Source of the DNA: Allomeiothermus silvanus DSM 9946
GTDB lineage: Bacteria > Deinococcota > Deinococci > Deinococcales > Thermaceae
DNA: 64,000 nt
NCBI RefSeq assembly: GCF_000092125.1
Contig: NC_014212.1
Location: forward strand, 2,566,279 to 2,630,278
Direction of reading: 5' to 3'
Shown here piece after piece: positions 1 to 64,000 of this stretch; positions within the stretch are counted from its first letter, which is position 1, and each line of letters starts with the position of its first letter. The notes under the pieces were generated by a model. That model was not told the DNA's origin and ran no database searches. It was given only the letters and a program-made list of their open reading frames with translations. A program made the translations under genes and the position numbers.

Positions 1-1
1 G

Positions 2-1093
2 CCTATCGTGGCCTGGGTGGAGCAAACCGGCGGCGTGGCTCGGGTGTTTGCTAAGCGCTGGGAAGATGACCGCTGGCAACCGTTGGGCAACGCGCTCAAC
101 CGTGAGCAGAGCCAAAACGCCGCCTACACCGCACTAGCGGTGAACCCGCAGGGCCAGCCGGTGGTGGCCTGGACGGAAAAAAACAACGACAGCCAGGGCA
201 AGCTGACCGGCTCGGGCAAGCTCTACGTGGCCCGCTGGGACGGCCAGAGATGGAAAACCTTTGGCAACTCCCCCTCCTTGAGCCCGGGCACGGTCTCGGA
301 CATCCCCCGGCTGGCGCTCGACCGGCAAGGCAACCCCTACCTGCAGTGGAGCGAGATGCCCCCCGACTTCAACGGGGACAGCGTTTACGTAAGCCGCTGG
401 AACGGGAGGAAGTGGCAGGTGATCGACCGGGGATCCTTGAGTTCGGATATCAGCTCCTCCTCGCGCTCGAGGGCCATTGCGGTAAATACGCAGAACCAGC
501 CGATCCTGGCTTGGAGCGTACAGCTATACGAAGCGGGGGTGGGCTCGCTGGGCTTCGCGGTCTACGCCGGAACCTGGAACGGCAAGAACTGGGTTCCCTG
601 GGGTGGGATGCTGAGCAGCCGCAAGGACTACTATGCAGCGGGGCCTTCTATCGCGCTGGACGCCCAGGATCGCCCGGTGGTGGCCTGGCACGAATCCGGT
701 GGGGGCAAAGGCTACAACGTCTACGTAAAGCGCTGGAATGGCAAATCTTGGGTTCCCTATGGCCAGTCGGTGAACGCCATGAGCGGCGGGGCCAGCCTGC
801 CGGTGCTGCGGCTCGACCCTAAGGGCAACCCGGTGGTGGGCTACCTCGAGAACCAGGGTTCGATCAAGGTGGCGGTACGGCGCTGGAATGGCCAGGGGTG
901 GGTGCCGCTCGGCGGATATCTAGGCAGCGAGAAATCCAACGTGGACTCCTTCGCGATGGTGCTGGACAAGAACGGCAACCCCTACGTGGTCTGGGCGGAG
1001 GGGTCGTTTCGCAGCACGAGCGGGGTAGAATCGGGCGGACCGCGCAAGGTTTATATCGCCCGCTGGGACGGCACAGCCTGGGTGGGGCTATAG
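2..1093 (+). CDS. Repeat protein, propeller-like, 5' end outside window
   Basis: The reading frame is open from the first bases (PIVAW, matching the internal PVVAW repeats), so the true start lies upstream. The visible part holds seven tandem repeats of about 45-60 residues. Each has a strand like PVVAWxE followed by YVxRWNGxxWVPxG. This is the pattern of a beta-propeller with one conserved Trp pair per blade, and seven copies fit a seven-bladed propeller. No catalytic motif is visible. Any signal peptide would be outside the window. It ends in a clean TAG just before a 93-bp dispersed repeat. Function unknown; a secreted or surface binding role is only a guess. Confidence 0.75.
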   Translation, partial: PIVAWVEQTGGVARVFAKRWEDDRWQPLGNALNREQSQNAAYTALAVNPQGQPVVAWTEKNNDSQGKLTGSGKLYVARWDGQRWKTFGNSPSLSPGTVSDIPRLALDRQGNPYLQWSEMPPDFNGDSVYVSRWNGRKWQVIDRGSLSSDISSSSRSRAIAVNTQNQPILAWSVQLYEAGVGSLGFAVYAGTWNGKNWVPWGGMLSSRKDYYAAGPSIALDAQDRPVVAWHESGGGKGYNVYVKRWNGKSWVPYGQSVNAMSGGASLPVLRLDPKGNPVVGYLENQGSIKVAVRRWNGQGWVPLGGYLGSEKSNVDSFAMVLDKNGNPYVVWAEGSFRSTSGVESGGPRKVYIARWDGTAWVGL

Positions 1094-1125
1094 CCGCTCG
1101 AGGGGTCAACCGAACCAGAAGCGAG

Positions 1126-1554
1126 TCAGGACGCACACCGGATTAACAGCAAGGCGAAGAGAACGCCATCGCGTTTCCCACCATTACGCCTCCCACGGTG
1201 AGGCGTAATGTACTCGGCCCAGCAAACCCCGCTGTACCGAGTATTCGTGGGAACCGCTCTAGGTAGCGCACGTTGGCCTGCCCGTTCCTTCCGCCAGGCC
1301 ACCCAGGCCACGAGCGGGGCCATCCAGCCCAGGGAAAGCCCTAGCAAACCCGGCCAGGCAGAGAGAACCCAGGCAGGAAGAACGCTGCGCTCCACCTGAA
1401 TCTGATTTTGATAAGAAGCCACCTCCTCGGATGCGGAGGGAGGAAATCTTGGCTCTATCGGGGCCAGCGCAAGCCACTCGAGCGCCACCCCAACTCCCAG
1501 ATAAGCGGCCAGCAACAGACCGAACGCGGCCATCCACCATCCCTTCGCCCTCAT
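1126..1554 (-). CDS. Small membrane protein with repeat-derived C-terminus
   Basis: A 142-residue ORF transcribed divergently from holA. Residues 8-28 form one hydrophobic segment and residues 60-86 a second, so it is probably a two-helix inner membrane protein. Residues from about 99 to 129 are encoded by the 93-bp dispersed repeat, and the same peptide (PTNTRYSGVCWAEY) can be translated from the copy at 8151. The native protein therefore probably ended near residue 98 or continued differently before the repeat inserted. No family recognised. The start could also be the internal Met at residue 8. Confidence 0.5.
   Translation of the reverse strand: MRAKGWWMAAFGLLLAAYLGVGVALEWLALAPIEPRFPPSASEEVASYQNQIQVERSVLPAWVLSAWPGLLGLSLGWMAPLVAWVAWRKERAGQRALPRAVPTNTRYSGVCWAEYITPHRGRRNGGKRDGVLFALLLIRCAS
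1168..1260. repeat. 93-bp dispersed element, copy 1
   Basis: First of three near-identical 93-bp copies (others at 8151-8243 and 33706-33798), all in the same orientation. Inside are an 8-bp inverted repeat (ATTACGCC/GGCGTAAT), a second inverted repeat of 13 bp with two mismatches here, and outer arms pairing 10 of 11 positions, so the RNA or single strand could form a three-way junction. This copy lies at the 3' end of the minus-strand ORF 1126-1554 and supplies part of its C-terminus. Confidence 0.9.
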
Positions 1555-1582
1555 GCTCCCATCTTCGCACCCCAGCGGCTGC

Positions 1583-1588
1583 TAAGCT
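1583..1588 (+). promoter_or_regulatory. Leaderless-type -10 box of holA
   Basis: TAAGCT lies 7 nt before the GTG at 1596 and there is no Shine-Dalgarno sequence. It fits the TANNNT pattern seen in front of many starts in this window and supports 1596 as the start. Confidence 0.5.
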
Positions 1589-1595
1589 ATCCTTC

Positions 1596-2531
1596 GTGAT
1601 CCTAGCGTTTACCGGCGACCCCTTTCTGGCCTACGAGGCTTTGCTGCAAGAGGCTAAGGTGCGGGGCCTCTTTCCTCGCCTACTGCCGCCACAGCCCGCT
1701 TTGGTGGTACAAGAAGCCAGCGGCGGCCTGTTCGGGCCGAGTGGGGCCCTCGTGGATTTGCGCGAGATCAGCGAGGGGGAGTGGAAACCGCTCAAAGAAG
1801 CCCTCGAGCCCCTCCCGGAGATGGCCGTGGTCTTGCTTTTGGACCCCAAGCCCACCGCCGCCCGCAGCAAGTGGTACGGCAAAGAACGCATCCGCGAGCA
1901 TCCCACCCCTCAGGGCAAGGATCTGGTGCGCTGGATAGAGAACCGAGCCAAGGCCATGGGCCTCAAGACCAACGCCGCCATCCACCAATACTTGGCCAGT
2001 CTGCTAGGGAGCCGAAGCAGCGCGGAGAACCCGGCTTTGGGCCTCGAAGCACTCCAGCGGGAACTCGACAAGCTCACCCTGGTCACCCCACCGATCACGC
2101 TGGAGAAGGTGCAAGCCCTGGTTGCGTTGGAAGCCCCCATCTCCGGCTTCGACTTGGTGCGCGCGGTCACCGAGGGCAAGGTCTCGGCGGCCTTCCGGCA
2201 GCTACAGGGGCTCATGGAGCGCGGCGAGGATCCCATTCGGATTCTCGGTGCGTTGTCGTGGCAGTATGCCAAGCTGGCTCGAGCCTGGGCCCATCTCAAC
2301 GAAGACCCGCTCTTAGGCGAGAGCGAAGCCGCGAGCCTGTTAGGGATGCATCCCTACGCGGCCAAGCAGACCTTAGCGCTGGCTAAAAGCGTAGATGCCG
2401 AGATGCTGGACCGGGCCCTCGAGACCCTAGTGAAAGCCGAGCAAGCCGCCAAGACCGGGCGCGACCCCCGGCTGGCCTTGGAAAAAGCCGTAGCCGAGCT
2501 ATCTGCCCAGGCCCGGCTGCTCAAACGATAA
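1596..2531 (+). CDS. holA: DNA polymerase III subunit delta
   Basis: The delta subunit is the clamp-loader ATPase-fold subunit that opens the beta sliding clamp during replication. The product is 311 residues and starts VILAFTGDPFLAYEALL, the typical N-terminal strand and helix of HolA. The C-terminal half contains the helical collar region (PIRILGALSWQYAKL, then LGMHPYAAKQTLALAK). The frame is open further upstream to 1431, but that extension overlaps the divergent membrane protein and has no family character, so GTG 1596 is preferred. It is a single gene between two unrelated units. Confidence 0.9.
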   Translation: MILAFTGDPFLAYEALLQEAKVRGLFPRLLPPQPALVVQEASGGLFGPSGALVDLREISEGEWKPLKEALEPLPEMAVVLLLDPKPTAARSKWYGKERIREHPTPQGKDLVRWIENRAKAMGLKTNAAIHQYLASLLGSRSSAENPALGLEALQRELDKLTLVTPPITLEKVQALVALEAPISGFDLVRAVTEGKVSAAFRQLQGLMERGEDPIRILGALSWQYAKLARAWAHLNEDPLLGESEAASLLGMHPYAAKQTLALAKSVDAEMLDRALETLVKAEQAAKTGRDPRLALEKAVAELSAQARLLKR

Positions 2532-2726
2532 AATTCCCCGCCGACGAAAGCTTGTCCCCTTAGGGCTAGCCCCACCCAAAGCATTCCGCTAAGGTTTGGC
2601 TGCATCCCATGATGGGTGCTTCGGGCGGAGGCTCCAATTTAGTGGGCCAATCGTGCTCCCGGTGGATGACCGGCGGGTCAGTTTTTTAGTAGACTCTCCC
2701 GGTACAGGCTTTGGAAAGGAGAACGG

Positions 2727-4121
2727 ATGCTAGCAGAAGCTTTGGTCGGTGAGGTGCTCGGCAGGGCCCGCTCGGGCGGGGCGGACTTCGCTGAGCTATA
2801 CGTGGAACGCTGGAGGCGGCGGGGCATGCGGGTCTTGAACGGCGAGGTGAAGGAGGCCACCAGCGGCCTCGAGTATGGCGCAGGGCTACGGCTGTTCTAT
2901 GGCAGCGAGGTGGTCTACGCCTATACCAACGATCTCACCCCTCAGAGCTTGCTCGAGCTTACCGAGACCCTGGTACGGCTCAAGGGCCTGGCGGGGCAGG
3001 TGGAAGCGAGCGGTACAGGCGGGCTGGATTTTCGCAAGCAGATCCCCCGCGGGCTCCACACCCCGCTGATCCCGCTAGGCGCTAAGGATAAGCGCTACCG
3101 CCTCGAGCGCCTGTTGGAGGCTGAGAGCGGCGCCCGCATCGCCCCCCAGATCAAACAGGTGCAGTCTTCGCTCACCGAGTGGGAGCAGGAGGTGTTGGTG
3201 GCCAACAGCACCGGGGCCTGGGTTGAGGACCGGCGCATCCGCAGCCGGGTCAATGTGCTGGCCATCGCCCAAGACGACTTCGGAACCCAGACCGGTACCT
3301 CCGGGCCAGGTCTATCGGTGGGCCTCGAGATCTTTGACCTCTACCCACCCGCTTCGGTAGGGCGCAAAGCGGCTCAGCAGGCCCTTACCAACCTGCGGGC
3401 CAAGCCTGCTCCCGCCGGAACGATGCCGGTGGTCATCGGCAACGCCTTCGGCGGGGTGATCTTCCACGAGGCGCTGGGGCACCTGCTGGAGACCACCTCG
3501 GTGGCCAAGAAGGCCAGCGTCCTCTCCGACAAGCTGGGCGAGAAGGTGGCCTCCGAGTGCGTCACCTATATCGACGACGGCACCACCCCCCACGGCTGGG
3601 GCTCCTCCGAGTTTGACGACGAGGGACTGCCTACCGAGCGCACCGTGCTCATCGAAAATGGCGTGCTCAAGAGCTACATGGTGGACCGTTGGGGGGCAGA
3701 GCGCACGGGTCTACGCCCCACCGGCTCCGGTCGCCGCCAAGACTACACCTTTGCCCCCACCAGCCGCATGCGCAATACCTTTATCGCTCCTGGCGACACG
3801 CCTTTGGATAAGCTCTTCGAGGGAATCGAGTATGGCCTCTACGCCAAGGATATGGGCGGAGGCCAGGTCAAGCCGGGCAGCGGGGAGTACAACTTTGGGG
3901 TAAAGGAGGCCTATATTATCCGCCATGGCCGCATCGAGGAGCCGGTGCGGGGGGCTATGCTGGTGGGGAAGGGCCCGGAGAGCATTCAAAAGATCGTAGC
4001 GGTTTCCAACGACCTCGAGACTGCCCCAGGCATGTGCGGAAGCCTCTCGGGGAGCCTACCGGTGGAGGTGGGCCAGCCCCACCTGCTGATTTCCGAAATC
4101 GTGGTGGGAGGGCAGGCATGA
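2727..4121 (+). CDS. tldD: Metalloprotease TldD
   Basis: TldD is the catalytic metallopeptidase half of the TldD/TldE (PmbA) heterodimer, which degrades unfolded peptides and, in some bacteria, processes microcins. The protein is 464 residues, usual for the family. The zinc motif HEALGH lies at residues 247-252, followed by the conserved Gly-rich C-terminal domain with GSGRRQDYTFAPTSRM. The start ATG has a good ribosome site (aaaggag). Its stop overlaps the pmbA start (ATGA at 4118-4121), so the two are translationally coupled. The partner is disrupted by an insertion, so the heterodimer is probably not functional in this strain. Confidence 0.93.
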   Translation: MLAEALVGEVLGRARSGGADFAELYVERWRRRGMRVLNGEVKEATSGLEYGAGLRLFYGSEVVYAYTNDLTPQSLLELTETLVRLKGLAGQVEASGTGGLDFRKQIPRGLHTPLIPLGAKDKRYRLERLLEAESGARIAPQIKQVQSSLTEWEQEVLVANSTGAWVEDRRIRSRVNVLAIAQDDFGTQTGTSGPGLSVGLEIFDLYPPASVGRKAAQQALTNLRAKPAPAGTMPVVIGNAFGGVIFHEALGHLLETTSVAKKASVLSDKLGEKVASECVTYIDDGTTPHGWGSSEFDDEGLPTERTVLIENGVLKSYMVDRWGAERTGLRPTGSGRRQDYTFAPTSRMRNTFIAPGDTPLDKLFEGIEYGLYAKDMGGGQVKPGSGEYNFGVKEAYIIRHGRIEEPVRGAMLVGKGPESIQKIVAVSNDLETAPGMCGSLSGSLPVEVGQPHLLISEIVVGGQA

Positions 4122-5075
4122 ACTTCGAAGAAGCCAAGGACTACCTGTTGCAAAAAGCCCGCGCAATGGGCCTCGAGGTCGAGGTATTGGCCACCGAGAC
4201 CCGCCAGCTGCGCCTCAGCGCCTTCGAGGGGCGGCTTGAGGAGATCACCCAAGCTACCCAGGGCGGCATCGGGGTACGGGTGGTGGCGGAGGGTAAGGTG
4301 GGCTACGCCTATACCGAGGAGAAGACCCCCCAGGCCTTGGACTGGGTACTACAGGAGGCCTACGAGAACGCCCGGCTGCAAAACAGCGCGGATGGGTTCA
4401 TCCCCGCGGGGCAGGCGCTGGGCCGCCACGACCTGCTAGGCGAAGGGCTCTCAGCTCCCCTGGAGCAAAAGCAGGCTGCCGCTCTCGCTGTAGAGGCTAC
4501 CTTGCGCCAGGACGCACGGGTCAAGCAGGTGCCCCGCACCGCTTACCAGGAGGTGGAAGCCCAGGTGGTGCTGGGCTCGAGCAAAGGCGCCAGCGGGGGT
4601 TACCGCACCGGGGTGAGCGCGGTGATGGGCATGGCCATCCTCAGCGACGGCGGCGCGCCCAAGCAGAGCTGGAACGTGGACTTTAGCCGCGAGTTCCACG
4701 CCCTCGAGCCGGGGAAAACCGCCCTCGAGCTCATCAAAAACACCGCCCGCCTGCTGGGGGCGCGGCCCCTCAAGACCGGCAAGTATCGTGCCTATTTCGA
4801 GCCCAAGGCTTTTGCCCAACTCCTGGGCGTGATCAGCTTCATGTTCTCGGCCAAAAACGTGCTCGAGGGCAAGAGCCTGTTGGCCGGAAAGATCGGAGAG
4901 AGGGTAGCCTCCGGGCTGGTGACCATCGTGGACGACCCCACCCTACCGGATGGCCTCGCTTCATACCCCTTCGATGCCGAGGGGACTCCTGCGCGCCCCT
5001 TGGCCCTCATCGAAGACGGCGTGCTCAAAGGATTTGCCCACAACTCCGAGACCGCTCACCGGATGGGGGTGGAGT

Positions 5076-6227
5076 CTACCGGCCATGCCCAGCGGGGCTA
5101 CAAGGGCGTGCTGGGGGTGGGCTACTCCAATCTCTTTCTAACCCCTGGCACCGGGGTAAGGCTATGTAATCGGTCAACACATTTGAGACTCTTTGAGGAA
5201 CCGACTCCTCTTGCATCTTAGCCAAAAACTCCAGCGGAGCAAGACCCCCCAGGGCCATGTGAGGCCTTCGGCGGTTGTAGTAGTCCAGGTAGGTATCCAG
5301 CTCTGCCTGCAGCTCGCTGAGCGGGGTGGGCAAAGGCCGGGTGTAGAACTCCTCCTTGAAGGTCCGCTGCATCCGCTCCACGTGACCATTGAGTTTAGGA
5401 CTCCTCGGCGGTAGCACAAACAAGGCAATCCCCAGAGCACAGCAGGCCTCCTCAAACTCGGCCATGAACTCGCTGCCCCCATCCACCTGGATGGCCCGGA
5501 TGGGAAAAGGGGCCCTGGCCAGAAGCAAGGACAAGAACCCCTCAGAAAGCTTAGCCGTGGCCCGGCTGTGCACCTCCGCCAGGACAAACCGGCTATGGAG
5601 GTCAATCGCCGAGAAGTGCTTGACCATGCTTCCCGGTCCTAAGGTCAGGGTGAGGGTGTCCACCTGGACCAGGTCCCCAGGAGCCCTGGCCTCGTATCCT
5701 CGGGGCTTCCTTTTGGCGTAGGGCCGGTTTACCCTTCGCTTTAGCTTCCCTCTTTGAGTCCGGGCCAGGTAGCCGGCCACGCTCTCGATACGTCGGTGCT
5801 TCTCCAGGTAGGCCAGGATGCGCCCCACCGTGCGTTCGCTCATCTGGAAACCCTCCTTGCGGAGGGTAAGCCAGATGGACCAGCGTCCCCAGGTGGGGTT
5901 TTCCTTGCGGAGAGTTTCTATTCTAATGAGCAGCCCTGGGGTCCAGTGGACCTTTGTGCGCAGGTGCTTAGGGCGGCGGGAGCGGGGTTTGAGTCCAGCC
6001 AGGCCCTTTTCTTTTAGGGCTTTTTGCCAGCGGTGGTAGGTGGCCCGGCTGATCCCGACCAGGTCCTGGATCTCCTTCCAGCTCTTTTTACTTTCACGCA
6101 GGGCTTTGACCAGTCGGAGCTTGCGCAGACGTTCCTGGACCTCTGGGTCGCTTGCGTTGGCCTCGGCCAGCCTCTGTGCTTGTCTAGCGCCTCTCCATAT
6201 CTCTCGGCCAACGGTGGTAAACTGCAC
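5076..6227 (-). CDS. IS481-family DDE transposase
   Basis: The protein has an N-terminal helix-turn-helix region (residues about 35-80, with the HTH segment IQDLVGISRATYHRWQKAL), a second DNA-binding region, and an rve integrase core. The catalytic triad is D190 (VQVDTLT), D249 (QVDGGSEF) and E284 (NGHVERMQ), with 34 residues between the last two. The GTG start has a GGAGG ribosome site. The frame has no stop inside the element: translation runs through the left end at 5165 and uses a stop at 5076 in antisense pmbA, adding about 29 host-encoded residues. It looks intact and possibly active. Confidence 0.9.
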   Translation of the reverse strand: MQFTTVGREIWRGARQAQRLAEANASDPEVQERLRKLRLVKALRESKKSWKEIQDLVGISRATYHRWQKALKEKGLAGLKPRSRRPKHLRTKVHWTPGLLIRIETLRKENPTWGRWSIWLTLRKEGFQMSERTVGRILAYLEKHRRIESVAGYLARTQRGKLKRRVNRPYAKRKPRGYEARAPGDLVQVDTLTLTLGPGSMVKHFSAIDLHSRFVLAEVHSRATAKLSEGFLSLLLARAPFPIRAIQVDGGSEFMAEFEEACCALGIALFVLPPRSPKLNGHVERMQRTFKEEFYTRPLPTPLSELQAELDTYLDYYNRRRPHMALGGLAPLEFLAKMQEESVPQRVSNVLTDYIALPRCQGLERDWSSPPPARPCSPAGHGR

Positions 6228-6304
6228 CTGGGGAACCTCCTTTCCTGGTCGGTTCCCCTCTTTTTATCCCAGCTTAGAGTCTCACATGTGTTTGTCCGGG
6301 TTCA
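5165..6304 (-). mobile_element. IS481-family insertion sequence, complete
   Basis: The 1140-bp element has imperfect terminal inverted repeats of about 28 bp. The left end begins TGTAATCGG and the complement of the right end begins TGAACCCGG; both continue to a shared GAGACTCT. It is bounded by a GGCTA target duplication. It carries one DDE transposase on the minus strand and sits inside pmbA. Confidence 0.9.
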
Positions 6305-6639
6305 GGCTACAGGAGGGGGTGGTCGTCACCGAGCTGATGGGATTGCATGCTGGAGCCAACCCTATCTCGGGAGAGTTCAGCCTGCAAGCCCTGGGCCTCA
6401 GGGTCGAAGGGGGCGAGATAGCCTATCCGGTGGAGAATTTCACCGTAGCGGGGAATTTTCTGGACGTGCTCCAGCACATCACTGCGGTGGGCGAAAGGCT
6501 CGAGTGGGAGTACTGGGGCATGGCTTTAGGGGCTCCTTTGGTCGAAGTGGCGGAGCTATCGTTCGCAGGGGCATAGGCCAAGCCCCGTAGGCTGGGGCGG
6601 TATTGTAAGGGCGCACGCCTGCCCTGTCCGTATCGACGG

Positions 6640-6645
6640 TAGCAT
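6640..6645 (+). promoter_or_regulatory. Leaderless-type -10 box
   Basis: TAGCAT ends exactly 6 nt before the ATG at 6652; no Shine-Dalgarno is present. Confidence 0.45.
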
Positions 6646-6651
6646 TGAGGC

Positions 6652-7137
6652 ATGAATCCCTATCTTGCCCGCATCATCGGCCTGCTGGGGGAGCGTGACC
6701 CGCTAGCTTGCCTAGCGGCCACCCCCCAGCAGCTCGAGGCACTCCTGCCCCGGCTCGAGCCAGAGAAAAGCTACGGCCCCGGCAAGTGGACCGCGCGGGA
6801 GATCGTCTGCCACCTGGCTGACACCGAGCTAGCCATGGGGTTTCGCATTCGACAGACCCTCGCAGTGGATAACCCCACCGTCCAGCCTTTCGACCAGGAG
6901 GCTTGGGCCAAGCGCTATGCGGGTCTTCCCCTACCGCTAGCCCTCGAGACTTTCCGAGCCCTTCGGGCTTGGAACCTGGCCTTGGTCAGCACCTTGGGCG
7001 ATGAGGAACTCGAACGCACCTACTACCACCCCGAGCGGGAGGAGTGGGAAAGCCTGCGGATGCTCCTGCGCTTCGTCGCCGGGCACGATCTCAACCACCT
7101 AGCACAGCTAGAGCAGATCGCGAAAGAAACGGTATGA
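6652..7137 (+). CDS. DinB/YfiT-like metal-binding protein
   Basis: A 161-residue protein of the DinB four-helix superfamily. These are metal-binding proteins, some acting as thiol transferases (bacillithiol- or mycothiol-dependent) and many uncharacterised. The three expected metal ligands are visible: the first His in CHLADTE (about residue 54), and two in GHDLNHLAQ near the C-terminus. KWTAREIVCHL is typical of the DinB_2 group. Its stop overlaps the next start by ATGA (7134-7137), so it is coupled to the quinone oxidoreductase. The substrate is unknown. Confidence 0.8.
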   Translation: MNPYLARIIGLLGERDPLACLAATPQQLEALLPRLEPEKSYGPGKWTAREIVCHLADTELAMGFRIRQTLAVDNPTVQPFDQEAWAKRYAGLPLPLALETFRALRAWNLALVSTLGDEELERTYYHPEREEWESLRMLLRFVAGHDLNHLAQLEQIAKETV

Positions 7138-8102
7138 AAGCCATCTTGGTAGAAAAATTGGGCGGTCCTGAGGTGTTGCAGTTGGCCGAACTTCCCAAGC
7201 CCGCGCCCAAAGCGGGTGAAGTCTTGGTCCGGGTGCGGGCTATCGGGCTCAACTTTGCCGACATCTTGGCGGTGCGGGGGGAGTACCTCGCTCCCACCCG
7301 CTTGCCTTATATCCCAGGGATGGAGTTCTCCGGGATCGTAGAGGAATTGGGCGAGGGCGTAGAGGGCGTGCAGCCTGGCCAGCTGGTAGCCGCTTTGGGC
7401 GGGAGTGGGGCTTTTGCCGAATACACGGCTGTACCCGCTCGAGCGGTGCTGCCAGTGCCCTCTAACCTGAATGCCTACGAGGCGGCGGCCCTGCCGGTCT
7501 CCTTTTACACCGCTTTCTTTGCCCTCCACACCTTGGGCCAAGCCAAAGTAGGCGAGAGCGTGCTGATCCAGGCCGCAGGCGGGGCTTTGGGCACGGCTTC
7601 GGTGCAGGTCGCCAAGGCCATGGGCTTGCAGGTGATCGCCACCGCCTCGCGGAAGGAAAAGCTCGAGCTAGCCCGCAGCCTGGGAGCCGATCAAGCTTTT
7701 CTCTCGAGCGATCCCACGCTAGAGAGCAAGGTCCGCCAAGTTACCGGTAAAGGGGTAGACCTGCTGATGGAGCTGGTCGGGGGGGAGGGCTTCGCCCAAA
7801 GCCTGCGGATGCTAGCTCCGCGCGGGCGTCTACTGGTGATCGGCTCGGCTAGCCAGCAGCAGGCCACGCTGCGTCCAGTGGAGTTGATGAAAAAGAACCT
7901 GTCGGTGATCGGGGTATGGCTGGCTCCCTTCTTGGCTGACCGCGAGGCCATGCTGGAGGCTACCCAGTTCCTCACCCCCCTACTGGCGACAGGCCACGTG
8001 AAGCCAGTAGTGGGCCGGGTATTCCCGCTAGAAGAAGCCGCTCAGGCTTTCCAGTACGTACTGCAACGGGCCAGCACCGGGAAAGTGGTGCTCGAGCCAT
8101 GA
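7134..8102 (+). CDS. NADPH:quinone oxidoreductase, zinc-independent MDR family
   Basis: A 322-residue medium-chain dehydrogenase/reductase. The N-terminal catalytic domain starts MKAILVEKLGGPEVLQ, with GLNFADILAVRGEY and YIPGMEFSGIVEE. The Rossmann nucleotide site is QAAGGALGTASVQVAKAMG. The cysteine zinc ligands of alcohol dehydrogenases are absent, as in the QOR (Qor/zeta-crystallin) branch, which reduces quinones with NADPH. Upstream the frame is open to 7044, but the ATG overlapping the DinB stop fits the family N-terminus. A copy of the 93-bp repeat follows 48 bp after the stop. Confidence 0.88.
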   Translation: MKAILVEKLGGPEVLQLAELPKPAPKAGEVLVRVRAIGLNFADILAVRGEYLAPTRLPYIPGMEFSGIVEELGEGVEGVQPGQLVAALGGSGAFAEYTAVPARAVLPVPSNLNAYEAAALPVSFYTAFFALHTLGQAKVGESVLIQAAGGALGTASVQVAKAMGLQVIATASRKEKLELARSLGADQAFLSSDPTLESKVRQVTGKGVDLLMELVGGEGFAQSLRMLAPRGRLLVIGSASQQQATLRPVELMKKNLSVIGVWLAPFLADREAMLEATQFLTPLLATGHVKPVVGRVFPLEEAAQAFQYVLQRASTGKVVLEP

Positions 8103-8150
8103 GGAAGCCCCACCCGGCCTTCGCCGCGAAACAACACCTCTACCGTGCTC

Positions 8151-8243
8151 ATCGCGTTTCCCACCATTACGCCGCACACGGTGAGGCGTAATGTACTCGG
8201 CCCAGCAAACCCCGCTGTACCGAGTATTCGTGGGAACCGCTCT
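8151..8243. repeat. 93-bp dispersed element, copy 2
   Basis: Nearly identical to copy 1, differing in the first hairpin loop, where it matches copy 3 (GCACAC). It begins 49 bp downstream of the quinone oxidoreductase stop. Confidence 0.9.
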
Positions 8244-8244
8244 C

Positions 8245-8563
8245 ATACCGGATTCAAAAAGACAGTTTACAAAACCCAAAACCCCAGAGGCTGTCTTTTT
8301 GAATCCAGAGCACACCCCTCCCTTGAGTACCGGCGCTAGCCGGGGGCCGATGGCCCTTCACTTGAGTACCGGCGCTAGCCGGGGGCCGATGGCCCTTCAC
8401 TGACGGTCGGCGAAGAAAGCGTATCCCTTCCAAGGGGCGGTATCGCCCACCCCTCGCTTCGCTCGGCGAAACTACGCCACCGCTACGCGGATAACTTCGG
8501 TCGGCCGCCCCGCCTTGGCGGGGCGGAGTTACCGTTCGGTAACGAATCAACCGAATCTGGTAT
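8245..8563. repeat. Repeat-rich spacer, possible small mobile element
   Basis: No gene is supported between 8103 and 8562. Besides the 93-bp element it contains a perfect 16-bp inverted repeat (8250-8265 with 8291-8306), two direct tandem copies of a 39-bp unit (8322-8360 and 8361-8399), a perfect 10-bp hairpin with a TT loop (8505-8514/8517-8526), and a 7-bp hairpin (8528-8534/8537-8543). The stretch is framed by ATACCGGATTC at 8245 and GAATCTGGTAT at 8553, which are inverted with 10 of 11 matches. It ends at the stop codon of the permease gene. This could be a MITE-like element or a cluster of independent hairpins. Confidence 0.5.
8322..8399. repeat. Two tandem 39-bp direct repeats
   Basis: Two adjacent identical 39-bp units, 8322-8360 and 8361-8399, beginning CTTGAGTACCGGCGCTAGCC. 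They lie inside the repeat-rich spacer and encode nothing recognisable. Confidence 0.9.
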
Positions 8564-9423
8564 CAATCCCTCGCCCTGGGGTCGAGCACGTCCCGCAGGG
8601 CGTCCCCTAGCAGATTGAACGCCAACACCGTCAGCAGTATCGCCACCGCCGGAGCGGTAGGAGCCCAGATGGCCTCGGCGATGAAGTTGCGGGTCTCGGA
8701 AACCATCGCGCCCCATTCCGGCGTGGGGGGCTGCGCGCCGAAGCCGATGAAGGACAGCCCGGCAGCGGTGAGGATGGCCCCGCCTACGTCGAAGCTGGCC
8801 TGCACGAAGATGGGGGTGAGGGTGTTGGGCAGGAGGTGGCGCAGCATCAAGCGCAGGCTGCTAGCTCCTACCGCCCGCGCCGCCTCCACGTACTCGCGCT
8901 CGCGCAAAGCCAGCACGTTGGCCCGCACCAGCCGGGCATAAATCGGCCAGCTCACCAACGCCACCGCGATCACGGTGTTGTTGAGATTAGGCCCCAGAGC
9001 CGCGGCGATGGCCATCGCTAGGATGAGCGAAGGAAAAGCAAAGAAGATGTCGGTAAAGCGCATCAGCAGGTTGTCCCAGGCCCCACCCAGGGTCCCGGCC
9101 AAAAGCCCCACCACCACCCCGATCAGCACCGACAGGATCACCACCCCGAAGCCCACCCTGAGCGAGATCCCTGCTCCGTGGGCTACCCGCGCCCACACAT
9201 CGCGGCCCAGCTGGTCGGTGCCCAAGAGGTGTTGGGCGGAGGGCGGCTGGAGTCGAGCGGAGATGTTTTGCTCGATAGGGTTGGGGGCGATCACCGGAGC
9301 CAGCAAGGCTACCAGCACCAGCAACAGCAAAAGTCCCAGACCGATCATCCCGCCCTTGTTGCGCACAAAGCGCCGCAGCGGTCGGGAGCGCCGGGCAGCG
9401 GGAGTGTCAATAGCGAGGGCCAT
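8563..9423 (-). CDS. Peptide ABC transporter permease, DppC/OppC type
   Basis: Inner-membrane permease of a peptide/nickel-class ABC importer, 286 residues. A cytoplasmic N-terminus (RSRPLRRFVRNKGGMIG) precedes the first helix, followed by the OppC_N region (LLGTDQLGRDVWARVAHG). The core has the EAA loop that contacts the ATPase (EYVEAARAVGASSLRLMLRHLLPN). It lies 7 bp downstream of the DppB-type permease in the order binding protein, permease, permease. No ATPase gene is adjacent, so the ATP-binding subunits must be elsewhere. Confidence 0.92.
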   Translation of the reverse strand: MALAIDTPAARRSRPLRRFVRNKGGMIGLGLLLLLVLVALLAPVIAPNPIEQNISARLQPPSAQHLLGTDQLGRDVWARVAHGAGISLRVGFGVVILSVLIGVVVGLLAGTLGGAWDNLLMRFTDIFFAFPSLILAMAIAAALGPNLNNTVIAVALVSWPIYARLVRANVLALREREYVEAARAVGASSLRLMLRHLLPNTLTPIFVQASFDVGGAILTAAGLSFIGFGAQPPTPEWGAMVSETRNFIAEAIWAPTAPAVAILLTVLAFNLLGDALRDVLDPRARD

Positions 9424-9430
9424 GCTTCAC

Positions 9431-10438
9431 CTAAGCGTAGCGAATTCTGGGGTCGAGAAAGGCGTATAAAAGGTCGGTGATCAGGTTGATGAGGGCATAG
9501 ACCAGCCCTACCAGCAAGGTCACGCCCATCACTGCCGGAAAGTCCAAGCTGGTAGCGGACTGGGTCACGTAGCGCCCGATGCCGGGCCAGCTAAAGATGG
9601 TCTCGGTGAGTACCGCCCCCGAGAGGAGACCACCCAAAAGCCCACCCAACAAGGTCAAAACCGGCAAGGAGGCGTTCTTGAGGGCGTGGCGAAAGATTAC
9701 AATGCGCTCAGCCAATCCCTTAGCCCGGGCAGTGCGGATGTAATCCTGCGAGAGCACCTCGAGCATGGTGGCCCGAGTCATACGGGTCAGGATGGCCGCC
9801 GAGAAAGCCCCCAGCACGAAAGCCGGGAGGATCAGGTGTTTGAGCGAGTCAAAAAAAGCCGTCCAGTCTCGAGCCAATAAAGCGTCAACCCCCACCATCC
9901 CAGTGACGCGCGGCGGAGGGAACAAAAAGCCGTCTAGGCGGCCTTGCACCGGCAGCAGCTCGAGCCGCTGGGCTAGCAGGTATTGCAGGAGCACCGCCAG
10001 GAAGAAGACCGGGGTGGCCCCGCCAAAAAGCGCCAGTACCCGCACTCCCACGTCCACCGAGGAGTTCTGCCGGATCGCTGCCCAGATCCCCATGGGGATT
10101 CCCAGGGCGAGCGCGACCAAGAAAGCGGCCACAGAAAGCTCGACAGTAGCCGGGAAGAATTCCCGAAGGTCCTCGAGCACGGGGCGCTGGGTGCGTAGTG
10201 AGTTACCCAAGTCCCCCGCGAACAGGCGTTTCATGTAGATGAGGTACTGCTCGGGTTTGGACTTGTTCAGGCCGTAGCGCTCGCGGAACTCCTGGATCTG
10301 TTCTTCCCGCGCGTTATCGCCTAGCGCGGCTACCGCCGGATCGATGGGAACCACCTGGGCGATGAAGAACGTAGCAAAGGTGACCCCCCAGACGACAAAG
10401 ATCACGAAAAAGAGGCGGCGTATGAAATAGGAAAACAT
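9431..10438 (-). CDS. Peptide ABC transporter permease, DppB/OppB type
   Basis: 335-residue partner permease with the usual N-terminal helix (YFIRRLFFVIFVVWGVTFATF), the conserved periplasmic RYGLNKSKPEQY region, and the EAA loop SQDYIRTARAKGLAERIVIFRHALKN. It pairs with the DppC-type permease to form the channel. A strong stem-loop lies between it and the upstream binding-protein gene, so it is probably expressed at a lower level from the same transcript. Confidence 0.92.
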   Translation of the reverse strand: MFSYFIRRLFFVIFVVWGVTFATFFIAQVVPIDPAVAALGDNAREEQIQEFRERYGLNKSKPEQYLIYMKRLFAGDLGNSLRTQRPVLEDLREFFPATVELSVAAFLVALALGIPMGIWAAIRQNSSVDVGVRVLALFGGATPVFFLAVLLQYLLAQRLELLPVQGRLDGFLFPPPRVTGMVGVDALLARDWTAFFDSLKHLILPAFVLGAFSAAILTRMTRATMLEVLSQDYIRTARAKGLAERIVIFRHALKNASLPVLTLLGGLLGGLLSGAVLTETIFSWPGIGRYVTQSATSLDFPAVMGVTLLVGLVYALINLITDLLYAFLDPRIRYA

Positions 10439-10457
10439 AAGAAGCAGGAAGCTAGAA

Positions 10458-10496
10458 GCTGGAAGCTGGGAAAGGTCCTTGCCCCCAGCTTCCAGC
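10458..10496 (-). terminator. Stem-loop between binding protein and permeases
   Basis: A perfect 13-bp inverted repeat (10458-10470 with 10484-10496) with a 13-nt loop lies in the 69-bp gap downstream of the binding-protein gene. There is no clear U-run. It could stabilise the upstream mRNA or attenuate transcription into the permeases. Confidence 0.55.
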
Positions 10497-10507
10497 CCCC
10501 GGCTATA

Positions 10508-12085
10508 TTATGGCTGGCCTTTGCTGATGTTCTCGAAGCGCACCGTGCCGATGGCGCTGCGCACAAAGCCCTGAACCTGAGCCGACATACCGATGGGCAC
10601 TGCAGGCTGGTAGAGGATCGCATACGGCCCTTCGCGCAGCACCAACTCGGTGAGGAGCTTATACAGTGCGGCCCGCTTGTTGGGATCGGTCTCGAGCGAG
10701 GCCTGGTTGGCCAGCTTGGAGGCGGTGGGGTTGTTCCAGACGTTGCGCCAAGCGAGGCTCTTGGCGGCGAAGTCCGCCATCGGGGTGGCGTTGCCGTCGG
10801 GGTCGGGGAAGTCCGGGCTCCAACCCACCAACACCATCTGGTGGTTTTGGGCGCGGTAGGTGCGCAGCACCTCGGCGTTGGCGATGGCCTTGACGTTGGC
10901 CTTGAGCCCGGCCTTGGCGAAGTCTGATTGCAGCTTGGCCGCAATGTCGGCGCAGGGAACGCCCCCGCCGCAGATACCGGTGCTCACCAGCAGTTCGAAC
11001 TCGAGGCCGTTCGGGTAACCGGCTTCGGCCAGGAGCTTCTTGGCCCGCGCCGGGTCGAACTTGTAGGGGGTAGCCGGGTTATAGCCCAAGAGGCCCTTGG
11101 GGATGATGGTCTGGATCTTGGTGCCGTTGCCCTGCACCAACCCGTTCACCAGCTCGTCTTGGTTGATGGCGTAGCGCACCGCCTCGCGCACTTTGAGGTT
11201 GGCAAAAGGGCTCCCTTCCTTGACGTTCATGCCCAGATAGTTGAGCCGCAGGCTGTCGGCGCGCAGGATCTTGAAGCGGGGGTTGCCCGAAAGCGCCTTG
11301 ACGGCCTCAGGGGTAAGGCCCTCGGCAATGTCGATCTCGCCGGACTCGAGCGCGGTGCGCAGCACGGTGGCTTCCTTAATCTCGCGCATGATGATGCGCT
11401 GGAGCTTAGGCTTGTTGCGGGCGTTGGGATTGGCCTCGAGCAACACCTGCGAGCCCCGGTCCCAGCGCACCAAGCGGAAAGGCCCGGAGCCGGCGGAGTG
11501 ATCGGTGAGCCACTCCTTGCCGTAGTCATTCCCCTTGGCGTTTTTCTGCACCTCGGCGGAGTCTACGATGCCCCCGATGTTGAAGGTCAGGATCGAGAGG
11601 AAAGTACCAGGCGAGGAGGTCTTGGGCAGGCTTACTTGCACTACGTAGTCGCTCACCGCCTTGGTGGCCCCCGGCTGAAGGGCGGCGATGTCGGTGAAGA
11701 GGAACGACCCCGGCCCCTTAAGGGCCAAGGCCCGCTCGAAGGTGTAGACCACGTCCTTGGCGGTGAGTTCGTTGCCGCTGGAGAACTTCACCCCTTTGCG
11801 CAGGTTGAAGGTGATGGTCCAGGCGTTGGCGCCCCGCTCTACCTTCCAACTTTCGGCCAGGCCCGGCTTGAGGTTGCTGAGGTCGGTGCCCTCGAACTTG
11901 ACCAGGGTTTCATAGAGGTTATCGGTGATGAGTCCGCCGCTAAACTCATACGACACCTGCGGGTCGAGGGTGATCAGATCCGACCAATCTCCCCCGTAGA
12001 TGAGGGTGGTCTGGCGGGCATCCTGCGCCATCCCCAGGCCGAGGGCCAAGACGAGGGTGGCCAAATATTGCACAACACGCTTCAT
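10508..12085 (-). CDS. Peptide-binding protein, SBP family 5 (DppA/OppA type)
   Basis: A 525-residue periplasmic solute-binding protein. The signal peptide (MKRVVQYLATLVLALGLGMA, cleavage before QDARQ) has no lipobox Cys, so the mature protein is secreted or periplasmic. SBP_bac_5 features include the N-terminal TLDPQVSYEFSGG, the LRKGVKFSSGNELTAKDVVYT segment, and a C-terminal VGWSPDFPDPDG. It delivers peptides or similar solutes to the permeases encoded downstream. It has a strong ribosome site (aaaggagg) and a recognisable promoter at 12112-12140. Confidence 0.92.
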   Translation of the reverse strand: MKRVVQYLATLVLALGLGMAQDARQTTLIYGGDWSDLITLDPQVSYEFSGGLITDNLYETLVKFEGTDLSNLKPGLAESWKVERGANAWTITFNLRKGVKFSSGNELTAKDVVYTFERALALKGPGSFLFTDIAALQPGATKAVSDYVVQVSLPKTSSPGTFLSILTFNIGGIVDSAEVQKNAKGNDYGKEWLTDHSAGSGPFRLVRWDRGSQVLLEANPNARNKPKLQRIIMREIKEATVLRTALESGEIDIAEGLTPEAVKALSGNPRFKILRADSLRLNYLGMNVKEGSPFANLKVREAVRYAINQDELVNGLVQGNGTKIQTIIPKGLLGYNPATPYKFDPARAKKLLAEAGYPNGLEFELLVSTGICGGGVPCADIAAKLQSDFAKAGLKANVKAIANAEVLRTYRAQNHQMVLVGWSPDFPDPDGNATPMADFAAKSLAWRNVWNNPTASKLANQASLETDPNKRAALYKLLTELVLREGPYAILYQPAVPIGMSAQVQGFVRSAIGTVRFENISKGQP

Positions 12086-12111
12086 GGGGCCTCCTTTACC
12101 TACTGCAGGCT

Positions 12112-12140
12112 AGGTTACAACCTGCCCCCCTAGGGGTCAA
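12112..12140 (-). promoter_or_regulatory. Promoter of the peptide transporter operon
   Basis: On the minus strand TTGACC (12135-12140) and TAACCT (12112-12117) are separated by 17 bp. This lies upstream of the ribosome site of the binding-protein gene. Confidence 0.5.
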
Positions 12141-12175
12141 GCGAACCGCCCGGAGCGGCGGCGCGCATTTAAGGC

Positions 12176-12181
12176 TAGAGT
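12176..12181 (+). promoter_or_regulatory. Leaderless-type -10 box of chrA
   Basis: TAGAGT ends 6 nt before the GTG at 12188; there is no Shine-Dalgarno. Confidence 0.45.
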
Positions 12182-12187
12182 GAAACG

Positions 12188-13234
<1,047 letters not shown>

Positions 13235-13254
13235 CCGAAGCCTCTCTGTGCGTT

Positions 13255-13260
13255 TAGCAT
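13255..13260 (+). promoter_or_regulatory. Leaderless-type -10 box
   Basis: TAGCAT ends 6 nt before the ATG at 13267. Confidence 0.45.
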
Positions 13261-13266
13261 AGGCCC

Positions 13267-14262
13267 ATGATCGTAGATGCCCACCTCGACTTAGCCTATG
13301 GCGCCCTCGAGCTTGGCCGCGACCTCACCCTGCCCCTCGAGGAGATCCGCAAACGCGACCCGGGCACTAAGGGCATTCCCACCGTTACCCTTCCGGCGCT
13401 GCGGGAAGGCGGCGTGGCGCTGGTTTTTGCCACCTTGTTTGCCTCGCCGGGGAAGTTCCCCGACCCCGAGATGGCCCACCGGGCGGCACTGGCCCAACTG
13501 GACGTGTACCGGCGCTGGCAGGATGCCGGGTGGGTGCGGCTGGTCACGAACAAGGCCGAACTCGAGGCTCACCTCAAAGCCTGGGAATCGGACCGGGTGA
13601 CCGGCCTGGTATTGCTGATGGAAGGGGCGGAACCGGTGCGCGAACCCCAGGAGGTGAGTTTCTGGGCCGAGCAGGGCGTGCGGCTCATCGGCCCCTCCTG
13701 GAACCGCACCCGCTACGCCGGGGGAACCCGCGAGCCCGGTGGCCTCACCGAGTTGGGGCGGGAACTCCTGGCGGCGATGCAAGAACACCGCCTGGCCCTG
13801 GACCTCTCGCACATGGACGAGCAGGCCGTAGTGGAGGCCTTCGAGCTTTGGCGGGGGCCACTCTGCGCCACGCACTCCAACCCTCGGGCTTTACTGGGGG
13901 GGTCGGAGCGGCCCCTCGCCAACCGACATCTGAGCGACGAGACGATCCGAACCATCGCCCTTCGGGGAGGGATCGTGGGAGTAGTGCTTTATAACCTCTT
14001 CCTCGACCCCGCCTGGAGCCGGGGCATGGCGCGGGTGCCCTTGAGCGTGGTGCAAACCCACCTCGAGCACAACGCTGGCTTAGTAGGGTGGGAGCACCTC
14101 GGCATCGGCTCGGACTTCGACGGGGGATTCGGCAGGGACGAGAACCCCGAGGGGCTAGACCAGCCCGGCGACCTCGCTAAGATCGGGGATTTGTTGCCCG
14201 AGGGAGCCAGAGCCGGGGTGCTGGGCAAAAACTGGCTACGCTGGCTCAGAAGCTGGCTGTAA
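13267..14262 (+). CDS. Membrane-dipeptidase-type peptidase M19
   Basis: A 331-residue zinc peptidase of the renal dipeptidase family, which hydrolyses dipeptides, including D-amino acid containing ones in bacteria. Motifs: DAHLDLAY at residues 4-11 (metal ligands), the metal-bridging Glu in LLMEGAEP, ALDLSHMDEQ, CATHSNPRALL, and the C-terminal GIGSDFDGGFG. It lacks a signal peptide, so it is probably cytoplasmic. The peptide ABC importer upstream suggests a role in using imported peptides, but the two are divergent units separated by chrA. Confidence 0.9.
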   Translation: MIVDAHLDLAYGALELGRDLTLPLEEIRKRDPGTKGIPTVTLPALREGGVALVFATLFASPGKFPDPEMAHRAALAQLDVYRRWQDAGWVRLVTNKAELEAHLKAWESDRVTGLVLLMEGAEPVREPQEVSFWAEQGVRLIGPSWNRTRYAGGTREPGGLTELGRELLAAMQEHRLALDLSHMDEQAVVEAFELWRGPLCATHSNPRALLGGSERPLANRHLSDETIRTIALRGGIVGVVLYNLFLDPAWSRGMARVPLSVVQTHLEHNAGLVGWEHLGIGSDFDGGFGRDENPEGLDQPGDLAKIGDLLPEGARAGVLGKNWLRWLRSWL

Positions 14263-14358
14263 GGCTTTCACCGCTCGAGCCCCCCCGACCCCCACCAGCA
14301 GGGCCACCGCCACGAACAGCGCTATCCTTACCCCACGGAGCCTTAGTGGGAAATGCAC
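14236..14358 (-). CDS. Possible 40-residue single-helix membrane peptide
   Basis: A short minus-strand ORF overlaps the 3' end of the dipeptidase gene by 27 bp. A GTG start is followed by a basic segment (RLRGVR) and one hydrophobic helix (IALFVAVALLVGVGG). TACAAT lies 8 nt upstream of the start on the same strand (14367-14372). It may be a real small membrane protein or a fragment of an older gene. There is no homologue I can name, and the coding evidence is weak. Confidence 0.28.
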   Translation of the reverse strand: MHFPLRLRGVRIALFVAVALLVGVGGARAVKALQPASEPA

Positions 14359-14427
14359 ACGAGCGCATTGTAGAGCACCGAGCCTAGCGCAGCGCCTTCC
14401 GCTAGCCACTCCCCGCCCAAGCCTCGC

Positions 14428-14433
14428 TAAACT
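14428..14433 (+). promoter_or_regulatory. Leaderless-type -10 box
   Basis: TAAACT ends 6 nt before the ATG at 14440. The intervening GGAGCT could alternatively act as a short ribosome site. Confidence 0.45.
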
Positions 14434-14439
14434 GGAGCT

Positions 14440-15561
14440 ATGTTCAGAAATGCCCTGCGGCTCCCTTTCAAGCTCCTTGGCATTCCGGTCTCGCTGGACG
14501 TGAGCTTTCTGATCGTCTTACCCCTCTTCGCCTTCCTGATCGGGAGCCAGCTTCCCACCTACCTGCAACTCTTAGGGGTCCGGCCCGACTCCCGTTTGCT
14601 CGAGGGCTACACCCCCTACCTGCTGGGGTTGCTAGCCGCTTTGGGGCTCTTCACCAGCGTGGTCATCCACGAGCTGGGGCACGCCGTCACCGCGCGGATG
14701 TATGGGGTCGAGACCCGCGAGATTACCCTTTGGCTTTTGGGTGGGGTAGCTCAGCTCAGCGATATGCCCCGTACCCGTGGGGCCGAAGCGGTTATCGCCA
14801 TCGTAGGGCCGCTGGTGAGCCTGGCCCTGTCAGGGGTCTTCACCTTGCTGCGCGGGGTGCTACCGGAGGCCGCCGGGTGGCAGTTTCTGTTGGGGTACTT
14901 GGCCTTCATCAACCTGAGCCTGGCCCTGTTCAACCTGCTCCCGGCACTTCCTCTGGACGGTGGGCGGGTCTTGCGCTCATTGCTGGCTCTCTCTCGGCCC
15001 TACCTCGAGGCTACCCGCATCGCCGCCGGGATCAGCCGTCTGATCGCTTTCGCCCTAGGCCTATTGGGGCTTTTGGTGTTCAACCTCTTCTTGGTGTTGG
15101 TGGCCTTCTTCGTGTATATGGCGGCCAGCAGCGAAGCCGAGCAGGCTATCTTGAGCGAGGCTCTAAGGGGGGTGCGGGTGCGCGACCTGATGACCCGCGA
15201 GGTGAAAAGCGTACCCCCGACCCTGCGGGTGAGCGAGCTTCTCCAGCGTATGTTGCTCGAGCGCCACATGGGTTACCCGGTGGTGGAGGATGGGCGGGTG
15301 CTGGGGCTGGTGAGCTTGGAGAACCTGCAAGGCGCCGACCCCGAAGCTCCCATCTTCGAACGCATGGGTAAGCTCGAGGCCATCTCCCCGGATGCGAGCG
15401 CCCTGGAGGCCCTCAAGCGCATGGCCGAGTGCAACTTCTCCCGGCTGGTGGTGCTGGAAAACGGCCAGATGGTGGGCATCCTCTCCAAGACCGATCTGCT
15501 GCGGGCCTTGCAGGTGCGAATGGTCGGGCAGACCGTCTTGCCGCGATCGGGCTGGCGATAA
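14440..15561 (+). CDS. Site-2-protease-family metalloprotease with CBS domains
   Basis: A 373-residue intramembrane zinc protease of family M50. The zinc motif HELGH is at residues 77-81 in FTSVVIHELGHAVTARMYG, and the third ligand is in LLPALPLDGGRVLRSLL. About six hydrophobic segments come before a cytosolic tail with a CBS pair: VRDLMTREVKSVPPTLRVSEL, then MGKLEAISPDASALEALKRM. CBS modules bind adenosyl ligands and suggest regulation by nucleotide state. Family members cleave membrane-bound regulators; the target here is unknown. Stop and next start are only 10 bp apart. Confidence 0.92.
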   Translation: MFRNALRLPFKLLGIPVSLDVSFLIVLPLFAFLIGSQLPTYLQLLGVRPDSRLLEGYTPYLLGLLAALGLFTSVVIHELGHAVTARMYGVETREITLWLLGGVAQLSDMPRTRGAEAVIAIVGPLVSLALSGVFTLLRGVLPEAAGWQFLLGYLAFINLSLALFNLLPALPLDGGRVLRSLLALSRPYLEATRIAAGISRLIAFALGLLGLLVFNLFLVLVAFFVYMAASSEAEQAILSEALRGVRVRDLMTREVKSVPPTLRVSELLQRMLLERHMGYPVVEDGRVLGLVSLENLQGADPEAPIFERMGKLEAISPDASALEALKRMAECNFSRLVVLENGQMVGILSKTDLLRALQVRMVGQTVLPRSGWR

Positions 15562-15564
15562 AAT
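15559..15564 (+). promoter_or_regulatory. Leaderless-type -10 box
   Basis: TAAAAT, overlapping the upstream stop codon, ends 6 nt before the GTG at 15571. Confidence 0.45.
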
Positions 15565-15570
15565 CAGCAA

Positions 15571-16527
15571 GTGCGTGTCTTCATCACCCGACACCTTCCC
15601 GGTCCTGCCTTGGAAGAGATTCCGCGGGCTGGCTTCGAACTCGACATCTGGCCCGAGTTTCTACCGCCACCGAGGGAAGTTTTGCTCGAGCGGGTGCGGG
15701 GCATCTGCGGCCTGATTCCCACCGTGGACGACACCTTGGATGCCGCCGTGATGGACGCGGCGGGGCCCGGCCTGCGGGTGATCGCCAATTACGCCGTGGG
15801 GGTCAACAACATAGATCTCAACGCAGCCAGAACCCGGGGCATCCGGGTTACCAATACCCCTGGCGTGAACATGGAGGCTACCGCTGACCTAGCCTTCTCC
15901 CTCTTGTGCGCGGTGGCTAGGCGAATCGTGGAGGGTGTGGACTACGTGCGCCGGGGCGAGTGGAAGACCTGGCATCCCGAGCTTTTGCTCGGAACCGAAC
16001 TTCATGGCGCCACATTGGGCATCGTGGGGTTTGGCGCCATCGGGCAGGCTATGGCCCGGCGGGCGGGGGGATTCTCGATGCGCGTTCTCTACCACTCCCG
16101 CACCCCCAAACCCGAGGCCCTGGCGTTGGGTGCCGAGTATTGCGGGCTCGAGGGCTTGCTCGCCGAAAGCGATTTCGTATCCATCCATACCCCCCTTACT
16201 CCCGATACGCACCGGCTGCTAAACCACGAGCGCTTGGGCTGGATGAAACGCGGGGCCATCCTGGTCAACACCGCTCGAGGCCCTATCGTGGATACCCAAG
16301 CCCTGCTCGAGGCGCTTAGCTCAGGGCATCTGGGGGGAGCCGGGCTCGACGTAACCGACCCCGAGCCTTTACCGAAAGAGCACCCCCTGTTCTCTTTCCC
16401 TAACGTTGTGGTGACCCCCCACCTAGGCTCGGCAGGCCGCCGAACCCGCGAGCGCATGACCGAGGTCGCGGTAAGCAATCTCCTGGCGGTTCTATCCGGC
16501 CACGAACCACCCAATCCCGTGGTGTAA
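15571..16527 (+). CDS. D-2-hydroxyacid dehydrogenase (glyoxylate/hydroxypyruvate reductase type)
   Basis: A 318-residue NAD(P)-dependent oxidoreductase. The Rossmann motif is GIVGFGAIGQAMARRA (about residues 150-165). The catalytic residues are Arg in NTARGPIVD, Glu in DVTDPEPLP, and His in VTPHLGSAG. The N-terminal VIANYAVGVNNIDL is typical of the GRHPR group, which reduces glyoxylate and hydroxypyruvate. It starts at GTG. Substrate specificity cannot be fixed from sequence alone. Confidence 0.9.
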   Translation: MRVFITRHLPGPALEEIPRAGFELDIWPEFLPPPREVLLERVRGICGLIPTVDDTLDAAVMDAAGPGLRVIANYAVGVNNIDLNAARTRGIRVTNTPGVNMEATADLAFSLLCAVARRIVEGVDYVRRGEWKTWHPELLLGTELHGATLGIVGFGAIGQAMARRAGGFSMRVLYHSRTPKPEALALGAEYCGLEGLLAESDFVSIHTPLTPDTHRLLNHERLGWMKRGAILVNTARGPIVDTQALLEALSSGHLGGAGLDVTDPEPLPKEHPLFSFPNVVVTPHLGSAGRRTRERMTEVAVSNLLAVLSGHEPPNPVV

Positions 16528-16560
16528 ATTCGCGAGCATCCATCCTTTTCGAACGGAAAT

Positions 16561-17637
16561 CTAAGCGCTAAGGAAGGCCCGCTGGACAAACCAGTAAAGC
16601 CCGGCTACTACTGTTGCTGCCGAAATGGCCCAGCGCACTTTAGCCTCCCAGGGGATGCGCTTAAGGAGCAACAGCAACAGAAAAACTGGGACCACAAAGA
16701 GCATCTGCCCCAACTCTACCCCCAGATTGAAACCAAAAAGCGAAACAAGCAAGTTATGGCGCGGGATGCCAACCTCCCGCAAAATATCTGCGAATCCCAT
16801 TCCGTGAATCAAACCAAAGAGAAAAGTAACGGCCCAGCGGGAGCGCTGCAGCTTAGTCGCATCCTTGCGGAACAGGTTCTCTGCAGCAACCCAAGCAATC
16901 GAGAGCGCAATTCCACTTTCGATAAACCGACCAGGCAAATGGATGAGGTTTAATGCAGTCAGGGACAGGGTAATTGAATGAGCCACGGTAAAGGCAGTGA
17001 TCACCTTGAGTAAATATCCCAGCCCGCCCCCTAGCATCAAGAGGGCCAGCAAGAACAAAAGGTGGTCATAGCCGGTAAGGATATGCTCCATGCCTAAAAC
17101 GATGAAGTTGGGCGTCTCGGTTTGGCTCTTTCCAAGCGCATTCAGGGTAAAGTCGCGTTTTTCCGGGGTGAAAACGGTGTTGGACACCACCTCGCCACGT
17201 ATCAAGGTCATGAGGTTGCTGGCATTGGGAGCGTCGGGGATGAATAGATCATAGCGGATATTGAGATCGCCGATGGGTTCTACCCAGGTGTAGGTAAGCT
17301 GCAGGGTGCTATGGCTCTTCCGAGTGATATTAGGACGCTCGGGAAGGGTTTTTAGGTTGACGGATCCGATTGCCAAACGTCCCCAATGCCCCCCAGCATT
17401 CAGCCGGATTTTCTCTGAAAGGAAGCGCTCGAGTTCCGCTTTATAGGTTTGCACTTCGTCAGGTGAGAGCCGCCCATTGCGGTCAGCGTCGGCAAAAGCC
17501 ACGAGCCCGGTCGGGAGGGTTAAGGTCATCCGTACTTCCTTCTCCCCTACTGTCACCTCTGCTACCGCCAGGTCGGCCCAGTGGGCGTAGGCCGATACCG
17601 AGAAAACCACCAGCAACCCGAGCAGTGCCCCTTTCAT
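16561..17637 (-). CDS. HupE/UreJ-like membrane protein
   Basis: A 358-residue protein with a signal peptide (MKGALLGLLVVFSVSAYA, then HWADLAV), an extracytoplasmic N-terminal domain of about 160 residues, and a C-terminal HupE/UreJ_2 membrane domain. The membrane part carries GMEHILTGYDHLLFLLALLM, TVAHSITLSL and FGLIHGMGFA, whose conserved His and Asp suggest metal binding or transport. DADRNGRLSPDE resembles an EF-hand calcium loop. It starts 5 bp after the TPR gene stop, as the last gene of a DUF4331-TPR-HupE operon. The substrate is unknown; nickel, cobalt or another metal is only a suggestion from the HupE name. Confidence 0.82.
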   Translation of the reverse strand: MKGALLGLLVVFSVSAYAHWADLAVAEVTVGEKEVRMTLTLPTGLVAFADADRNGRLSPDEVQTYKAELERFLSEKIRLNAGGHWGRLAIGSVNLKTLPERPNITRKSHSTLQLTYTWVEPIGDLNIRYDLFIPDAPNASNLMTLIRGEVVSNTVFTPEKRDFTLNALGKSQTETPNFIVLGMEHILTGYDHLLFLLALLMLGGGLGYLLKVITAFTVAHSITLSLTALNLIHLPGRFIESGIALSIAWVAAENLFRKDATKLQRSRWAVTFLFGLIHGMGFADILREVGIPRHNLLVSLFGFNLGVELGQMLFVVPVFLLLLLLKRIPWEAKVRWAISAATVVAGLYWFVQRAFLSA

Positions 17638-17641
17638 AGCC

Positions 17642-18985
17642 TCACTCTCCTAAGCCCAACATCGTACGGGCACGTTTGTCCAGCTTCGGATCAATCACCA
17701 TGGCCTGCTTGTAAAAAGCCTGGGCCGCTTCGGTTTTACCCAGCGCCGCCTGAATCTGACCGGCTCGATAATAGAGCACAGCGTCCTTCACACCGTACCC
17801 CAGAGCCTCTCCTATCGCTTTTTCGGCTTGCCGCGCCCGGCCGTTTTCCAGCAAAGCCCAGGCCAGCACGCTCAAGGTCTCGGCATCACGGCGGTTCTTC
17901 AATTCAGATTGGGCCAACTTTAAGGCCTCAGGGAAGTCCACCGCGCGTCCACGTTCGAGCAACAGTTGGGCTAGCTCGCGCTGGTGGCCGAACGCGCCAC
18001 TATTCACGTCGCGGCGTAAGGTCTTTTCCGAATCCACCCAAAACCTCTCGGCCTGGGCGCCATCTCCCTTTAGTTTATAAATCCGCGCCAACCCTCGGAA
18101 TGCCGCGTGGTCATAGAGGGTGGCCGAGTCCCGGAAACGGAAGAGGATCTGGTTAAAGTGCCCTTCGGCGGCACGATAATCGCCGGTACGGGTCTCGAGC
18201 TCGCCCAGCATCTGTAAGGCCAGCGGGAATTGGGGAGAAATCCGCAAAGCCTCGGCGAAAAGCCCCGCCGCCAGGACCTGTTGACCGTGCTGAGCGTAGT
18301 AACGCCCCAGCAGGGTGCGCACCCAAGCCGAGCCATAGGGGTCGCCGGGCTCCTCAAGGCTCAGGGCACGACGGAAGTCTTCGAGCGCCAAGGCTTCCTT
18401 GCCTTGGGCTAGATAGATCAGGGCCCGCTGGGACAAGTTGCGCAGCGAGGGGAGGTTCTGGATGAGTGGCTCAATCTCCTGTCGAGCCTGCTCTAGCTTC
18501 CCCTGGGCCAGAAAAACGGTAGATTTGAGCGAGTGCGCTCCTTCATCATTCCTCTGCTTCAATACCTGGTCTGCGATTTGTAAAGCTCCAGCGAAGTCGT
18601 GGCGTGCTGAGGCGATCTCGGCTAGGATCAGCCAGGCCCCGTTGTTGGCAAAGGGTAGGTTGGCGAGGGAGCGCTGGGCGGATTGCTCAGCCAGCAGATA
18701 CCAGCCGCTCCAGCCGGAAACTCGAGCCTTCCTCAAGTAAACCCCAGCCAAGGCCGCCAGGTCCATCCCATCGCCGGGGTTGCGGCGAATGCGCTCTTGA
18801 TAAAAGGCTAGTTCGCGCTCGAAGGCATCGCTGGTTTGCCCGTTGGAGTTGAAAGGGTAGCGGTAGCTCTCAGGCAGCGAGGGCCGAGAAGAGTAGGTAC
18901 TGATCGCCACGATCACGGCCAGAAGCAGCGCGGTCCCGATCCAGAGAGGTTTTAGGTTGCGCTCGAGGGGGCGGCTCGCCAACAT
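17642..18985 (-). CDS. Membrane-anchored TPR protein
   Basis: A 447-residue protein with one N-terminal transmembrane segment (LWIGTALLLAVIVAIS) followed by about ten TPR-like helix pairs, for example GDGMDLAALAGVYLRKA and LNVLAWALLENGRARQAEKA-type units, so the repeats are probably outside the membrane. The ATG at 18985 has a GGAGG site 5 nt upstream. A longer frame to 19030 has no ribosome site. It is the middle gene of the operon with the DUF4331 and HupE-like proteins and probably acts as a scaffold or assembly factor for them (inference). Confidence 0.82.
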   Translation of the reverse strand: MLASRPLERNLKPLWIGTALLLAVIVAISTYSSRPSLPESYRYPFNSNGQTSDAFERELAFYQERIRRNPGDGMDLAALAGVYLRKARVSGWSGWYLLAEQSAQRSLANLPFANNGAWLILAEIASARHDFAGALQIADQVLKQRNDEGAHSLKSTVFLAQGKLEQARQEIEPLIQNLPSLRNLSQRALIYLAQGKEALALEDFRRALSLEEPGDPYGSAWVRTLLGRYYAQHGQQVLAAGLFAEALRISPQFPLALQMLGELETRTGDYRAAEGHFNQILFRFRDSATLYDHAAFRGLARIYKLKGDGAQAERFWVDSEKTLRRDVNSGAFGHQRELAQLLLERGRAVDFPEALKLAQSELKNRRDAETLSVLAWALLENGRARQAEKAIGEALGYGVKDAVLYYRAGQIQAALGKTEAAQAFYKQAMVIDPKLDKRARTMLGLGE

Positions 18986-19037
18986 AGATTCCTCCAAAGA
19001 GCAAGGGGGAGGGGAAACCCCTCCCCCCAATCAAGGT

Positions 19038-20255
19038 TCAGTTGGGATCAGCCAAGTAGGGGAAGTCGGAAAGGAGGGGTTTGTGGCGAGTTCCCCCCGC
19101 ATTAGGGCCTTCGTAGGAAACGTTGTCGCCCTTCACCGCGCCATTGGAGAGCACCTGCAGAGTGATGTCGATCACGTCGTCCTTGAGCATGCGGCCCCGG
19201 ATCGGGCTGCCTAGCTTGTTGAGGGCATTGGCATAACCAGAAGGCCCGGTGACGTCGATCCGCATTACATCGGGGAGGAAAGCCCCCAGTAGGGCGTTGA
19301 TGCGGTTTTGGTCGTTGCCCAAGAGCTTGAGCACGGTCGAAATTTCGGCCACGATAGGAGCAGCAGCTGCAGCAGCGTCTTTGTCGCCCTTGAGCACCTT
19401 AGCCTCGAAGTCGGGACCGACCGCGTTCAAGGTATTGAGGTAGTCGTTGGTGATGACCAACCCCTCATTGACGGCGGGGCGAGCCAGCCGCTCGATCTGC
19501 TTCCATTCACCTTTTTTCTCAGGGTCGGGAATAGAGATGATCTCCCAAACATCGAAGGTGGTGGCGATAGAGCCGGACTGGATCCACTCGAGCGGAGCCC
19601 GCACAGCGATGCTATTGACATTGTATCCAGCAGTGAAGTCCACGCCAGGACTGCGGAAGCCCACACTGGGGCCAAGTCCAGCTAAACCAGCCCGTACACG
19701 GAAGAACTGCTCCACGTCGAAGAAGAACGGGTCCTCGCGCAGCCCGGCGAACACGGTGATACCGCCGTTGTCCAACCGGACATTGTTGAGCACCGGACGA
19801 CTGCTGAGGGGCGAGGTCAGGATGGGCTTGCCATCGGCGGTAGTCTTGAGGGTGCGGGTAATCCCGGCCCGGCTGGCAGTGATGGTGATGGGCTGCTGGC
19901 CATTTTTATCCGGCGGGCCGAATTCGAAGCGAAAGAAGCCGTCGGGTTCACCGGTAGCCATGGCATCTTTGTCCTGCACTCGGCTAAACCTAAACTCGTA
20001 GCGAGCGTTGGTGCTGAAGTAGTACTGCTGTCGCGCCAGCGAGCGGGGGTTAGTGTTCATCACGAAGACCAGGTCGCCATCTTTAGCCGAAGGGTTCTGG
20101 TCTTTTTCGCGAAACACATAGAGGTCGGTGAGATTCAAGGCCCGGGCTTTATAGTCCGACTCCCCGTCATCGTGATCGGAGGCGGCGACATAAACGCCGA
20201 GGCCCCCCAGCGCTAACACCACGCCCGCTAACATCAGCTTAAACTTGTGTCTCAT
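19038..20255 (-). CDS. DUF4331 family secreted protein
   Basis: A 405-residue protein with a signal or anchor segment (KLMLAGVVLALGGLGVYVAA), then the family signature SDHDDGESDYKARALNLTDLYVF. The rest is beta-rich (FRFEFGPPDKNG, ITITASRAGITRTLKT). DUF4331 proteins are exported and of unknown biochemical role. It is the first gene of a three-gene operon, with a strong ribosome site (aaaggaga). About 50 bp separate it from the TPR gene. No catalytic residues are obvious. Confidence 0.85.
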   Translation of the reverse strand: MRHKFKLMLAGVVLALGGLGVYVAASDHDDGESDYKARALNLTDLYVFREKDQNPSAKDGDLVFVMNTNPRSLARQQYYFSTNARYEFRFSRVQDKDAMATGEPDGFFRFEFGPPDKNGQQPITITASRAGITRTLKTTADGKPILTSPLSSRPVLNNVRLDNGGITVFAGLREDPFFFDVEQFFRVRAGLAGLGPSVGFRSPGVDFTAGYNVNSIAVRAPLEWIQSGSIATTFDVWEIISIPDPEKKGEWKQIERLARPAVNEGLVITNDYLNTLNAVGPDFEAKVLKGDKDAAAAAAPIVAEISTVLKLLGNDQNRINALLGAFLPDVMRIDVTGPSGYANALNKLGSPIRGRMLKDDVIDITLQVLSNGAVKGDNVSYEGPNAGGTRHKPLLSDFPYLADPN

Positions 20256-20452
20256 TGCTGTCTCCTTTCACCCCGGAGGCCATATCTCCCCAACCTCACG
20301 TTGTGCCCCTTCGTTGTAATCAATGTGGTGTGAATAATCCGTGAAAAACCGCGGGATATCCTGTCTAGCTCGAGGCTCTTTTCAAGTAGCCTTGCCGGAA
20401 GGGTATGCTATTGAGGGATCACTTCCACTGACCGAACGGGTTAGGATAGGCT

Positions 20453-20713
20453 ATGGCGCTTTCCAAAGTGCAGATGCTGCTGGACTTGCTGGCGGGTTGG
20501 GCCGAGTTCGTGGCGCAACACAACGAAGCTGTGCATCAGGCTGAGACCCAGTCGGAACCCCAAGGTTTGGCTTTAGATGACTACCCGGACCGCTACGCCG
20601 ATGCGGTAGCCGACCTTTATCAGCAAGCCGGGCAGCTCGAGGACGATGCACAGGTGGAAGCTTTTCTGCATCAGCACTTGATCCCTTTCCTCTTGCACCC
20701 TGAGAGAATTTGA
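20453..20713 (+). CDS. Hypothetical acidic helical protein
   Basis: An 86-residue, strongly acidic, probably all-helical protein (QMLLDLLAGWAEFVAQHN near the N-terminus, VEAFLHQHLIPFLLHPERI at the C-terminus). There is no signal peptide, membrane segment or recognisable domain. TAGGAT lies 5 nt before the ATG, consistent with a leaderless start. It lies upstream of the TauE/SafE permease and may be co-transcribed. Function unknown. Confidence 0.6.
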   Translation: MALSKVQMLLDLLAGWAEFVAQHNEAVHQAETQSEPQGLALDDYPDRYADAVADLYQQAGQLEDDAQVEAFLHQHLIPFLLHPERI

Positions 20714-20725
20714 ATCTAAAAGTGG

Positions 20726-20731
20726 TATAAC
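20726..20731 (+). promoter_or_regulatory. Leaderless-type -10 box
   Basis: TATAAC ends 6 nt before the GTG at 20738. Confidence 0.45.
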
Positions 20732-20737
20732 GAACGG

Positions 20738-21514
20738 GTGAATCTACCAAGCCTCTGGATCGGTCTTTTATCAGGAATTTTTGGCGGGTTGGTAGGTCTG
20801 GGCGGCGGGGTCATCGCGGTACCCTTGATGGTGAGTTTCCTTAAGCTCAGCCAGCACCGGGCCACCGCGACCAGCCTGGTAGCGGTGGTGTTCAGCGGGC
20901 TCACCGGAGCTTTCACCTACGCCACCCAAGGAGCCGTGGATTGGGTAGCAGCGTTGTTTATCATCCCTACCGCGATGATCGGTGCGAGAGCCGGAGCTCT
21001 CTTCGCCAACCAGCTCTCCGAATGGCGGCTCAAGCGCATCTTTGGCTGGTATTTGGTAGCCGTAGCTCTTCTATTGATTCTCAAACCCTACATCCCCCAC
21101 GTTGGGGAACCGGTCCAGGGCTGGCTTCGGGTGTTGCCGATGGGAACGGCAGGGGTGCTAGCCGGGTTTGCTTCGGGGCTATTGGGAGTAGGGGGCGGAA
21201 CCATCATCGTGCCAATTTTAGTTCTGCTGGCGGGCCTGGAGCAGCACGTAGCCCAGGGGACTTCGCTTCTGGCCATGATCCCCTCGGCCTTAGTAGGGTC
21301 CTACACCCACTACAAACATGGCAACCTGGCCCAAGAGGTAGTGGCTGGGCTGGTCATAGGGATCATCGGGGGAGCCTTCGCAGGGGGGCTGGTAGCAAAC
21401 CAGCTGCCCGAATTCTGGCTGCGGGTGATCTTCGCCGCAGTGTTGATCTGGACGGCTACCCGTAACCTGAGAGGCAAGCCTAAACCGCTCGAGGCTCACG
21501 GGTCGAAGCCCTAA
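20738..21514 (+). CDS. TauE/SafE family permease
   Basis: A 258-residue membrane protein of the sulfite/sulfoacetate exporter family (DUF81). Two homologous halves each start with a Gly-rich helix: GIFGGLVGLGGGVIAVPLM and GFASGLLGVGGGTIIVPIL. About eight hydrophobic segments are visible. The family moves anions such as sulfite, sulfoacetate or related organosulfur compounds across the inner membrane; the substrate here is not known. The GTG start is supported by TATAAC 6 nt upstream. Confidence 0.88.
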   Translation: MNLPSLWIGLLSGIFGGLVGLGGGVIAVPLMVSFLKLSQHRATATSLVAVVFSGLTGAFTYATQGAVDWVAALFIIPTAMIGARAGALFANQLSEWRLKRIFGWYLVAVALLLILKPYIPHVGEPVQGWLRVLPMGTAGVLAGFASGLLGVGGGTIIVPILVLLAGLEQHVAQGTSLLAMIPSALVGSYTHYKHGNLAQEVVAGLVIGIIGGAFAGGLVANQLPEFWLRVIFAAVLIWTATRNLRGKPKPLEAHGSKP

Positions 21515-21546
21515 ACCGATAGCGGCAGCAATGGCTAAGTAGGCTC

Positions 21547-22194
21547 CTACTTCCGCCCGTAGTCGGCGGAGATCTGGCCCCACAGTTTGGAGTTCCACTC
21601 CAGCACCGGGTTCTCGTAGGGGTTCTCGGCCAGCCAGCGCTCGGCCCGGCGGATCAGGTCGAAGAGCTTTTGGTTGCGCTCGGTAGGCTTTAGATTGGTC
21701 TTACACTTTTTCTGGCGAACCCAGGAGATAGCAACCCTCGAGTCTGAATATATCGGCAGGTTCAGGCCCCTCTTCCGACACCAAGCCAGCGCCTGGACGA
21801 TAGCCAAAAACTCGCCCACGTTATTGGTGCCATCCTGGAAGGGGCCTTCCTCGAACACAACTTGGCCCGTCCGGTTATCAATACAACGGTACTCGAGCCG
21901 TCCCGGGTTCCCGCTACAGGCGGCATCCACCGAGAAGGAATCAACGATGGGTCGCTCTTCTGGAGGGAGGTTTTGCCAGAGAGTCCTTCGCTCGACCTTG
22001 GGTTTTACGAACTCTCGGTAGGAGCCCTCGCGGCTTTCCGCCTCGCGCGCAGCCTGCGCGGCTTTCAGCGAGTCAAAGGCCTTGAACTTGGCCCCAGCAA
22101 AGCCTTTGACCTGGGCCTCGGCTTCAGCCCAGGTGGTATAGATACCGGGTTTGCGACCTTTCCAGACAACGTAAAACCTTGGTTTCTGAGCCAT
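21547..22194 (-). CDS. rnhA: Ribonuclease H with viroplasmin-like N-terminal domain
   Basis: A 215-residue protein that cleaves RNA in RNA-DNA hybrids. Residues 5-50 form a caulimovirus-VI (viroplasmin) RNA-binding domain (FYVVWKGRKPGIYTTWAEAE), as in RNase H1 of eukaryotes and some bacteria. The catalytic domain carries D90 (FSVDAACSGNPG), E128 (NNVGEFLAI), D151 (YSDSRVAISW) and D211 near the C-terminus. The C-terminal handle is short. It is a single gene on the minus strand downstream of the SufR-like gene, with a hairpin between them. Confidence 0.9.
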   Translation of the reverse strand: MAQKPRFYVVWKGRKPGIYTTWAEAEAQVKGFAGAKFKAFDSLKAAQAAREAESREGSYREFVKPKVERRTLWQNLPPEERPIVDSFSVDAACSGNPGRLEYRCIDNRTGQVVFEEGPFQDGTNNVGEFLAIVQALAWCRKRGLNLPIYSDSRVAISWVRQKKCKTNLKPTERNQKLFDLIRRAERWLAENPYENPVLEWNSKLWGQISADYGRK

Positions 22195-22228
22195 AATCCC
22201 TAAAGCGTCTGCCTCCGGCAGATATCCA

Positions 22229-22272
22229 AGGGTTATGCCTCAAGGGGAAATCGCGCCCCTCAAAATAACCCT
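22229..22272 (-). terminator. Hairpin between the SufR-like gene and rnhA
   Basis: An 8-bp perfect outer stem (AGGGTTAT 22229-22236 with ATAACCCT 22265-22272) encloses an inner AGGGG/CCCCT stem. There is no strong U-run. It may end transcripts of the upstream regulator gene. The rest of 22195-22357 shows nothing else. Confidence 0.4.
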
Positions 22273-22357
22273 AAACGCTCCACGCAACCTTACCACCCTA
22301 CCCATGTCCCAGGGCAACCAACCCGCTGTCGTCAAGGGGGCTACGGATGTGCCAATT

Positions 22358-22957
22358 CTAGCCGATCCGATACCGGCAACACTCTCCACCCGCCGCAATG
22401 CGCTCTTCCCGCACCACCGGAACCCCTAGGAGCCGCTCGTAAAGCTGCAGCTCAGCCTGGCATAACTCCCCGTGTCCAGAGGAGAGGGCGAGCTTAGGGC
22501 AACGTCCCTGCTCCAGGTACCAGTGCCCGTTTTCTTCGTAACAGTGGGCCTGATACCCCTGCTCGGTGAGGTAGCCCGCCAGCACACACAGCTTGTCCTC
22601 CAAGGAAAGCCCTGCAAGCCGTGGGGCCAGCGTCTCGGCCAGCCGCTCGTTGCGCCGGGAAAGCACCTGGAGTACCGCCCCAGCACCAAATAGCTCCTGT
22701 ATATGAGAAAGCACCTCGTCACACAGCCGAGCATAGCCAGCCTGCTCGTCTACCGCCGCAAAGACTTGCTTGGGGCGACCCCGTCCCTCGCACTTCTCTA
22801 CCCGAGCCCGCACCAAGCCCTCGCGCGTAAGGTCTTCTAGGTGCTTATGCACCGCCACCCGGCTGATCCCCATCTCGTCGGCCAGATCGGTGACACTGGC
22901 CGCTTGGGTACGCAGGCGCTCGAGGATTTTCAGCTTGGTATCACCCAGACCTACCAT
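22358..22957 (-). CDS. SufR-like iron-sulfur transcriptional regulator
   Basis: A 199-residue DNA-binding protein. The N-terminal winged helix-turn-helix is TDLADEMGISRVAVHKHLEDL (about residues 23-43). Cysteines C153, C166 and C194 (with C193 beside it) are spaced C-x12-C-x27-C, the same spacing as the Fe-S ligands of cyanobacterial SufR, which represses suf genes when its cluster is present. Other Cys residues are at 56, 79, 124 and 139. It lies downstream of mrp on the same strand. A perfect 19-bp palindrome 12 bp before its start is a likely own operator. Confidence 0.8.
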   Translation of the reverse strand: MVGLGDTKLKILERLRTQAASVTDLADEMGISRVAVHKHLEDLTREGLVRARVEKCEGRGRPKQVFAAVDEQAGYARLCDEVLSHIQELFGAGAVLQVLSRRNERLAETLAPRLAGLSLEDKLCVLAGYLTEQGYQAHCYEENGHWYLEQGRCPKLALSSGHGELCQAELQLYERLLGVPVVREERIAAGGECCRYRIG

Positions 22958-22969
22958 TCAGGGCTCCCG

Positions 22970-22988
22970 TTATGGGCTAAGCCCATAA
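22970..22988. promoter_or_regulatory. Palindromic operator candidate of the SufR-like gene
   Basis: A perfect inverted repeat, TTATGGGCT, central A, AGCCCATAA, just upstream of the start codon at 22957. Its position fits repression of the gene by its own product or by another dimeric regulator. Confidence 0.65.
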
Positions 22989-23064
22989 AGCACAAACGGC
23001 AGAGTGAGTACCTCTACCTTGACTATTGTTCCACAACCCCAATTTGTAACTGGAAGCCGGGTTC

Positions 23065-24114
23065 CTATGCCATCGGCAGCAACATAAAAGCCTGCACCGA
23101 CATCTGCCCCGCTAGGTTGCGCGCGATCTGGCGGAAGGCTTGGGCCTCAGGGGAATCAGGGGCCGATACCACCACCGGGGTGCCCGCGTCACCCCCCTCA
23201 CGCACCGAAAGGGCGATGGGAATCTCACCCAGAAAAGCTACCCCGTAGGCCTCGGCCATCTTACGCCCACCGCCCTGGCCGAAAATATAGGTCTTTTGCC
23301 CACCATGCTCGAAGAACGACATGTTCTCGACAATCCCCAAAATCGGCACCTGGACTTTCTTGAACCCATCTAAGGCTCGCTCTGCGTCAATACGGGCTAC
23401 GTCCTGCGGGGTGGTGACGATCACCGCCCCGGAGAGCTTAGCTAGCTGAGAGAGCGAAAGTTGCACGTCTCCGGTGCCAGGGGGCAAATCCACGATCAGA
23501 TAATCGAGGTCACCCCAGGCCACATCCTGCAAGAACTGCCGCAGCGTGCCGTGTAAGATGGGACCCCGCCACACCAAAGCCTGCCCGGTGGGAACGATAT
23601 TGGCAATGGAAAGCAGCCTAATGCCATAGCGCTCGAGCGGGAGGATTTGCTTTTGCTCGTTCACCATCAGTTTTTGCCCTTGGGTGCCAAACATCTGGGC
23701 CTGCGAGGGGCCGTAGATATCGGCGTCAAGCAGGCCCACGGTAGTTCCCTCCTGGGCCAGCGCCACCGCCAGGTTGGCCGCCACGGTGCTCTTGCCTACC
23801 CCGCCCTTGCCCGAGGCGATGGCGATGACGTGTTTGACGCCCGGCAAGGCCATCTGCACCGGGGAGCGCACCTGCGCACCAAACTGAATTTCCACCTGGT
23901 GTGCCCCAACCCTGGCAAGGGCGGCTCTCACCTCGGACTCGATCTGCCCCTTGAGCGGGCAAGCCGGGGTGGTAAGGTTGATTTTTACCCCCACCTTAGG
24001 CCCCTCCACCACGACTTTCTCGACCATTCCCAAGGTCACCAGATCCTTGTGCAGTTCAGGGTCGTTGACGGTTTTGAGGGCCTCCAATACAGAGGCTTCG
24101 CTGATCGTACCCAT
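23065..24114 (-). CDS. mrp: Mrp/ApbC Fe-S cluster carrier ATPase
   Basis: A P-loop NTPase of the Mrp/NBP35 family that carries and inserts Fe-S clusters. An N-terminal DUF59/MIP18-like domain (ASVLEALKTVNDPELHKDL, with LTTPACPLK) is followed by the ATPase with the deviant Walker A SGKGGVGKST, LLDADIYGPSQ, and LIVDLPPGTGDVQLS. The CxxC motif seen in many members is not obvious at the C-terminus. The ATG at 24114 is preferred over the GTG at 24141 because TAGGCT lies 7 nt upstream and homologues start at this Met. A SufR-like regulator follows on the same strand, consistent with an Fe-S role. Confidence 0.88.
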   Translation of the reverse strand: MGTISEASVLEALKTVNDPELHKDLVTLGMVEKVVVEGPKVGVKINLTTPACPLKGQIESEVRAALARVGAHQVEIQFGAQVRSPVQMALPGVKHVIAIASGKGGVGKSTVAANLAVALAQEGTTVGLLDADIYGPSQAQMFGTQGQKLMVNEQKQILPLERYGIRLLSIANIVPTGQALVWRGPILHGTLRQFLQDVAWGDLDYLIVDLPPGTGDVQLSLSQLAKLSGAVIVTTPQDVARIDAERALDGFKKVQVPILGIVENMSFFEHGGQKTYIFGQGGGRKMAEAYGVAFLGEIPIALSVREGGDAGTPVVVSAPDSPEAQAFRQIARNLAGQMSVQAFMLLPMA

Positions 24115-24121
24115 CGGGATC

Positions 24122-24127
24122 AGCCTA
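24122..24127 (-). promoter_or_regulatory. Leaderless-type -10 box of mrp
   Basis: Minus-strand TAGGCT ends 7 nt before the ATG at 24114 and supports that start. Confidence 0.4.
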
Positions 24128-24332
24128 AGCAGAGTGTGCACCCGCTAACAGGGGGGGAGTCACATTGAAGGGGACCTTAGCTCCTACATCGAACGTCGTA
24201 TGCAAGGGATTTTGGCATATAGCGGAGCACGTAGGGCGTACGGCCTTTTGACGCTTTTTTCACACCTGCTCGCGCAGACTGATCTTCGGAGGCCGAACTC
24301 AAGTATCTACGGGAGAGGGCGAGTTCTTAGAT

Positions 24333-24752
24333 ATGTCCGAGGCCAACAAAACCATCTTCAGGCGGTTCGTGGACGAGGTGATCAACCGGGGTGACTTAGG
24401 TGCGGTGGACGAACTTCTGGCTCCCAGCTACCACCAGCACGACCCGCTCATCCCAGGGCTGCCAGGGGGCCGGGAAGGGGCCAAACAGCTCTTCGCTTTG
24501 CTGCACGCGGGCTTTCCCGACCTCAGCGTGACCCTGGAGGACCTGGTGGCCGAGGGCGAACGGGTAGCAGCGCGGAGCCGCTGGCGGGGAACCCACCGAG
24601 GGGAGTTTCTGGGCATCCGCCCCACCGACCAGGTCATCGATTTCGAAAACCTCGAGCTGGTGCGCATTCGCCAAGGGCAAATTCTGAAACACTGGGGCCT
24701 GAGCCGGATCTCGAGCATCCTACAGCACCTGGGCTCAGCCCAACCGACGTAA
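24333..24752 (+). CDS. SnoaL-like / ester cyclase-type protein
   Basis: A 139-residue NTF2-like alpha+beta barrel protein with the SnoaL pattern (IFRRFVDEVINRGDLGAVDELLAP, HDPLIPGLPGGREGAKQLF, then RWRGTHRGEFLGIRPT). The family includes polyketide cyclases and many small-molecule binding or isomerase proteins of unknown substrate. It is followed by a SodC-like secreted protein and an SRPBCC protein on the same strand; a joint role is not shown. Confidence 0.75.
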   Translation: MSEANKTIFRRFVDEVINRGDLGAVDELLAPSYHQHDPLIPGLPGGREGAKQLFALLHAGFPDLSVTLEDLVAEGERVAARSRWRGTHRGEFLGIRPTDQVIDFENLELVRIRQGQILKHWGLSRISSILQHLGSAQPT

Positions 24753-24798
24753 GGTCCACTTGGAGAACGAGTTCTCCGTGAGAATAAGGAGGTCAAAT

Positions 24799-25236
24799 AT
24801 GAAGCGGATCATGGTAATTCTGGCTGCACTTGGCATGGTGGGGATTTTCGCTCTGGCTCAGATGAGTAAGCCGGAGGTGCGCTACGCCATGCTTATGGGA
24901 CAGGGGGGGATCAAGGGCACGGCGGTGATCCTGACCCTGCCTTCAGGCGAACACGAAGTCTTTGTGCGCCTCGAGGGCCTCAAGCCAGGCTCGGGCAATT
25001 ACGCCAATCACATCCACTACAACGACAAAGGAGATGCCAACTGCCAAGCCCAAAACGGCGACAAGCTCGTAGGCCTCGCCAACTTGGTGGCCGATGCCAA
25101 CGGCAACGCGGTGGCGGCCACCAAGCTCCCGGCCAGCGTGAAATACCCCTCGGGCACCACCTACATCAACGTCCACTCCAACAGCCCCCAACCGGTGGGA
25201 GCCAGCATCGCCTGCGGCATGGTTGAGATGAAATAA
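24799..25236 (+). CDS. SodC-like/CHRD-type secreted protein
   Basis: A 145-residue protein with a signal peptide (MKRIMVILAALGMVGIFALA). The mature part resembles the Cu/Zn superoxide dismutase fold: HIHYNDKGDANC matches the HVH...GD..C region, and the end ASIACGMV matches the ACGVI terminus, so the disulfide Cys pair is kept. The other His copper and zinc ligands of true SodC are missing, so dismutase activity is unlikely. It has a strong ribosome site (aaggagg, 24786-24792) and a clear terminator downstream. Confidence 0.75.
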   Translation: MKRIMVILAALGMVGIFALAQMSKPEVRYAMLMGQGGIKGTAVILTLPSGEHEVFVRLEGLKPGSGNYANHIHYNDKGDANCQAQNGDKLVGLANLVADANGNAVAATKLPASVKYPSGTTYINVHSNSPQPVGASIACGMVEMK

Positions 25237-25250
25237 CCTCACCACCGCGT

Positions 25251-25276
25251 AGGGCAGCCCGCGGGCTGCCCTTTTT
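25251..25276 (+). terminator. Rho-independent terminator
   Basis: A 10-bp perfect stem, AGGGCAGCCC (25251-25260) with GGGCTGCCCT (25263-25272), a GC loop and a T-run, just after the SodC-like gene. Confidence 0.9.
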
Positions 25277-25317
25277 CACGCTTGCCGTCTGATACCTAGC
25301 CTCAGAAGGAGGGGTTT

Positions 25318-25914
25318 ATGGCAGGCAATGATTACTTGTTCGTAGATCGTTGGCGGGTGCGGGGAAGTGTCCAGGAGGTCTCCGACATCATCGGGGACGC
25401 AGCGGGTTTCGCCCGCTGGTGGCCAGCTTTTGTCTTAGGTAGCGAACAAGTCAAAGCAGGCGACGCGAGCGGGGTGGGCACGGTGTACGCCTGGCGGCTC
25501 AAGGGCTGGCTACCTTATGTAGTACGCTTCCACACTCGAGTTCTGGAATCGCACCCCCCCTATGGCTACAGCATCGAGGTCTTTGGCGACCTCACCGGGC
25601 GGGGGGTGTGGAGCTTCGAACAAGACGGCGATTGGGTCAACATCACCTACGACTGGCGGGTCAGCGCTGACCGTCCTCTACTACGCTACGGCTCTTTCAT
25701 CGCCAAACCACTATTGGCCTCTAATCACCGCTGGGCTATGCTGCGCGGGGAGGAGAGCCTCAGGCTCGAACTCGAGCGCCGCCGGGCCCCAACCCCTGAA
25801 GAACGCTCGTGTATCCCCGCCCCACCCGCCCCGGTGCCGCCCTCGCTTTGGGCTTCGCTACGGGCCGGACTCGAGCTGCTGCGGGAAAAACCCGCGTCCC
25901 CAATGGCTCGCTAA
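25318..25914 (+). CDS. SRPBCC (START-like) ligand-binding protein
   Basis: A 198-residue protein with the polyketide cyclase/dehydrase (Bet v1-like) fold: FARWWPAFVLGSEQV, VYAWRLKGWLPYVVRFHTRVLE, and a C-terminal helix with ASNHRWAMLRGEESLRLELERR. Such proteins bind hydrophobic ligands in a deep pocket. There is a good ribosome site (aaggagg). The last 50 residues are Pro-rich and not part of the fold. It is followed about 100 bp later by the large SARP-type regulator; the link is unproven. Confidence 0.75.
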   Translation: MAGNDYLFVDRWRVRGSVQEVSDIIGDAAGFARWWPAFVLGSEQVKAGDASGVGTVYAWRLKGWLPYVVRFHTRVLESHPPYGYSIEVFGDLTGRGVWSFEQDGDWVNITYDWRVSADRPLLRYGSFIAKPLLASNHRWAMLRGEESLRLELERRRAPTPEERSCIPAPPAPVPPSLWASLRAGLELLREKPASPMAR

Positions 25915-26014
25915 GCGATCGTGCAAGCTTCGAAAACGGGCAGGCTCGGACTCCTTGCTGATCGCACGCACGGTTGTACTAGACTGGAGGCGGGCGAGAA
26001 CTCGGGGCCAAGCA

Positions 26015-28993
26015 ATGTTCACCTCCAAGTTCCGACTTCAACTCTTCGGTCCCCCGGCCTTGGTCGCAGAGGGAAGAGGGCCGCTTAAGCTGGGAACCCG
26101 CAAGGCGCTGGCCTTACTGGCCTACCTGGCGTTCGAACAGCGGCCGGTTCCGCGCAGTGAGCTAGCCGCTTTGCTCTGGCCGGAGACCCCCGAGGAGCAA
26201 TCCCGTGCTTCGCTGCGACAAGAACTATCCCGGCTAGGAGGAGTTCTGGGGCCTGGCGTCCTGAACTCGGGGGTACAAAATGTAGCCCTCCACGATGACC
26301 TCGAGGTTGACCTCTGGCGCTACCGCGCTGCTTTGCATATGGGCGACTTGACCGCGGCGGTCCAACTTTATCAGGGACCTTTTTTACAGGGTCTTTTTTT
26401 ACGTGAAGCAGCTCCGTTCGAGACCTGGCAGGAAACTACCCGGGCCGAGCTTCAGCAAAGCTACCTCGAGGCCCTCTCTCAGCTCGCTAGCCGGGAAGAG
26501 GCCCGGGGCAACCTTCTCCAGGCTTTGGCTTACCGCCGGCAGGCCATCGCTGCTGACCCGCTGGCGGAGGGGCAATACCTGGCAGCGATGGAGCTATCCG
26601 AACGGACAGGTGACCGGGCTGGAGCCATACGGCTTTATCAAGCTCTTGAGCGGGTTTTGCAGGAAGAGCTGGGGGTGAACCCTGACCCCGCAACCCAGGC
26701 CTATGCCCGGCGCCTCACCCACGAACACCCAGCCTACCTCGAACTGCCTAGCCCACCTACACCGCTGATAGGCCGGGAAACCGAAACCCTCGAGGTGCTG
26801 ACCTTGCTCGAGCGCCCCGACTGCCGCTTGCTGAGCCTGGTGGGGCCGGGCGGGATCGGCAAGAGCCGCTTGGCACTGGAGGTAGCCCACCGGTCGCACA
26901 CCCAGGGCACAGCGGTGCGGTGGGTAGCACTGCGCGGACCCCACTTGTGGCCTGCCCTGGCTGAGGCTTTGGAAGTGAGCAGCCGGGGCGATATCCGTGA
27001 GGCGCTGCTCCAACGTTTACAAGAGCCATTCTTGCTGGTGCTGGATGAAGCAGAAGTCCTGCTCGAGGCTGCTGAGTTAGAGCACTTGCTGCGGCAGACT
27101 CCCCTCAAGCTCCTCGTCACCACCCGCGAACGCCTGCGGCTACGCAGCGAGTGGGTCTATGAGGTACACGGCCTGCCTCCTCCCGAGCCAGGCGACCCCC
27201 CCCAGCAAAGCCCGGCGGCTCAGCTTTTTTGGCGCTCAGCACAGCGAGTACGCCCCAACTTCCGCCCAAGCCCTGCCGACTGGCAAGCCATCGGAGCGAT
27301 CTGCCGCCTGCTTTCAGGGCTGCCGCTGGGCCTAGAGCTGGCCGCAGCGTGGACCCGGATGATGAGCTGCGAGGAGATCTTGACCCAGCTCCGCCAGGGC
27401 CTTGACCTCCTGGAAGGGCGCCTTACCGACCTACCCGAGCGGCAGCAGAGCCTAAGAGTGGTGCTGGAGTCTTCGCTAAAGCGCCTCTCTCCCCGCGAGC
27501 GTGCGACCTTAGCCCGGCTGGCGGTCTTTCACGGGGAGTTTGACCTGGAAACGGTCAGCAAAGTGGCTCAGGCCACCCCTCATGACCTAGCTGCCTTGCT
27601 GGACCGGGCCCTGCTGCAAAAAGTTGGAGACAAGTATCGCCTGCAAGAAGTCCTGCGCCAGCACCTAGCCCCCGAGGTTCCCCCAGCTACCCATGAAGCG
27701 CACGCCCGCTACTACGCAGGCCGCCTCAAAGCCCGTGAGCAAGACCTGCGCGGCAGCGACCAGCCCGGAGCCCTGCGGGAGTTCTCCGGAGCCTACGCTA
27801 ACCTCAAGGCCTCCTGGAACTGGGCGCTAGAGCACGAGCACCCCGAACTGGCCCGTGAGATGATCGACGCGCTTTTTCTACTCTATGAACTGCGCGGATG
27901 GTTTGCCGAGGGAATAGCGGTGTTCGAAACGGCCATATCCTCCCCCGATCCCCTGCTGCGCAGTCTGGCTTTGGTGCGTAGCGGGCGACTGTTGTACCGT
28001 TTAGGCCGCCCTGGTGAGGCCCGGCGGTACCTCGAGCAGGCCTTGGAGCAAGGGGCTGGACATATTGACGAATACGAGCGGGCCTTCGCCCTCAACAACC
28101 TGGGCTTGACCCGGATGGGAATGGGGGATTTCGCCGAGGCGCGCCAGCTGTTTCAAGAAAGCCTCGCTTTGCGGCGCCAACAACGTCGCCCCTGGGGAAC
28201 GGCCAACAGCCTGTACAACCTGGGCATTTTGGCTTGGATGAGCGGAGAGCATGAAACCGCCAAAGCCCACTTCCAAGAAGCGCTCGGTTTATATCGCTTT
28301 TTAGGCGATCTGCGCGGCATGAGTCTGGCGCTTACCGGGCTAGGGCAGGCCTGGACCAGCCTGGGCCAATACCCAGTGGCCCGCGAGATGCTGCGCCAAA
28401 GCCTCTCTTACGGCGAACAGCTAGGCGACCATTTCGCCATGGCGGGAGCCCTTTTGGGGCTGGGTACGGTAGCAGGAATCGAGCGCAACAACGAGGAGTG
28501 CCTCAACCGGCTGCAAGCTAGCCTCGAGGCCGCTCTTGAAGCCGCTGATAAAGCCAGTATCGGGCGGGCCCTCTTGGGCCTAGGCCGTTTGGCACTGCGC
28601 GAAGGCAGCTCCGAGCGGGCTATAAAGTTGGCCCGGCAGGCCCTCGAGCGCTTCCAGGAAATCCGCTACCGCTGGGGCGAGGCCTTGGCCTATACCCACT
28701 TAGGCCGCACCTACCTGGCGATCGGCGAAGCCCCAGATGCGCGGGCTTACTACCGGCTGGCGCTCGAGGAAGCTTTAGGGATGGGGGCGATACCGCTCGC
28801 CCTGCGTGCCCTGGCCGGGATGAGCCCCCTGCTCGAAAGCGGCCTGGCCTCGAGCGTTCGGGCGCTGGTAATCAGTCACCCGGCAACAGATGCTTGGGTG
28901 CGAGAGGAGATCAAAAAGCAAGCAACCGACCCCCCTCCGTCCACTATCGGAGGGCTGGAGGAACTAATCCAGGCTGCCCTGAAGACGCTATGA
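26015..28993 (+). CDS. SARP/BTAD-NB-ARC-TPR transcriptional regulator
   Basis: A 992-residue STAND-type regulator. Residues about 5-95 form an OmpR-like DNA-binding domain (FRLQLFGPPALVAEG, KALALLAYLAF, SRASLRQELSRL). The next 150 residues are a bacterial transcriptional activation domain (DLTAAVQLYQGPFLQGLF). An NB-ARC NTPase follows, with Walker A VGPGGIGKSRL (near residue 280) and Walker B FLLVLDEAEVL. The C-terminal half contains about eight TPRs (YERAFALNNLGLTRMGMGDF and similar). The ATG at 26015 opens the DNA-binding domain; the frame is open further upstream only through shadow sequence overlapping the SRPBCC gene. Targets are unknown; such proteins act as ligand- or protein-sensing activators. 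Confidence 0.88.
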   Translation: MFTSKFRLQLFGPPALVAEGRGPLKLGTRKALALLAYLAFEQRPVPRSELAALLWPETPEEQSRASLRQELSRLGGVLGPGVLNSGVQNVALHDDLEVDLWRYRAALHMGDLTAAVQLYQGPFLQGLFLREAAPFETWQETTRAELQQSYLEALSQLASREEARGNLLQALAYRRQAIAADPLAEGQYLAAMELSERTGDRAGAIRLYQALERVLQEELGVNPDPATQAYARRLTHEHPAYLELPSPPTPLIGRETETLEVLTLLERPDCRLLSLVGPGGIGKSRLALEVAHRSHTQGTAVRWVALRGPHLWPALAEALEVSSRGDIREALLQRLQEPFLLVLDEAEVLLEAAELEHLLRQTPLKLLVTTRERLRLRSEWVYEVHGLPPPEPGDPPQQSPAAQLFWRSAQRVRPNFRPSPADWQAIGAICRLLSGLPLGLELAAAWTRMMSCEEILTQLRQGLDLLEGRLTDLPERQQSLRVVLESSLKRLSPRERATLARLAVFHGEFDLETVSKVAQATPHDLAALLDRALLQKVGDKYRLQEVLRQHLAPEVPPATHEAHARYYAGRLKAREQDLRGSDQPGALREFSGAYANLKASWNWALEHEHPELAREMIDALFLLYELRGWFAEGIAVFETAISSPDPLLRSLALVRSGRLLYRLGRPGEARRYLEQALEQGAGHIDEYERAFALNNLGLTRMGMGDFAEARQLFQESLALRRQQRRPWGTANSLYNLGILAWMSGEHETAKAHFQEALGLYRFLGDLRGMSLALTGLGQAWTSLGQYPVAREMLRQSLSYGEQLGDHFAMAGALLGLGTVAGIERNNEECLNRLQASLEAALEAADKASIGRALLGLGRLALREGSSERAIKLARQALERFQEIRYRWGEALAYTHLGRTYLAIGEAPDARAYYRLALEEALGMGAIPLALRALAGMSPLLESGLASSVRALVISHPATDAWVREEIKKQATDPPPSTIGGLEELIQAALKTL

Positions 28994-29004
28994 ATCGACC
29001 CGTG

Positions 29005-29288
29005 TATACTGAAACTAGGCGTTGACCGGGAAGAGTAGGTCTCTTCCGCTTCACAGAGAGGATTCTTCCACCTGCAACGGGGGCTGAGAGAGAATCCGAA
29101 GGCTGCGAGACCGAACGTCGCCCGCGAGCCAGAGGGAAGAAAGGCCTTTCGCCAAGTAGAGCCCTCCGGGAGTGCCCGTCACAGCACGTCCGAGTGCTTG
29201 GGCTAAAGCCTGAGAAGCGCGGTGGTACCGCGGGGTTTTCCCCGTCCGTGCAGGATATCTGTGCGGGCGTTTTTGTTTTAGGAGGGGT
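29005..29288 (+). promoter_or_regulatory. T-box riboswitch leader of the NUDIX-valS operon
   Basis: A TATACT -10 box (29005-29010) precedes a leader of about 270 nt. The AGAGTAGG element (29040 region) fits the stem I specifier-loop S-turn. GTC at 29117-29119 in a GAAC-GTC-GCC context is a candidate valine specifier. The T-box core GGTGGTACCGCGG is at 29221-29233, followed by the terminator at 29243-29275. Uncharged tRNA-Val binding would favour the antiterminator and expression of valS. Such leaders are established for aminoacyl-tRNA synthetase genes; the specifier assignment is inference. Confidence 0.85.
29243..29275 (+). terminator. T-box intrinsic terminator
   Basis: An 11-bp stem (29243-29253 with 29259-29269, three G-U pairs) with a GATAT loop and a run of T, ahead of the NUDIX gene. 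The T-box core just upstream can pair with its 5' side in the antiterminator. Confidence 0.85.
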
Positions 29289-29726
29289 ATGCGCAACCGA
29301 GTAGTCTGCTATATAACCAGAGGTCGAAGCGAGTTGCTTGTCTTCGAGCACGACGATGCCAGCTTGAAGGCCGGTGTACAGGTTGTCGCGGGTGGCCTCG
29401 AACCGGGAGAAACCCCTGAGCAAGCCGCCGTGCGGGAGGCCTGGGAGGAAGCCGGGTTACAGCTGGAAAATCCCCGGTTTTTGGGAAGTTTGACCCTGAA
29501 CCCACCTTCTGGGCGAAGCAGGCCGGAAACCTGGCACTTCTTCTGGCTGGAGGCCCCAGCAGCGACCCCGAACGCCTGGAAGCACACCGTTCTGAGCGGA
29601 GAAGAAGACGCCGGATTGGTCTACCACCAGCGCTTCGTGTCCCTGGATGACGTTCGATTGCATTGGAACTTAGACGCTAAGCTCGAGACGCTGCGCTCGA
29701 GACTCAACTGCGAGGAGGGGCTATGA
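29289..29726 (+). CDS. NUDIX hydrolase
   Basis: A 145-residue pyrophosphohydrolase with a perfect Nudix box G-x5-E-x7-REAWEEAGL, whose core is GGLEPGETPEQAAVREAWEE (about residues 37-56). It would hydrolyse a nucleoside diphosphate linked to another group; the substrate is unknown. It is the first gene after the valine T-box and overlaps valS by ATGA (29723-29726), so it is under the same control, which is unusual for a NUDIX protein. Ribosome site aggagggg. Confidence 0.88.
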   Translation: MRNRVVCYITRGRSELLVFEHDDASLKAGVQVVAGGLEPGETPEQAAVREAWEEAGLQLENPRFLGSLTLNPPSGRSRPETWHFFWLEAPAATPNAWKHTVLSGEEDAGLVYHQRFVSLDDVRLHWNLDAKLETLRSRLNCEEGL

Positions 29727-32341
29727 CCGAAAACACAGAGCTCGCCAAAACCTATGACCCACAAGCAGTAGAACCCCGCTGGGCCGAGGAGTGGGCCAAA
29801 AACCCGCTCAAGCCCGAGCTTAACGCAGGCAAAGGCAAGGGGCCTTTCACCATCGTGATCCCCCCGCCCAACGTGACCGGTAACCTACACCTAGGGCACG
29901 CGCTGGACAACACCATCATCGACACCCTCATCCGCTTCAAACGCATGCAAGGCTACGAGGCTTTGTACCTGCCTGGAACCGACCACGCCGGCATCACCAC
30001 CCAAGTGCTCGTCGAGCGCGAGCTGGCCAAGGAAGGTAAAAGCCGCCATGACCTGGGCCGGGAGAAGTTCTTGGAGCGGGTATGGGAGTTCAAGGAGAAA
30101 AACGGCGGCACCATCCTCTACCAGCTAAGGCGCATCGGAGCTTCTTGCGACTGGAGCCGCGAGCGCTTCACCATGGACCCTGGCCTCTCCCGGGCGGTGC
30201 GGCGGGCCTTCGTAGAGTACTACCACCAGGGACTGGCCTACCGCGGTGCTCGCATCGTGAACTGGGATCCGGTGGCCCAGACCGTGCTCAGTGACCTCGA
30301 GGTGGACCGCGAGGAGCGGCAGAGCCAGTTGTGGGTGCTGGAGTACCCCTTCGAGGACGAGCCGGGTGGAATTCAAATCGCCACCCAGCGCCCCGAGACC
30401 ATCTTCGCCGACGTAGCGGTGGCAGTACACCCCGAGGACGAGCGGTACAAAAGCCTGGTGGGCCGCCGGGTACGCATCCCCCTCACCGACCGGCTCATCC
30501 CGATCATCGCCGACGAAGCGGTGGAGCGCGGGTTTGGCACCGGAGCCCTCAAGATCACCCCGGCCCACGACCCCGCCGACTTCGAGATCGGCCTGCGGCA
30601 CGGCCTTCCCATGCCCAGCGTGATTGACTTGAACGCGAAGCTGACCGGCGAACTGGTGCCCGAGGAATTCCGCGGCCTCGACCGCTTTGAGGCCCGCGAA
30701 AAGGTGGCCCAGCGGCTCGAGAAGGAAGGCTACCTCAAAGGCGTGGAGACCCACACCGTCCAGCTCCCCCTCTCCGAGCGCACCAAGGAGCCCATCGAAC
30801 CCATGCTGCTCACCCAGTGGTTCGTGCGCATGAAGCCGGTGGCCCAGAAGGTGCTGGAAGGGCTCGAGCGGGGCGAGATGCGCTTCGTACCCGAGCGCTG
30901 GGAAAAAGTGAACCGGGACTGGCTGGAGAACATCCGCGACTGGGCCATCGGGCGGCAGCTCTGGTGGGGACACCAGATCCCCGCTTGGTACGACGAGGAA
31001 GGCAATATTTACGTACCCGACCCAGAAAACCCCGACCTCGACTGCGACCAGGACCCCCGCTACGCCCATCTCCGGCTACGCCGCGACGAGGACGTCTTCG
31101 ATACCTGGTTCTCCTCGGCCCTGTGGCCCTTTTCCACCCTTGGCTGGCCCGATGATACGGAGGACCTGAAGAAGTTCTACCCCACCGACGTGTTGGTGAC
31201 GGGCTACGACATCATCTTCTTCTGGGTGGCGCGCATGCAGATGTCGGGCTACCAGTTCACCGGCCAAGCTCCCTTCCACACCATCGTGCTGCACGGCCTC
31301 TACCTCGACGAGAAGGGCCAGAAGATGTCTAAGAGCAAAGGCAACGGCATCGACCCCCTCGAGCTGATAGACCGCTACGGGGCCGATGCTTGCCGCTTCG
31401 CCTGGGACTACCTCGCCACCGGCGGGCAGGACATTCGCCACGACCCAAGGCGCTACGAGCAGGGCCGCAACTTCGCCAACAAGCTGTGGAACGCAGCGCG
31501 CTTCGTGTTGATGAACAAAGACGCCATACGCCAAACGCAAGACGCAAAACGCGAAGACCTGACCCTGGCCGACCGCTGGATGACCTCGCGGCTGAGCCGG
31601 GGCATCGCGGAGATCACCGAGGCCTACGAGGCTTACGACCTGGGCCGTGCGGCTCGTCTGATCTACGACCTGGTGTGGAGCGAGTTCTGCGACTGGTACT
31701 TGGAAGCGGCCAAGCCCGCCTTACGCGAGGGGAATACCGCCACGCTGCACACTCTGGAACACACCTTGGCTGCCCTGCTTAAGCTCCTGCACCCCATCAT
31801 GCCCTTCATCACCTCCGAGCTGTACCAGGCGCTGACCGATGATCCCCAACAGCTCGCCCTGCAGGAGTGGCCTACCGCGAGCGAGCGCGATCTGGCAGCG
31901 GAGAAAGCCTTTGAAACCCTGCAACAGACCATCATCGCCACCCGCAATCTACGCGCAGAGCTAGGCATCGCACCCCAACAGGAGATTTTGGTCCACCTCG
32001 ACGGCCCGGGCGCGGGGCTGGTCATGGAGAACCTGGCCCTCTTCCGCTTTCTCGGAAGGGCCGACGCCACGCTGGGCACTCCCGAGAAGGCCATCGCCCA
32101 GGTGACCCCCAGCGTGACCGTCTACCTGCAACCCAAGGGGGACCTATCGGGCTTCCTCGAGCGCCAGAAAAAACGCCTAGCCGAACTCGAGAAGGCTGTC
32201 GAGAGCGCCGAGCGCAAACTGGCCAACCCTGGCTTCGTAGAGCGGGCCAAGCCCGAGGTGGTTGAGGCTGAGCGAGAACGTCTGGCCGAGAACAAGGCCC
32301 AGCTCGAGCGTATTCGCGATAACTTGGCCCGGCTCCAGTAG
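29723..32341 (+). CDS. valS: Valyl-tRNA synthetase
   Basis: A class Ia synthetase of 872 residues that charges tRNA-Val. Motifs: HLGH at residues 56-59 in PPNVTGNLHLGHALD, the editing CP1 domain (TQRPETIFADVAVAVHPED), KMSKS at 534-538 in GQKMSKSKGNGIDP, the anticodon-binding domain, and a C-terminal coiled coil (FLERQKKRLAELEKAVESAE). Length is normal for thermophile ValRS. Translation is coupled to the NUDIX gene, and the transcript is controlled by the T-box leader upstream. Confidence 0.97.
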   Translation: MTENTELAKTYDPQAVEPRWAEEWAKNPLKPELNAGKGKGPFTIVIPPPNVTGNLHLGHALDNTIIDTLIRFKRMQGYEALYLPGTDHAGITTQVLVERELAKEGKSRHDLGREKFLERVWEFKEKNGGTILYQLRRIGASCDWSRERFTMDPGLSRAVRRAFVEYYHQGLAYRGARIVNWDPVAQTVLSDLEVDREERQSQLWVLEYPFEDEPGGIQIATQRPETIFADVAVAVHPEDERYKSLVGRRVRIPLTDRLIPIIADEAVERGFGTGALKITPAHDPADFEIGLRHGLPMPSVIDLNAKLTGELVPEEFRGLDRFEAREKVAQRLEKEGYLKGVETHTVQLPLSERTKEPIEPMLLTQWFVRMKPVAQKVLEGLERGEMRFVPERWEKVNRDWLENIRDWAIGRQLWWGHQIPAWYDEEGNIYVPDPENPDLDCDQDPRYAHLRLRRDEDVFDTWFSSALWPFSTLGWPDDTEDLKKFYPTDVLVTGYDIIFFWVARMQMSGYQFTGQAPFHTIVLHGLYLDEKGQKMSKSKGNGIDPLELIDRYGADACRFAWDYLATGGQDIRHDPRRYEQGRNFANKLWNAARFVLMNKDAIRQTQDAKREDLTLADRWMTSRLSRGIAEITEAYEAYDLGRAARLIYDLVWSEFCDWYLEAAKPALREGNTATLHTLEHTLAALLKLLHPIMPFITSELYQALTDDPQQLALQEWPTASERDLAAEKAFETLQQTIIATRNLRAELGIAPQQEILVHLDGPGAGLVMENLALFRFLGRADATLGTPEKAIAQVTPSVTVYLQPKGDLSGFLERQKKRLAELEKAVESAERKLANPGFVERAKPEVVEAERERLAENKAQLERIRDNLARLQ

Positions 32342-32415
32342 GCGGGGTTTGGGCGGCTACCTCGAGCCATGCAGAACCCATCCACCGATACCCCTATTGG
32401 GGAAGGGGCCTGGCC

Positions 32416-33102
32416 TTGAAGAGCGCCCGTAACAAGCTGGCCCGGCGCTGGCACCAGCTAATGGGTACCCTTGGAATCGCGGTTGCTTTGCGAAGCAAAC
32501 ACGCCTTTGAAGAAGCCGCCTGGGGTGTGTTCGAAGACCTCTGCCGCCGCTACAGCGAACCCCACCGGGCGTATCACAACCTATCCCACCTTGAGGCGCT
32601 GTTTTCTCTACTAGACGAGTACGAAATCCCCGAACGCCCTGCCGTCGCATTGGCGGTGTGGTTTCACGATGCTGTCTACGACCCCACCCGTACCGACAAC
32701 GAGGAGCGAAGCGCTCTGCTGGCACAGACCCAGTTGAAAGGATTGGAACTCAAGGCTTCGCTGCGCGAGCGGGTGGGCGAGCTGATCCGGGCCACCCAGA
32801 CCCATCAGCCCACGGATGCGACCGCGGTCTGGCTGCTCGACGCGGACCTGGCGATCCTGGGGTCCGAACCCCAGGTGTACTTTGCCTATGCCCGGGCAAT
32901 CCGGCTCGAGTACGCCTGGATGCCCCAAGAACGCTACCGAGAGGGGCGGGTGCGGATTCTGACGGGCTTTCTCGAGCGCCCACAAATTTACCATACCGCG
33001 CCTTTTCGCCAACGCTTCGAAGCCAGCGCCCGGCAGAATCTGACTGAGGAAGTGCTGCGCTTGAGGAAAACCGGGGGTGAGAGAAGCCAAACCCTAACTT
33101 AA
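32416..33102 (+). CDS. HD-type metal-dependent phosphohydrolase-like protein
   Basis: A 228-residue predicted HD-superfamily hydrolase. The pattern is RYSEPHRAYHNLSHLEALF and VALAVWFHDAVYDPTRTDNEERSA, with the HD pair in WFHDAVYD, as in a family often annotated as predicted metal-dependent HD-superfamily phosphohydrolase. Substrate unknown. A 27-bp palindromic repeat (32483-32509) inserts in frame and adds about nine residues (ALRSKHAFE) between the first two helices. The start is TTG at 32416, since the conserved RWHQLMGTLG lies upstream of the first ATG at 32461; this start is uncertain. Confidence 0.78.
   Translation: MKSARNKLARRWHQLMGTLGIAVALRSKHAFEEAAWGVFEDLCRRYSEPHRAYHNLSHLEALFSLLDEYEIPERPAVALAVWFHDAVYDPTRTDNEERSALLAQTQLKGLELKASLRERVGELIRATQTHQPTDATAVWLLDADLAILGSEPQVYFAYARAIRLEYAWMPQERYREGRVRILTGFLERPQIYHTAPFRQRFEASARQNLTEEVLRLRKTGGERSQTLT
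32483..32509 (-). repeat. 27-bp palindromic repeat, inverted copy inside HD gene
   Basis: Reverse orientation relative to the copies at 33484 and 37112, with one mismatch. The core TTGCTT-TGCG-AAGCAA is a 6-bp hairpin. In frame within the coding region. Confidence 0.85.
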
Positions 33103-33135
33103 CACCCTGCCCAAAGCCATCTCACGCTCAAGGCG

Positions 33136-33141
33136 TACCTT
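33136..33141 (+). promoter_or_regulatory. Leaderless-type -10 box
   Basis: TACCTT ends 7 nt before the ATG at 33149. Confidence 0.35.
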
Positions 33142-33148
33142 GAGAAGC

Positions 33149-33706
33149 ATGAAAAAAGCATTCTTGCTCCCCATTGTGGGTGCGCTGTTGGCGAGCTGTG
33201 GCGTGGTCGAGGTCAAGCTGGTTCCCCCGGTCATCAGCAACCTTCAGAGCCAGGCAACGTTCTGTACCAACCGCGACACCCTAATTGACTTCCGCTTCGA
33301 TAAAAACGGGCTCCTGACCCGGCTCGAGGTCTATGTCACCAAGGACGACCCCAACTTCAAAGCTCCCACCGATGACCCCGAGGCCAAATACTTAGGCGAC
33401 GTGAAGTTCTTCGATCTGGGCAATAACAACATCGTCTCCTACATCGCCGCTGACACCGACGGCAACGGGCGGATCCAAAGCCTCAAAGACGTGTTTGCTT
33501 CGCAAAGCAGCAAAGACGTGTTTGCTTCGCAAAGCAACGGGGTAAATGCCCAGACCATCGTGGTGACTCCAGTCCCTCACCGGCTGTGGGTGCGCGGATT
33601 CAACGTAACCGAGGGCAGCGCTTTCGTAAAGGCCGATAACGCCATCACCCCTAGCAGCGATCCCAACTGCGACCCCATCTTCCCCTACGGCGATCCCAAC
33701 CGCTGA
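33149..33706 (+). CDS. Lipoprotein of unknown function with in-frame repeat
   Basis: A 185-residue secreted lipoprotein: MKKAFLLPIVGALLASC gives a lipobox (LLAS/C) at residue 17. The mature part is beta-rich (LIDFRFDKNGLLTRLEVYV, VSYIAADTDGNGRI) with no family I can name. Two tandem in-frame copies of the 27-bp palindromic repeat (33484-33537) insert KDVFASQSS and KDVFASQSN. The stop codon TGA overlaps the first base of 93-bp repeat copy 3. The upstream TTG at 33140 is less likely as the start. Confidence 0.8.
   Translation: MKKAFLLPIVGALLASCGVVEVKLVPPVISNLQSQATFCTNRDTLIDFRFDKNGLLTRLEVYVTKDDPNFKAPTDDPEAKYLGDVKFFDLGNNNIVSYIAADTDGNGRIQSLKDVFASQSSKDVFASQSNGVNAQTIVVTPVPHRLWVRGFNVTEGSAFVKADNAITPSSDPNCDPIFPYGDPNR
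33484..33537 (+). repeat. Two tandem 27-bp palindromic repeats in coding frame
   Basis: Units 33484-33510 and 33511-33537 differ only in the last base. Each is nine codons and contains the hairpin TTGCTT-CGCA-AAGCAA. They lie inside the lipoprotein gene. Confidence 0.92.
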
Positions 33707-33798
33707 TCGCGTTTCCCACCATTACGCCGCACACGGTGAGGCGTAATGTACTCGGCACAGCAAATCCCGCTGTGCCGAGTATTCGTGGGAACCGCTCT
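33706..33798. repeat. 93-bp dispersed element, copy 3
   Basis: Starts at the last base of the lipoprotein stop codon. Its second hairpin is a perfect 13-bp inverted repeat (TACTCGGCACAGC with GCTGTGCCGAGTA), whereas copies 1 and 2 have two mismatches there. Confidence 0.9.
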
Positions 33799-33832
33799 GA
33801 GGAGGAATTTGTTGCGCTGCTGCGCTCTTTTC

Positions 33833-34402
33833 TCACCCGAAGAGCGTCAACCGGGTATCCTCTGGCGCCCCCGTAGGAGCCTCGAGCACCCCCTCGGCTT
33901 GGGCCAGGTTCACCGTCACGAACTCGAAGCGTTCGTAGGGTTCAATCTCGATCACCGGGCGCTGGGGTTGCAACAGGTAGAGCCCGGCGCTATGCAGGGT
34001 CTGAAAAGGCTTGGCCAGGGAGAGAAAGTCGGAAAGCCGGACCCCTTTGGGAACCTCGAGATCCCCGGCGAGAAAATAGCCCGAGTACAACAGGGCGAGC
34101 CTGCGCCGCTCGACCATAGCCCGGGAGGTACGCAAGGTGGCGGGACGACCTCCGACGAGCCAGCGGATATGGTTTTTCTGCACCGCTACAAAATTGATGC
34201 TGGCCTTGAGGTCTTTGGGATCCGGGGGGTGCTGGTGGCCTGCTTCGTAGAGCAAGACTCCGGTAGTGGGGAGGTAGTTTTTCCCCTCGGCGTTGAGCAA
34301 GTCGGCCGTACCACCACCAGGGATGAGGTACATCATCCCATAGAGCCGGTAGTGGGTGGTGTGGATACGGGCCTCATACGCCTCACGAGGTTGCCGATAC
34401 AC
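33833..34402 (-). CDS. Hypothetical protein, coupled to recJ
   Basis: A 189-residue protein of no family I recognise. Visible features: THYRLYGMMYLIPGGGTADLLNAE, a central FVAVQKNHIRWLVGG, and a C-terminal FEFVTVNLAQAEG, suggesting a compact beta-rich cytoplasmic protein. The GTG start at 34402 has an AGGAGG site 6-7 nt upstream and overlaps the 3' end of recJ by 20 bp, so it is probably co-expressed with recJ. A longer start at 34459 would overlap recJ further. A role in DNA repair is only suggested by position. Confidence 0.7.
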   Translation of the reverse strand: MYRQPREAYEARIHTTHYRLYGMMYLIPGGGTADLLNAEGKNYLPTTGVLLYEAGHQHPPDPKDLKASINFVAVQKNHIRWLVGGRPATLRTSRAMVERRRLALLYSGYFLAGDLEVPKGVRLSDFLSLAKPFQTLHSAGLYLLQPQRPVIEIEPYERFEFVTVNLAQAEGVLEAPTGAPEDTRLTLFG

Positions 34403-36554
34403 GCCTTCCCTCCTGTGAACCGGGGGGCGATCCCCTATCGGAGTAGGGTCCCGGGGCAAGCTCCCACCAGCGCTCCAGCGCCTCAGAGAACACCTTCGCC
34501 CATCGGGCTCGGTACGCCATCCCCAGCCGCCGCCCCAGCGCCGCCCGCAGGCTGAGCTGGCGGTAGGTAGCCGAGGCGTATAGGTTTGCCCCCTCGGCCA
34601 GGGCCGGACTCCTCAAACCCAGTTCGTCGAATACCGCAGCCCGGGGTTCCCCAGGGGTCAGGCCCCGCTCCCAGGCCGCGACAACCTTGCGGAAATGGGA
34701 TTTATCCACCTGGGGAACGAGCCCATTCAGCGCTTTCTCGGAAAGGGCAACCCGTACGACGCCGGGGTGGGAAACCGCCGACTCCGGGAGGCCGAACCAG
34801 ACTTCGGCTTCCTCTGCGCAAACCACCGGAACCCCTCGAGCAGCGAACCAGGCTGCTCCCTCGGGGGCCACATACACGGGTAACTTCGCCCCTACAACCT
34901 CCTGCAAAACGCTCCGAAAGGGAACCGGTTTGGCCCAGCCCGCGTCGTCGGGCAGGACCTCGCCTGGCTCTGGGGCACGGTAGGCGAGGGCTCGCAGCTC
35001 GAGCGCCCGTTCTCCCTGCCACTCGTTCAGGGTCAGGCTGGCGGCTAGTTCAACCTCGGCTTGCGGCAGATTCTCGCCGGAGTCTTTCCAGCGCACCACC
35101 TTGATCCCATCCAGGTAGAACCGCAGGTGGCGGCCCTCGCCCATCGTGGCCACCTTCTCCGGCTTGCCCCGCAGGTAGAAAAGGGGCTCGGGGTTTTCTT
35201 GGCCCAAGGGCTCGAGGAACTGCAAAGCTTCGTACAGCTCGGTGAAGTCTTCCCCGGTGAGGCTTCCGTCAAGGTAGACTTCCGCAACCGGGGCCGGGTG
35301 CTCCGCCACGTAACGGTAGACGGCTTCCCGAAAGGCGGGGATGTTCTCCTCAGCGATGGCGAACCCGGCGGCCTGCGCATGCCCGCCCAAGCGTTTGAGG
35401 AACTCGGCGCTGGCCCGCAACGCCCCTACCGCGCTGATGCCGGGCGTCGAGCGCACACTGCCCTTCCCCTCGGCGATGATGAAGACTGGCTTGTAAAACC
35501 GCTCCAAAATCCGGCTGGCCACAATCCCCATAACCCCCGCATTCCCCTCCGGATCGTGCACTACGTAAGCTGGAGCCGCGTGGTCAAGAGTAGGTAACAC
35601 CCGGTTGAGCATCTCCTCTTCGATCCTCTGACGGCGGGCGTTGAGCGTATTCAGGTCCTCTGCCAACTGCCGAGCAGCCAAGAGATTATCGGTGGTGAGC
35701 AGCTCGAGCGCCAATTCAGCCTGTCCCAGCCGCGAAGCGGCATTGATCCGAGGAGCGATGCGGAAAGCCACCTCCACCGCGGTGTAGTCCTTGCAGTGCT
35801 GGCTAGCTAGCTCACGTAAGCCCAGGTGGGCCGATTGGCGCAGCTGACGCAACCCCTCTTTAACCAAAGCCCGGTTGAAACCCAAAAGCGGAGCCACGTC
35901 CGCAATGGTTCCGATAGCAGCCAGATCGGCGAATTCCACCGGGGCCCCCAGCCCCAACAATTCCCTGACTTTCCACAAAAGCAAATAGGCCACCCCCGCT
36001 CCCGTGGGGTGGGGAAGCCCGTTTAGCTCGGGGGTTAGGGCCGGGTGGACGACAAGACCCGGAGGCGGAGTCTCGCCCGGCGAGTGGTGGTCGGTGACGA
36101 GCACGCCGATCCCGTGTTCGACCAGGCTCTTGAGTTCGGCGTGGTTGGAGATGCCGCAGTCTACAGTGATGAAAAGGTCACAGGCCTCGAGGTGCTCAGG
36201 AATCCGTTCCATCAACACCCCGTACCCCTCATGGAGCCGGTGGGGTACGAAGGCATGTACCTTAGCCCCTAGCCGGGCCAGCCCACCCAGCAAAATCGCC
36301 GTTCCGGTTAGGCCGTCGGCATCGTAGTCGCCATGGATACGGATGCGCTCTCCCTGCTCGAGGGCCCGAACCACCCGCCAAGCAGCCTCCTCCAAGCCCC
36401 GTATCGGCAGCAGCTCGAGGGGAGGATCGAGCAGCGCAGGATCACGAAAACCCCGGTTGAAAAGTACCGCCGCCGCCAAAGGGGGAATCCCCAAGGTGGA
36501 CATCAAAGGCTCGAGAGAAGCACGGCTGGGCCAGGGACGAAAGCGCCAAATCAT
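34383..36554 (-). CDS. recJ: Single-stranded-DNA-specific exonuclease RecJ
   Basis: A 5'-3' exonuclease of the DHH family used in recombination and mismatch repair. It is 723 residues, longer than E. coli RecJ because of a C-terminal extension, as in Thermus and Deinococcus. Motif I is DYDADG at residues 76-81; VDCGISN follows; DHH is at residues 155-157 (VTDHHSPGE). The DHHA1 region has GIVASRILERFYKPVFI and GGHAQAAGFAI. The C-terminal 200 residues are of the less conserved extension type. It is followed by the overlapping hypothetical gene. Confidence 0.95.
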   Translation of the reverse strand: MIWRFRPWPSRASLEPLMSTLGIPPLAAAVLFNRGFRDPALLDPPLELLPIRGLEEAAWRVVRALEQGERIRIHGDYDADGLTGTAILLGGLARLGAKVHAFVPHRLHEGYGVLMERIPEHLEACDLFITVDCGISNHAELKSLVEHGIGVLVTDHHSPGETPPPGLVVHPALTPELNGLPHPTGAGVAYLLLWKVRELLGLGAPVEFADLAAIGTIADVAPLLGFNRALVKEGLRQLRQSAHLGLRELASQHCKDYTAVEVAFRIAPRINAASRLGQAELALELLTTDNLLAARQLAEDLNTLNARRQRIEEEMLNRVLPTLDHAAPAYVVHDPEGNAGVMGIVASRILERFYKPVFIIAEGKGSVRSTPGISAVGALRASAEFLKRLGGHAQAAGFAIAEENIPAFREAVYRYVAEHPAPVAEVYLDGSLTGEDFTELYEALQFLEPLGQENPEPLFYLRGKPEKVATMGEGRHLRFYLDGIKVVRWKDSGENLPQAEVELAASLTLNEWQGERALELRALAYRAPEPGEVLPDDAGWAKPVPFRSVLQEVVGAKLPVYVAPEGAAWFAARGVPVVCAEEAEVWFGLPESAVSHPGVVRVALSEKALNGLVPQVDKSHFRKVVAAWERGLTPGEPRAAVFDELGLRSPALAEGANLYASATYRQLSLRAALGRRLGMAYRARWAKVFSEALERWWELAPGPYSDRGSPPGSQEGRRVSATS

Positions 36555-36662
36555 CCAACACTCCTAAGGGTCGTACGTTTGCGAGAGCGGCTCGAAGACT
36601 TTTTACACTACGCCATCAGCGATGAGCAATCTTTGAACGTACAGCGTAGCGCGTATGGCACT

Positions 36663-36980
36663 TCACTGTACCTCGGGGCGGTCGGGTATGCGTACTACCT
36701 CTTCGGGGTGGGCCCGGCGCAGGGCCTCGATCTCACTCCTCAGTTTGCGCAGTTCCCCAGCCCGGCGGCGTGCAGTGCGCTGAAACTCCCACCAGCTAGC
36801 CAGGAGAAAAAGGCCCATCACCCCTATCCCCGCAGCAAACTCTCCCGCCAGCAAGTACGCCACGTGCACGCTTCCCCAAGGAGTCCCTATCAGCAAGGTC
36901 GGCTCGAGGCGGTACAGGCCATAGCTCATCCCGATCACGCCCAGGGTAAGCACCATGGCAAGCCAGTTGAGAATCTTCAT
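36663..36980 (-). CDS. LapA-like small membrane protein
   Basis: A 105-residue protein with two transmembrane helices (residues about 4-22 and 43-63) and a basic C-terminal coiled coil (RAGELRKLRSEIEALRRA). This resembles the LapA (DUF1049) family, whose E. coli member assists lipopolysaccharide assembly control; the role in Thermaceae is unknown. TAGACT 6 nt upstream supports the ATG. Downstream, 36555-36662 shows no gene. Confidence 0.7.
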   Translation of the reverse strand: MKILNWLAMVLTLGVIGMSYGLYRLEPTLLIGTPWGSVHVAYLLAGEFAAGIGVMGLFLLASWWEFQRTARRRAGELRKLRSEIEALRRAHPEEVVRIPDRPEVQ

Positions 36981-36986
36981 GGCCTT

Positions 36987-36992
36987 AGTCTA
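36987..36992 (-). promoter_or_regulatory. Leaderless-type -10 box
   Basis: Minus-strand TAGACT ends 6 nt before the ATG at 36980. A CGGCTA-CGAA-TAGCCG hairpin (36994-37009) lies just upstream of it. Confidence 0.45.
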
Positions 36993-37111
36993 ACGGCTAC
37001 GAATAGCCGTACGTCTTACGTCCTACGCCAAAAGCGGGCCAGTAGCGCGTGGTGCGGGGCTTGGGGTCCACCTGCCACAGGCCCCCTTCACGTAGACGCA
37101 CCGTGCGACCT

Positions 37112-37138
37112 CAAAGACGTGTTTGCTTCGCAAAGCAA
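37112..37138 (+). repeat. 27-bp palindromic repeat, intergenic copy
   Basis: Identical to the second unit in the lipoprotein gene. It lies in the spacer between hisA and the LapA-like gene, where no coding role is evident. Confidence 0.92.
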
Positions 37139-37149
37139 CCCACGCTCCT

Positions 37150-37851
37150 TTACACCCATCGCCGCAAATCAATCCGCCCTTCGTACACAGCTTTGCCGGT
37201 GATAGCGCCTTCCACCCCCAGCTTGTGTAGGCCCTCGAGATCGGCATCGCTGGCGATTCCGCCCCCTGCGATCAGGTACGCAGGCCAGGCTTCCCTAACT
37301 CTTCCTATCACCTCCCAATCGAGCCCCGCCAGCGTGCCGTCGCGGCGGACATCAGTGTAGATGAGAGTGTGCACGCCCATCCGGTGCATGGTTTTGGCCA
37401 GATCCCGCACATCCTGGGCAGTACCCTCGGCCCATCCTGCGACTACTACCTCCAAGCCCTTAGCATCCAAGCTCACCGCCACCCGCTCCGGGCCGAACTC
37501 GGCCAGCATGGCCTCGAGCAGCGCAGGTGCTTTCACGGCCAGCGTACCTACCACCACCCGCGCGGCTCCCAAAGCGAGCAGTTCGCGGGCGGCTTCCAAG
37601 CTGCGCACCCCACCCCCCACCTCAAAGGGGATGGAGAGGTGTTCCGCAATCCGCCGCAAAACCGCCCGGTTCTCCCCTCTCCCAGTAGCCGCGTCAAGGT
37701 CCACTAGGTGCAAGAACTGCGCTCCTTGGCTTTGCCAGTGCAACGCAGCCTCGAGCGGGTCTTCGAAGTAAACGGTTTCTCGCTCGGGGTCGCCCCCCAA
37801 AAGCCGCACCGCGCGGCCCCCTTGGATGTCTACAGCGGGGATTACCAACAC
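37150..37851 (-). CDS. hisA: Phosphoribosylformimino-5-aminoimidazole carboxamide ribotide isomerase
   Basis: HisA performs the Amadori rearrangement in histidine synthesis. The 233-residue TIM barrel starts MLVIPAVDIQGGRAVRLLGG, with the catalytic Asp in PAVDIQGG, the phosphate-binding GGGVRS and AGGGIAS motifs, and the second catalytic Asp in YTDVRRDGT. The GTG start at 37851 is supported by TAGAAT 6 nt upstream. It is not next to other his genes here. Confidence 0.95.
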   Translation of the reverse strand: MLVIPAVDIQGGRAVRLLGGDPERETVYFEDPLEAALHWQSQGAQFLHLVDLDAATGRGENRAVLRRIAEHLSIPFEVGGGVRSLEAARELLALGAARVVVGTLAVKAPALLEAMLAEFGPERVAVSLDAKGLEVVVAGWAEGTAQDVRDLAKTMHRMGVHTLIYTDVRRDGTLAGLDWEVIGRVREAWPAYLIAGGGIASDADLEGLHKLGVEGAITGKAVYEGRIDLRRWV

Positions 37852-37857
37852 AAGGGG

Positions 37858-37863
37858 ATTCTA
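37858..37863 (-). promoter_or_regulatory. Leaderless-type -10 box of hisA
   Basis: Minus-strand TAGAAT ends 6 nt before the GTG at 37851. Confidence 0.5.
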
Positions 37864-37886
37864 CCGGAAATGCTCACAGCAGTTTC

Positions 37887-38783
37887 TCAATAAATCTTCT
37901 TCCCCAAAAGGCTGCTCGCAAGCTCTACCATCATCTGTGCAGTGCGGTTTTCCCGGTCGAGGATAGGGTTGACTTCTACCAAATCCAAGCTAGTAACGAT
38001 CCCCGCATCAGCCAACAGTTCCATGAGCAAGTGGGCTTCGCGGTAGGTAAGCCCCCCCTTGACCGGCGTACCCACCCCAGGGGCTACCTCCGGGTCGAGA
38101 ACGTCGGCGTCGAGGGAGAGGTGAATTTTGCGCAGGCCCTGGAGTTTCTCTGCCGTGGCTTCGGCAATCTCGCTGATGCCTAGGGTATCGATCTCCTTCA
38201 TGGTGTACACCGTCACCCCGCGCTCGCGCAACAGCCCCACCTCGCCCTTATCGAGGCTACGAATGCCAATCAGCACCACATCTTCCGGGCGCACCTTGGG
38301 GCCTTCCCAACCCAGGTTGACCAAGCGAGGGTCGCCCAGCCCGCACAAAGCGGCCAGAGGCATCCCGTGGATGTTACCGCTGGGGGAGGTCTCGGGGGTG
38401 TTGAAGTCGGCGTGGGCATCCACCCATATCACCCCGATGCGCTCTTTTCGGCTTGCGCCGCTTACCGAGCCCATGGCGATGGAGTGATCGCCCCCCAGCA
38501 CGATGGGGAAAGCATCGGTGGGGAAGCTGAGCAACTGCTCCAAGGTATCCTGACAGGCTTTTCGGATGGTCTCGAGGTAGGCCATACCGTTTTGGCGGTG
38601 CTCGGAGCGAATGCTCTCCACTACCGGCACGTCGATGTCGCCATAGTCCTCAACGCTATGCCCCAGGCTCTCTAGCGCCTCATGGAGCTGCCCATAGCGC
38701 AAAGCGCTGGGCCCCATATCCACTCCGCGTCGTCCGGCTCCTAAATCCATCGGTACCCCTAACACGCCGATACGTCTACCCAT
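37887..38783 (-). CDS. rocF: Arginase
   Basis: A manganese enzyme of the ureohydrolase family that converts arginine to ornithine and urea. The 298-residue protein shows IVLGGDHSIAMGS, VDAHADFNTPE (Mn ligands), GMPLAALCG, and LSLDADVLDPEVAPGVGTPV. This pattern matches arginase rather than agmatinase. The ATG at 38783 is chosen over the TTG at 38789 because TAAGCT lies exactly 6 nt upstream. A single gene downstream of the divergent DUF177 unit. Confidence 0.92.
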   Translation of the reverse strand: MGRRIGVLGVPMDLGAGRRGVDMGPSALRYGQLHEALESLGHSVEDYGDIDVPVVESIRSEHRQNGMAYLETIRKACQDTLEQLLSFPTDAFPIVLGGDHSIAMGSVSGASRKERIGVIWVDAHADFNTPETSPSGNIHGMPLAALCGLGDPRLVNLGWEGPKVRPEDVVLIGIRSLDKGEVGLLRERGVTVYTMKEIDTLGISEIAEATAEKLQGLRKIHLSLDADVLDPEVAPGVGTPVKGGLTYREAHLLMELLADAGIVTSLDLVEVNPILDRENRTAQMMVELASSLLGKKIY

Positions 38784-38789
38784 ACCCAA

Positions 38790-38795
38790 AGCTTA
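38790..38795 (-). promoter_or_regulatory. Leaderless-type -10 box of rocF
   Basis: Minus-strand TAAGCT ends 6 nt before the ATG at 38783. Confidence 0.45.
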
Positions 38796-38854
38796 CCAGC
38801 GATTTTTTGCGTCCGAATCTTATCTATTCATTTATGCATATCCATACACATTCC

Positions 38855-38883
38855 TTGACCCCTCCCAGGAAATGGGATAGACT
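38855..38883 (+). promoter_or_regulatory. Promoter of the DUF177-rpmF unit
   Basis: TTGACC (38855-38860), 17 bp, TAGACT (38878-38883). The start codon follows only 8 nt later, so the transcript is probably leaderless. Confidence 0.6.
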
Positions 38884-38891
38884 TGAGAGCT

Positions 38892-39431
38892 ATGGACCTT
38901 TTCAACATACAAAGCATTAACCTCTCCCGGCTGCTGCGCGAAGGGGGCAGCGCCGAAGCCGGAGGGGAAATACACGGGGTGATCCGCGCCGGAGAGGAGG
39001 AGTTTCTCCTGGATGGGCCAGACCTCTGGAAAGCCTCGGTGACAGCGGTAGGGGATGGCGAGTTCTGGCTTTCGGGTGAGATCGCCGGAAAAGTGGTGAT
39101 GGAGTGCGCCCGCTGCCTCGAGCCCACCTCGGCTGCGGTGCGGGCCTACTTTCAGCATATGCTCCGGTACGAGCCAGGCCAGGATCAGATCGAGCTAATT
39201 GAAGAAGGCGAGGAGGAGGTATACCTGTTTGGGCACCCCGACCTAGATCTCTCCTCCTTTTTAGCCGAGGCCTTCGTCAGCGCGATGCCCTTTACGGTTT
39301 TATGCAAAGAGAATTGTAAGGGGCTATGCCCCGTGTGTGGGGCCAACCGAAATCTCGTGGACTGTGGTCACGCCGCGCCCCACGATGGCGGTAAGCTCAG
39401 CGGCCTCAAGCGCTTTCTTGACGAAGTCTAA
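38892..39431 (+). CDS. DUF177 (YceD-like) protein
   Basis: A 179-residue protein of the YceD/DUF177 family, which in plants and bacteria is linked to 23S rRNA maturation and is usually encoded before rpmF, as here. Conserved features: MECARCLEP at the centre and a C-terminal zinc-like CKENCKGLCPVCGANRN. The upstream ORF extension to a TTG is rejected because the promoter overlaps it. rpmF starts 154 bp downstream with its own promoter. Confidence 0.85.
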   Translation: MDLFNIQSINLSRLLREGGSAEAGGEIHGVIRAGEEEFLLDGPDLWKASVTAVGDGEFWLSGEIAGKVVMECARCLEPTSAAVRAYFQHMLRYEPGQDQIELIEEGEEEVYLFGHPDLDLSSFLAEAFVSAMPFTVLCKENCKGLCPVCGANRNLVDCGHAAPHDGGKLSGLKRFLDEV

Positions 39432-39493
39432 GGGCATCTCTGCTAAGCGCGAAAATTCTTCGCATTCGCTGTAACCCGGCCGGGGAGTAGCTA

Positions 39494-39565
39494 GCGACAA
39501 AACCCCCTCGGGTCTGCTATACTAGCTAGCCGTGCGCCCGAAGCAGCCCTGGCTGCCCCAGGGCT
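39494..39565 (+). promoter_or_regulatory. rpmF promoter and 5'-UTR hairpin
   Basis: GCGACA (39494-39499), 18 bp, TATACT (39518-39523). A perfect 8-bp hairpin (39545-39552 with 39558-39565) lies in the leader about 20 nt upstream of the start codon. Confidence 0.5.
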
Positions 39566-39585
39566 CGTAAAGTTGGAGGAGTGTA

Positions 39586-39768
39586 ATGGCCAAGCACCCT
39601 GTACCAAAGAAAAAAACCTCAAAGTCCCGCCGCGACAACCGCCGCAGCCACCATGCCCTTACCGCCCCCACCCTGGTAGCCTGCCCGGAGTGTAAAACCC
39701 TAAAGCCTCCCCACACGGTATGCGGTAACTGCGGCTACTACGACGGAAAAAAAGTACTCGAGGTCTAG
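39586..39768 (+). CDS. rpmF: 50S ribosomal protein L32
   Basis: A 60-residue ribosomal protein. The basic N-terminus MAKHPVPKKKTSKSRRDNRR is typical of L32, followed by a four-Cys zinc ribbon CPEC...CGNC (residues about 34-50), so this is the zinc-binding form. Good GGAGG ribosome site. It lies between DUF177 and fabH, the common bacterial order; plsX, which often sits here, is absent. Confidence 0.97.
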   Translation: MAKHPVPKKKTSKSRRDNRRSHHALTAPTLVACPECKTLKPPHTVCGNCGYYDGKKVLEV

Positions 39769-39831
39769 GCGCTAGCCCAATGTCTATACCGGGTTCAAGC
39801 TTGCCGGGTCGGCCTATACGGGTCGGCCCGG

Positions 39832-39837
39832 TATACT
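39832..39837 (+). promoter_or_regulatory. -10 box candidate of fabH
   Basis: TATACT lies 10 nt before the ATG at 39848, after two direct copies of GGGTCGGCC. Confidence 0.4.
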
Positions 39838-39847
39838 TTTTAGAGCT

Positions 39848-40849
39848 ATGAACGCATCCGCCCAGGGGGGCATCGGTATTCTGGCCCTCGGCATCTACAC
39901 CCCGCCCAAGGTCATGACCAACCAAGACTTTGAGGCGATCATGGACACTTCCGACGAATGGATCGTAAGCCGTACCGGGATCAAAGAGCGCAGGATATCC
40001 TCGGACGACGAGTTCACTTCGACTTTGGCTTTTCAGGCTGTGGAAGACCTTGTACGCCGACATGGCCGGGAAGCTCTGCAGGAGGCGGATCTGGTGATTG
40101 TCGCCACTAACACCCCAGACGCCCTTTTCCCTGCCACCGCGGCTTTGGTTCAAGCCCGCTTTGGCCTGAAGGCCGGGGCCTACGATCTGCTGGCGGGCTG
40201 CCCCGGCTGGGGGTACGCACTGGCCCAGGCTTACGCCATGGTGCAGTCCGGGTTGGCCCGCAAGGTGCTGGCCATCGGGGCGGAGGCTCTTTCCAAGATC
40301 ACCGACTGGAACGACCGCTCTACCGCGGTGCTATTCGGCGATGGGGCCGGGGCTGCCGTAGTAGGCCGGGTACCGCCGGGGTACGGCTTCAAGAGCTTCG
40401 TACTCGGCGCAGATGGGGACGGGGCCAAGGAACTCTCCATGGCCTGCGTCGCCCCCCGCCTGCCTGACGGCACCGCCTTAGCCAAGCGCGCGTACATGAA
40501 TGGGCGTGAGGTATTCAAGTTCGCGGTGCGGGTGATGAACACCGCGACGCTCGAAGCCATCGAGAAAGCCGGACTCACCCCAGCGGACATCGAAGTCTTC
40601 ATACCCCACCAGGCCAACCTGCGCATCATAGACGCAGCCCGCGAACGGCTGGGCCTGCCTTGGGAACGGGTGGTAGTAAACGTGGACCGTTACGGCAATA
40701 CCTCTACCGCCTCGATGCCCATCGCCTTGCAAGAAGCCCTCGACGCCGGAAGGATCCAAGATGGTGACCACATCCTCTTCGTAACCTTTGGAGCCGGGCT
40801 CACCTGGGCCGCCAGCGTGCTGACCTGGTGGGGCGGAGGGGGCCGATGA
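39848..40849 (+). CDS. fabH: 3-oxoacyl-ACP synthase III
   Basis: FabH starts fatty acid synthesis by condensing acyl-CoA with malonyl-ACP; in Thermaceae it probably uses branched primers. The 333-residue protein has the active-site Cys in YDLLAGCPGWGYAL, His in VFIPHQANLRI, and Asn in RYGNTSTASMP, with the N-terminal DEWIVSRTGIKERR. The ATGA overlap with fabD (40846-40849) indicates translational coupling. First of six consecutive lipid genes. Confidence 0.96.
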   Translation: MNASAQGGIGILALGIYTPPKVMTNQDFEAIMDTSDEWIVSRTGIKERRISSDDEFTSTLAFQAVEDLVRRHGREALQEADLVIVATNTPDALFPATAALVQARFGLKAGAYDLLAGCPGWGYALAQAYAMVQSGLARKVLAIGAEALSKITDWNDRSTAVLFGDGAGAAVVGRVPPGYGFKSFVLGADGDGAKELSMACVAPRLPDGTALAKRAYMNGREVFKFAVRVMNTATLEAIEKAGLTPADIEVFIPHQANLRIIDAARERLGLPWERVVVNVDRYGNTSTASMPIALQEALDAGRIQDGDHILFVTFGAGLTWAASVLTWWGGGGR

Positions 40850-41760
40850 TCGCAGCGCTTTTCCCCGGACAAGGCTCGCAAGAAGTCGGAATGGGCAAAG
40901 CCCTCTACCAAGGATCTCGAGCAGCCAGGGAAGCTCTCGAGCGTGCAGAGGCAACCCTTCCCGGACTCCTCGGGTTGCTGTGGGAAGGCCCAGAGGACGC
41001 ACTTAAACTCACCGCAAACCAGCAACCCGCACTTTTAGCCGTAGGGTACGCCGCTTATCAGGCCTACCGCGAAGCTGGGGGAAAGGAGCCCACCTACGCC
41101 GCCGGCCACTCCTTGGGCGAGTGGACCGCCCACGTGGCGGCAGGAACCCTCGCGCTCGAGGATGCCCTGCGGTTGGTGCGTAAACGCGGCGAATACATGC
41201 AAGAGGCCGTACCGGTAGGCCAAGGAGCCATGGCCGCCATCCTCAAGGTACCGCTAGAGGTCATCCTCGAGGAGATTGCCGGGATAGAGGGGGTAGAGCT
41301 AGCTAACCTCAACAGCCCCGAACAGACCGTGATCTCGGGGAAGGCGGAAGGGGTCCATCGAGCAGTGGAGTTGCTCAAGGCCAGACGGGCCCGGGCCGTG
41401 CTCCTCCCGGTGTCGGCGCCCTTTCACTCCTCACTGATGCGCCCGGCCCGCGAGCGGCTGGCCCATGACCTTCAACACGTTCCTTTTTCCTCGCCCAAGT
41501 TCCCGGTCTATTCCAACGTCACCGCCCATCCCGAGACCGACCCTTCACGTATCAAAACGCTGCTGCTGGAGCAGATCACCCACTCAGTACGCTGGGTGGA
41601 GATCCTGCAAAGCCTTAAAGCCCACGGGGTAGCGAAGTTTCTCGAGTTCGGCTCGGGGCGTGTGCTCACCGGGCTGGTAGGAAGGACGCTCGAGGGGGTA
41701 GAGGCAAATAGCCTAACGACTCCGGCGGAGATCGCCGAAGCCTTGGCGCTCGGCGCGTAA
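40846..41760 (+). CDS. fabD: Malonyl-CoA:ACP transacylase
   Basis: FabD loads malonyl groups onto ACP. The 304-residue protein has the active-site GHSLGEW (Ser nucleophile), the substrate-binding Arg in LRLVRKRGEYMQ, and the catalytic His in SAPFHSSLM. The oxyanion motif FPGQGSQ is at the N-terminus. It starts within the fabH stop. fabG follows 23 bp later with its own ribosome site. Confidence 0.96.
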   Translation: MIAALFPGQGSQEVGMGKALYQGSRAAREALERAEATLPGLLGLLWEGPEDALKLTANQQPALLAVGYAAYQAYREAGGKEPTYAAGHSLGEWTAHVAAGTLALEDALRLVRKRGEYMQEAVPVGQGAMAAILKVPLEVILEEIAGIEGVELANLNSPEQTVISGKAEGVHRAVELLKARRARAVLLPVSAPFHSSLMRPARERLAHDLQHVPFSSPKFPVYSNVTAHPETDPSRIKTLLLEQITHSVRWVEILQSLKAHGVAKFLEFGSGRVLTGLVGRTLEGVEANSLTTPAEIAEALALGA

Positions 41761-41783
41761 ATGTACTTACGAAAGGGGTAGCT

Positions 41784-42521
41784 ATGCGCAAGGCACTGGT
41801 AACCGGTTCATCGCGAGGGATTGGCAGAGCCATCGCGCTGGAACTCGCCCGCAGAGGCCACGCTGTCGCCATACACTACGGTAAGAACAAAGAAGCTGCC
41901 CTGGCGGTGGCTGCTGAGGCCAAAGAGCTCGGTGCGCCCCAGGCGGTGGTGCTGGGGGCCGACCTATCCGAGGCGCACACGGCGGGCAAGCTCGTAACCG
42001 AGGCCAACGCCGCTCTGGGAGGGCTAGACATCCTGGTCAACAACGCCGGAATCACCCGCGATACCCTCCTCATCCGTATGAAGGACGAAGACTGGAACGC
42101 GGTGATTGAGACCAACCTATCGGCCATCTTCCACACCACCCGCGAGGCGGTGAAGATCATGATGCGCGCTAAGTGGGGCCGCATCGTCAACATCACCAGC
42201 GTGGTGGGTATCCTGGGCAACCCCGGCCAAGCCAACTATGTGGCGGCCAAGGCCGGGCTGATCGGCTTTACCAAGGCTATCGCCAAAGAATATGCCAGCC
42301 GGGGAATCACCGTAAACGCCGTGGCACCCGGATTCATACAGTCGGACATGACCGCCAACCTCCCCGAAAATGTGCAGCAAGAATACCTCAAGCAGATCCC
42401 CGTGGGCCGCTTCGGCAAGCCAGAGGAGGTCGCGGTGGCGGTGGCTTTCTTGGCCTCAGAGGACGCCGCGTACATCAACGGGCAGACCCTCTGCGTGGAT
42501 GGCGGGATGACCCCCCACTGA
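41784..42521 (+). CDS. fabG: 3-oxoacyl-ACP reductase
   Basis: FabG reduces 3-oxoacyl-ACP with NADPH. The 245-residue short-chain dehydrogenase has VTGSSRGIGRAIALELA for cofactor, NNAGITRD, the Ser in NITSVVGILG, and YVAAKAGLIG (YxxxK). Ribosome site aaagggg. A second, related SDR gene follows 17 bp later. Confidence 0.96.
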   Translation: MRKALVTGSSRGIGRAIALELARRGHAVAIHYGKNKEAALAVAAEAKELGAPQAVVLGADLSEAHTAGKLVTEANAALGGLDILVNNAGITRDTLLIRMKDEDWNAVIETNLSAIFHTTREAVKIMMRAKWGRIVNITSVVGILGNPGQANYVAAKAGLIGFTKAIAKEYASRGITVNAVAPGFIQSDMTANLPENVQQEYLKQIPVGRFGKPEEVAVAVAFLASEDAAYINGQTLCVDGGMTPH

Positions 42522-42538
42522 AGGACCGGGGAATCACC

Positions 42539-43288
42539 ATGTTCAACCTTAGGGGCAAGACCATCCTGGTCACGGGAGGCTCGAGGGGCATCGGGGCGGC
42601 CATCGTGCGGGCGCTGGCTGCAGGGGGAGCTGAGGTAGTGCTGCACTATGGGCGCAGCCAGGCCGAAGCCGAGCGAGTAGCCCGAGAGGCCGGGAATTGC
42701 TATGTGGTCCGGGCCGACCTGGCCCAGCCGGGGGTAGCCCGCGAGCTGTGGGAAAAGGCCCTGACCTTCAGGGGTAAAATTGATGTGCTGGTAAATAACG
42801 CCGGGATTGCACCCTACGCTAGGGTGGAAGATGGGTTTGGGCAGTGGAGCCAGGTCTGGAACGAAACCCTGCAAGTGAATCTGCTCGCCCTGGCTGACCT
42901 TTGCCGCGAGGCAATTTTGCATTACCGAACTCGAGGCGGTGGCATCCTTATCAACATCGCTAGCCGGGCGGCCTTCCGGGGGGATGACCCGGATTTGATG
43001 CACTATGCCGCCTCCAAGGGAGCGGTGGTGGCCCTCACCAAGAGCATCGCCCGCGGATTCGGCAAGGAGGGCATCCTGGCGTACGGGGTCGCGCCGGGCT
43101 GGGTCGAGACCGAGATGGCCGCCGATTATATCCGCGAGCATGCTGCCGATATCGCTCGGGATATACCCATCGGCAGCGTGGCTCCCCCGCAGGATGTCGC
43201 TAACACTGTGGCCTTCTTGGCCGCTGGGCTAGCCCCGCACATGACCGGGGCCACCCTGGACATCAACGGCGCCTCCTACGTCCGCTAA
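42539..43288 (+). CDS. FabG-like short-chain dehydrogenase
   Basis: A 249-residue SDR with VTGGSRGIGAAIVRALA, NNAGIAPYARVED, INIASRAAFRGDD and YAASKGAVVAL, so the Ser-Tyr-Lys triad is complete. Sequence is well separated from fabG next door, arguing against a recent duplication. It may be an alternative 3-oxoacyl reductase or act on another substrate of the same pathway. It is the last gene before a 157-bp spacer with the acpP promoter. Confidence 0.88.
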   Translation: MFNLRGKTILVTGGSRGIGAAIVRALAAGGAEVVLHYGRSQAEAERVAREAGNCYVVRADLAQPGVARELWEKALTFRGKIDVLVNNAGIAPYARVEDGFGQWSQVWNETLQVNLLALADLCREAILHYRTRGGGILINIASRAAFRGDDPDLMHYAASKGAVVALTKSIARGFGKEGILAYGVAPGWVETEMAADYIREHAADIARDIPIGSVAPPQDVANTVAFLAAGLAPHMTGATLDINGASYVR

Positions 43289-43361
43289 CCAGAAATACCA
43301 CGCTCAGCACTTGAATCGCAGCTCACCCACCCCCCCACTATCTTTATGGGTTCAGATGCTG

Positions 43362-43414
43362 TGGTAGAATCCCACACCGGAGGCTCTTTGCTCAAGTCGA
43401 GCCAGGGGCTCGAC
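43362..43414 (+). promoter_or_regulatory. acpP extended -10 promoter and leader hairpin
   Basis: TGGTAGAAT at 43362-43370 is an extended -10. A perfect 8-bp hairpin with an AGG loop (43396-43403 with 43407-43414) lies in the leader, followed by a GGAGG ribosome site. Confidence 0.55.
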
Positions 43415-43445
43415 CGTGGCCCCAACAGGAAGTGGAGGTTTAATC

Positions 43446-43679
43446 ATGGCTATTCTCGACGATGTTAAAGAAGTGATCGTAGACAAGCTGGGCGTAGATG
43501 CCGAAAAAATCACGCCGGAAGCCCGTTTCATCGAAGACCTGGGGGCCGACAGCCTCGACACCGTAGAACTGATCATGGGCTTGGAGGATAAGTTCGGCCT
43601 GGAAATCTCCGACGAGGAGGCCGAAAAAATCCGCACCGTCCAGGACGCCATCGACTTTATCCAAAGCAAGAAGGGCTAG
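43446..43679 (+). CDS. acpP: Acyl carrier protein
   Basis: A 77-residue acidic protein. The phosphopantetheine attachment Ser is in the DSL motif of [18 protein letters not shown] (about residue 37). The leader suggests high, separate expression, and a strong terminator follows. An upstream in-frame ATG at 43416 lacks family character and lies before the ribosome site. Confidence 0.97.
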
Positions 43680-43688
43680 ATCACCCTA

Positions 43689-43726
43689 AGCCAGGGGCCA
43701 GGGGTACGCTGCTCCTGGCTTTTTTT
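43689..43726 (+). terminator. Rho-independent terminator after acpP
   Basis: AGCCAGG (43689-43695) or the second GCCAGG (43697-43702) can pair with CCTGGCT (43714-43720), followed by a run of seven T. Confidence 0.85.
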
Positions 43727-43756
43727 GTGCTCAGCGCTCGGCGTCAGGCGTTCAGC

Positions 43757-43762
43757 TATAAT
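43757..43762 (+). promoter_or_regulatory. Leaderless-type -10 box of fabF
   Basis: A consensus TATAAT ends 7 nt before the ATG at 43770; there is no Shine-Dalgarno. Confidence 0.6.
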
Positions 43763-43769
43763 CTTCTCT

Positions 43770-44999
43770 ATGCGACGAGTCGTCATCACGGGCATGGGGC
43801 CAGTCTCGCCAATTGGAGTTGGCAACGAAGCCTTTCATAAAGCCCAACTCGAGGGTAAAAGCGGCGTCCGCCGCATCACCCGATTCGACCCTTCCAAGCT
43901 ACGCTGCCAAATCGCTGGCGAGGTGGATATCAACCCCGAGGAGTACATCGACAAGCGGGAGTTGCGCCGCTTGGATCGCTTTGTACAGCTGGCCCTGATC
44001 GCGGGCGAACTTGCTCTAAAAGATGCCGGGCTGGATCTAGAGAAAGAAGACAAAACCCGCATCGGCACCTTGGTGGGCTCAGGAATCGGCGGGATGGAGA
44101 CCTGGGAGTTGCAATCGAGGATATTCCTCGAGCGCGGCCCAGACCGCCTCTCTCCCTTCTTTATCCCTATGATCATCGCCAACATGGCCTCCGGCCAGCT
44201 CGCCATGCGCTACGGTTTCATGGGGCCTTCATCTACCTCGGTGACGGCTTGCACCACCGGTGCCGATGCCATCGGCAACGCCTTTCGGATCGTCCAGCTT
44301 GGCGAGGCCGAGGTGATGGTAGCCGGGGGGAGCGAGGCGGTGGTGACGGCTATGGCCATGGGCGGCTTCGACGTGATGCGGGCCCTTTCCACCCGCAACG
44401 ATGAGCCCGAAAAAGCCAGCCGCCCTTTCTCCGCTTCGCGCGACGGCTTCGTGCTCTCGGAGGGGGCGGCTATTGTGGTGCTCGAGGAGTACGAGCACGC
44501 CAAAGCCCGGGGGGCCCGCATCTATGCCGAGCTGGTGGGCTTTGGCCGCAGTGCCGACGCCTACCACGTCACCGAGCCGCACCCCGAAGGGCTAGGGGCC
44601 TCGCTGGCCATGCGGGCGGCCATCCGCGACGCGGGTATCCGCCCCGAGCAAGTGGGGCACATCAACGCCCACGCCACCTCCACCCCGGTGGGGGACAAGG
44701 CCGAGGTCAAGGCCATCAAGCAGCTTTTCGGGGACCACGCCTACCGCATCCCGATCACCGCCACCAAGAGCATGACCGGGCACCTCCTGGGGGCGGCTGG
44801 GGCCATCGAGGCCATCGCTAGCATCCAGGCTCTTTACCACGGGGTACTGCCACCTACCATCAACCTCACCGATCCCGATCCCGAACTCGACCTGGACTTC
44901 ATCCCCAACACCCCACGAGAACAAAAGGTGGACTACGTACTCTCCAACTCCTTCGCCTTCGGGGGGATGAACGCCTCGCTGCTGTTCAAGCGCGTCTAG
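43770..44999 (+). CDS. fabF: 3-oxoacyl-ACP synthase II
   Basis: FabF elongates acyl-ACP chains and sets chain length by temperature in many bacteria. It is 409 residues. The Cys nucleophile is in TSVTACTTGADAIGNAF, the two His are in NAHATSTPVGD and TKSMTGHLLGAAG, and the C-terminal FGGMNASLLF is typical. The start is set at 43770 by the TATAAT box; a frame upstream to 43725 overlaps the terminator. Confidence 0.96.
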   Translation: MRRVVITGMGPVSPIGVGNEAFHKAQLEGKSGVRRITRFDPSKLRCQIAGEVDINPEEYIDKRELRRLDRFVQLALIAGELALKDAGLDLEKEDKTRIGTLVGSGIGGMETWELQSRIFLERGPDRLSPFFIPMIIANMASGQLAMRYGFMGPSSTSVTACTTGADAIGNAFRIVQLGEAEVMVAGGSEAVVTAMAMGGFDVMRALSTRNDEPEKASRPFSASRDGFVLSEGAAIVVLEEYEHAKARGARIYAELVGFGRSADAYHVTEPHPEGLGASLAMRAAIRDAGIRPEQVGHINAHATSTPVGDKAEVKAIKQLFGDHAYRIPITATKSMTGHLLGAAGAIEAIASIQALYHGVLPPTINLTDPDPELDLDFIPNTPREQKVDYVLSNSFAFGGMNASLLFKRV

Positions 45000-45027
45000 G
45001 ATCGCCCGGAACTCCCACACCTACGCC

Positions 45028-46170
45028 ATGCTTTTCCCGCGTGAACGCCTCGAGCAAAGCGAAGCCCAGGTTCTAGCTCCCTACGCTTCTAAGTCCGGCC
45101 AGAGCCGGGGGCGCGAGTTCCCCGAAAAGGAATCGGCTTACCGCACCGCGTTTCAAAAAGACCGCGACCGGGTGATCCACACCACCGCTTTCCGCCGGCT
45201 CGAGTACAAGACCCAGGTCTTCGTCAACTACGAAGGTGACTACTACCGCACCCGACTCACCCATACCCTCGAGGTAGCCCAGGTAGCAAAGAGCATCGCC
45301 CGGGCCTTGGGCCTCAACGAGGACCTCTCCGAAACCATCGCCCTCTCCCATGATCTGGGCCACCCGCCCTTCGGACATGCCGGAGAGCGGGTATTACACG
45401 AGCTGATGGCAGAACACGGCGGCTTCGACCACAACCGCCAGAGCCTGCGCATCGTAACCCATCTGGAAGAGCGCTACCCCGGCTTTCGCGGGCTCAACCT
45501 GACCTGGGAGACCCGCGAAGGCATCATGAAGCACGAAACCGTCTACGACGCGCCGGATGGAAGCTTCGAACCCGACAAGCGACCCAGCCTCGAGGCCCAG
45601 ATCGTCAACCTGGCTGACGAGATCGCCTACAGCGTCCACGATCTCGACGACGGATTGCGCAGCGGCATCCTCTCCCCCGCCCAGCTCGTCGAGGTTCCCC
45701 TGCTGCAAGAGTTGGCCAAGGAACTCGAGTTCGACCTGGAAAAGCTCTCCGAGTTCCACCGCCGGGTGTTCATCCGCGAGCTGTTGGGCCTCATCATCAC
45801 CGACGCGGTCATGGCGACCCACACCGCGCTCGAGGCGGGCCGGATAACAAGCCTCGAGGGCGTGCGCAACCACCCTACCCCCCTGGCTGGCTACTCCGAA
45901 GGGCTCAAGACCCAGTTGGCCGAGCTGCGGAACTTCCTCTACGCCAACCTCTACCGCCATCACCACGTAGTGCGCGAGGTCGGCAAGAGCAAGCGGGTGC
46001 TCACCGAACTCTTCCGTCAGTACACCGAACTCCCCGAGATGCTGCCGCCAAACGTGCGCAGCGCCGTGGAGCGGGAAGGGTTGCACCGGGCAGTGTGCGA
46101 CTACATCGCGGGTATGACCGACCGATTCGCCCTGGAGGAATACAGCCGCCTCTTCGACCCCCGGTCGTAG
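45028..46170 (+). CDS. dgt: dGTP triphosphohydrolase (dGTPase-like HD protein)
   Basis: Hydrolyses dNTPs to the nucleoside and triphosphate. The 380-residue protein begins with a Thermus-type N-terminus and has RDRVIHTTAFRRLEYKTQVF, the HD motif in ALSHDLGHPPFGHAGE, and YSVHDLDDGLRSGIL. The Thermus thermophilus homologue is known to act on several dNTPs. Start choice is uncertain because neither a ribosome site nor a -10 box is clear. Confidence 0.9.
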   Translation: MLFPRERLEQSEAQVLAPYASKSGQSRGREFPEKESAYRTAFQKDRDRVIHTTAFRRLEYKTQVFVNYEGDYYRTRLTHTLEVAQVAKSIARALGLNEDLSETIALSHDLGHPPFGHAGERVLHELMAEHGGFDHNRQSLRIVTHLEERYPGFRGLNLTWETREGIMKHETVYDAPDGSFEPDKRPSLEAQIVNLADEIAYSVHDLDDGLRSGILSPAQLVEVPLLQELAKELEFDLEKLSEFHRRVFIRELLGLIITDAVMATHTALEAGRITSLEGVRNHPTPLAGYSEGLKTQLAELRNFLYANLYRHHHVVREVGKSKRVLTELFRQYTELPEMLPPNVRSAVEREGLHRAVCDYIAGMTDRFALEEYSRLFDPRS

Positions 46171-46207
46171 CATCTAAATACAACGAACGCCCGTTAGGTT
46201 TAAGGTT

Positions 46208-46213
46208 TATACT
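46208..46213 (+). promoter_or_regulatory. Leaderless-type -10 box
   Basis: TATACT ends 6 nt before the ATG at 46220. Confidence 0.5.
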
Positions 46214-46219
46214 CGAGGC

Positions 46220-47413
46220 ATGAACAACTGGGAATCGCGCTTCGCGGGGCGCATGGGCCGGATCAAAAGTTCTGCCATCCGCGAAATCCTCAAGGTAACC
46301 CAACAGCCCGGCATCATCTCGTTTGCGGGGGGCTTGCCCGCACCCGATCTCTTCCCCGTGGAGCAGATGCGACGAGCCGCCGATACCGTACTCAGCCAGC
46401 ACGGAGCCCTAGCCTTACAGTACAGCACCACCGAGGGACACCCGCCCCTGCGCGAGTGGGTAGCCGCTGGGCTACCCAACACCACCCCCGATCAGGTGCT
46501 CATCACCTCAGGTTCGCAACAAGCCCTAGACCTGGTGGGCAAGCTCTTCATCGGACCGGGGGACGCGGTGGTGGTGGAATCCCCCACCTATCTGGGAGCC
46601 CTACAAGCATTCACTCCCTACGAAGCGGCCTACCTCGCTGTGCCGATGGACCAGGGCGGGATGGTGGTAGAGGCGCTGGAGGAGACCCTGAAGCAGCACC
46701 AGCCCAAGTTCATCTACGCCCTACCCAGCTTCCAAAACCCCACCGGGCGGCACATGGATCTCTCCCGGCGCAAGAAGCTGGTGGAGGTAGCCCGCCGTTA
46801 CGCGGTACCCATCCTCGAGGACGACGCCTACCACCACCTGGCCTTCTCCGGCCAGATCCTGCCCACCCTCTACGAACTCGACCAAGAGCTAGGCGGCGGC
46901 AACGTCATCTACCAGAGCACCTTCTCCAAAACCCTCTCGCCGGGCTTGCGGGTGGCCTGGGTGGTGGGGCCGCGCGAGGTAGTAAGCCGTCTAGTACAGC
47001 TCAAGCAGGGCGTGGACCTGCACACCCCGACCTTCAACCAGATGCTGATGTACGAGCTGGCCCAGACGGTCTTGCCGGAGCTGGTGGTGAAGATCCGCAA
47101 CACCTACCGCGAGCGCCGGGACCTTATGCTCGCCGCCCTCGAGCAACACCTCGCCAAGGAAGCCCACTGGAACAAACCCGAGGGAGGGATGTTCTTGTGG
47201 CTCGAGATCCCCGAGGGCCTCGACTCCGCCGAACTCCTCAAGAAAGCGGTGGAGCAGAAGGTGGCCTTCGTACCTGGCCAGCCCTTCCACCCCGACGGCT
47301 CGGGGGCCAACACCCTGCGGCTTTCCTTCTCCAATGCCTCGCCGGAGGACATCCGGGTAGGAATCGAGCGGCTGGGCCGGGCGTTACGCTCGCTGCTCAC
47401 CGTGAAGGGCTAG
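46220..47413 (+). CDS. lysN: PLP-dependent aminotransferase, LysN-like (2-aminoadipate)
   Basis: A 397-residue fold-type I aminotransferase. It resembles Thermus thermophilus LysN, which transaminates 2-oxoadipate in the AAA lysine pathway: IISFAGGLPAPDLFP, LQYSTTEGHPPLR, SGSQQALDLVGK, PSFQNPTGRHM, the PLP Lys in STFSKTLSPGLRVAW, and KQGVDLHTPTFNQML. Relatives act on branched or aromatic amino acids, so the exact substrate is inference. TATACT 6 nt upstream supports the start. Confidence 0.85.
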   Translation: MNNWESRFAGRMGRIKSSAIREILKVTQQPGIISFAGGLPAPDLFPVEQMRRAADTVLSQHGALALQYSTTEGHPPLREWVAAGLPNTTPDQVLITSGSQQALDLVGKLFIGPGDAVVVESPTYLGALQAFTPYEAAYLAVPMDQGGMVVEALEETLKQHQPKFIYALPSFQNPTGRHMDLSRRKKLVEVARRYAVPILEDDAYHHLAFSGQILPTLYELDQELGGGNVIYQSTFSKTLSPGLRVAWVVGPREVVSRLVQLKQGVDLHTPTFNQMLMYELAQTVLPELVVKIRNTYRERRDLMLAALEQHLAKEAHWNKPEGGMFLWLEIPEGLDSAELLKKAVEQKVAFVPGQPFHPDGSGANTLRLSFSNASPEDIRVGIERLGRALRSLLTVKG

Positions 47414-47461
47414 AGGCTGGACCTCGCCGCTAAAGCCAGCCTGCCCAGTCTTGGCGCAGTA

Positions 47462-47596
47462 TGGTATAGTTTCGAGTGAAAAACGAGCTGGCAGGGTATC
47501 ATTGCCCGCAGCAGGAGTCCGGCCTCCGACGGCCGGTGGGGTGGAGGTTGTCAAGGATCTCCACCCCACTTACATTGCAAAGCAGCGAGGTGAGCG
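47462..47596 (+). promoter_or_regulatory. Structured leader of nhaA, riboswitch candidate
   Basis: An extended -10, TGGTATAGT (47462-47470), precedes a leader of about 120 nt that can form three stems: GGG...CCC around 47497-47510, CCGGCC/GGCCGG-type pairing near 47520-47540, and a perfect 9-bp stem GGGGTGGAG/CTCCACCCC near 47541-47570. The strand between the first two stems reads GCAGCAGGAGTCC. Location and shape recall the nhaA-associated RNA motifs, of which nhaA-I has been reported to sense lithium. Assignment to that class is inference. Confidence 0.5.
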
Positions 47597-48871
47597 ATGA
47601 TCCAAACCCTACTCAGTCCGATTCAGCGCTTCTGGGAGAGCGAGGCCCGGGGTGGCATAATCCTCTTTGGGTTCGCGGTGGCAGCATTCATTCTGGCCAA
47701 CTCTCCAGCCTCAAGCGGGTACTTCGAGCTCAAAAAGATGCTCATAAGCCTGAACGTGGGTGGGTGGAGCTTGGAAAAGACGCTGGCCTCCTGGGTCAAG
47801 GATTTCCTGATGGCCTTCTTTTTTTTGCTGGTGGGGCTCGAGATCAAGCGTGAGATCGTAATGGGCGAGCTTTCCAACCCCCGCCAGGCGGCCCTCACCA
47901 TTGTCGCGGCCCTAGGTGGGATGATCGTGCCCGCTCTGATCTACACCGCCCTCAACGCCGGAGGGCCGGGGCAGCCAGGCTGGGGGGTGCCGATGGCCAC
48001 CGATATCGCCTTCGCCATCGGGGTGCTTTCCCTATTGGGCAAGCGGGTACCGCTGGGGCTCAAGGTCTTCCTGACAGCCTTCGCCATCGTGGATGATCTG
48101 GGGGCGGTGCTGGTGATCGCCTTCTTCTACACCAGCGGGCTCAACCTCCTGGCCCTGCTCATCTCGCTAGGCTTTTTCGCTCTGGCCTTGTTGGCGGGCC
48201 GCCTTAAGGTGACCCGGCTGAGCATTTACCTGCTGATCGGGGCCTTTATGTGGTACTTCATGCTCGAGTCGGGGGTGAGCCCTACCGTGGCCGCGGTGCT
48301 GCTGGCCTTGGCGGTGCCAGTGACCCGCCGCGTCAGCCTGCCCGAGTTGCACAGCCAGCTCGACGAAGCCGCCCGCAAAAACCCCGAGATGCTCGAAGCC
48401 GCAATGGAACACCTGGAAAAAACCCTGGTGCGGGCGCAAAGCCCCCTGCATCGGCTCGAGCATGCCCTACACCCCTGGTCCACGTACTTCATCATGCCGG
48501 TCTTCGCCTTTTTCAATGCCGGGGTGGCGGTCTCCGGGGAGGGTCTCGGCACCGTGGGAATGGGGGCTTTTTTGGGCCTGCTGCTGGGCAAGCCTTTAGG
48601 CGTCCTGCTGCTATCCTGGCTAGCAGTACGCCTAGGGCTAGCGGTCTTGCCCGCCGGGGTCAACTGGCTGATGATCCTGGGGGCCGGCTTCCTGGGTGGG
48701 ATCGGTTTTACCATGTCGCTGTTTATAGCCGCCCTAGGTTTTGCCGATGCACCGGCGTTGCTCGACCAAGCCAAGCTGGGGGTGCTCGCCTCCTCGGTGG
48801 TGGCAGCAATCGTCGGGTTGCTGGCAGTCTGGTGGGCTGTACGGGGTAGGGAGGGGGAACCAAACCCTTGA
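47597..48871 (+). CDS. nhaA: Na+/H+ antiporter NhaA
   Basis: NhaA exports Na+ or Li+ in exchange for protons at the inner membrane. The 424-residue protein has about 12 membrane segments. The paired Asp of the ion site lies in TAFAIVDDLGAVLVIAFF, with the upstream GWGVPMATDIAFAIGVLSL also conserved. The start ATG follows the structured leader; the ribosome site is agcgaggtgag. An IS982-type remnant lies immediately after the stop. Confidence 0.95.
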   Translation: MIQTLLSPIQRFWESEARGGIILFGFAVAAFILANSPASSGYFELKKMLISLNVGGWSLEKTLASWVKDFLMAFFFLLVGLEIKREIVMGELSNPRQAALTIVAALGGMIVPALIYTALNAGGPGQPGWGVPMATDIAFAIGVLSLLGKRVPLGLKVFLTAFAIVDDLGAVLVIAFFYTSGLNLLALLISLGFFALALLAGRLKVTRLSIYLLIGAFMWYFMLESGVSPTVAAVLLALAVPVTRRVSLPELHSQLDEAARKNPEMLEAAMEHLEKTLVRAQSPLHRLEHALHPWSTYFIMPVFAFFNAGVAVSGEGLGTVGMGAFLGLLLGKPLGVLLLSWLAVRLGLAVLPAGVNWLMILGAGFLGGIGFTMSLFIAALGFADAPALLDQAKLGVLASSVVAAIVGLLAVWWAVRGREGEPNP

Positions 48872-48884
48872 GAACGTTTCTATA

Positions 48885-49726
48885 ACCCAAGTTGCTACCT
48901 ATTCAGACGGTGCATGTGGAACAACAAAGGCCACTATGAACTGGACCGTTCTAGTGGCCTATTGCATTATAGACCATCTGCTCAAAGCCCTCGGACACAA
49001 GGACGACCCCCAGAGCAAGACCCCCGCCAGCGTCGTCCTCACCATCTGGGTACTGGCCGCCCTCTTCTTCTCCGGCAAGCACAAACATGCCCTGGCCTAC
49101 TGCAAAGAACACGCCCTGTTCAGTTTTCCAGAAGTCGGTTCTGCCGCCGCCTGCACAGCCTGTCCCACCTGCTCCCCCTGTGCCAATCCTTGTGGCAGCA
49201 TCTCTCCTCCGTCCAGCACTACGTCCTCGACACCTTCCCCCTCCCGGTTTGTGAGAACATCCGCGCCCCGCGCTGCCGCCTGGCCCCAGGCCTGACCTAC
49301 CGGGGAGCAAGCGGCTCTACTTTCACGGCCTGAAGCTGCACCTGGTCTGCACCAACCAGCAGTTCATCACCGAGGTGCTGTGCACCCCTGGGTCTGTTGC
49401 AGATGTGCAGGGACTGTACCTGATGCCGCTAAACCTGTCGGAGGGAAGCGAGCTGTACGTGGCCGACTACCTGGCGGAGGACGCGTTGCAGATGGGGGAG
49501 GGCATTCGGCTACGGGCTGTGCGAAAGAGGAACTCCAGCAAGCCTCGCAGTGGATTGCCCTACAGGGCCGGGGGATCATCGGGTCAGTAGGCTCTGCCCT
49601 AACCGAGCTGTTTCCCAAACGCATTCATGCCACGACCCTCAAAGGCTTCGTGCTCAAGGTCTGGGGGTTCATCTTTGCCCACAACTTCAAGCGTCTGGCT
49701 AGCGTTTTGTAGGTGGCAACTTGGGT
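48885..49726 (+). mobile_element. Decayed IS982-family element
   Basis: An 842-bp remnant with terminal inverted repeats ACCCAAGTTGCTACCT (48885-48900) and AGGTGGCAACTTGGGT (49711-49726), 15 of 16 matching. The flanks TTTCTATA (48877) and TTTCTATG (49727) look like an 8-bp target duplication with one change. The transposase fragments occupy all three forward frames, so the element is dead. Confidence 0.8.
48936..49712 (+). pseudogene. Frameshifted IS982-type transposase
   Basis: Fragments in order: the N-terminus MNWTVLVAYCIIDHLLKALG in one frame, then FPLPVCENIRAPRCRLAPGL in a second, then VLCTPGSVADVQGLYLMPL and the C-terminal FVLKVWGFIFAHNFKRLAS in further frames. The DTFPLPVC...APRCR block is the IS982 signature. 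At least three frameshifts are needed to join them, and parts of the core are missing, so no active protein can be made. Confidence 0.8.
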
Positions 49727-49814
49727 TTTCTATGTGGGCTCGCCAAAGCGACCCCAGCCGTGCCAGTGCAAGGAAAAAAGCTGAATTCCATGCGGGGGCG
49801 CATGGGCGAGGATT

Positions 49815-50444
49815 CTAGCCACTGAGCCTCGAGCGTAGTGCCTGACGCAACCCGAGTACCCAAGCCAGCGAGGCCATCCACCCACCCAGCACGTCCGAGG
49901 GGTAGTGGGCGCCCAGATAGATCCGGGAAACCCCTACCAACAGAGTAAAGCCGATACCTACAATCACCGCCCACCACCGCCAGCGACTCGGCCAGAGGAG
50001 GATGATTACCGCCACGGCAAAAGCCATGCTCCCGCTGGCGTGGCCGCTAGGGAAGCTGTAGTTGGGCTCATGCAAGAGGGTCTCGAGCGGGCGATCACGG
50101 CGGAAAAAAGCCTTGGCCAGCAGGTTCAACCCCATCGCACCCCCCATCGCCAGGGCGAAAAACACGGCCTTCCAGAAGTGTTTTCTAAGGAACAAGTACC
50201 CCACGATGAAAAGCGAAGCTACCCCCAGCACCTCCACCCCGCCCAAAAACCGCAACACCAAGCTGATCGTTTGCAAAATTGGGGAGGCCAGCGGGTGCAC
50301 CAAACCGATGAACCAGCGGTCAAGGCGGATGTCCTCGCGCTCCAAGACCTCATTCGATACGACCCCCAAAACGATCAGGGGCAGCAGGATGCCAAAAAAC
50401 AGAAGCGACAAAGGCGCGGCGCGTTGGAGGATTCGAGTCAGCAC
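49815..50444 (-). CDS. PAP2-family phosphatase
   Basis: A 209-residue integral membrane phosphatase of the PAP2 superfamily. The three family motifs are present: KAFFRRDRP, SFPSGHASGS and SRIYLGAHYPSDVLGG, with catalytic His in the second and third. About six membrane segments are visible. It could be an undecaprenyl-pyrophosphate or phosphatidate phosphatase. The GTG start at 50444 has TAGCCT exactly 6 nt upstream. Confidence 0.9.
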   Translation of the reverse strand: MLTRILQRAAPLSLLFFGILLPLIVLGVVSNEVLEREDIRLDRWFIGLVHPLASPILQTISLVLRFLGGVEVLGVASLFIVGYLFLRKHFWKAVFFALAMGGAMGLNLLAKAFFRRDRPLETLLHEPNYSFPSGHASGSMAFAVAVIILLWPSRWRWWAVIVGIGFTLLVGVSRIYLGAHYPSDVLGGWMASLAWVLGLRQALRSRLSG

Positions 50445-50450
50445 CCCTTC

Positions 50451-50456
50451 AGGCTA
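50451..50456 (-). promoter_or_regulatory. Leaderless-type -10 box
   Basis: Minus-strand TAGCCT ends 6 nt before the GTG at 50444. Confidence 0.45.
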
Positions 50457-50520
50457 CCCTGATCGGCTGAAGAACTTGCTAAGCAGTTTACTTTTGTGAC
50501 TTAGAGCATTGCTCCAATGC

Positions 50521-50526
50521 TAAACT
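50521..50526 (+). promoter_or_regulatory. -10 box candidate of the nuclease-like gene
   Basis: TAAACT lies 8 nt before the ATG at 50535. Confidence 0.35.
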
Positions 50527-51274
50527 AGCCTCAGATGAACCTTTATAACGTTATAGCTGAAATTGCTACAAAGCTCGATGATTGGCGTGGGATTAATGAA
50601 GCACAAACGAGGCAGGTTATCCTTCTGCGAATACTGCAAGCGCTTGGTTGGGATATTTGGAACCCCGAGGAGGTCTCGGCTGAGAAAAACAGTGGAGGAG
50701 GCGGAGGTGCTTATATACCGGACTTCACCGTAGCTTTGGCTGGCGAGAATAAATACATTTTGGAAGCCAAAGCCCTAGGAAGAGAATTTACTGAAAATGA
50801 TAAGACTCAAGCTGTGAATTATGCAGGTGCTATAGGTTTGCGTTGGGCAGTTTTATCTAATGGCGTAACCTGGCAATTTTATGATAACAGCCTCTATTCC
50901 CGACCTGCCGTAGACCGTATAGCTGTGGCTATTGATATTCGTGACTCAGAAGCTGGCAAGTATTTAAGTCAATTGCTCTCTCCTGAGGTATGGTTGCTAT
51001 CTAATCCTAGTGAGGCCGTAGCTAAGGCCGCCAGCGATATTCAAGAGGATATTCGGAAGCGTCAAAGCCTGAGCCAAATTGAGCAGAAGCTTCGTGAGGT
51101 TGTGGGTCAGGTATACATGCCAACTGAAGCAGGGCTTGGTAGAGCTATTGAAAATGAGCTGGACGCCAATGAACGCGAACTTGCTGCTGCACATTTTCGA
51201 GAACTTTGCGGTCGATTATTAGAATCACCTATGGCTATTTCTGCGCCTTCCCTCGATGGGCTCACGGATGTGCT

Positions 51275-52667
51275 GAGATACCATCAAGGGGTGTGGAAAT
51301 ACGCTGAGGGCGGTGTATCCTTCCTCCTGGCAAAAAAGTGAGGGCTTGAAGCCCGAGGGAGGAGGCACACCGCCATGGGGAAGCGTACCAAAGTGGCTGC
51401 TTCGCCGATAGGCGAACACCTTGAGGCCCGTTCGTCATCTCCCACCTGGGAGACGTTGCGGGATTGGCTGAGGGGGAAGATCCGGGAGTTGATGCAGGGG
51501 CTGCTGGAGGAGGAAGTGACGGAATTTCTGGGCCGTGCCCGGTATGAGAGGCGGGCGGCCGTCGATGCGTGCGGTTACCGCAACGGCTACGGCAAGCCGC
51601 GGAAGCTGACGACCTCCATGGGCACCATCGAGGTGCGGCGGCCCCGGGTCCGGGGGGTGGAGGAGCGGTTCGAGAGCCGGATTCTCCCCCTGTTCGCCCG
51701 GCGCACGAGGGAGGTCTCGGAGCTGTTGCCCGAGCTGTACCTGCACGGGCTGGCCGAGGGCGACTTCGACCTGGCCCTGCGGGGGCTGCTCGGAGAGGAG
51801 GCGGCGCTTTCGGCCCGGACGGTAGCCCGCCTGAAGGAGCGGTGGCAGGCGGAGTGGGAGGCCTGGCGCACGCAGCGGCTGGACGACCGGGCGGTGGTCT
51901 ACCTGTGGGTGGACGGGGTGTACGTGAAGGCGGGCTTGGAGCGCGAGCGGGCGGCGCTCTTGGTGGCCATCGCCGCCTTGTCGGATGGCCGCAAGGTGGT
52001 GGTGGCGGTCGTACCCGGGTACCGGGAGTCGGTGGAGAGCTGGTCGGAAGTGCTGCGGGACCTGCGGGAGCGGGGGATGAACGCGCCGCGGCTGGTGATC
52101 GGGGACGGGCACCTGGGGATCTGGGGGGCACTGCGCAACGTGTGGCCGGAGGCCGACGAGCAGCGGTGCTGGAACCACAAGGTGCTCAATGTGCTGGAGC
52201 AGTTGCCGCGCCACCAGCAGGCCGTGGCCAAGCCCATGCTGGGGGCCATCGCCTACGCGCCGACCCGGGCGGAGGCGGAACGGAAGGGCAAGGAGTTCGA
52301 GGCCTGGTGTCACCGGCACGGCTACGGCAAGGCGGCGCAGACGCTGGGGCGGGACTGGGAGCGGATGGTGACCTTCTACCGGTACCCCAAGGAGCACTGG
52401 CGCCACCTGCGGACCACGAACGTGATCGAATCGCCCTTCGCCGCACTGCGGCTGCGGACGGATGCGGCCAAGCGGTTCAAGAAGGTGGAACGGGCCACGG
52501 CAGTGATCTGGAAGATGCTGATGGTGGCCCAAAAGAGGTTCCGGCGGTTGAATGCCCCGGAGTTGCTGGCCAAGGTCCACGCCGGGGTGCGCTACGAGGA
52601 CGGCATCGAGGTCACCCAGGAGGAGGTCGCTGCCTGAGCAGGTTTACACACCTATTGACGGAACCTC
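51275..52667 (+). mobile_element. IS256-family insertion sequence, complete
   Basis: A 1393-bp element with imperfect inverted ends (GAGATACCATCAAGGGGTG at the left; the complement of the right end is GAGGTTCCGTCAATAGGTG), bounded by the 9-bp duplication GGATGTGCT (51266-51274 and 52668-52676). It encodes one intact transposase. Confidence 0.9.
51375..52637 (+). CDS. IS256-family transposase
   Basis: A 420-residue mutator-type DDE transposase. The N-terminal region has MQGLLEEEVTEFLGRARYER and CGYRNGYGKP; the catalytic region has YLWVDGVYVKAGLE (first Asp), RLVIGDGHLGIW (second Asp), the C/H motif in EQRCWNHKVLNVL, and RTTNVIESPFA with the final Glu. It reads straight through without frameshift and is probably functional. 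It is much more GC-rich than the gene it interrupts. Confidence 0.95.
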   Translation: MGKRTKVAASPIGEHLEARSSSPTWETLRDWLRGKIRELMQGLLEEEVTEFLGRARYERRAAVDACGYRNGYGKPRKLTTSMGTIEVRRPRVRGVEERFESRILPLFARRTREVSELLPELYLHGLAEGDFDLALRGLLGEEAALSARTVARLKERWQAEWEAWRTQRLDDRAVVYLWVDGVYVKAGLERERAALLVAIAALSDGRKVVVAVVPGYRESVESWSEVLRDLRERGMNAPRLVIGDGHLGIWGALRNVWPEADEQRCWNHKVLNVLEQLPRHQQAVAKPMLGAIAYAPTRAEAERKGKEFEAWCHRHGYGKAAQTLGRDWERMVTFYRYPKEHWRHLRTTNVIESPFAALRLRTDAAKRFKKVERATAVIWKMLMVAQKRFRRLNAPELLAKVHAGVRYEDGIEVTQEEVAA

Positions 52668-53060
52668 GGATGTGCTTAGCGCTTTACGTAGCGGTATCCG
52701 CTACGCGAGTAAAATGGGACGCCACACATCGGAGTTAAGGGCCTGGTTACAGGGGGAAGAGTGTGAAGCCAAGAGCTGGCGTGACCTACATACAGGCGTT
52801 GCAGAAGCTTTCATCCTGTTGAGCCGGAGCAAGGAGCTCGAAGATGCAGACGATATTTACGGTTCAGCAGAGAAACGTAAAAAATCGAGCGGAGAAACCT
52901 ATCCGGCCCATGCCTATCGAGAACTGAGCAACGGACGCTTTCTCTTTTTGCACATGAGCGCTGATCAGCATAGGAAGCGAATCCAAAAACTGTTGGAAAT
53001 CCTAGAATTACCTTCGGGGCTTCTCGAGGTTGAATACAGAGGCCAAAAGTATAAAATTCC

Positions 53061-54008
53061 CTAACTACCCAACTCAATTCCCTGCGGCCAAACTCCGCCC
53101 AGAGCTTCCCAGGCCCCGGCCATGTCGGCGGGCACCGGGGCGGTGAACTCGAGGTACTTCCCGCTGCGGGGGTGCTGGATGCGCAGTTCGTAGGCGTGGA
53201 GGGCCTGCCGGGCGATCAACCCTGAGGGCTTGCCATACACGTCGTCACCCAAGATAGGGGCGTGCAGGGCTTTGAGATGGACCCGGATCTGGTGGGTCCG
53301 CCCGGTGTGTAAGATGGCGCTCACCAAGGCATACTCGCCTGCAATCGCCAGGATCTCGAAGTCGGTCTCGGCGTAGCGAGGGGCGATCCCCCCCACGTGC
53401 ATCCGGGTGCGGTCCACCGGGTGGCGTCCGATGGGGGCGGCGAAGGTTCCCTCCTTGGGATGGCCTACGGTAATCGCCAGATAGCGTTTATACACGCTGC
53501 GGCCCCGGAAAGCTTCGGAGAGCCGGCGGTGGGCGGCCTCGTGACGAGCTACCAAGATCACTCCGGAGGTGTCCTTATCGAGCCGGTGAACGATGCCAGG
53601 CCGGATGAGTTCGGGTCGTGGAGGCGCTTCTTCGTCCTCGAGCTGGGTCGCTAACACCCCCCTTAGCTCGGCATAACGCCCCAAAATCGCGTTCACCAAG
53701 GTTCCCGAGGTAACCCCCGGGGCGGGATGGGTAATCATGCCAGCAGGTTTGTTGACCACTACTAGGTCCTGGTCTTCGTAGAGAATCTCGAGCGGCACAT
53801 TTTCCGGCTCGACGCTGGGGGGGCGTTCGGGGGGGGGCTCGACCTCCACCCACTCCCCCTTTAGCCTGTAAGAAGCCTTGGTAACCGGCTTACCGTCTAC
53901 CCGCACGATGCCCATTTCGATCCACTCCTGGGCCTTGACCCTCGAGGTCTTGGCCTCGTAGGCCAGCGCTTGATCGAGGCGAACGCCCTGGGCAGTAAAA
54001 CGAAGCAC
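53061..54008 (-). CDS. rluD: 23S rRNA pseudouridine synthase, RluD type
   Basis: Converts uridines in 23S rRNA helix 69 (RluD) or related sites to pseudouridine. An N-terminal S4-like domain (LDQALAYE, WIEMGIVRVDGKPV) precedes the catalytic domain with the nucleophilic Asp in GIVHRLDKDTSGVILVA and HTGRTHQIRVHL. The longer frame to 54044 is possible, but GTG 54008 starts just before the S4 domain. It begins immediately after the interrupted nuclease gene, on the opposite strand. Confidence 0.88.
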   Translation of the reverse strand: MLRFTAQGVRLDQALAYEAKTSRVKAQEWIEMGIVRVDGKPVTKASYRLKGEWVEVEPPPERPPSVEPENVPLEILYEDQDLVVVNKPAGMITHPAPGVTSGTLVNAILGRYAELRGVLATQLEDEEAPPRPELIRPGIVHRLDKDTSGVILVARHEAAHRRLSEAFRGRSVYKRYLAITVGHPKEGTFAAPIGRHPVDRTRMHVGGIAPRYAETDFEILAIAGEYALVSAILHTGRTHQIRVHLKALHAPILGDDVYGKPSGLIARQALHAYELRIQHPRSGKYLEFTAPVPADMAGAWEALGGVWPQGIELGS

Positions 54009-54142
54009 GAGGGATATTCTCAAAGGTAACAGGGCGAAGGTCAAATGGTACTTCGCGCTGGGAAAGGGGATTTCGCTTTCTGGCGTTTAGCCGGAACGGA
54101 TTGGTAGTGTCTTTTCACCCCAACTGGTAGTATTTTCGGGGA

Positions 54143-54793
54143 GTGATCCAGCAACAGATACGATCCCTAGCCGAGCAGGTCAAAGCCCGTTCGGTGACCG
54201 AAGGCAGCCACGACTGGTGGCACGTCTGGCGGGTGTGGCAGATGGCGAAACGGATCGCCGAAGCCGAGCAGGCCGATCTCTACTTGGTCGAGCTAGCTGC
54301 GCTTTGCCACGACCTCGAGGACTGGAAATACCCCCACGATCCGGTAATCGAGCCCTTGTTGACCGAGCTTCGGGTGGCTCCTCCGACGATCCGGCAGGTC
54401 CTGGATATTTGCCAGCGGGTGAGCTTCAAGGGGGCCGGGGTCCCCGACGAGATGCCCACGCTCGAGGGCCAGGTAGTGCAAGACGCGGATCGGCTCGACG
54501 CCATGGGGGCCATCGGGATCGCCCGTGCCTTCGCCTACGGAGGTTCTAAGCACCGCCCCCTCTACGACCCCGCCGAGCCGCCCGAACTCCATGCCTCTTT
54601 CGAGGCTTACCGCAACAAGTCGGGCAGTTCACTAGCCCACTTTTACGAAAAACTCCTCCTGCTCAAAGACCGTATGCATACCCCAACCGCCCGGAAGATT
54701 GCCAGGGAGCGGCATCGGTACATGGAGGCGTTCGTAAAGCGGTTTCTGATCGAGTGGGAGGGGAAAGACGAAATACATGCAGCAGAAGGCTAA
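54143..54793 (+). CDS. HD-domain phosphohydrolase
   Basis: A 216-residue HD hydrolase. SHDWWHVWRVW gives the first His, LVELAALCHDLEDWK the HD pair, and DADRLDAMGAIGIARAF the final Asp, as in the YedJ/YpgQ-type group that hydrolyses nucleotides or pyrophosphates. The GTG start is preceded by a GGGGA site and by TAGTAT 9 nt away. It is followed by ruvB. Confidence 0.82.
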   Translation: MIQQQIRSLAEQVKARSVTEGSHDWWHVWRVWQMAKRIAEAEQADLYLVELAALCHDLEDWKYPHDPVIEPLLTELRVAPPTIRQVLDICQRVSFKGAGVPDEMPTLEGQVVQDADRLDAMGAIGIARAFAYGGSKHRPLYDPAEPPELHASFEAYRNKSGSSLAHFYEKLLLLKDRMHTPTARKIARERHRYMEAFVKRFLIEWEGKDEIHAAEG

Positions 54794-54823
54794 GGGAGAT
54801 AGCTATTCGACTAGGACCACGTT

Positions 54824-54844
54824 GATTATGTTGCAATCATAATC
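54824..54844. promoter_or_regulatory. Palindromic operator candidate upstream of ruvB, RDRM-like
   Basis: GATTATG-TTGCAAT-CATAATC. The inner 17 bp (54826-54842) have TTATG and CATAA half-sites with 7 bp between them, the same arrangement as the Deinococcus radiation-response motif TTATGTCATTGACATAA. It overlaps the TTGCAA (-35-like) element. Confidence 0.6.
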
Positions 54845-54861
54845 GCGTTTCGGAGTATGAT
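54831..54861 (+). promoter_or_regulatory. ruvB promoter, leaderless type
   Basis: TTGCAA (54831-54836), 19 bp, TATGAT (54856-54861). The GTG start follows exactly 6 nt later. Confidence 0.55.
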
Positions 54862-54867
54862 GCTAAG

Positions 54868-55848
54868 GTGGAAGGCGACCTAACCCTAAGACCCAAGCGT
54901 CTCGAGGATTACGTGGGCCAGCGGCGGCTCAAGGAAAAGCTCGCGGTGTATTTGCAAGCGGCCAAAAACCGAGGGGAACCGCTCGACCACATGCTGCTTT
55001 TCGGCCCTCCCGGGCTGGGCAAGACTACCTTAGCGCACGTGATCGCCAACGAACTTGGGGTGAACATCCGGGTCACCAGCGGGCCGGCCATCGAGAAGCC
55101 CGGAGATCTGGCGGCCATCGTGACCAACTCCATCGAGGAGGGCGACATCTTGTTTATCGACGAGATCCACCGCCTCTCCCGCGCTGCCGAGGAGCACCTC
55201 TACCCGGCGATGGAGGACTTCAAGATCGACATCGTCATCGGCCAGGGTCCTGCCGCCCGCACGCTACGGCTGGATTTGCCGCGCTTTACCCTGATCGGAG
55301 CGACCACCCGCCCCGGCCTGATCTCCGGCCCCCTACGTAGCCGTTTTGGCATCATCGAGCACCTCGAGTTCTACACCGAGGAAGAACTAGCCCAAGGGGT
55401 CATGCGCGACGCGGCGCTGATAGGGCTCGCCATCACCGAGGAGGCCGCCCACGAGATCGGGCGGCGCTCGCGGGGTACTATGCGCATCGCCAAGCGCCTT
55501 TTCCGCCGGGTGCGCGACTACGCCGAGGTAGCCGGGGAAGATACCGTTACCCTCGAACGTGCTCGTGAGGCCTTGGATGCCCTGGGCCTGGATTCGATGG
55601 GCCTCGAGCGGCGCGATCGGGTGATCCTGGAGACCCTTCTGCAGCGCTTTGGGGGGGGGCCCGTGGGCCTCGACACCCTGGCCACCGCCCTCTCAGAAGA
55701 CCCCGCAACGCTCGAGGAAGTCCATGAACCTTTCTTGATCCAGCTCGGCTTCCTCAAGCGCACCCCCCGGGGCCGGGTTGCTACCGAGCGGGCCTACCAT
55801 CACCTGGGCTACCCCCTGCCCGCCTCACAGGAGTTATTCGAGTCGTGA
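54868..55848 (+). CDS. ruvB: Holliday junction branch-migration helicase RuvB
   Basis: RuvB is the AAA+ motor that drives branch migration with RuvA. The 326-residue protein has [12 protein letters not shown], Walker [17 protein letters not shown], Walker [13 protein letters not shown], sensor 1 LIGATTRPG, arginine finger region PLRSRFGI, and the C-terminal winged helix ([20 protein letters not shown]). The GTG start is placed by the TATGAT box. The RDRM-like palindrome upstream suggests DNA-damage control. Confidence 0.97.
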
Positions 55849-55864
55849 ACTCTAGGTGGAACTT

Positions 55865-55970
55865 GGCCTTCTGGATTGCAGAGCGCGCCCTTTGGAAGTG
55901 GGCGGCAGAGTAACCTGCTGCGGGTATACCACCCGGATACCCTGTGATGTAAAAAGGCAGCCAGAAGGCC
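55865..55970 (+). ncRNA. Candidate structured RNA upstream of the DUF4388 gene
   Basis: A perfect 10-bp closing helix (GGCCTTCTGG 55865-55874 with CCAGAAGGCC 55961-55970) encloses three short hairpins: 55886-55890/55900-55904, 55905-55908/55915-55918 and 55922-55927/55937-55942. This would be a four-way junction of 106 nt. It lies in the 158-bp gap between ruvB and the next gene. I cannot assign it to a known class; it could also be a small mobile element, as the 10-bp ends are inverted. Confidence 0.4.
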
Positions 55971-56006
55971 GGCGGCTTGTACAGTGAGTCGCGAGCGACC
56001 GACCCT

Positions 56007-57056
56007 ATGATTCGCGCGCGGATTGGCGAGGTAGAGCTGGGGGATTTGCTGCGGGCCTTGGAGACCGCCCGCAAAAGCGCCGTGGTGACGGTCGAGACGC
56101 CCAACCTCTACGGGCGCATCCACCTGATGGAAGGCCGCTTGGTCTACGCCCGCACCGAGCCCGGGCCCCACCTGGGGGAGTACCTGGTGCGGCTTTTGTA
56201 CCTCACCCTGGAGGACACCCAGCGGCTGGTACTCGAGCAAGAGCGGGAGAATCCTGGCACCCCGTTGGGCCAGCTCGCTTTGCGGGCCGGGCTTATCTCC
56301 GAGGAGGATCTCACCGATGCGCTCCGGGTGCAGGTGATGGAGGCCTTAGCCACCCTGATCCGCCAAAAAGACGGCACCCTACTGGCCGAGGCGGCCCCGG
56401 TGAAAGAATCCTCCCAGATCGCCCTGCCCCAGACCCTAGAGACCAGCTCCATGCTCATCGAAGCGGCCCGCCGATTGGACGAGTGGCAGCGAGGTCAGGT
56501 CGATCCGGAGGTGGTGCTGCGGGTTGCCAACGACCCTACCCGCCATCCCCTCTCTCCCGAAGCTTGGAGTGTGCTCGAGCTGGTAGATGGCCTTAAGCGG
56601 GCCAGATCCATAGCGCTGGAGTCCGACCTCCCCGAAGAGCAGGTCTATCACCTGCTTTTTGAACTCAAGAGCCGGAAGTTGCTCGAGGAAGCCCCCATCC
56701 GGCCCAGCGACCCCCTGGTGCTGGTGCTGGCCGAGTCCTCGCTCATCCGACGGCTTTTGCTGGTTACCCTCGAGCGCTCGCGCTACCGGGTACTGATGCC
56801 CCACGATCTCGAATCGGCCAAGCGCATGCTGACCAAGCACAAGCCCCAAGGCCTCATCCTACAGGGCCAAGACCTCATGGATCGGGTGCGGCAAATCCGG
56901 AGCCACCCGGACGGGCGTTTCCCCCCGGTATGGGTGGTCGCAGAAGAGCCCCCGCGGGGGCTATGGGTGCGCTCGGCCCGGCTCGGGCACATCCCCAAGC
57001 CCTTCCGGGAGGAAGACGTCTTAGAGGCTATGGCGGTGATCAAACGCCCGACCTGA
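56007..57056 (+). CDS. DUF4388 protein with degenerate receiver domain
   Basis: A 349-residue protein. Residues about 5-70 are a DUF4388 (PatA-like) domain: VELGDLLRALETARKSAVVTV and GRIHLMEGRLVYARTEPG. The middle is helical and similar to two-component adaptor regions. The last 115 residues have a CheY-like fold (VLVLAESSLIRRLLLVTLE and HIPKPFREEDVLEAM). The acidic pair of the receiver is replaced by A-E and the phospho-acceptor Asp is lost (GLILQGQD), so it is probably not phosphorylated. The ATG at 56007 is preferred to the upstream TTG. Function unknown; such proteins often control motility or development. Confidence 0.75.
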   Translation: MIRARIGEVELGDLLRALETARKSAVVTVETPNLYGRIHLMEGRLVYARTEPGPHLGEYLVRLLYLTLEDTQRLVLEQERENPGTPLGQLALRAGLISEEDLTDALRVQVMEALATLIRQKDGTLLAEAAPVKESSQIALPQTLETSSMLIEAARRLDEWQRGQVDPEVVLRVANDPTRHPLSPEAWSVLELVDGLKRARSIALESDLPEEQVYHLLFELKSRKLLEEAPIRPSDPLVLVLAESSLIRRLLLVTLERSRYRVLMPHDLESAKRMLTKHKPQGLILQGQDLMDRVRQIRSHPDGRFPPVWVVAEEPPRGLWVRSARLGHIPKPFREEDVLEAMAVIKRPT

Positions 57057-57113
57057 TGCCCGCTTGGATCATTTTTTCCTGGACCCCTCACGGTGCGCTC
57101 GCGATGGGAGGGG

Positions 57114-58136
57114 CTATCCCGAGGAAGGGCGGCGCATAGCTTCCTCCAAGCGAAAAGCGAGCTGCAACAGGGTGAGGTCTTCCAGCCGCCCCAGATCGCA
57201 GCCGGTGAGTTCCTCCACCCGGCGCAGGCGGTAAAAGACCGTGTTGATGTGTACCCCTAGGCGATGGGCTACCCGCTTGGGAGAGAGCCGGGCCTCGAGG
57301 TATTCCTGTACCGTCGCGGCCAACTCAGGGTGGCCCTCGAGCGGAGCCAGCAGTCCGAGCAAGCGCTCTTGGCCTTTGGGGGAATCCAACACCAACGCCA
57401 ACGGCCACAACACCCGCGTTTCGTAAGCCCCAGGACGCATTTTGCTCAGCCGCACTAGCCGGATGGCTTCTTCCAGATCCTCGTGCAAGGAGCCAAGCCG
57501 CTCCCCCTTGCCCTGCTGAAGGAGCACCACCGCCTGCGCCTCCTGGGCCAACCGCTGGGCCTGGGGCAACACATCTTCCAAGGCACCCGGCCAGTACAGG
57601 TAAAAGCCCTTGTGGTCCTGTCGCCAATGGGAACTCTGCCCCAGCGCGGCAAGATACCTCGGCAAGACCGCCCCGGCCGCCGGGTATTCGCGAGGGATGG
57701 CCACACCTACCACCCGCCCCTGCAGCAACGGCTCACACGACGGTTGAGAGTAGGCCTGGCTGGAAACTTCGCTCGCAAGGTCCACCAACTCGGCCACCCC
57801 CAAGGCCAGCCTAGGCAAGGCGGCAGGAGCCTCCTGGGATAGCACTACAAGGGTTTGCTTGCCCCACAACCGGTAAGCCCGCAGCAGGGCGCTCAGGCTT
57901 ATCCGTTGCTCACGCCGCCGCTGGCCCGCTGCCATCGCGAGGCCCTCGAGTTCCCCCCTGGGAAGGCCTTCCCCTTGGGCGTAGTGCCTGAGTCCCCGCA
58001 AGCACTCGAAAGACACCACCGCTACATCTTTAAAGAGCAAGAGGTCGTCAAGCCGGGAGTAATCGGGAATCTCCTGAGCGTAACGGTGGGCCATACGTTG
58101 GGCCCAGCTTTTGAGGACTCGAGGACCAGGCAGCAT
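57114..58136 (-). CDS. PucR/CdaR-type transcriptional regulator
   Basis: A 340-residue regulator with a GGDEF-like middle region and a C-terminal PucR helix-turn-helix (LSPKRVAHRLGVHINTVFYRLRRVEELTG). Family members respond to purine catabolites, sugar diacids or GABA. It is divergent from livGFKHM, so it probably controls that transporter. The start at 58136 is chosen because a CACATT -10-like box lies 6 nt upstream with TTGTGG 17 bp further; the frame is open further to 58478, but that stretch overlaps livG in antisense. Confidence 0.8.
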   Translation of the reverse strand: MLPGPRVLKSWAQRMAHRYAQEIPDYSRLDDLLLFKDVAVVSFECLRGLRHYAQGEGLPRGELEGLAMAAGQRRREQRISLSALLRAYRLWGKQTLVVLSQEAPAALPRLALGVAELVDLASEVSSQAYSQPSCEPLLQGRVVGVAIPREYPAAGAVLPRYLAALGQSSHWRQDHKGFYLYWPGALEDVLPQAQRLAQEAQAVVLLQQGKGERLGSLHEDLEEAIRLVRLSKMRPGAYETRVLWPLALVLDSPKGQERLLGLLAPLEGHPELAATVQEYLEARLSPKRVAHRLGVHINTVFYRLRRVEELTGCDLGRLEDLTLLQLAFRLEEAMRRPSSG

Positions 58137-58137
58137 A

Positions 58138-58171
58138 ACTCTAATGTGCTCGAGCTTAGAGTGTACCACAA
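58138..58171 (-). promoter_or_regulatory. Promoter and operator candidate of the PucR-type gene
   Basis: Minus strand: TTGTGG (58166-58171), 17 bp, CACATT (58143-58148). An inverted repeat ACTCTAA (58138-58144) and TTAGAGT (58156-58162), 11 bp apart, overlaps the -10 and spacer, as expected for an autoregulatory operator. Confidence 0.5.
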
Positions 58172-58275
58172 AGCCCGGCCTAGCTCTTTTGGAGACACCC
58201 ACATTGCGTTTTTCCCTCCGATTGCCCATAGTGGGGGTAACCCATAACGCCTGGACTAGGCCAAGGATTGGGAAT

Positions 58276-59022
58276 ATGGTGGCTCTCGAAACACAGGGGT
58301 TGACCAAGGACTTCCGCGGTTTTCGCGCAGTGAACGAGGTAAACCTTCGGGTAACCCAAGGCGCAATCCACGCCCTGGTGGGCCCTAACGGGGCGGGCAA
58401 GACCACCCTGTTTAATCTGCTTACGGGCTTCCTCAAACCCTCGGCGGGGCGGGTCTTTCTCTTGGGGGAGGAGGTCACCGGGCTGGCCCCCTTCGAGATC
58501 GCCCGACGGGGGGTAGCCCGCTCGTTTCAGATCGCCCGGCTCTTCGCTCACCTCACGGCCCTGGAGCATGTGGTTCTGGCCCTACAACGGCCTACACTCT
58601 ACCCGTATCGCTTTTGGATGAGCGAACAGGTGCTGGGACGTTTCAAGCCCAAAGCCCTCGAGATCCTGGCGTTGGTCGGCTTGGAAGACCAGGCCCTTCG
58701 GCCAGCAGGTACCCTGCCCTATGGGCAGAAGCGGGCCTTGGAACTGGCCTTGGCCTTGGCCTTGGAACCCCAGCTTCTCCTGCTGGACGAGCCAACCGCG
58801 GGGATGGGTCTAGAGGATGTGGCGCGTACGGTACAGCTTATCCACCGTCTGCGCCAGGGGCGCACTATCGTGCTAGTAGAACACAACATGGGGGTCGTGG
58901 CCGAACTGGCCGAGCGGGTGACGGTTCTGCAGTACGGGAGCGTGCTGGCTGAAGGGAGCTACGCCGAAATGCGCCAAGACCCGCGGGTGATCGAGGCGTA
59001 CCTGGGGGCAGCCTATGCTTAG
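58276..59022 (+). CDS. livG: Branched-chain amino acid ABC transporter ATPase
   Basis: First ATPase of a HAAT-family importer. It is 248 residues. Walker A is VGPNGAGKTTLF, the BCA_ABC_TP_C region is typical, and Walker B is LLLLDEPTAGMG. The usual LSGGQ signature is replaced by LPYGQKRALELALAL, as is normal in LivG. The start ATG at 58276 opens the family N-terminus (LTKDFRGFRAVNEV). It overlaps livF by 8 bp. Confidence 0.95.
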   Translation: MVALETQGLTKDFRGFRAVNEVNLRVTQGAIHALVGPNGAGKTTLFNLLTGFLKPSAGRVFLLGEEVTGLAPFEIARRGVARSFQIARLFAHLTALEHVVLALQRPTLYPYRFWMSEQVLGRFKPKALEILALVGLEDQALRPAGTLPYGQKRALELALALALEPQLLLLDEPTAGMGLEDVARTVQLIHRLRQGRTIVLVEHNMGVVAELAERVTVLQYGSVLAEGSYAEMRQDPRVIEAYLGAAYA

Positions 59023-59707
59023 GGTTCAAGGGCTCAAAGCCTGGTACGGCGAGGCTCAGGTGCTTTTTGGGGTAGACCTCGAGGTCAAAGAGGGCGAAGC
59101 GGTGACCCTAGTCGGGCGCAACGGTGCGGGAAAGACCACTACCCTCAAGAGCATCATCGGCCTGCACCGCAGCGTGCAAGGACAAATACAGCTGAACGGG
59201 CACGACCTCTCCCCCCTTCCCCCGCACCTTCGGGCTAGGTTGGGGCTGGGCTGGGTGCCCGAGGATCGGGGTATCTACGCTAGCCTGTCGGTGGAAGAGA
59301 ATCTGATCCTGCCTCCGGTGGTAGGCCCCGAGCCCTGGAGCCTCGAGCGCATCTACAGCCTCTTCCCCCGGCTCAAAGAGCGCCGCCGCCACCCCGGCAG
59401 CAAACTCTCCGGTGGCGAACAGCAGATGCTGGCCATCGCCCGGGTGCTGCGTATGGGGGCTTCTATCCTGCTCCTAGACGAACCCACCGAGGGGCTAGCC
59501 CCGCTCTTGGTTCAACAAATCGGAACGCTGCTGAGCGAAGTAAAAGCCCACGGGATCTCCGTCCTCCTGGTAGAGCAGAACCTGCGCTTTGCTTCTCAGG
59601 TGGCTGACCGGCACTACCTGCTTTCGCAAGGACAGGTAGTGGAGGTTTTGGACAATAGCCAAATAGCGCTCAAAGAACGAGAACTCTTGCAGCACTTGGG
59701 TATCTAG
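59015..59707 (+). CDS. livF: Branched-chain amino acid ABC transporter ATPase
   Basis: Second ATPase, 230 residues: VGRNGAGKTTTLKSIIG, signature KLSGGEQQMLAIARVL, Walker B ILLLDEPTEGLAP, and H-loop region LLVEQN. LivF pairs with LivG to power the LivHM permease. It starts within the livG stop region and is followed by the binding-protein gene after a strong ribosome site. Confidence 0.95.
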   Translation: MLRVQGLKAWYGEAQVLFGVDLEVKEGEAVTLVGRNGAGKTTTLKSIIGLHRSVQGQIQLNGHDLSPLPPHLRARLGLGWVPEDRGIYASLSVEENLILPPVVGPEPWSLERIYSLFPRLKERRRHPGSKLSGGEQQMLAIARVLRMGASILLLDEPTEGLAPLLVQQIGTLLSEVKAHGISVLLVEQNLRFASQVADRHYLLSQGQVVEVLDNSQIALKERELLQHLGI

Positions 59708-59717
59708 GAGGTAAACG

Positions 59718-60950
<1,233 letters not shown>

Positions 60951-60980
60951 CCCTTCCAGCGGGGATCTTCCGGAGTGCTG

Positions 60981-61856
60981 ATGGAGCCCTCGGTCCTCCT
61001 CCTTCACGTCTTCAATGGTCTGGTCAACGGGGCCTTTTATGCCCTGTTGTCCTTAGGCCTGGCGGTCATCTTTGGAATGCTCCGGGTGGTCAACTTCATG
61101 CATGGGGCTTTGTATATGTTGGGAGCCTTCGGGGCCTATATCCTCCTGCAGGAGGTGGGGATAGGCTTCGGCTTGGCCTTAATCCTGGCCCCTCTCCTGG
61201 TGGGCATGTTGGGTATGCTCCTGGAGCGCCTCCTCCTGCGCCACCTTTACGCCTTGGACCCTCTATATAACCTGCTCCTCACCTTCGGGCTAACCCTCTT
61301 TTTGCAAGACGGCATGCGGCTATTTTTTGGCATTCAGGGCCAGCCCTACGGCACGCCGGGGTGGCTGCGAGGTGCCGTTGACCTGGGGGTGGTGGTCTAT
61401 CCCACCTACCGCTTATTTGTCATCGGATTTTCCCTGTTGGTGTGTGTGTTGGTCTGGTACGCCCTGGAGCGTACCCGCCTGGGTATGGTTGTACGTGCCG
61501 CCACCGAGCGGCCCGACCTCACCCGTGCGCTGGGCATCAATGTGGACAGGTGGATCACCCCGGTTTTCGGCTTCGGAGCTGCCTTGGCCGCCTTGGCCGG
61601 GGTGCTGGCCGCCCCCATGCGCAACGTCTCACCCCTGATGGGGGCCGATCTCATCATCACCGTCTTTGCGGTAGTGGTCATCGGTGGGCTGGGTTCTATC
61701 TTGGGTTCGGTAGTGGCGGGCTTTCTGGTAGGGGTGGTCACTGCGCTCGGGGCGCTGTTTTACCCCGCTCTGGCCAATACCCTGGTCTTCATCCTGATGG
61801 CTTTGGTCCTGTTGCTGCGGCCAGCAGGGCTTTTCGGCAACCCGGAGGCCAGCTGA
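60981..61856 (+). CDS. livH: Branched-chain amino acid ABC transporter permease
   Basis: The 291-residue inner-membrane permease has NGLVNGAFYALLSLGLAVIFGML, VNFMHGALYMLGAF and the conserved EAA-type loop RAATERPDLTRALGINVDR. About eight membrane helices. The start ATG at 60981 has a GGAG ribosome site; GTG at 60975 is an alternative. It overlaps livM by ATGA-type contact at 61854-61858. Confidence 0.93.
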   Translation: MEPSVLLLHVFNGLVNGAFYALLSLGLAVIFGMLRVVNFMHGALYMLGAFGAYILLQEVGIGFGLALILAPLLVGMLGMLLERLLLRHLYALDPLYNLLLTFGLTLFLQDGMRLFFGIQGQPYGTPGWLRGAVDLGVVVYPTYRLFVIGFSLLVCVLVWYALERTRLGMVVRAATERPDLTRALGINVDRWITPVFGFGAALAALAGVLAAPMRNVSPLMGADLIITVFAVVVIGGLGSILGSVVAGFLVGVVTALGALFYPALANTLVFILMALVLLLRPAGLFGNPEAS

Positions 61857-62776
61857 TGCCCTTGTTGCTTCTCTTTGGCGGGCTGCTCTTGGCCCTACCC
61901 CACCTGGTCTACCCGGTGCTGGCCCTAGACCTCTTGTTGTGGGGCCTTTTCGCCATGGCTTTAGATCTGCTTTTGGGCTATGTGGGGCTTCTTTCCTTTG
62001 GACACGCAGCTTTCTGGGGGACCTCGGCCTATACAAGCGCCCTTCTGGCCAAGGCCGGTCTGCCTTTTCCGCTGGCGGTGCTGGGGGGGGTGGGCGTCAC
62101 CACTTTGTTGGCTACGGCTATCGGCTTCCTTTCCATCCGTCGCCAGGGTATTTACTTTGCTATGGTCACCTTGGCCTTTGCCCAGATGGTCTATTACATA
62201 GCCAACGAGCTACGCAGCCTTACTGGTGGCGAGAACGGGGTGCAAGGGGTTCCCCGAACCCTTTGGGGGTTGGATCTTTCAAACCCCTTGGCGTTTTATT
62301 ACGCTGCGCTGCCCTTGGTGGCCTTGGGGTTCTTTTTAGCTTGGCGAACTGTGCGCTCCCCCTTTGGCCACGTGCTCATCGCCGTGCGCGAGGAGGAGGC
62401 CCGCGCCCAAGCGCTGGGCTACCCCACCACCCGCTTCAAGTTCCTGGATTTTTTGCTCTCCGCAGGTTTGTCGGCGTTAGCAGGAGGGCTGTACGCCCTC
62501 AATCATGGTTTTGTAGCCCTCGAGGTGGTCCATTGGTCCACCTCCGGCCTCGTGGTCATGATGGCCATCCTAGGAGGCATCGGCACCCTATGGGGGGGGC
62601 TTTTGGGGGCAGCGGTGGTGTTGTTGCTGCGCGACTGGCTTTCGGCGTGGACCGATGCCTGGGGCGTAGCCACCGGGATCATCTTCGTACTGGTGGTTCT
62701 GGGGTTCCGCCAGGGCATCTGGGGCAGCTTGATACGAATGTGGCAACATCGTAGGCAAGCGATACCCAAAAGCTAG
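61856..62776 (+). CDS. livM: Branched-chain amino acid ABC transporter permease
   Basis: The second permease subunit, 306 residues: DLLLGYVGLLSFGHAAFWGTSAY, AIGFLSIRRQGIYFAMVTLAFAQ, and the EAA loop AVREEEARAQALGYPTTRFK. It forms the channel with LivH. The ATG overlaps the livH stop (61854-61858). The frame is open upstream to 61442, but that part is antisense to livH function. Last gene of the transporter operon. Confidence 0.93.
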   Translation: MPLLLLFGGLLLALPHLVYPVLALDLLLWGLFAMALDLLLGYVGLLSFGHAAFWGTSAYTSALLAKAGLPFPLAVLGGVGVTTLLATAIGFLSIRRQGIYFAMVTLAFAQMVYYIANELRSLTGGENGVQGVPRTLWGLDLSNPLAFYYAALPLVALGFFLAWRTVRSPFGHVLIAVREEEARAQALGYPTTRFKFLDFLLSAGLSALAGGLYALNHGFVALEVVHWSTSGLVVMMAILGGIGTLWGGLLGAAVVLLLRDWLSAWTDAWGVATGIIFVLVVLGFRQGIWGSLIRMWQHRRQAIPKS

Positions 62777-62822
62777 GCGTCTGTCCCCCAATGTTTTTCT
62801 GTAATTTATACAAGAAGAGCCT

Positions 62823-63419
62823 TTAGCGTGCCAGCGCCCCCTCCAACACCAGATCGAGAAACTTGAGCATCTCGTCCTTGAGGCGGCGCTCAGGAGTGTA
62901 GGCCGACCAGCGTAGCGCCGAGAGCAGGTAAGTATCGGCCAGCGAACGGGCGATGCGCTCGAGGGAGAGATCTTTGCGAAGTTCGCCCGCCTCGCGTAAA
63001 GGGCGCAACACCTCCGCCACGAAGTCTCCTAAGGGCAAGGCCTCAAAGGCTGAGCGGGCCCGCTCAGGGTCAGGGTTGAGCAGTTCGTAGGCCAGCGGCG
63101 AGAGCAGTTCGCGCTCACGCTCGGATACCTCAGAAAGCCGCTCCCACATCCTCCGGAGCACATCCAGCGGCGGGCTGCCCTCCTCGAGTTCGGCCCTAGC
63201 CTGTTCAGAAAGCTGGGTTAGCAGTTCCGCGCCGTAATCCAGCAGCACCGCCTCCTTGTAGGGGTAGTAGTTGAAAAAAGTCCCCCTGGAAACATGCGCA
63301 GCCTTGGCGATATCGGTCGCGGTGGTCTGATGAAAACCCCGCTCGCGAAAAAGTTGCACTGCAGTCCGGTAAATGCGCTCCCTCCGGCGTTGCTTTTGCC
63401 GTTCACGCAGGCCAGGCAT
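62823..63419 (-). CDS. TetR-family transcriptional regulator
   Basis: A 198-residue repressor. The N-terminal HTH is TTATDIAKAAHVSRGTFFNYYPYKEAVLLDY. The C-terminal ligand domain has no specific signature. The ATG at 63419 is chosen over the earlier 63455 because TACAAT lies exactly 6 nt upstream with TTGCCA 18 bp further. It is convergent with the liv operon and upstream of anmK on the same strand orientation; its target is unknown. Confidence 0.85.
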   Translation of the reverse strand: MPGLRERQKQRRRERIYRTAVQLFRERGFHQTTATDIAKAAHVSRGTFFNYYPYKEAVLLDYGAELLTQLSEQARAELEEGSPPLDVLRRMWERLSEVSERERELLSPLAYELLNPDPERARSAFEALPLGDFVAEVLRPLREAGELRKDLSLERIARSLADTYLLSALRWSAYTPERRLKDEMLKFLDLVLEGALAR

Positions 63420-63425
63420 GGGCCG

Positions 63426-63455
63426 ATTGTACTGGAGTCCGCTTGGGAATGGCAA
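63426..63455 (-). promoter_or_regulatory. Promoter of the TetR gene, leaderless type
   Basis: Minus strand: TTGCCA (63450-63455), 18 bp, TACAAT (63426-63431), then 6 nt to the ATG at 63419. Confidence 0.6.
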
Positions 63456-63462
63456 TCACCTT

Positions 63463-64000
63463 TTATCTCGCCGCAGCGGGCAGGCAAAGCTTTCCCGCGA
63501 TAGCCGCCCGGCTAGCCCCGGTGACCGCCGGGAGCACATTGGGCAGGCCGTAAAACCGCAAATACCCTAGCACTGCAAATGCCAGCGCTTCACGCAAGCG
63601 GCTATCGTGGCCCCGCTCTTCGAAAGTGTAGACCGGAACCGGTAGCCCGGCGCGTAGCTGCTCCATCAGGGCTTGGTTGTAGGCCCCTCCGCCTGCTACC
63701 CAGACCTCATCTAACCCCTGTGGCAGCACGAAGTCGTGGTAAGCCTGGACGATGCTTCGGGCCGTGAAGTAGGTAAGGGTAGCCAGGAGGTCATAGGGGC
63801 GCAGGCCCTCGGTTTCGAGGTTATCCAGCCGCCATAGCTCACGCCCAGTGGATTTAGGCGGTTTGCGGGTGAAGTAGGGGTGGGAGAGCCAAGCGGTGGC
63901 TTTTTCCACGTCCACCCGCCCCCGGCGCGCGAGGCTTCCGCCTGGGTCGTAAGTCAGGCCAAGCCGGGCGGCAGCCTCGTCGAGCAGGCAGTTGCCAGGG
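63463..64000 (-). CDS. anmK: Anhydro-N-acetylmuramic acid kinase, 5' end outside window
   Basis: AnmK phosphorylates and opens 1,6-anhydro-MurNAc in cell-wall recycling. The visible C-terminal 179 residues include GNCLLDEAAARLGLTYDPGG at the window edge, TATLTYFTARSIVQ-type helix (here LLATLTYFTARSIVQAYHDF), the substrate motif VWVAGGGAYNQALMEQL, and EALAFAVLGYLRF. The reading frame continues past 64000, so the start is outside. The TetR start lies 44 bp beyond its stop. Confidence 0.9.
   Translation of the reverse strand, partial: PGNCLLDEAAARLGLTYDPGGSLARRGRVDVEKATAWLSHPYFTRKPPKSTGRELWRLDNLETEGLRPYDLLATLTYFTARSIVQAYHDFVLPQGLDEVWVAGGGAYNQALMEQLRAGLPVPVYTFEERGHDSRLREALAFAVLGYLRFYGLPNVLPAVTGASRAAIAGKLCLPAAAR

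Follow-up and report, generated by a model that had tools for sequence, protein, structure and literature searches.

Among the described repeat systems, the SDR1-8 elements of Nostoc and its relatives appear to be the closest in size and behaviour to the repeats analysed here. SDRs are about 20-27 nt long, dispersed, sometimes tandem and apparently mobile without a known enzyme, and their differing sequences share one common hairpin that is backed by compensatory changes (PMC2884548), all traits in which the repeats of Thermaceae are alike. Another example is the Rickettsia palindromic elements (RPEs) and the Wolbachia palindromic elements, which lie in frame within unrelated conserved genes, are open in several frames and are presumed neutral (PMC2229807; PMC10969869); RPEs measure 105-146 bp and form long stem-loops (PMC2229807). 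The GTAG/CGTC REPs are stem-loops of 20-40 bp with T/A-rich first pairs and variable stems and loops, some of them intragenic and often located in DNA repair genes, and the account of their superfamilies leaves Thermus and Meiothermus unmentioned (PMC3733652). Likewise, a literature search of incomplete coverage returned no description of such repeats in Thermaceae.

In the window, i.e., the whole 64-kb stretch of Meiothermus silvanus DNA that was analysed, a search with CAAAGACGTGTTTGCTTCGCAAAGCAA allowing up to three mismatches returned exactly four matches, as against an expectation of 0.00 from 100 dinucleotide shuffles (0/100 with a match). This confirms the earlier note, which had reported four near-identical 27-bp units, one inside an HD-like gene, two in tandem in a lipoprotein gene and one between genes (Table 1). 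The frames are open in both orientations, as that note had also claimed: the lipoprotein gene reads KDVFASQSN from the plus strand (twice, one copy ending in S), and the unit on the minus strand contributes VALRSKHAF/ALRSKHAFE close to the N-terminus of the HD-like protein. A Pfam search with the HD-like and lipoprotein-like proteins matched no family. Other parts of the initial description need narrowing. "Palindromic" applies to the core TTTGC-TTC-GCAAA alone, the remainder of the 27-mer being non-palindromic; 27 bp is one unit length among several, the family also comprising units of 24, 30 and 33; and the 27-mer is not the conserved entity, since what stays constant is a collar, whereas the hairpin that it encloses is exchangeable. 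Immediately 3' of the lipoprotein gene (33702-33801) lies a separate dispersed repeat of ~100 bp, GATCGCG..ATTACGCC..CTCGGCACAGCAAATCC.., with ~25-30 further copies in Meiothermus silvanus and none seen in the sister species with the same query.

Table 1. Units and the genes that carry or flank them (positions in the window unless a contig is given).
Feature	Position	Strand	Remarks
HD-like protein gene	32416-33102	+	228 aa, TTG start in ORF list; one unit
27-bp unit CAAAGGCGTGTTTGCTTCGCAAAGCAA	32483-32509	-	1 mismatch; in frame in HD-like gene
HD-like gene unit, preferred register	32482-32508	-	after TTC, ends GCAAC
Lipoprotein-like gene	33149-33706	+	ATG at 33149; two units
Lipoprotein unit 1 of tandem pair	33484-33510	+	1 mismatch; KDVFASQSS; preferred register 33485-33511 after CCTC
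Lipoprotein unit 2 of tandem pair	33511-33537	+	KDVFASQSN; preferred register 33512-33538
LapA-domain gene	36663-36980	-	one flank of intergenic unit
Intergenic unit	37112-37138	+	between LapA-domain gene and hisA
hisA	37150-37851	-	other flank of intergenic unit
IS256/Mutator-type transposase	51375-52637	+	carries family unit
Hairpin unit core GTGTTCGCCTATCGGCGAAGCA	51398-51419	-	in frame, N-terminus of IS256/Mutator-type transposase, read AASPIGEHL
recG tandem array (L143/L127)	G000:C1:1456452-1456776		11 units

The family has the form (CCTC)^ spacer - GTG - hairpin - GCARC^, of which the 27-mer is one size class: a spacer of 3-7 nt is followed by GTG, a stem of 5-9 bp closed by a 3- or 4-nt loop, and GCARC. 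Copies are not limited to the window locus. Genome-wide searches of Meiothermus silvanus DSM 9946 (3,249,394, 347,854 and 124,421 bp; PMC3035272) found the 27-bp class in ~20 copies; the pattern of the wider family, GTGTT-N5-24-AAGCARC, matched 86 times, as against 4 for the reversed control. By hand count ~74 of the 86 form a hairpin, a few of them with one mismatched pair, and 17 belong to a class riding in copies of an IS256-type element. The collar pattern gave 35 matches versus 2 for the control in the sister species (G001), 47 versus 1 in a member of another Thermaceae genus (G049, genus g5) and 0-10 versus 0 in most Thermus genomes, with genus g3 near background; all of these counts come from searches with patterns and models.

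Relaxed searches recovered more copies with altered stems around a constant GTGTT...AAGCARC. The stem types include TTTGC/GCAAA, TTCGC/GCGAA, TTCCC/GGGAA, TTGCC/GGCAA, TTCTCC/GGAGAA, TTCCCC/GGGGAA, TTTCGC/GCGAAA, TTTGCCC/GGGCAAA and TTTGCCCGC/GCGGGCAAA. Stem covariation is demonstrated in alignments that took in non-hairpin matches too, with 13 double-change cells versus 5.5 expected among 21-nt cores and 12 versus 2.7 among 24-nt cores (0/500 shuffles as high in either case), and the signal is gone once the partner is shifted by one column. Such double changes could arise whether the hairpin is under selection or serves as a template for copying. The folding energies predicted for single units were no better than those of shuffles, and Rfam matched no known RNA family at the units. 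Two further hairpin motifs were observed alongside: TTCGCCGAGCGNAGCGAG, a short palindrome that adjoins several units (L033, L043, L105, L150) and could represent another family of small repeats, and ATGTTCGCTTCGCGAAGCAGCC, a related hairpin that several Thermus species have at the same position of a repeated locus (L058-L072), which is probably a transposase gene.

Several broader attributions were rejected. The TTTGC-stem pattern has 30 matches in 85,000 bacterial species, where we estimate that ~15 would arise by chance, so a wide bacterial distribution finds no support; Thermaceae among the 30 are Thermus composti, Meiothermus hypogaeus and two MAGs. A DNA uptake signal is at odds with only tens of copies per genome and with background levels in many Thermaceae genomes, and a phage-borne element with 0 and 2 exact matches across all viral contigs. 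One peptide and one plasmid locus served as queries against plasmid records and gave no match, in a collection from which the records of the genome itself may be missing.

Comparison with close relatives shows that the units are insertions. In the sister species, whose orthologous stretch lies on contig C9, the HD-like orthologue lacks exactly 27 nt (9 aa) between alignable flanks, and the lipoprotein orthologue lacks exactly 54 nt (18 residues) at GCGCCTC^GGGGTG with both flanks conserved, as befits a tandem pair. The intergenic copy does not provide a clean empty site, as G001 lacks the entire ~126-bp interval around it (37019-37144). Further empty sites were found for 30 nt at GCGCTC^GAGGCC (L106), 30 nt at GGCTC^GAGGAAT (L185) and 27 nt at GAAGCC(T)^TTCAG (L010), as well as for 24 nt in the bacterioferritin gene, at ATCCT^CTTCC, where G049 was compared with three Thermus genomes. 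At the level of sequence comparison, these sites show evolutionary mobility in two independent pairs, Meiothermus silvanus versus G001 and G049 versus Thermus. Presence, absence and copy number also vary between species, which agrees with the insertion reading of the earlier note and, in tandem loci, shows growth of arrays: one Meiothermus silvanus gene has five in-frame units versus one degenerate copy in G001, and recG has 11 head-to-tail 30-bp units near the N-terminus (QDVFAQRAKQ repeated; RecG by Pfam) versus 0.

The clean empty sites define the borders of the units. A single register fits all units, each of which begins directly 3' of CCTC, or of a sequence close to it, and ends in GCARC. 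The CCTC flank is well established, each of its positions being conserved in 75-80 of 95 copies, and no conserved base follows GCARC. In this preferred register the empty sites carry no duplication, and apart from the hairpin the units have no terminal inverted repeats, which sets them apart from MITEs; for the class located in CTCGAG, an alternative reading is a 4-bp CGAG duplication. Neither are they CRISPRs or minisatellites, as copies are mostly single and dispersed rather than confined to arrays. CTCGAG, in which the 30-nt class sits, is the commonest hexamer of the window, with 163 occurrences versus 21 expected from base composition and 141 expected from its own pentamers. SDR5 reportedly sits in the over-represented octamer HIP1, a placement that the CTCGAG class parallels.

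Of the 76 measurable copies, 72 have a length divisible by three (24, 27, 30 or 33 nt), namely 55 of 59 CTC-anchored single copies and 17/17 tandem units. Spacer and hairpin lengths offset each other to yield these values: with 8 collar nt each, combinations of 3+13, 6+13, 7+15 and 3+16 give 24, 27, 30 and 27 nt, and 6+16, 5+17, 6+19 and 5+20 give 30, 30, 33 and 33 nt. Because the anchor of single copies was taken as the nearest CTC, part of this statistic depends on that choice, but tandem periods and empty sites do not. In addition, members of one subfamily are related by descent, which leaves about eight subfamilies, rather than 76 copies, as independent support, and the chance of the pattern is ~(1/3)^8, not (1/3)^76. 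Most units have at most two stops over the six frames and 6 of 10 tested units have none, a figure that is suggestive only, given that 15-20% of random hairpins of the same size are also stop-free. Most likely, the multiple-of-three rule reflects survival, in that only unit lineages that spare genes multiply in a coding-dense genome.

In-frame units occur on both strands in genes for bacterioferritin, SigA, RecG, ThiE, the CCA-adding enzyme, an intein and IS256-type transposases. The bacterioferritin of G049 carries SVFPSGSN between IERIL and FLEG, a peptide that its PDB relatives lack; the alignment with one PDB bacterioferritin shows 8 extra aa, and most of the ~50 matched chains differ by the same length. 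SigA of G049 has units in its acidic N-terminal part, where the neighbouring sequence varies too much for the empty site to be placed exactly. The gene of the CCA-adding enzyme contains a net 24 nt that are absent from G001, the glycerate kinase gene contains a unit where G001 has a degenerate one, and an alpha/beta hydrolase gene contains three. In the ribonucleotide reductase intein of G049, the unit lies in the LAGLIDADG part (~aa 500 of L181) and is thus a mobile element inside a mobile element. The 17 genome copies of the IS256-borne class indicate that the IS takes the smaller element along, i.e., that some copies spread passively inside IS256 copies. Altogether 52 of 103 copies fall in called genes, as judged with a rough gene caller, versus ~85% of the window that is coding; genic insertions are therefore common and yet under-represented, as expected if some are purged. 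Genic status was assigned from gene calls and homologues, sliding codon scores being too noisy near short genes.

The likeness to RPEs proposed in the earlier note is one of behaviour, not of descent. In-frame insertion is shared, as exemplified by Bfr, SigA, ThiE, the CCA-adding enzyme, RecG and the HD-like and lipoprotein genes, but RPEs are palindromes of ~100-150 bp, four to five times longer than the 24-33 bp of the Thermaceae units, and the two have no sequence in common and belong to different phyla. With this qualification, the reading of the repeat as a mobile, coding-compatible palindrome is supported. The SDR likeness extends further, to dispersed repeats of 21-27 nt with a common hairpin and compensatory change, a size range that units of 30 and 33 nt slightly exceed. 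Unlike SDRs, the Thermaceae units belong to another phylum, have a constant GTGTT...AAGCARC collar, insert 3' of CCTC, are locked to multiples of three in length and often lie in frame in conserved proteins.

Collectively, the 27-bp unit is very probably a very small non-autonomous mobile element made of a collar and an exchangeable hairpin, with a length that is a multiple of three. Such a unit would insert directly 3' of a CCTC/YTC tetranucleotide without obvious target duplication, and its collar GTGTT...AAGCARC would be kept as the stem interior is swapped for other complementary sequence. Because of its length and its mostly stop-free frames, a copy landing in a gene would usually add 8-11 residues that are tolerated. 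Copying may be performed by an activity, provided in trans, that has the hairpin as its recognition signal, either in single-stranded DNA or in RNA, and tandem arrays may grow by slippage or by insertion beside an existing unit.

As for the nature of this activity, one possible if unlikely explanation is that the units are REP-like or IS200/IS605-derived hairpins moved single-stranded by a trans-acting Y1 (TnpA/RAYT) transposase, which would cut 3' of CCTC and after GCARC. The hairpin, the fixed tetranucleotide at the 5' border, the lack of target duplication and reinsertion beside itself suit Y1 chemistry as established for IS608 and ISDra2, and Meiothermus silvanus and G001 have five and one Y1_Tnp matches, respectively. 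The ends of IS200/IS605 elements likewise combine a subterminal hairpin with a fixed tetranucleotide that borders the insertion, and REPs are of similar size, form hairpins and occur in DNA repair genes, as does the recG array. However, the 99% complete draft of G049, the richest small genome, gives no Y1_Tnp match despite its 47 elements, G002 has six Y1_Tnp matches and a background element count, and the two numbers are uncorrelated across 50 genomes. Nor is a strand bias relative to dnaA apparent by eye (~20 loci versus 18, with the origin set at dnaA, an ORF reading as such at the chromosome start and followed by one reading as dnaN, and the terminus at mid-chromosome). In contrast to IS200/IS605 ends, the units have a single hairpin and no internal transposase; in contrast to REPs, they form head-to-tail tandems with periods that are multiples of three. 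The REP tags are not conserved either: GACG/CGTC appears only in spacer classes ending in GAC, being absent from the TCG, GAG, AAG and CTA classes, and GTAG does not appear. The anatomy of the units makes a Y1 transposase the obvious candidate, but neither G049 nor the numbers fit it; transposition as single-stranded DNA may instead rely on a different enzyme.

A route via RNA or cDNA, like the one proposed for the cyanobacterial SDR elements, is quite unlikely. Compensated stems point to a folded strand, roughly half of the copies are genic, and the units resemble SDRs in size and behaviour, but within genes the units occur in both orientations, antisense included. It is distinctly improbable that the units are a by-product of replication, in which quasi-palindromes perfect their stems by template switching, expand by slippage and disperse by chance microhomology or transformation. 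Stems do lengthen stepwise at the loop end (TTTGC, TTTGCCC, TTTGCCCGC), as snap-back copying predicts, arrays of 2-11 units are present and Thermaceae are naturally competent; nonetheless, slippage leaves unexplained both the clean insertion of full collar-hairpin units at unrelated sites 3' of CCTC and the near-chance frequency in other bacteria. Finally, that selection on the protein keeps the insert as a functional linker or epitope is hardly credible despite the in-frame sites in conserved proteins, because several forward and reverse frames yield unrelated peptides (SVFPSGSN, RCSLREAT, VASRREHR, AASPLGEH), so that it is not the peptide that spreads, because about half of the copies fall outside called genes and because orthologues manage without the unit.

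For the mobile collar-hairpin element, the combination of an exchangeable stem, a fixed collar, a CCTC target and a length in multiples of three appears to be new. A more specific version, which we regard as a serious possibility although short of probable, is that a dedicated Thermaceae system copies the hairpin via the collar alone, 3' of CCTC, with the stem as free cargo and with spacer and hairpin tuned to each other by evolution, which keeps all successful subfamilies at lengths divisible by three; the units would then be selfish DNA adapted to life within genes and would rank with the smallest mobile elements known. The mobility of DNA as short as 20-30 nt has been an open question since SDRs were described, and this family makes it testable, since its borders and target motif are defined, its empty sites are clean and its hosts (Thermus) can be cultured and transformed. 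The multiple-of-three rule provides a clear case of a selfish element apparently shaped by living inside genes, and the inserts in SigA, RecG and bacterioferritin of some Thermaceae are to be read as invasions, not as evolved domains.
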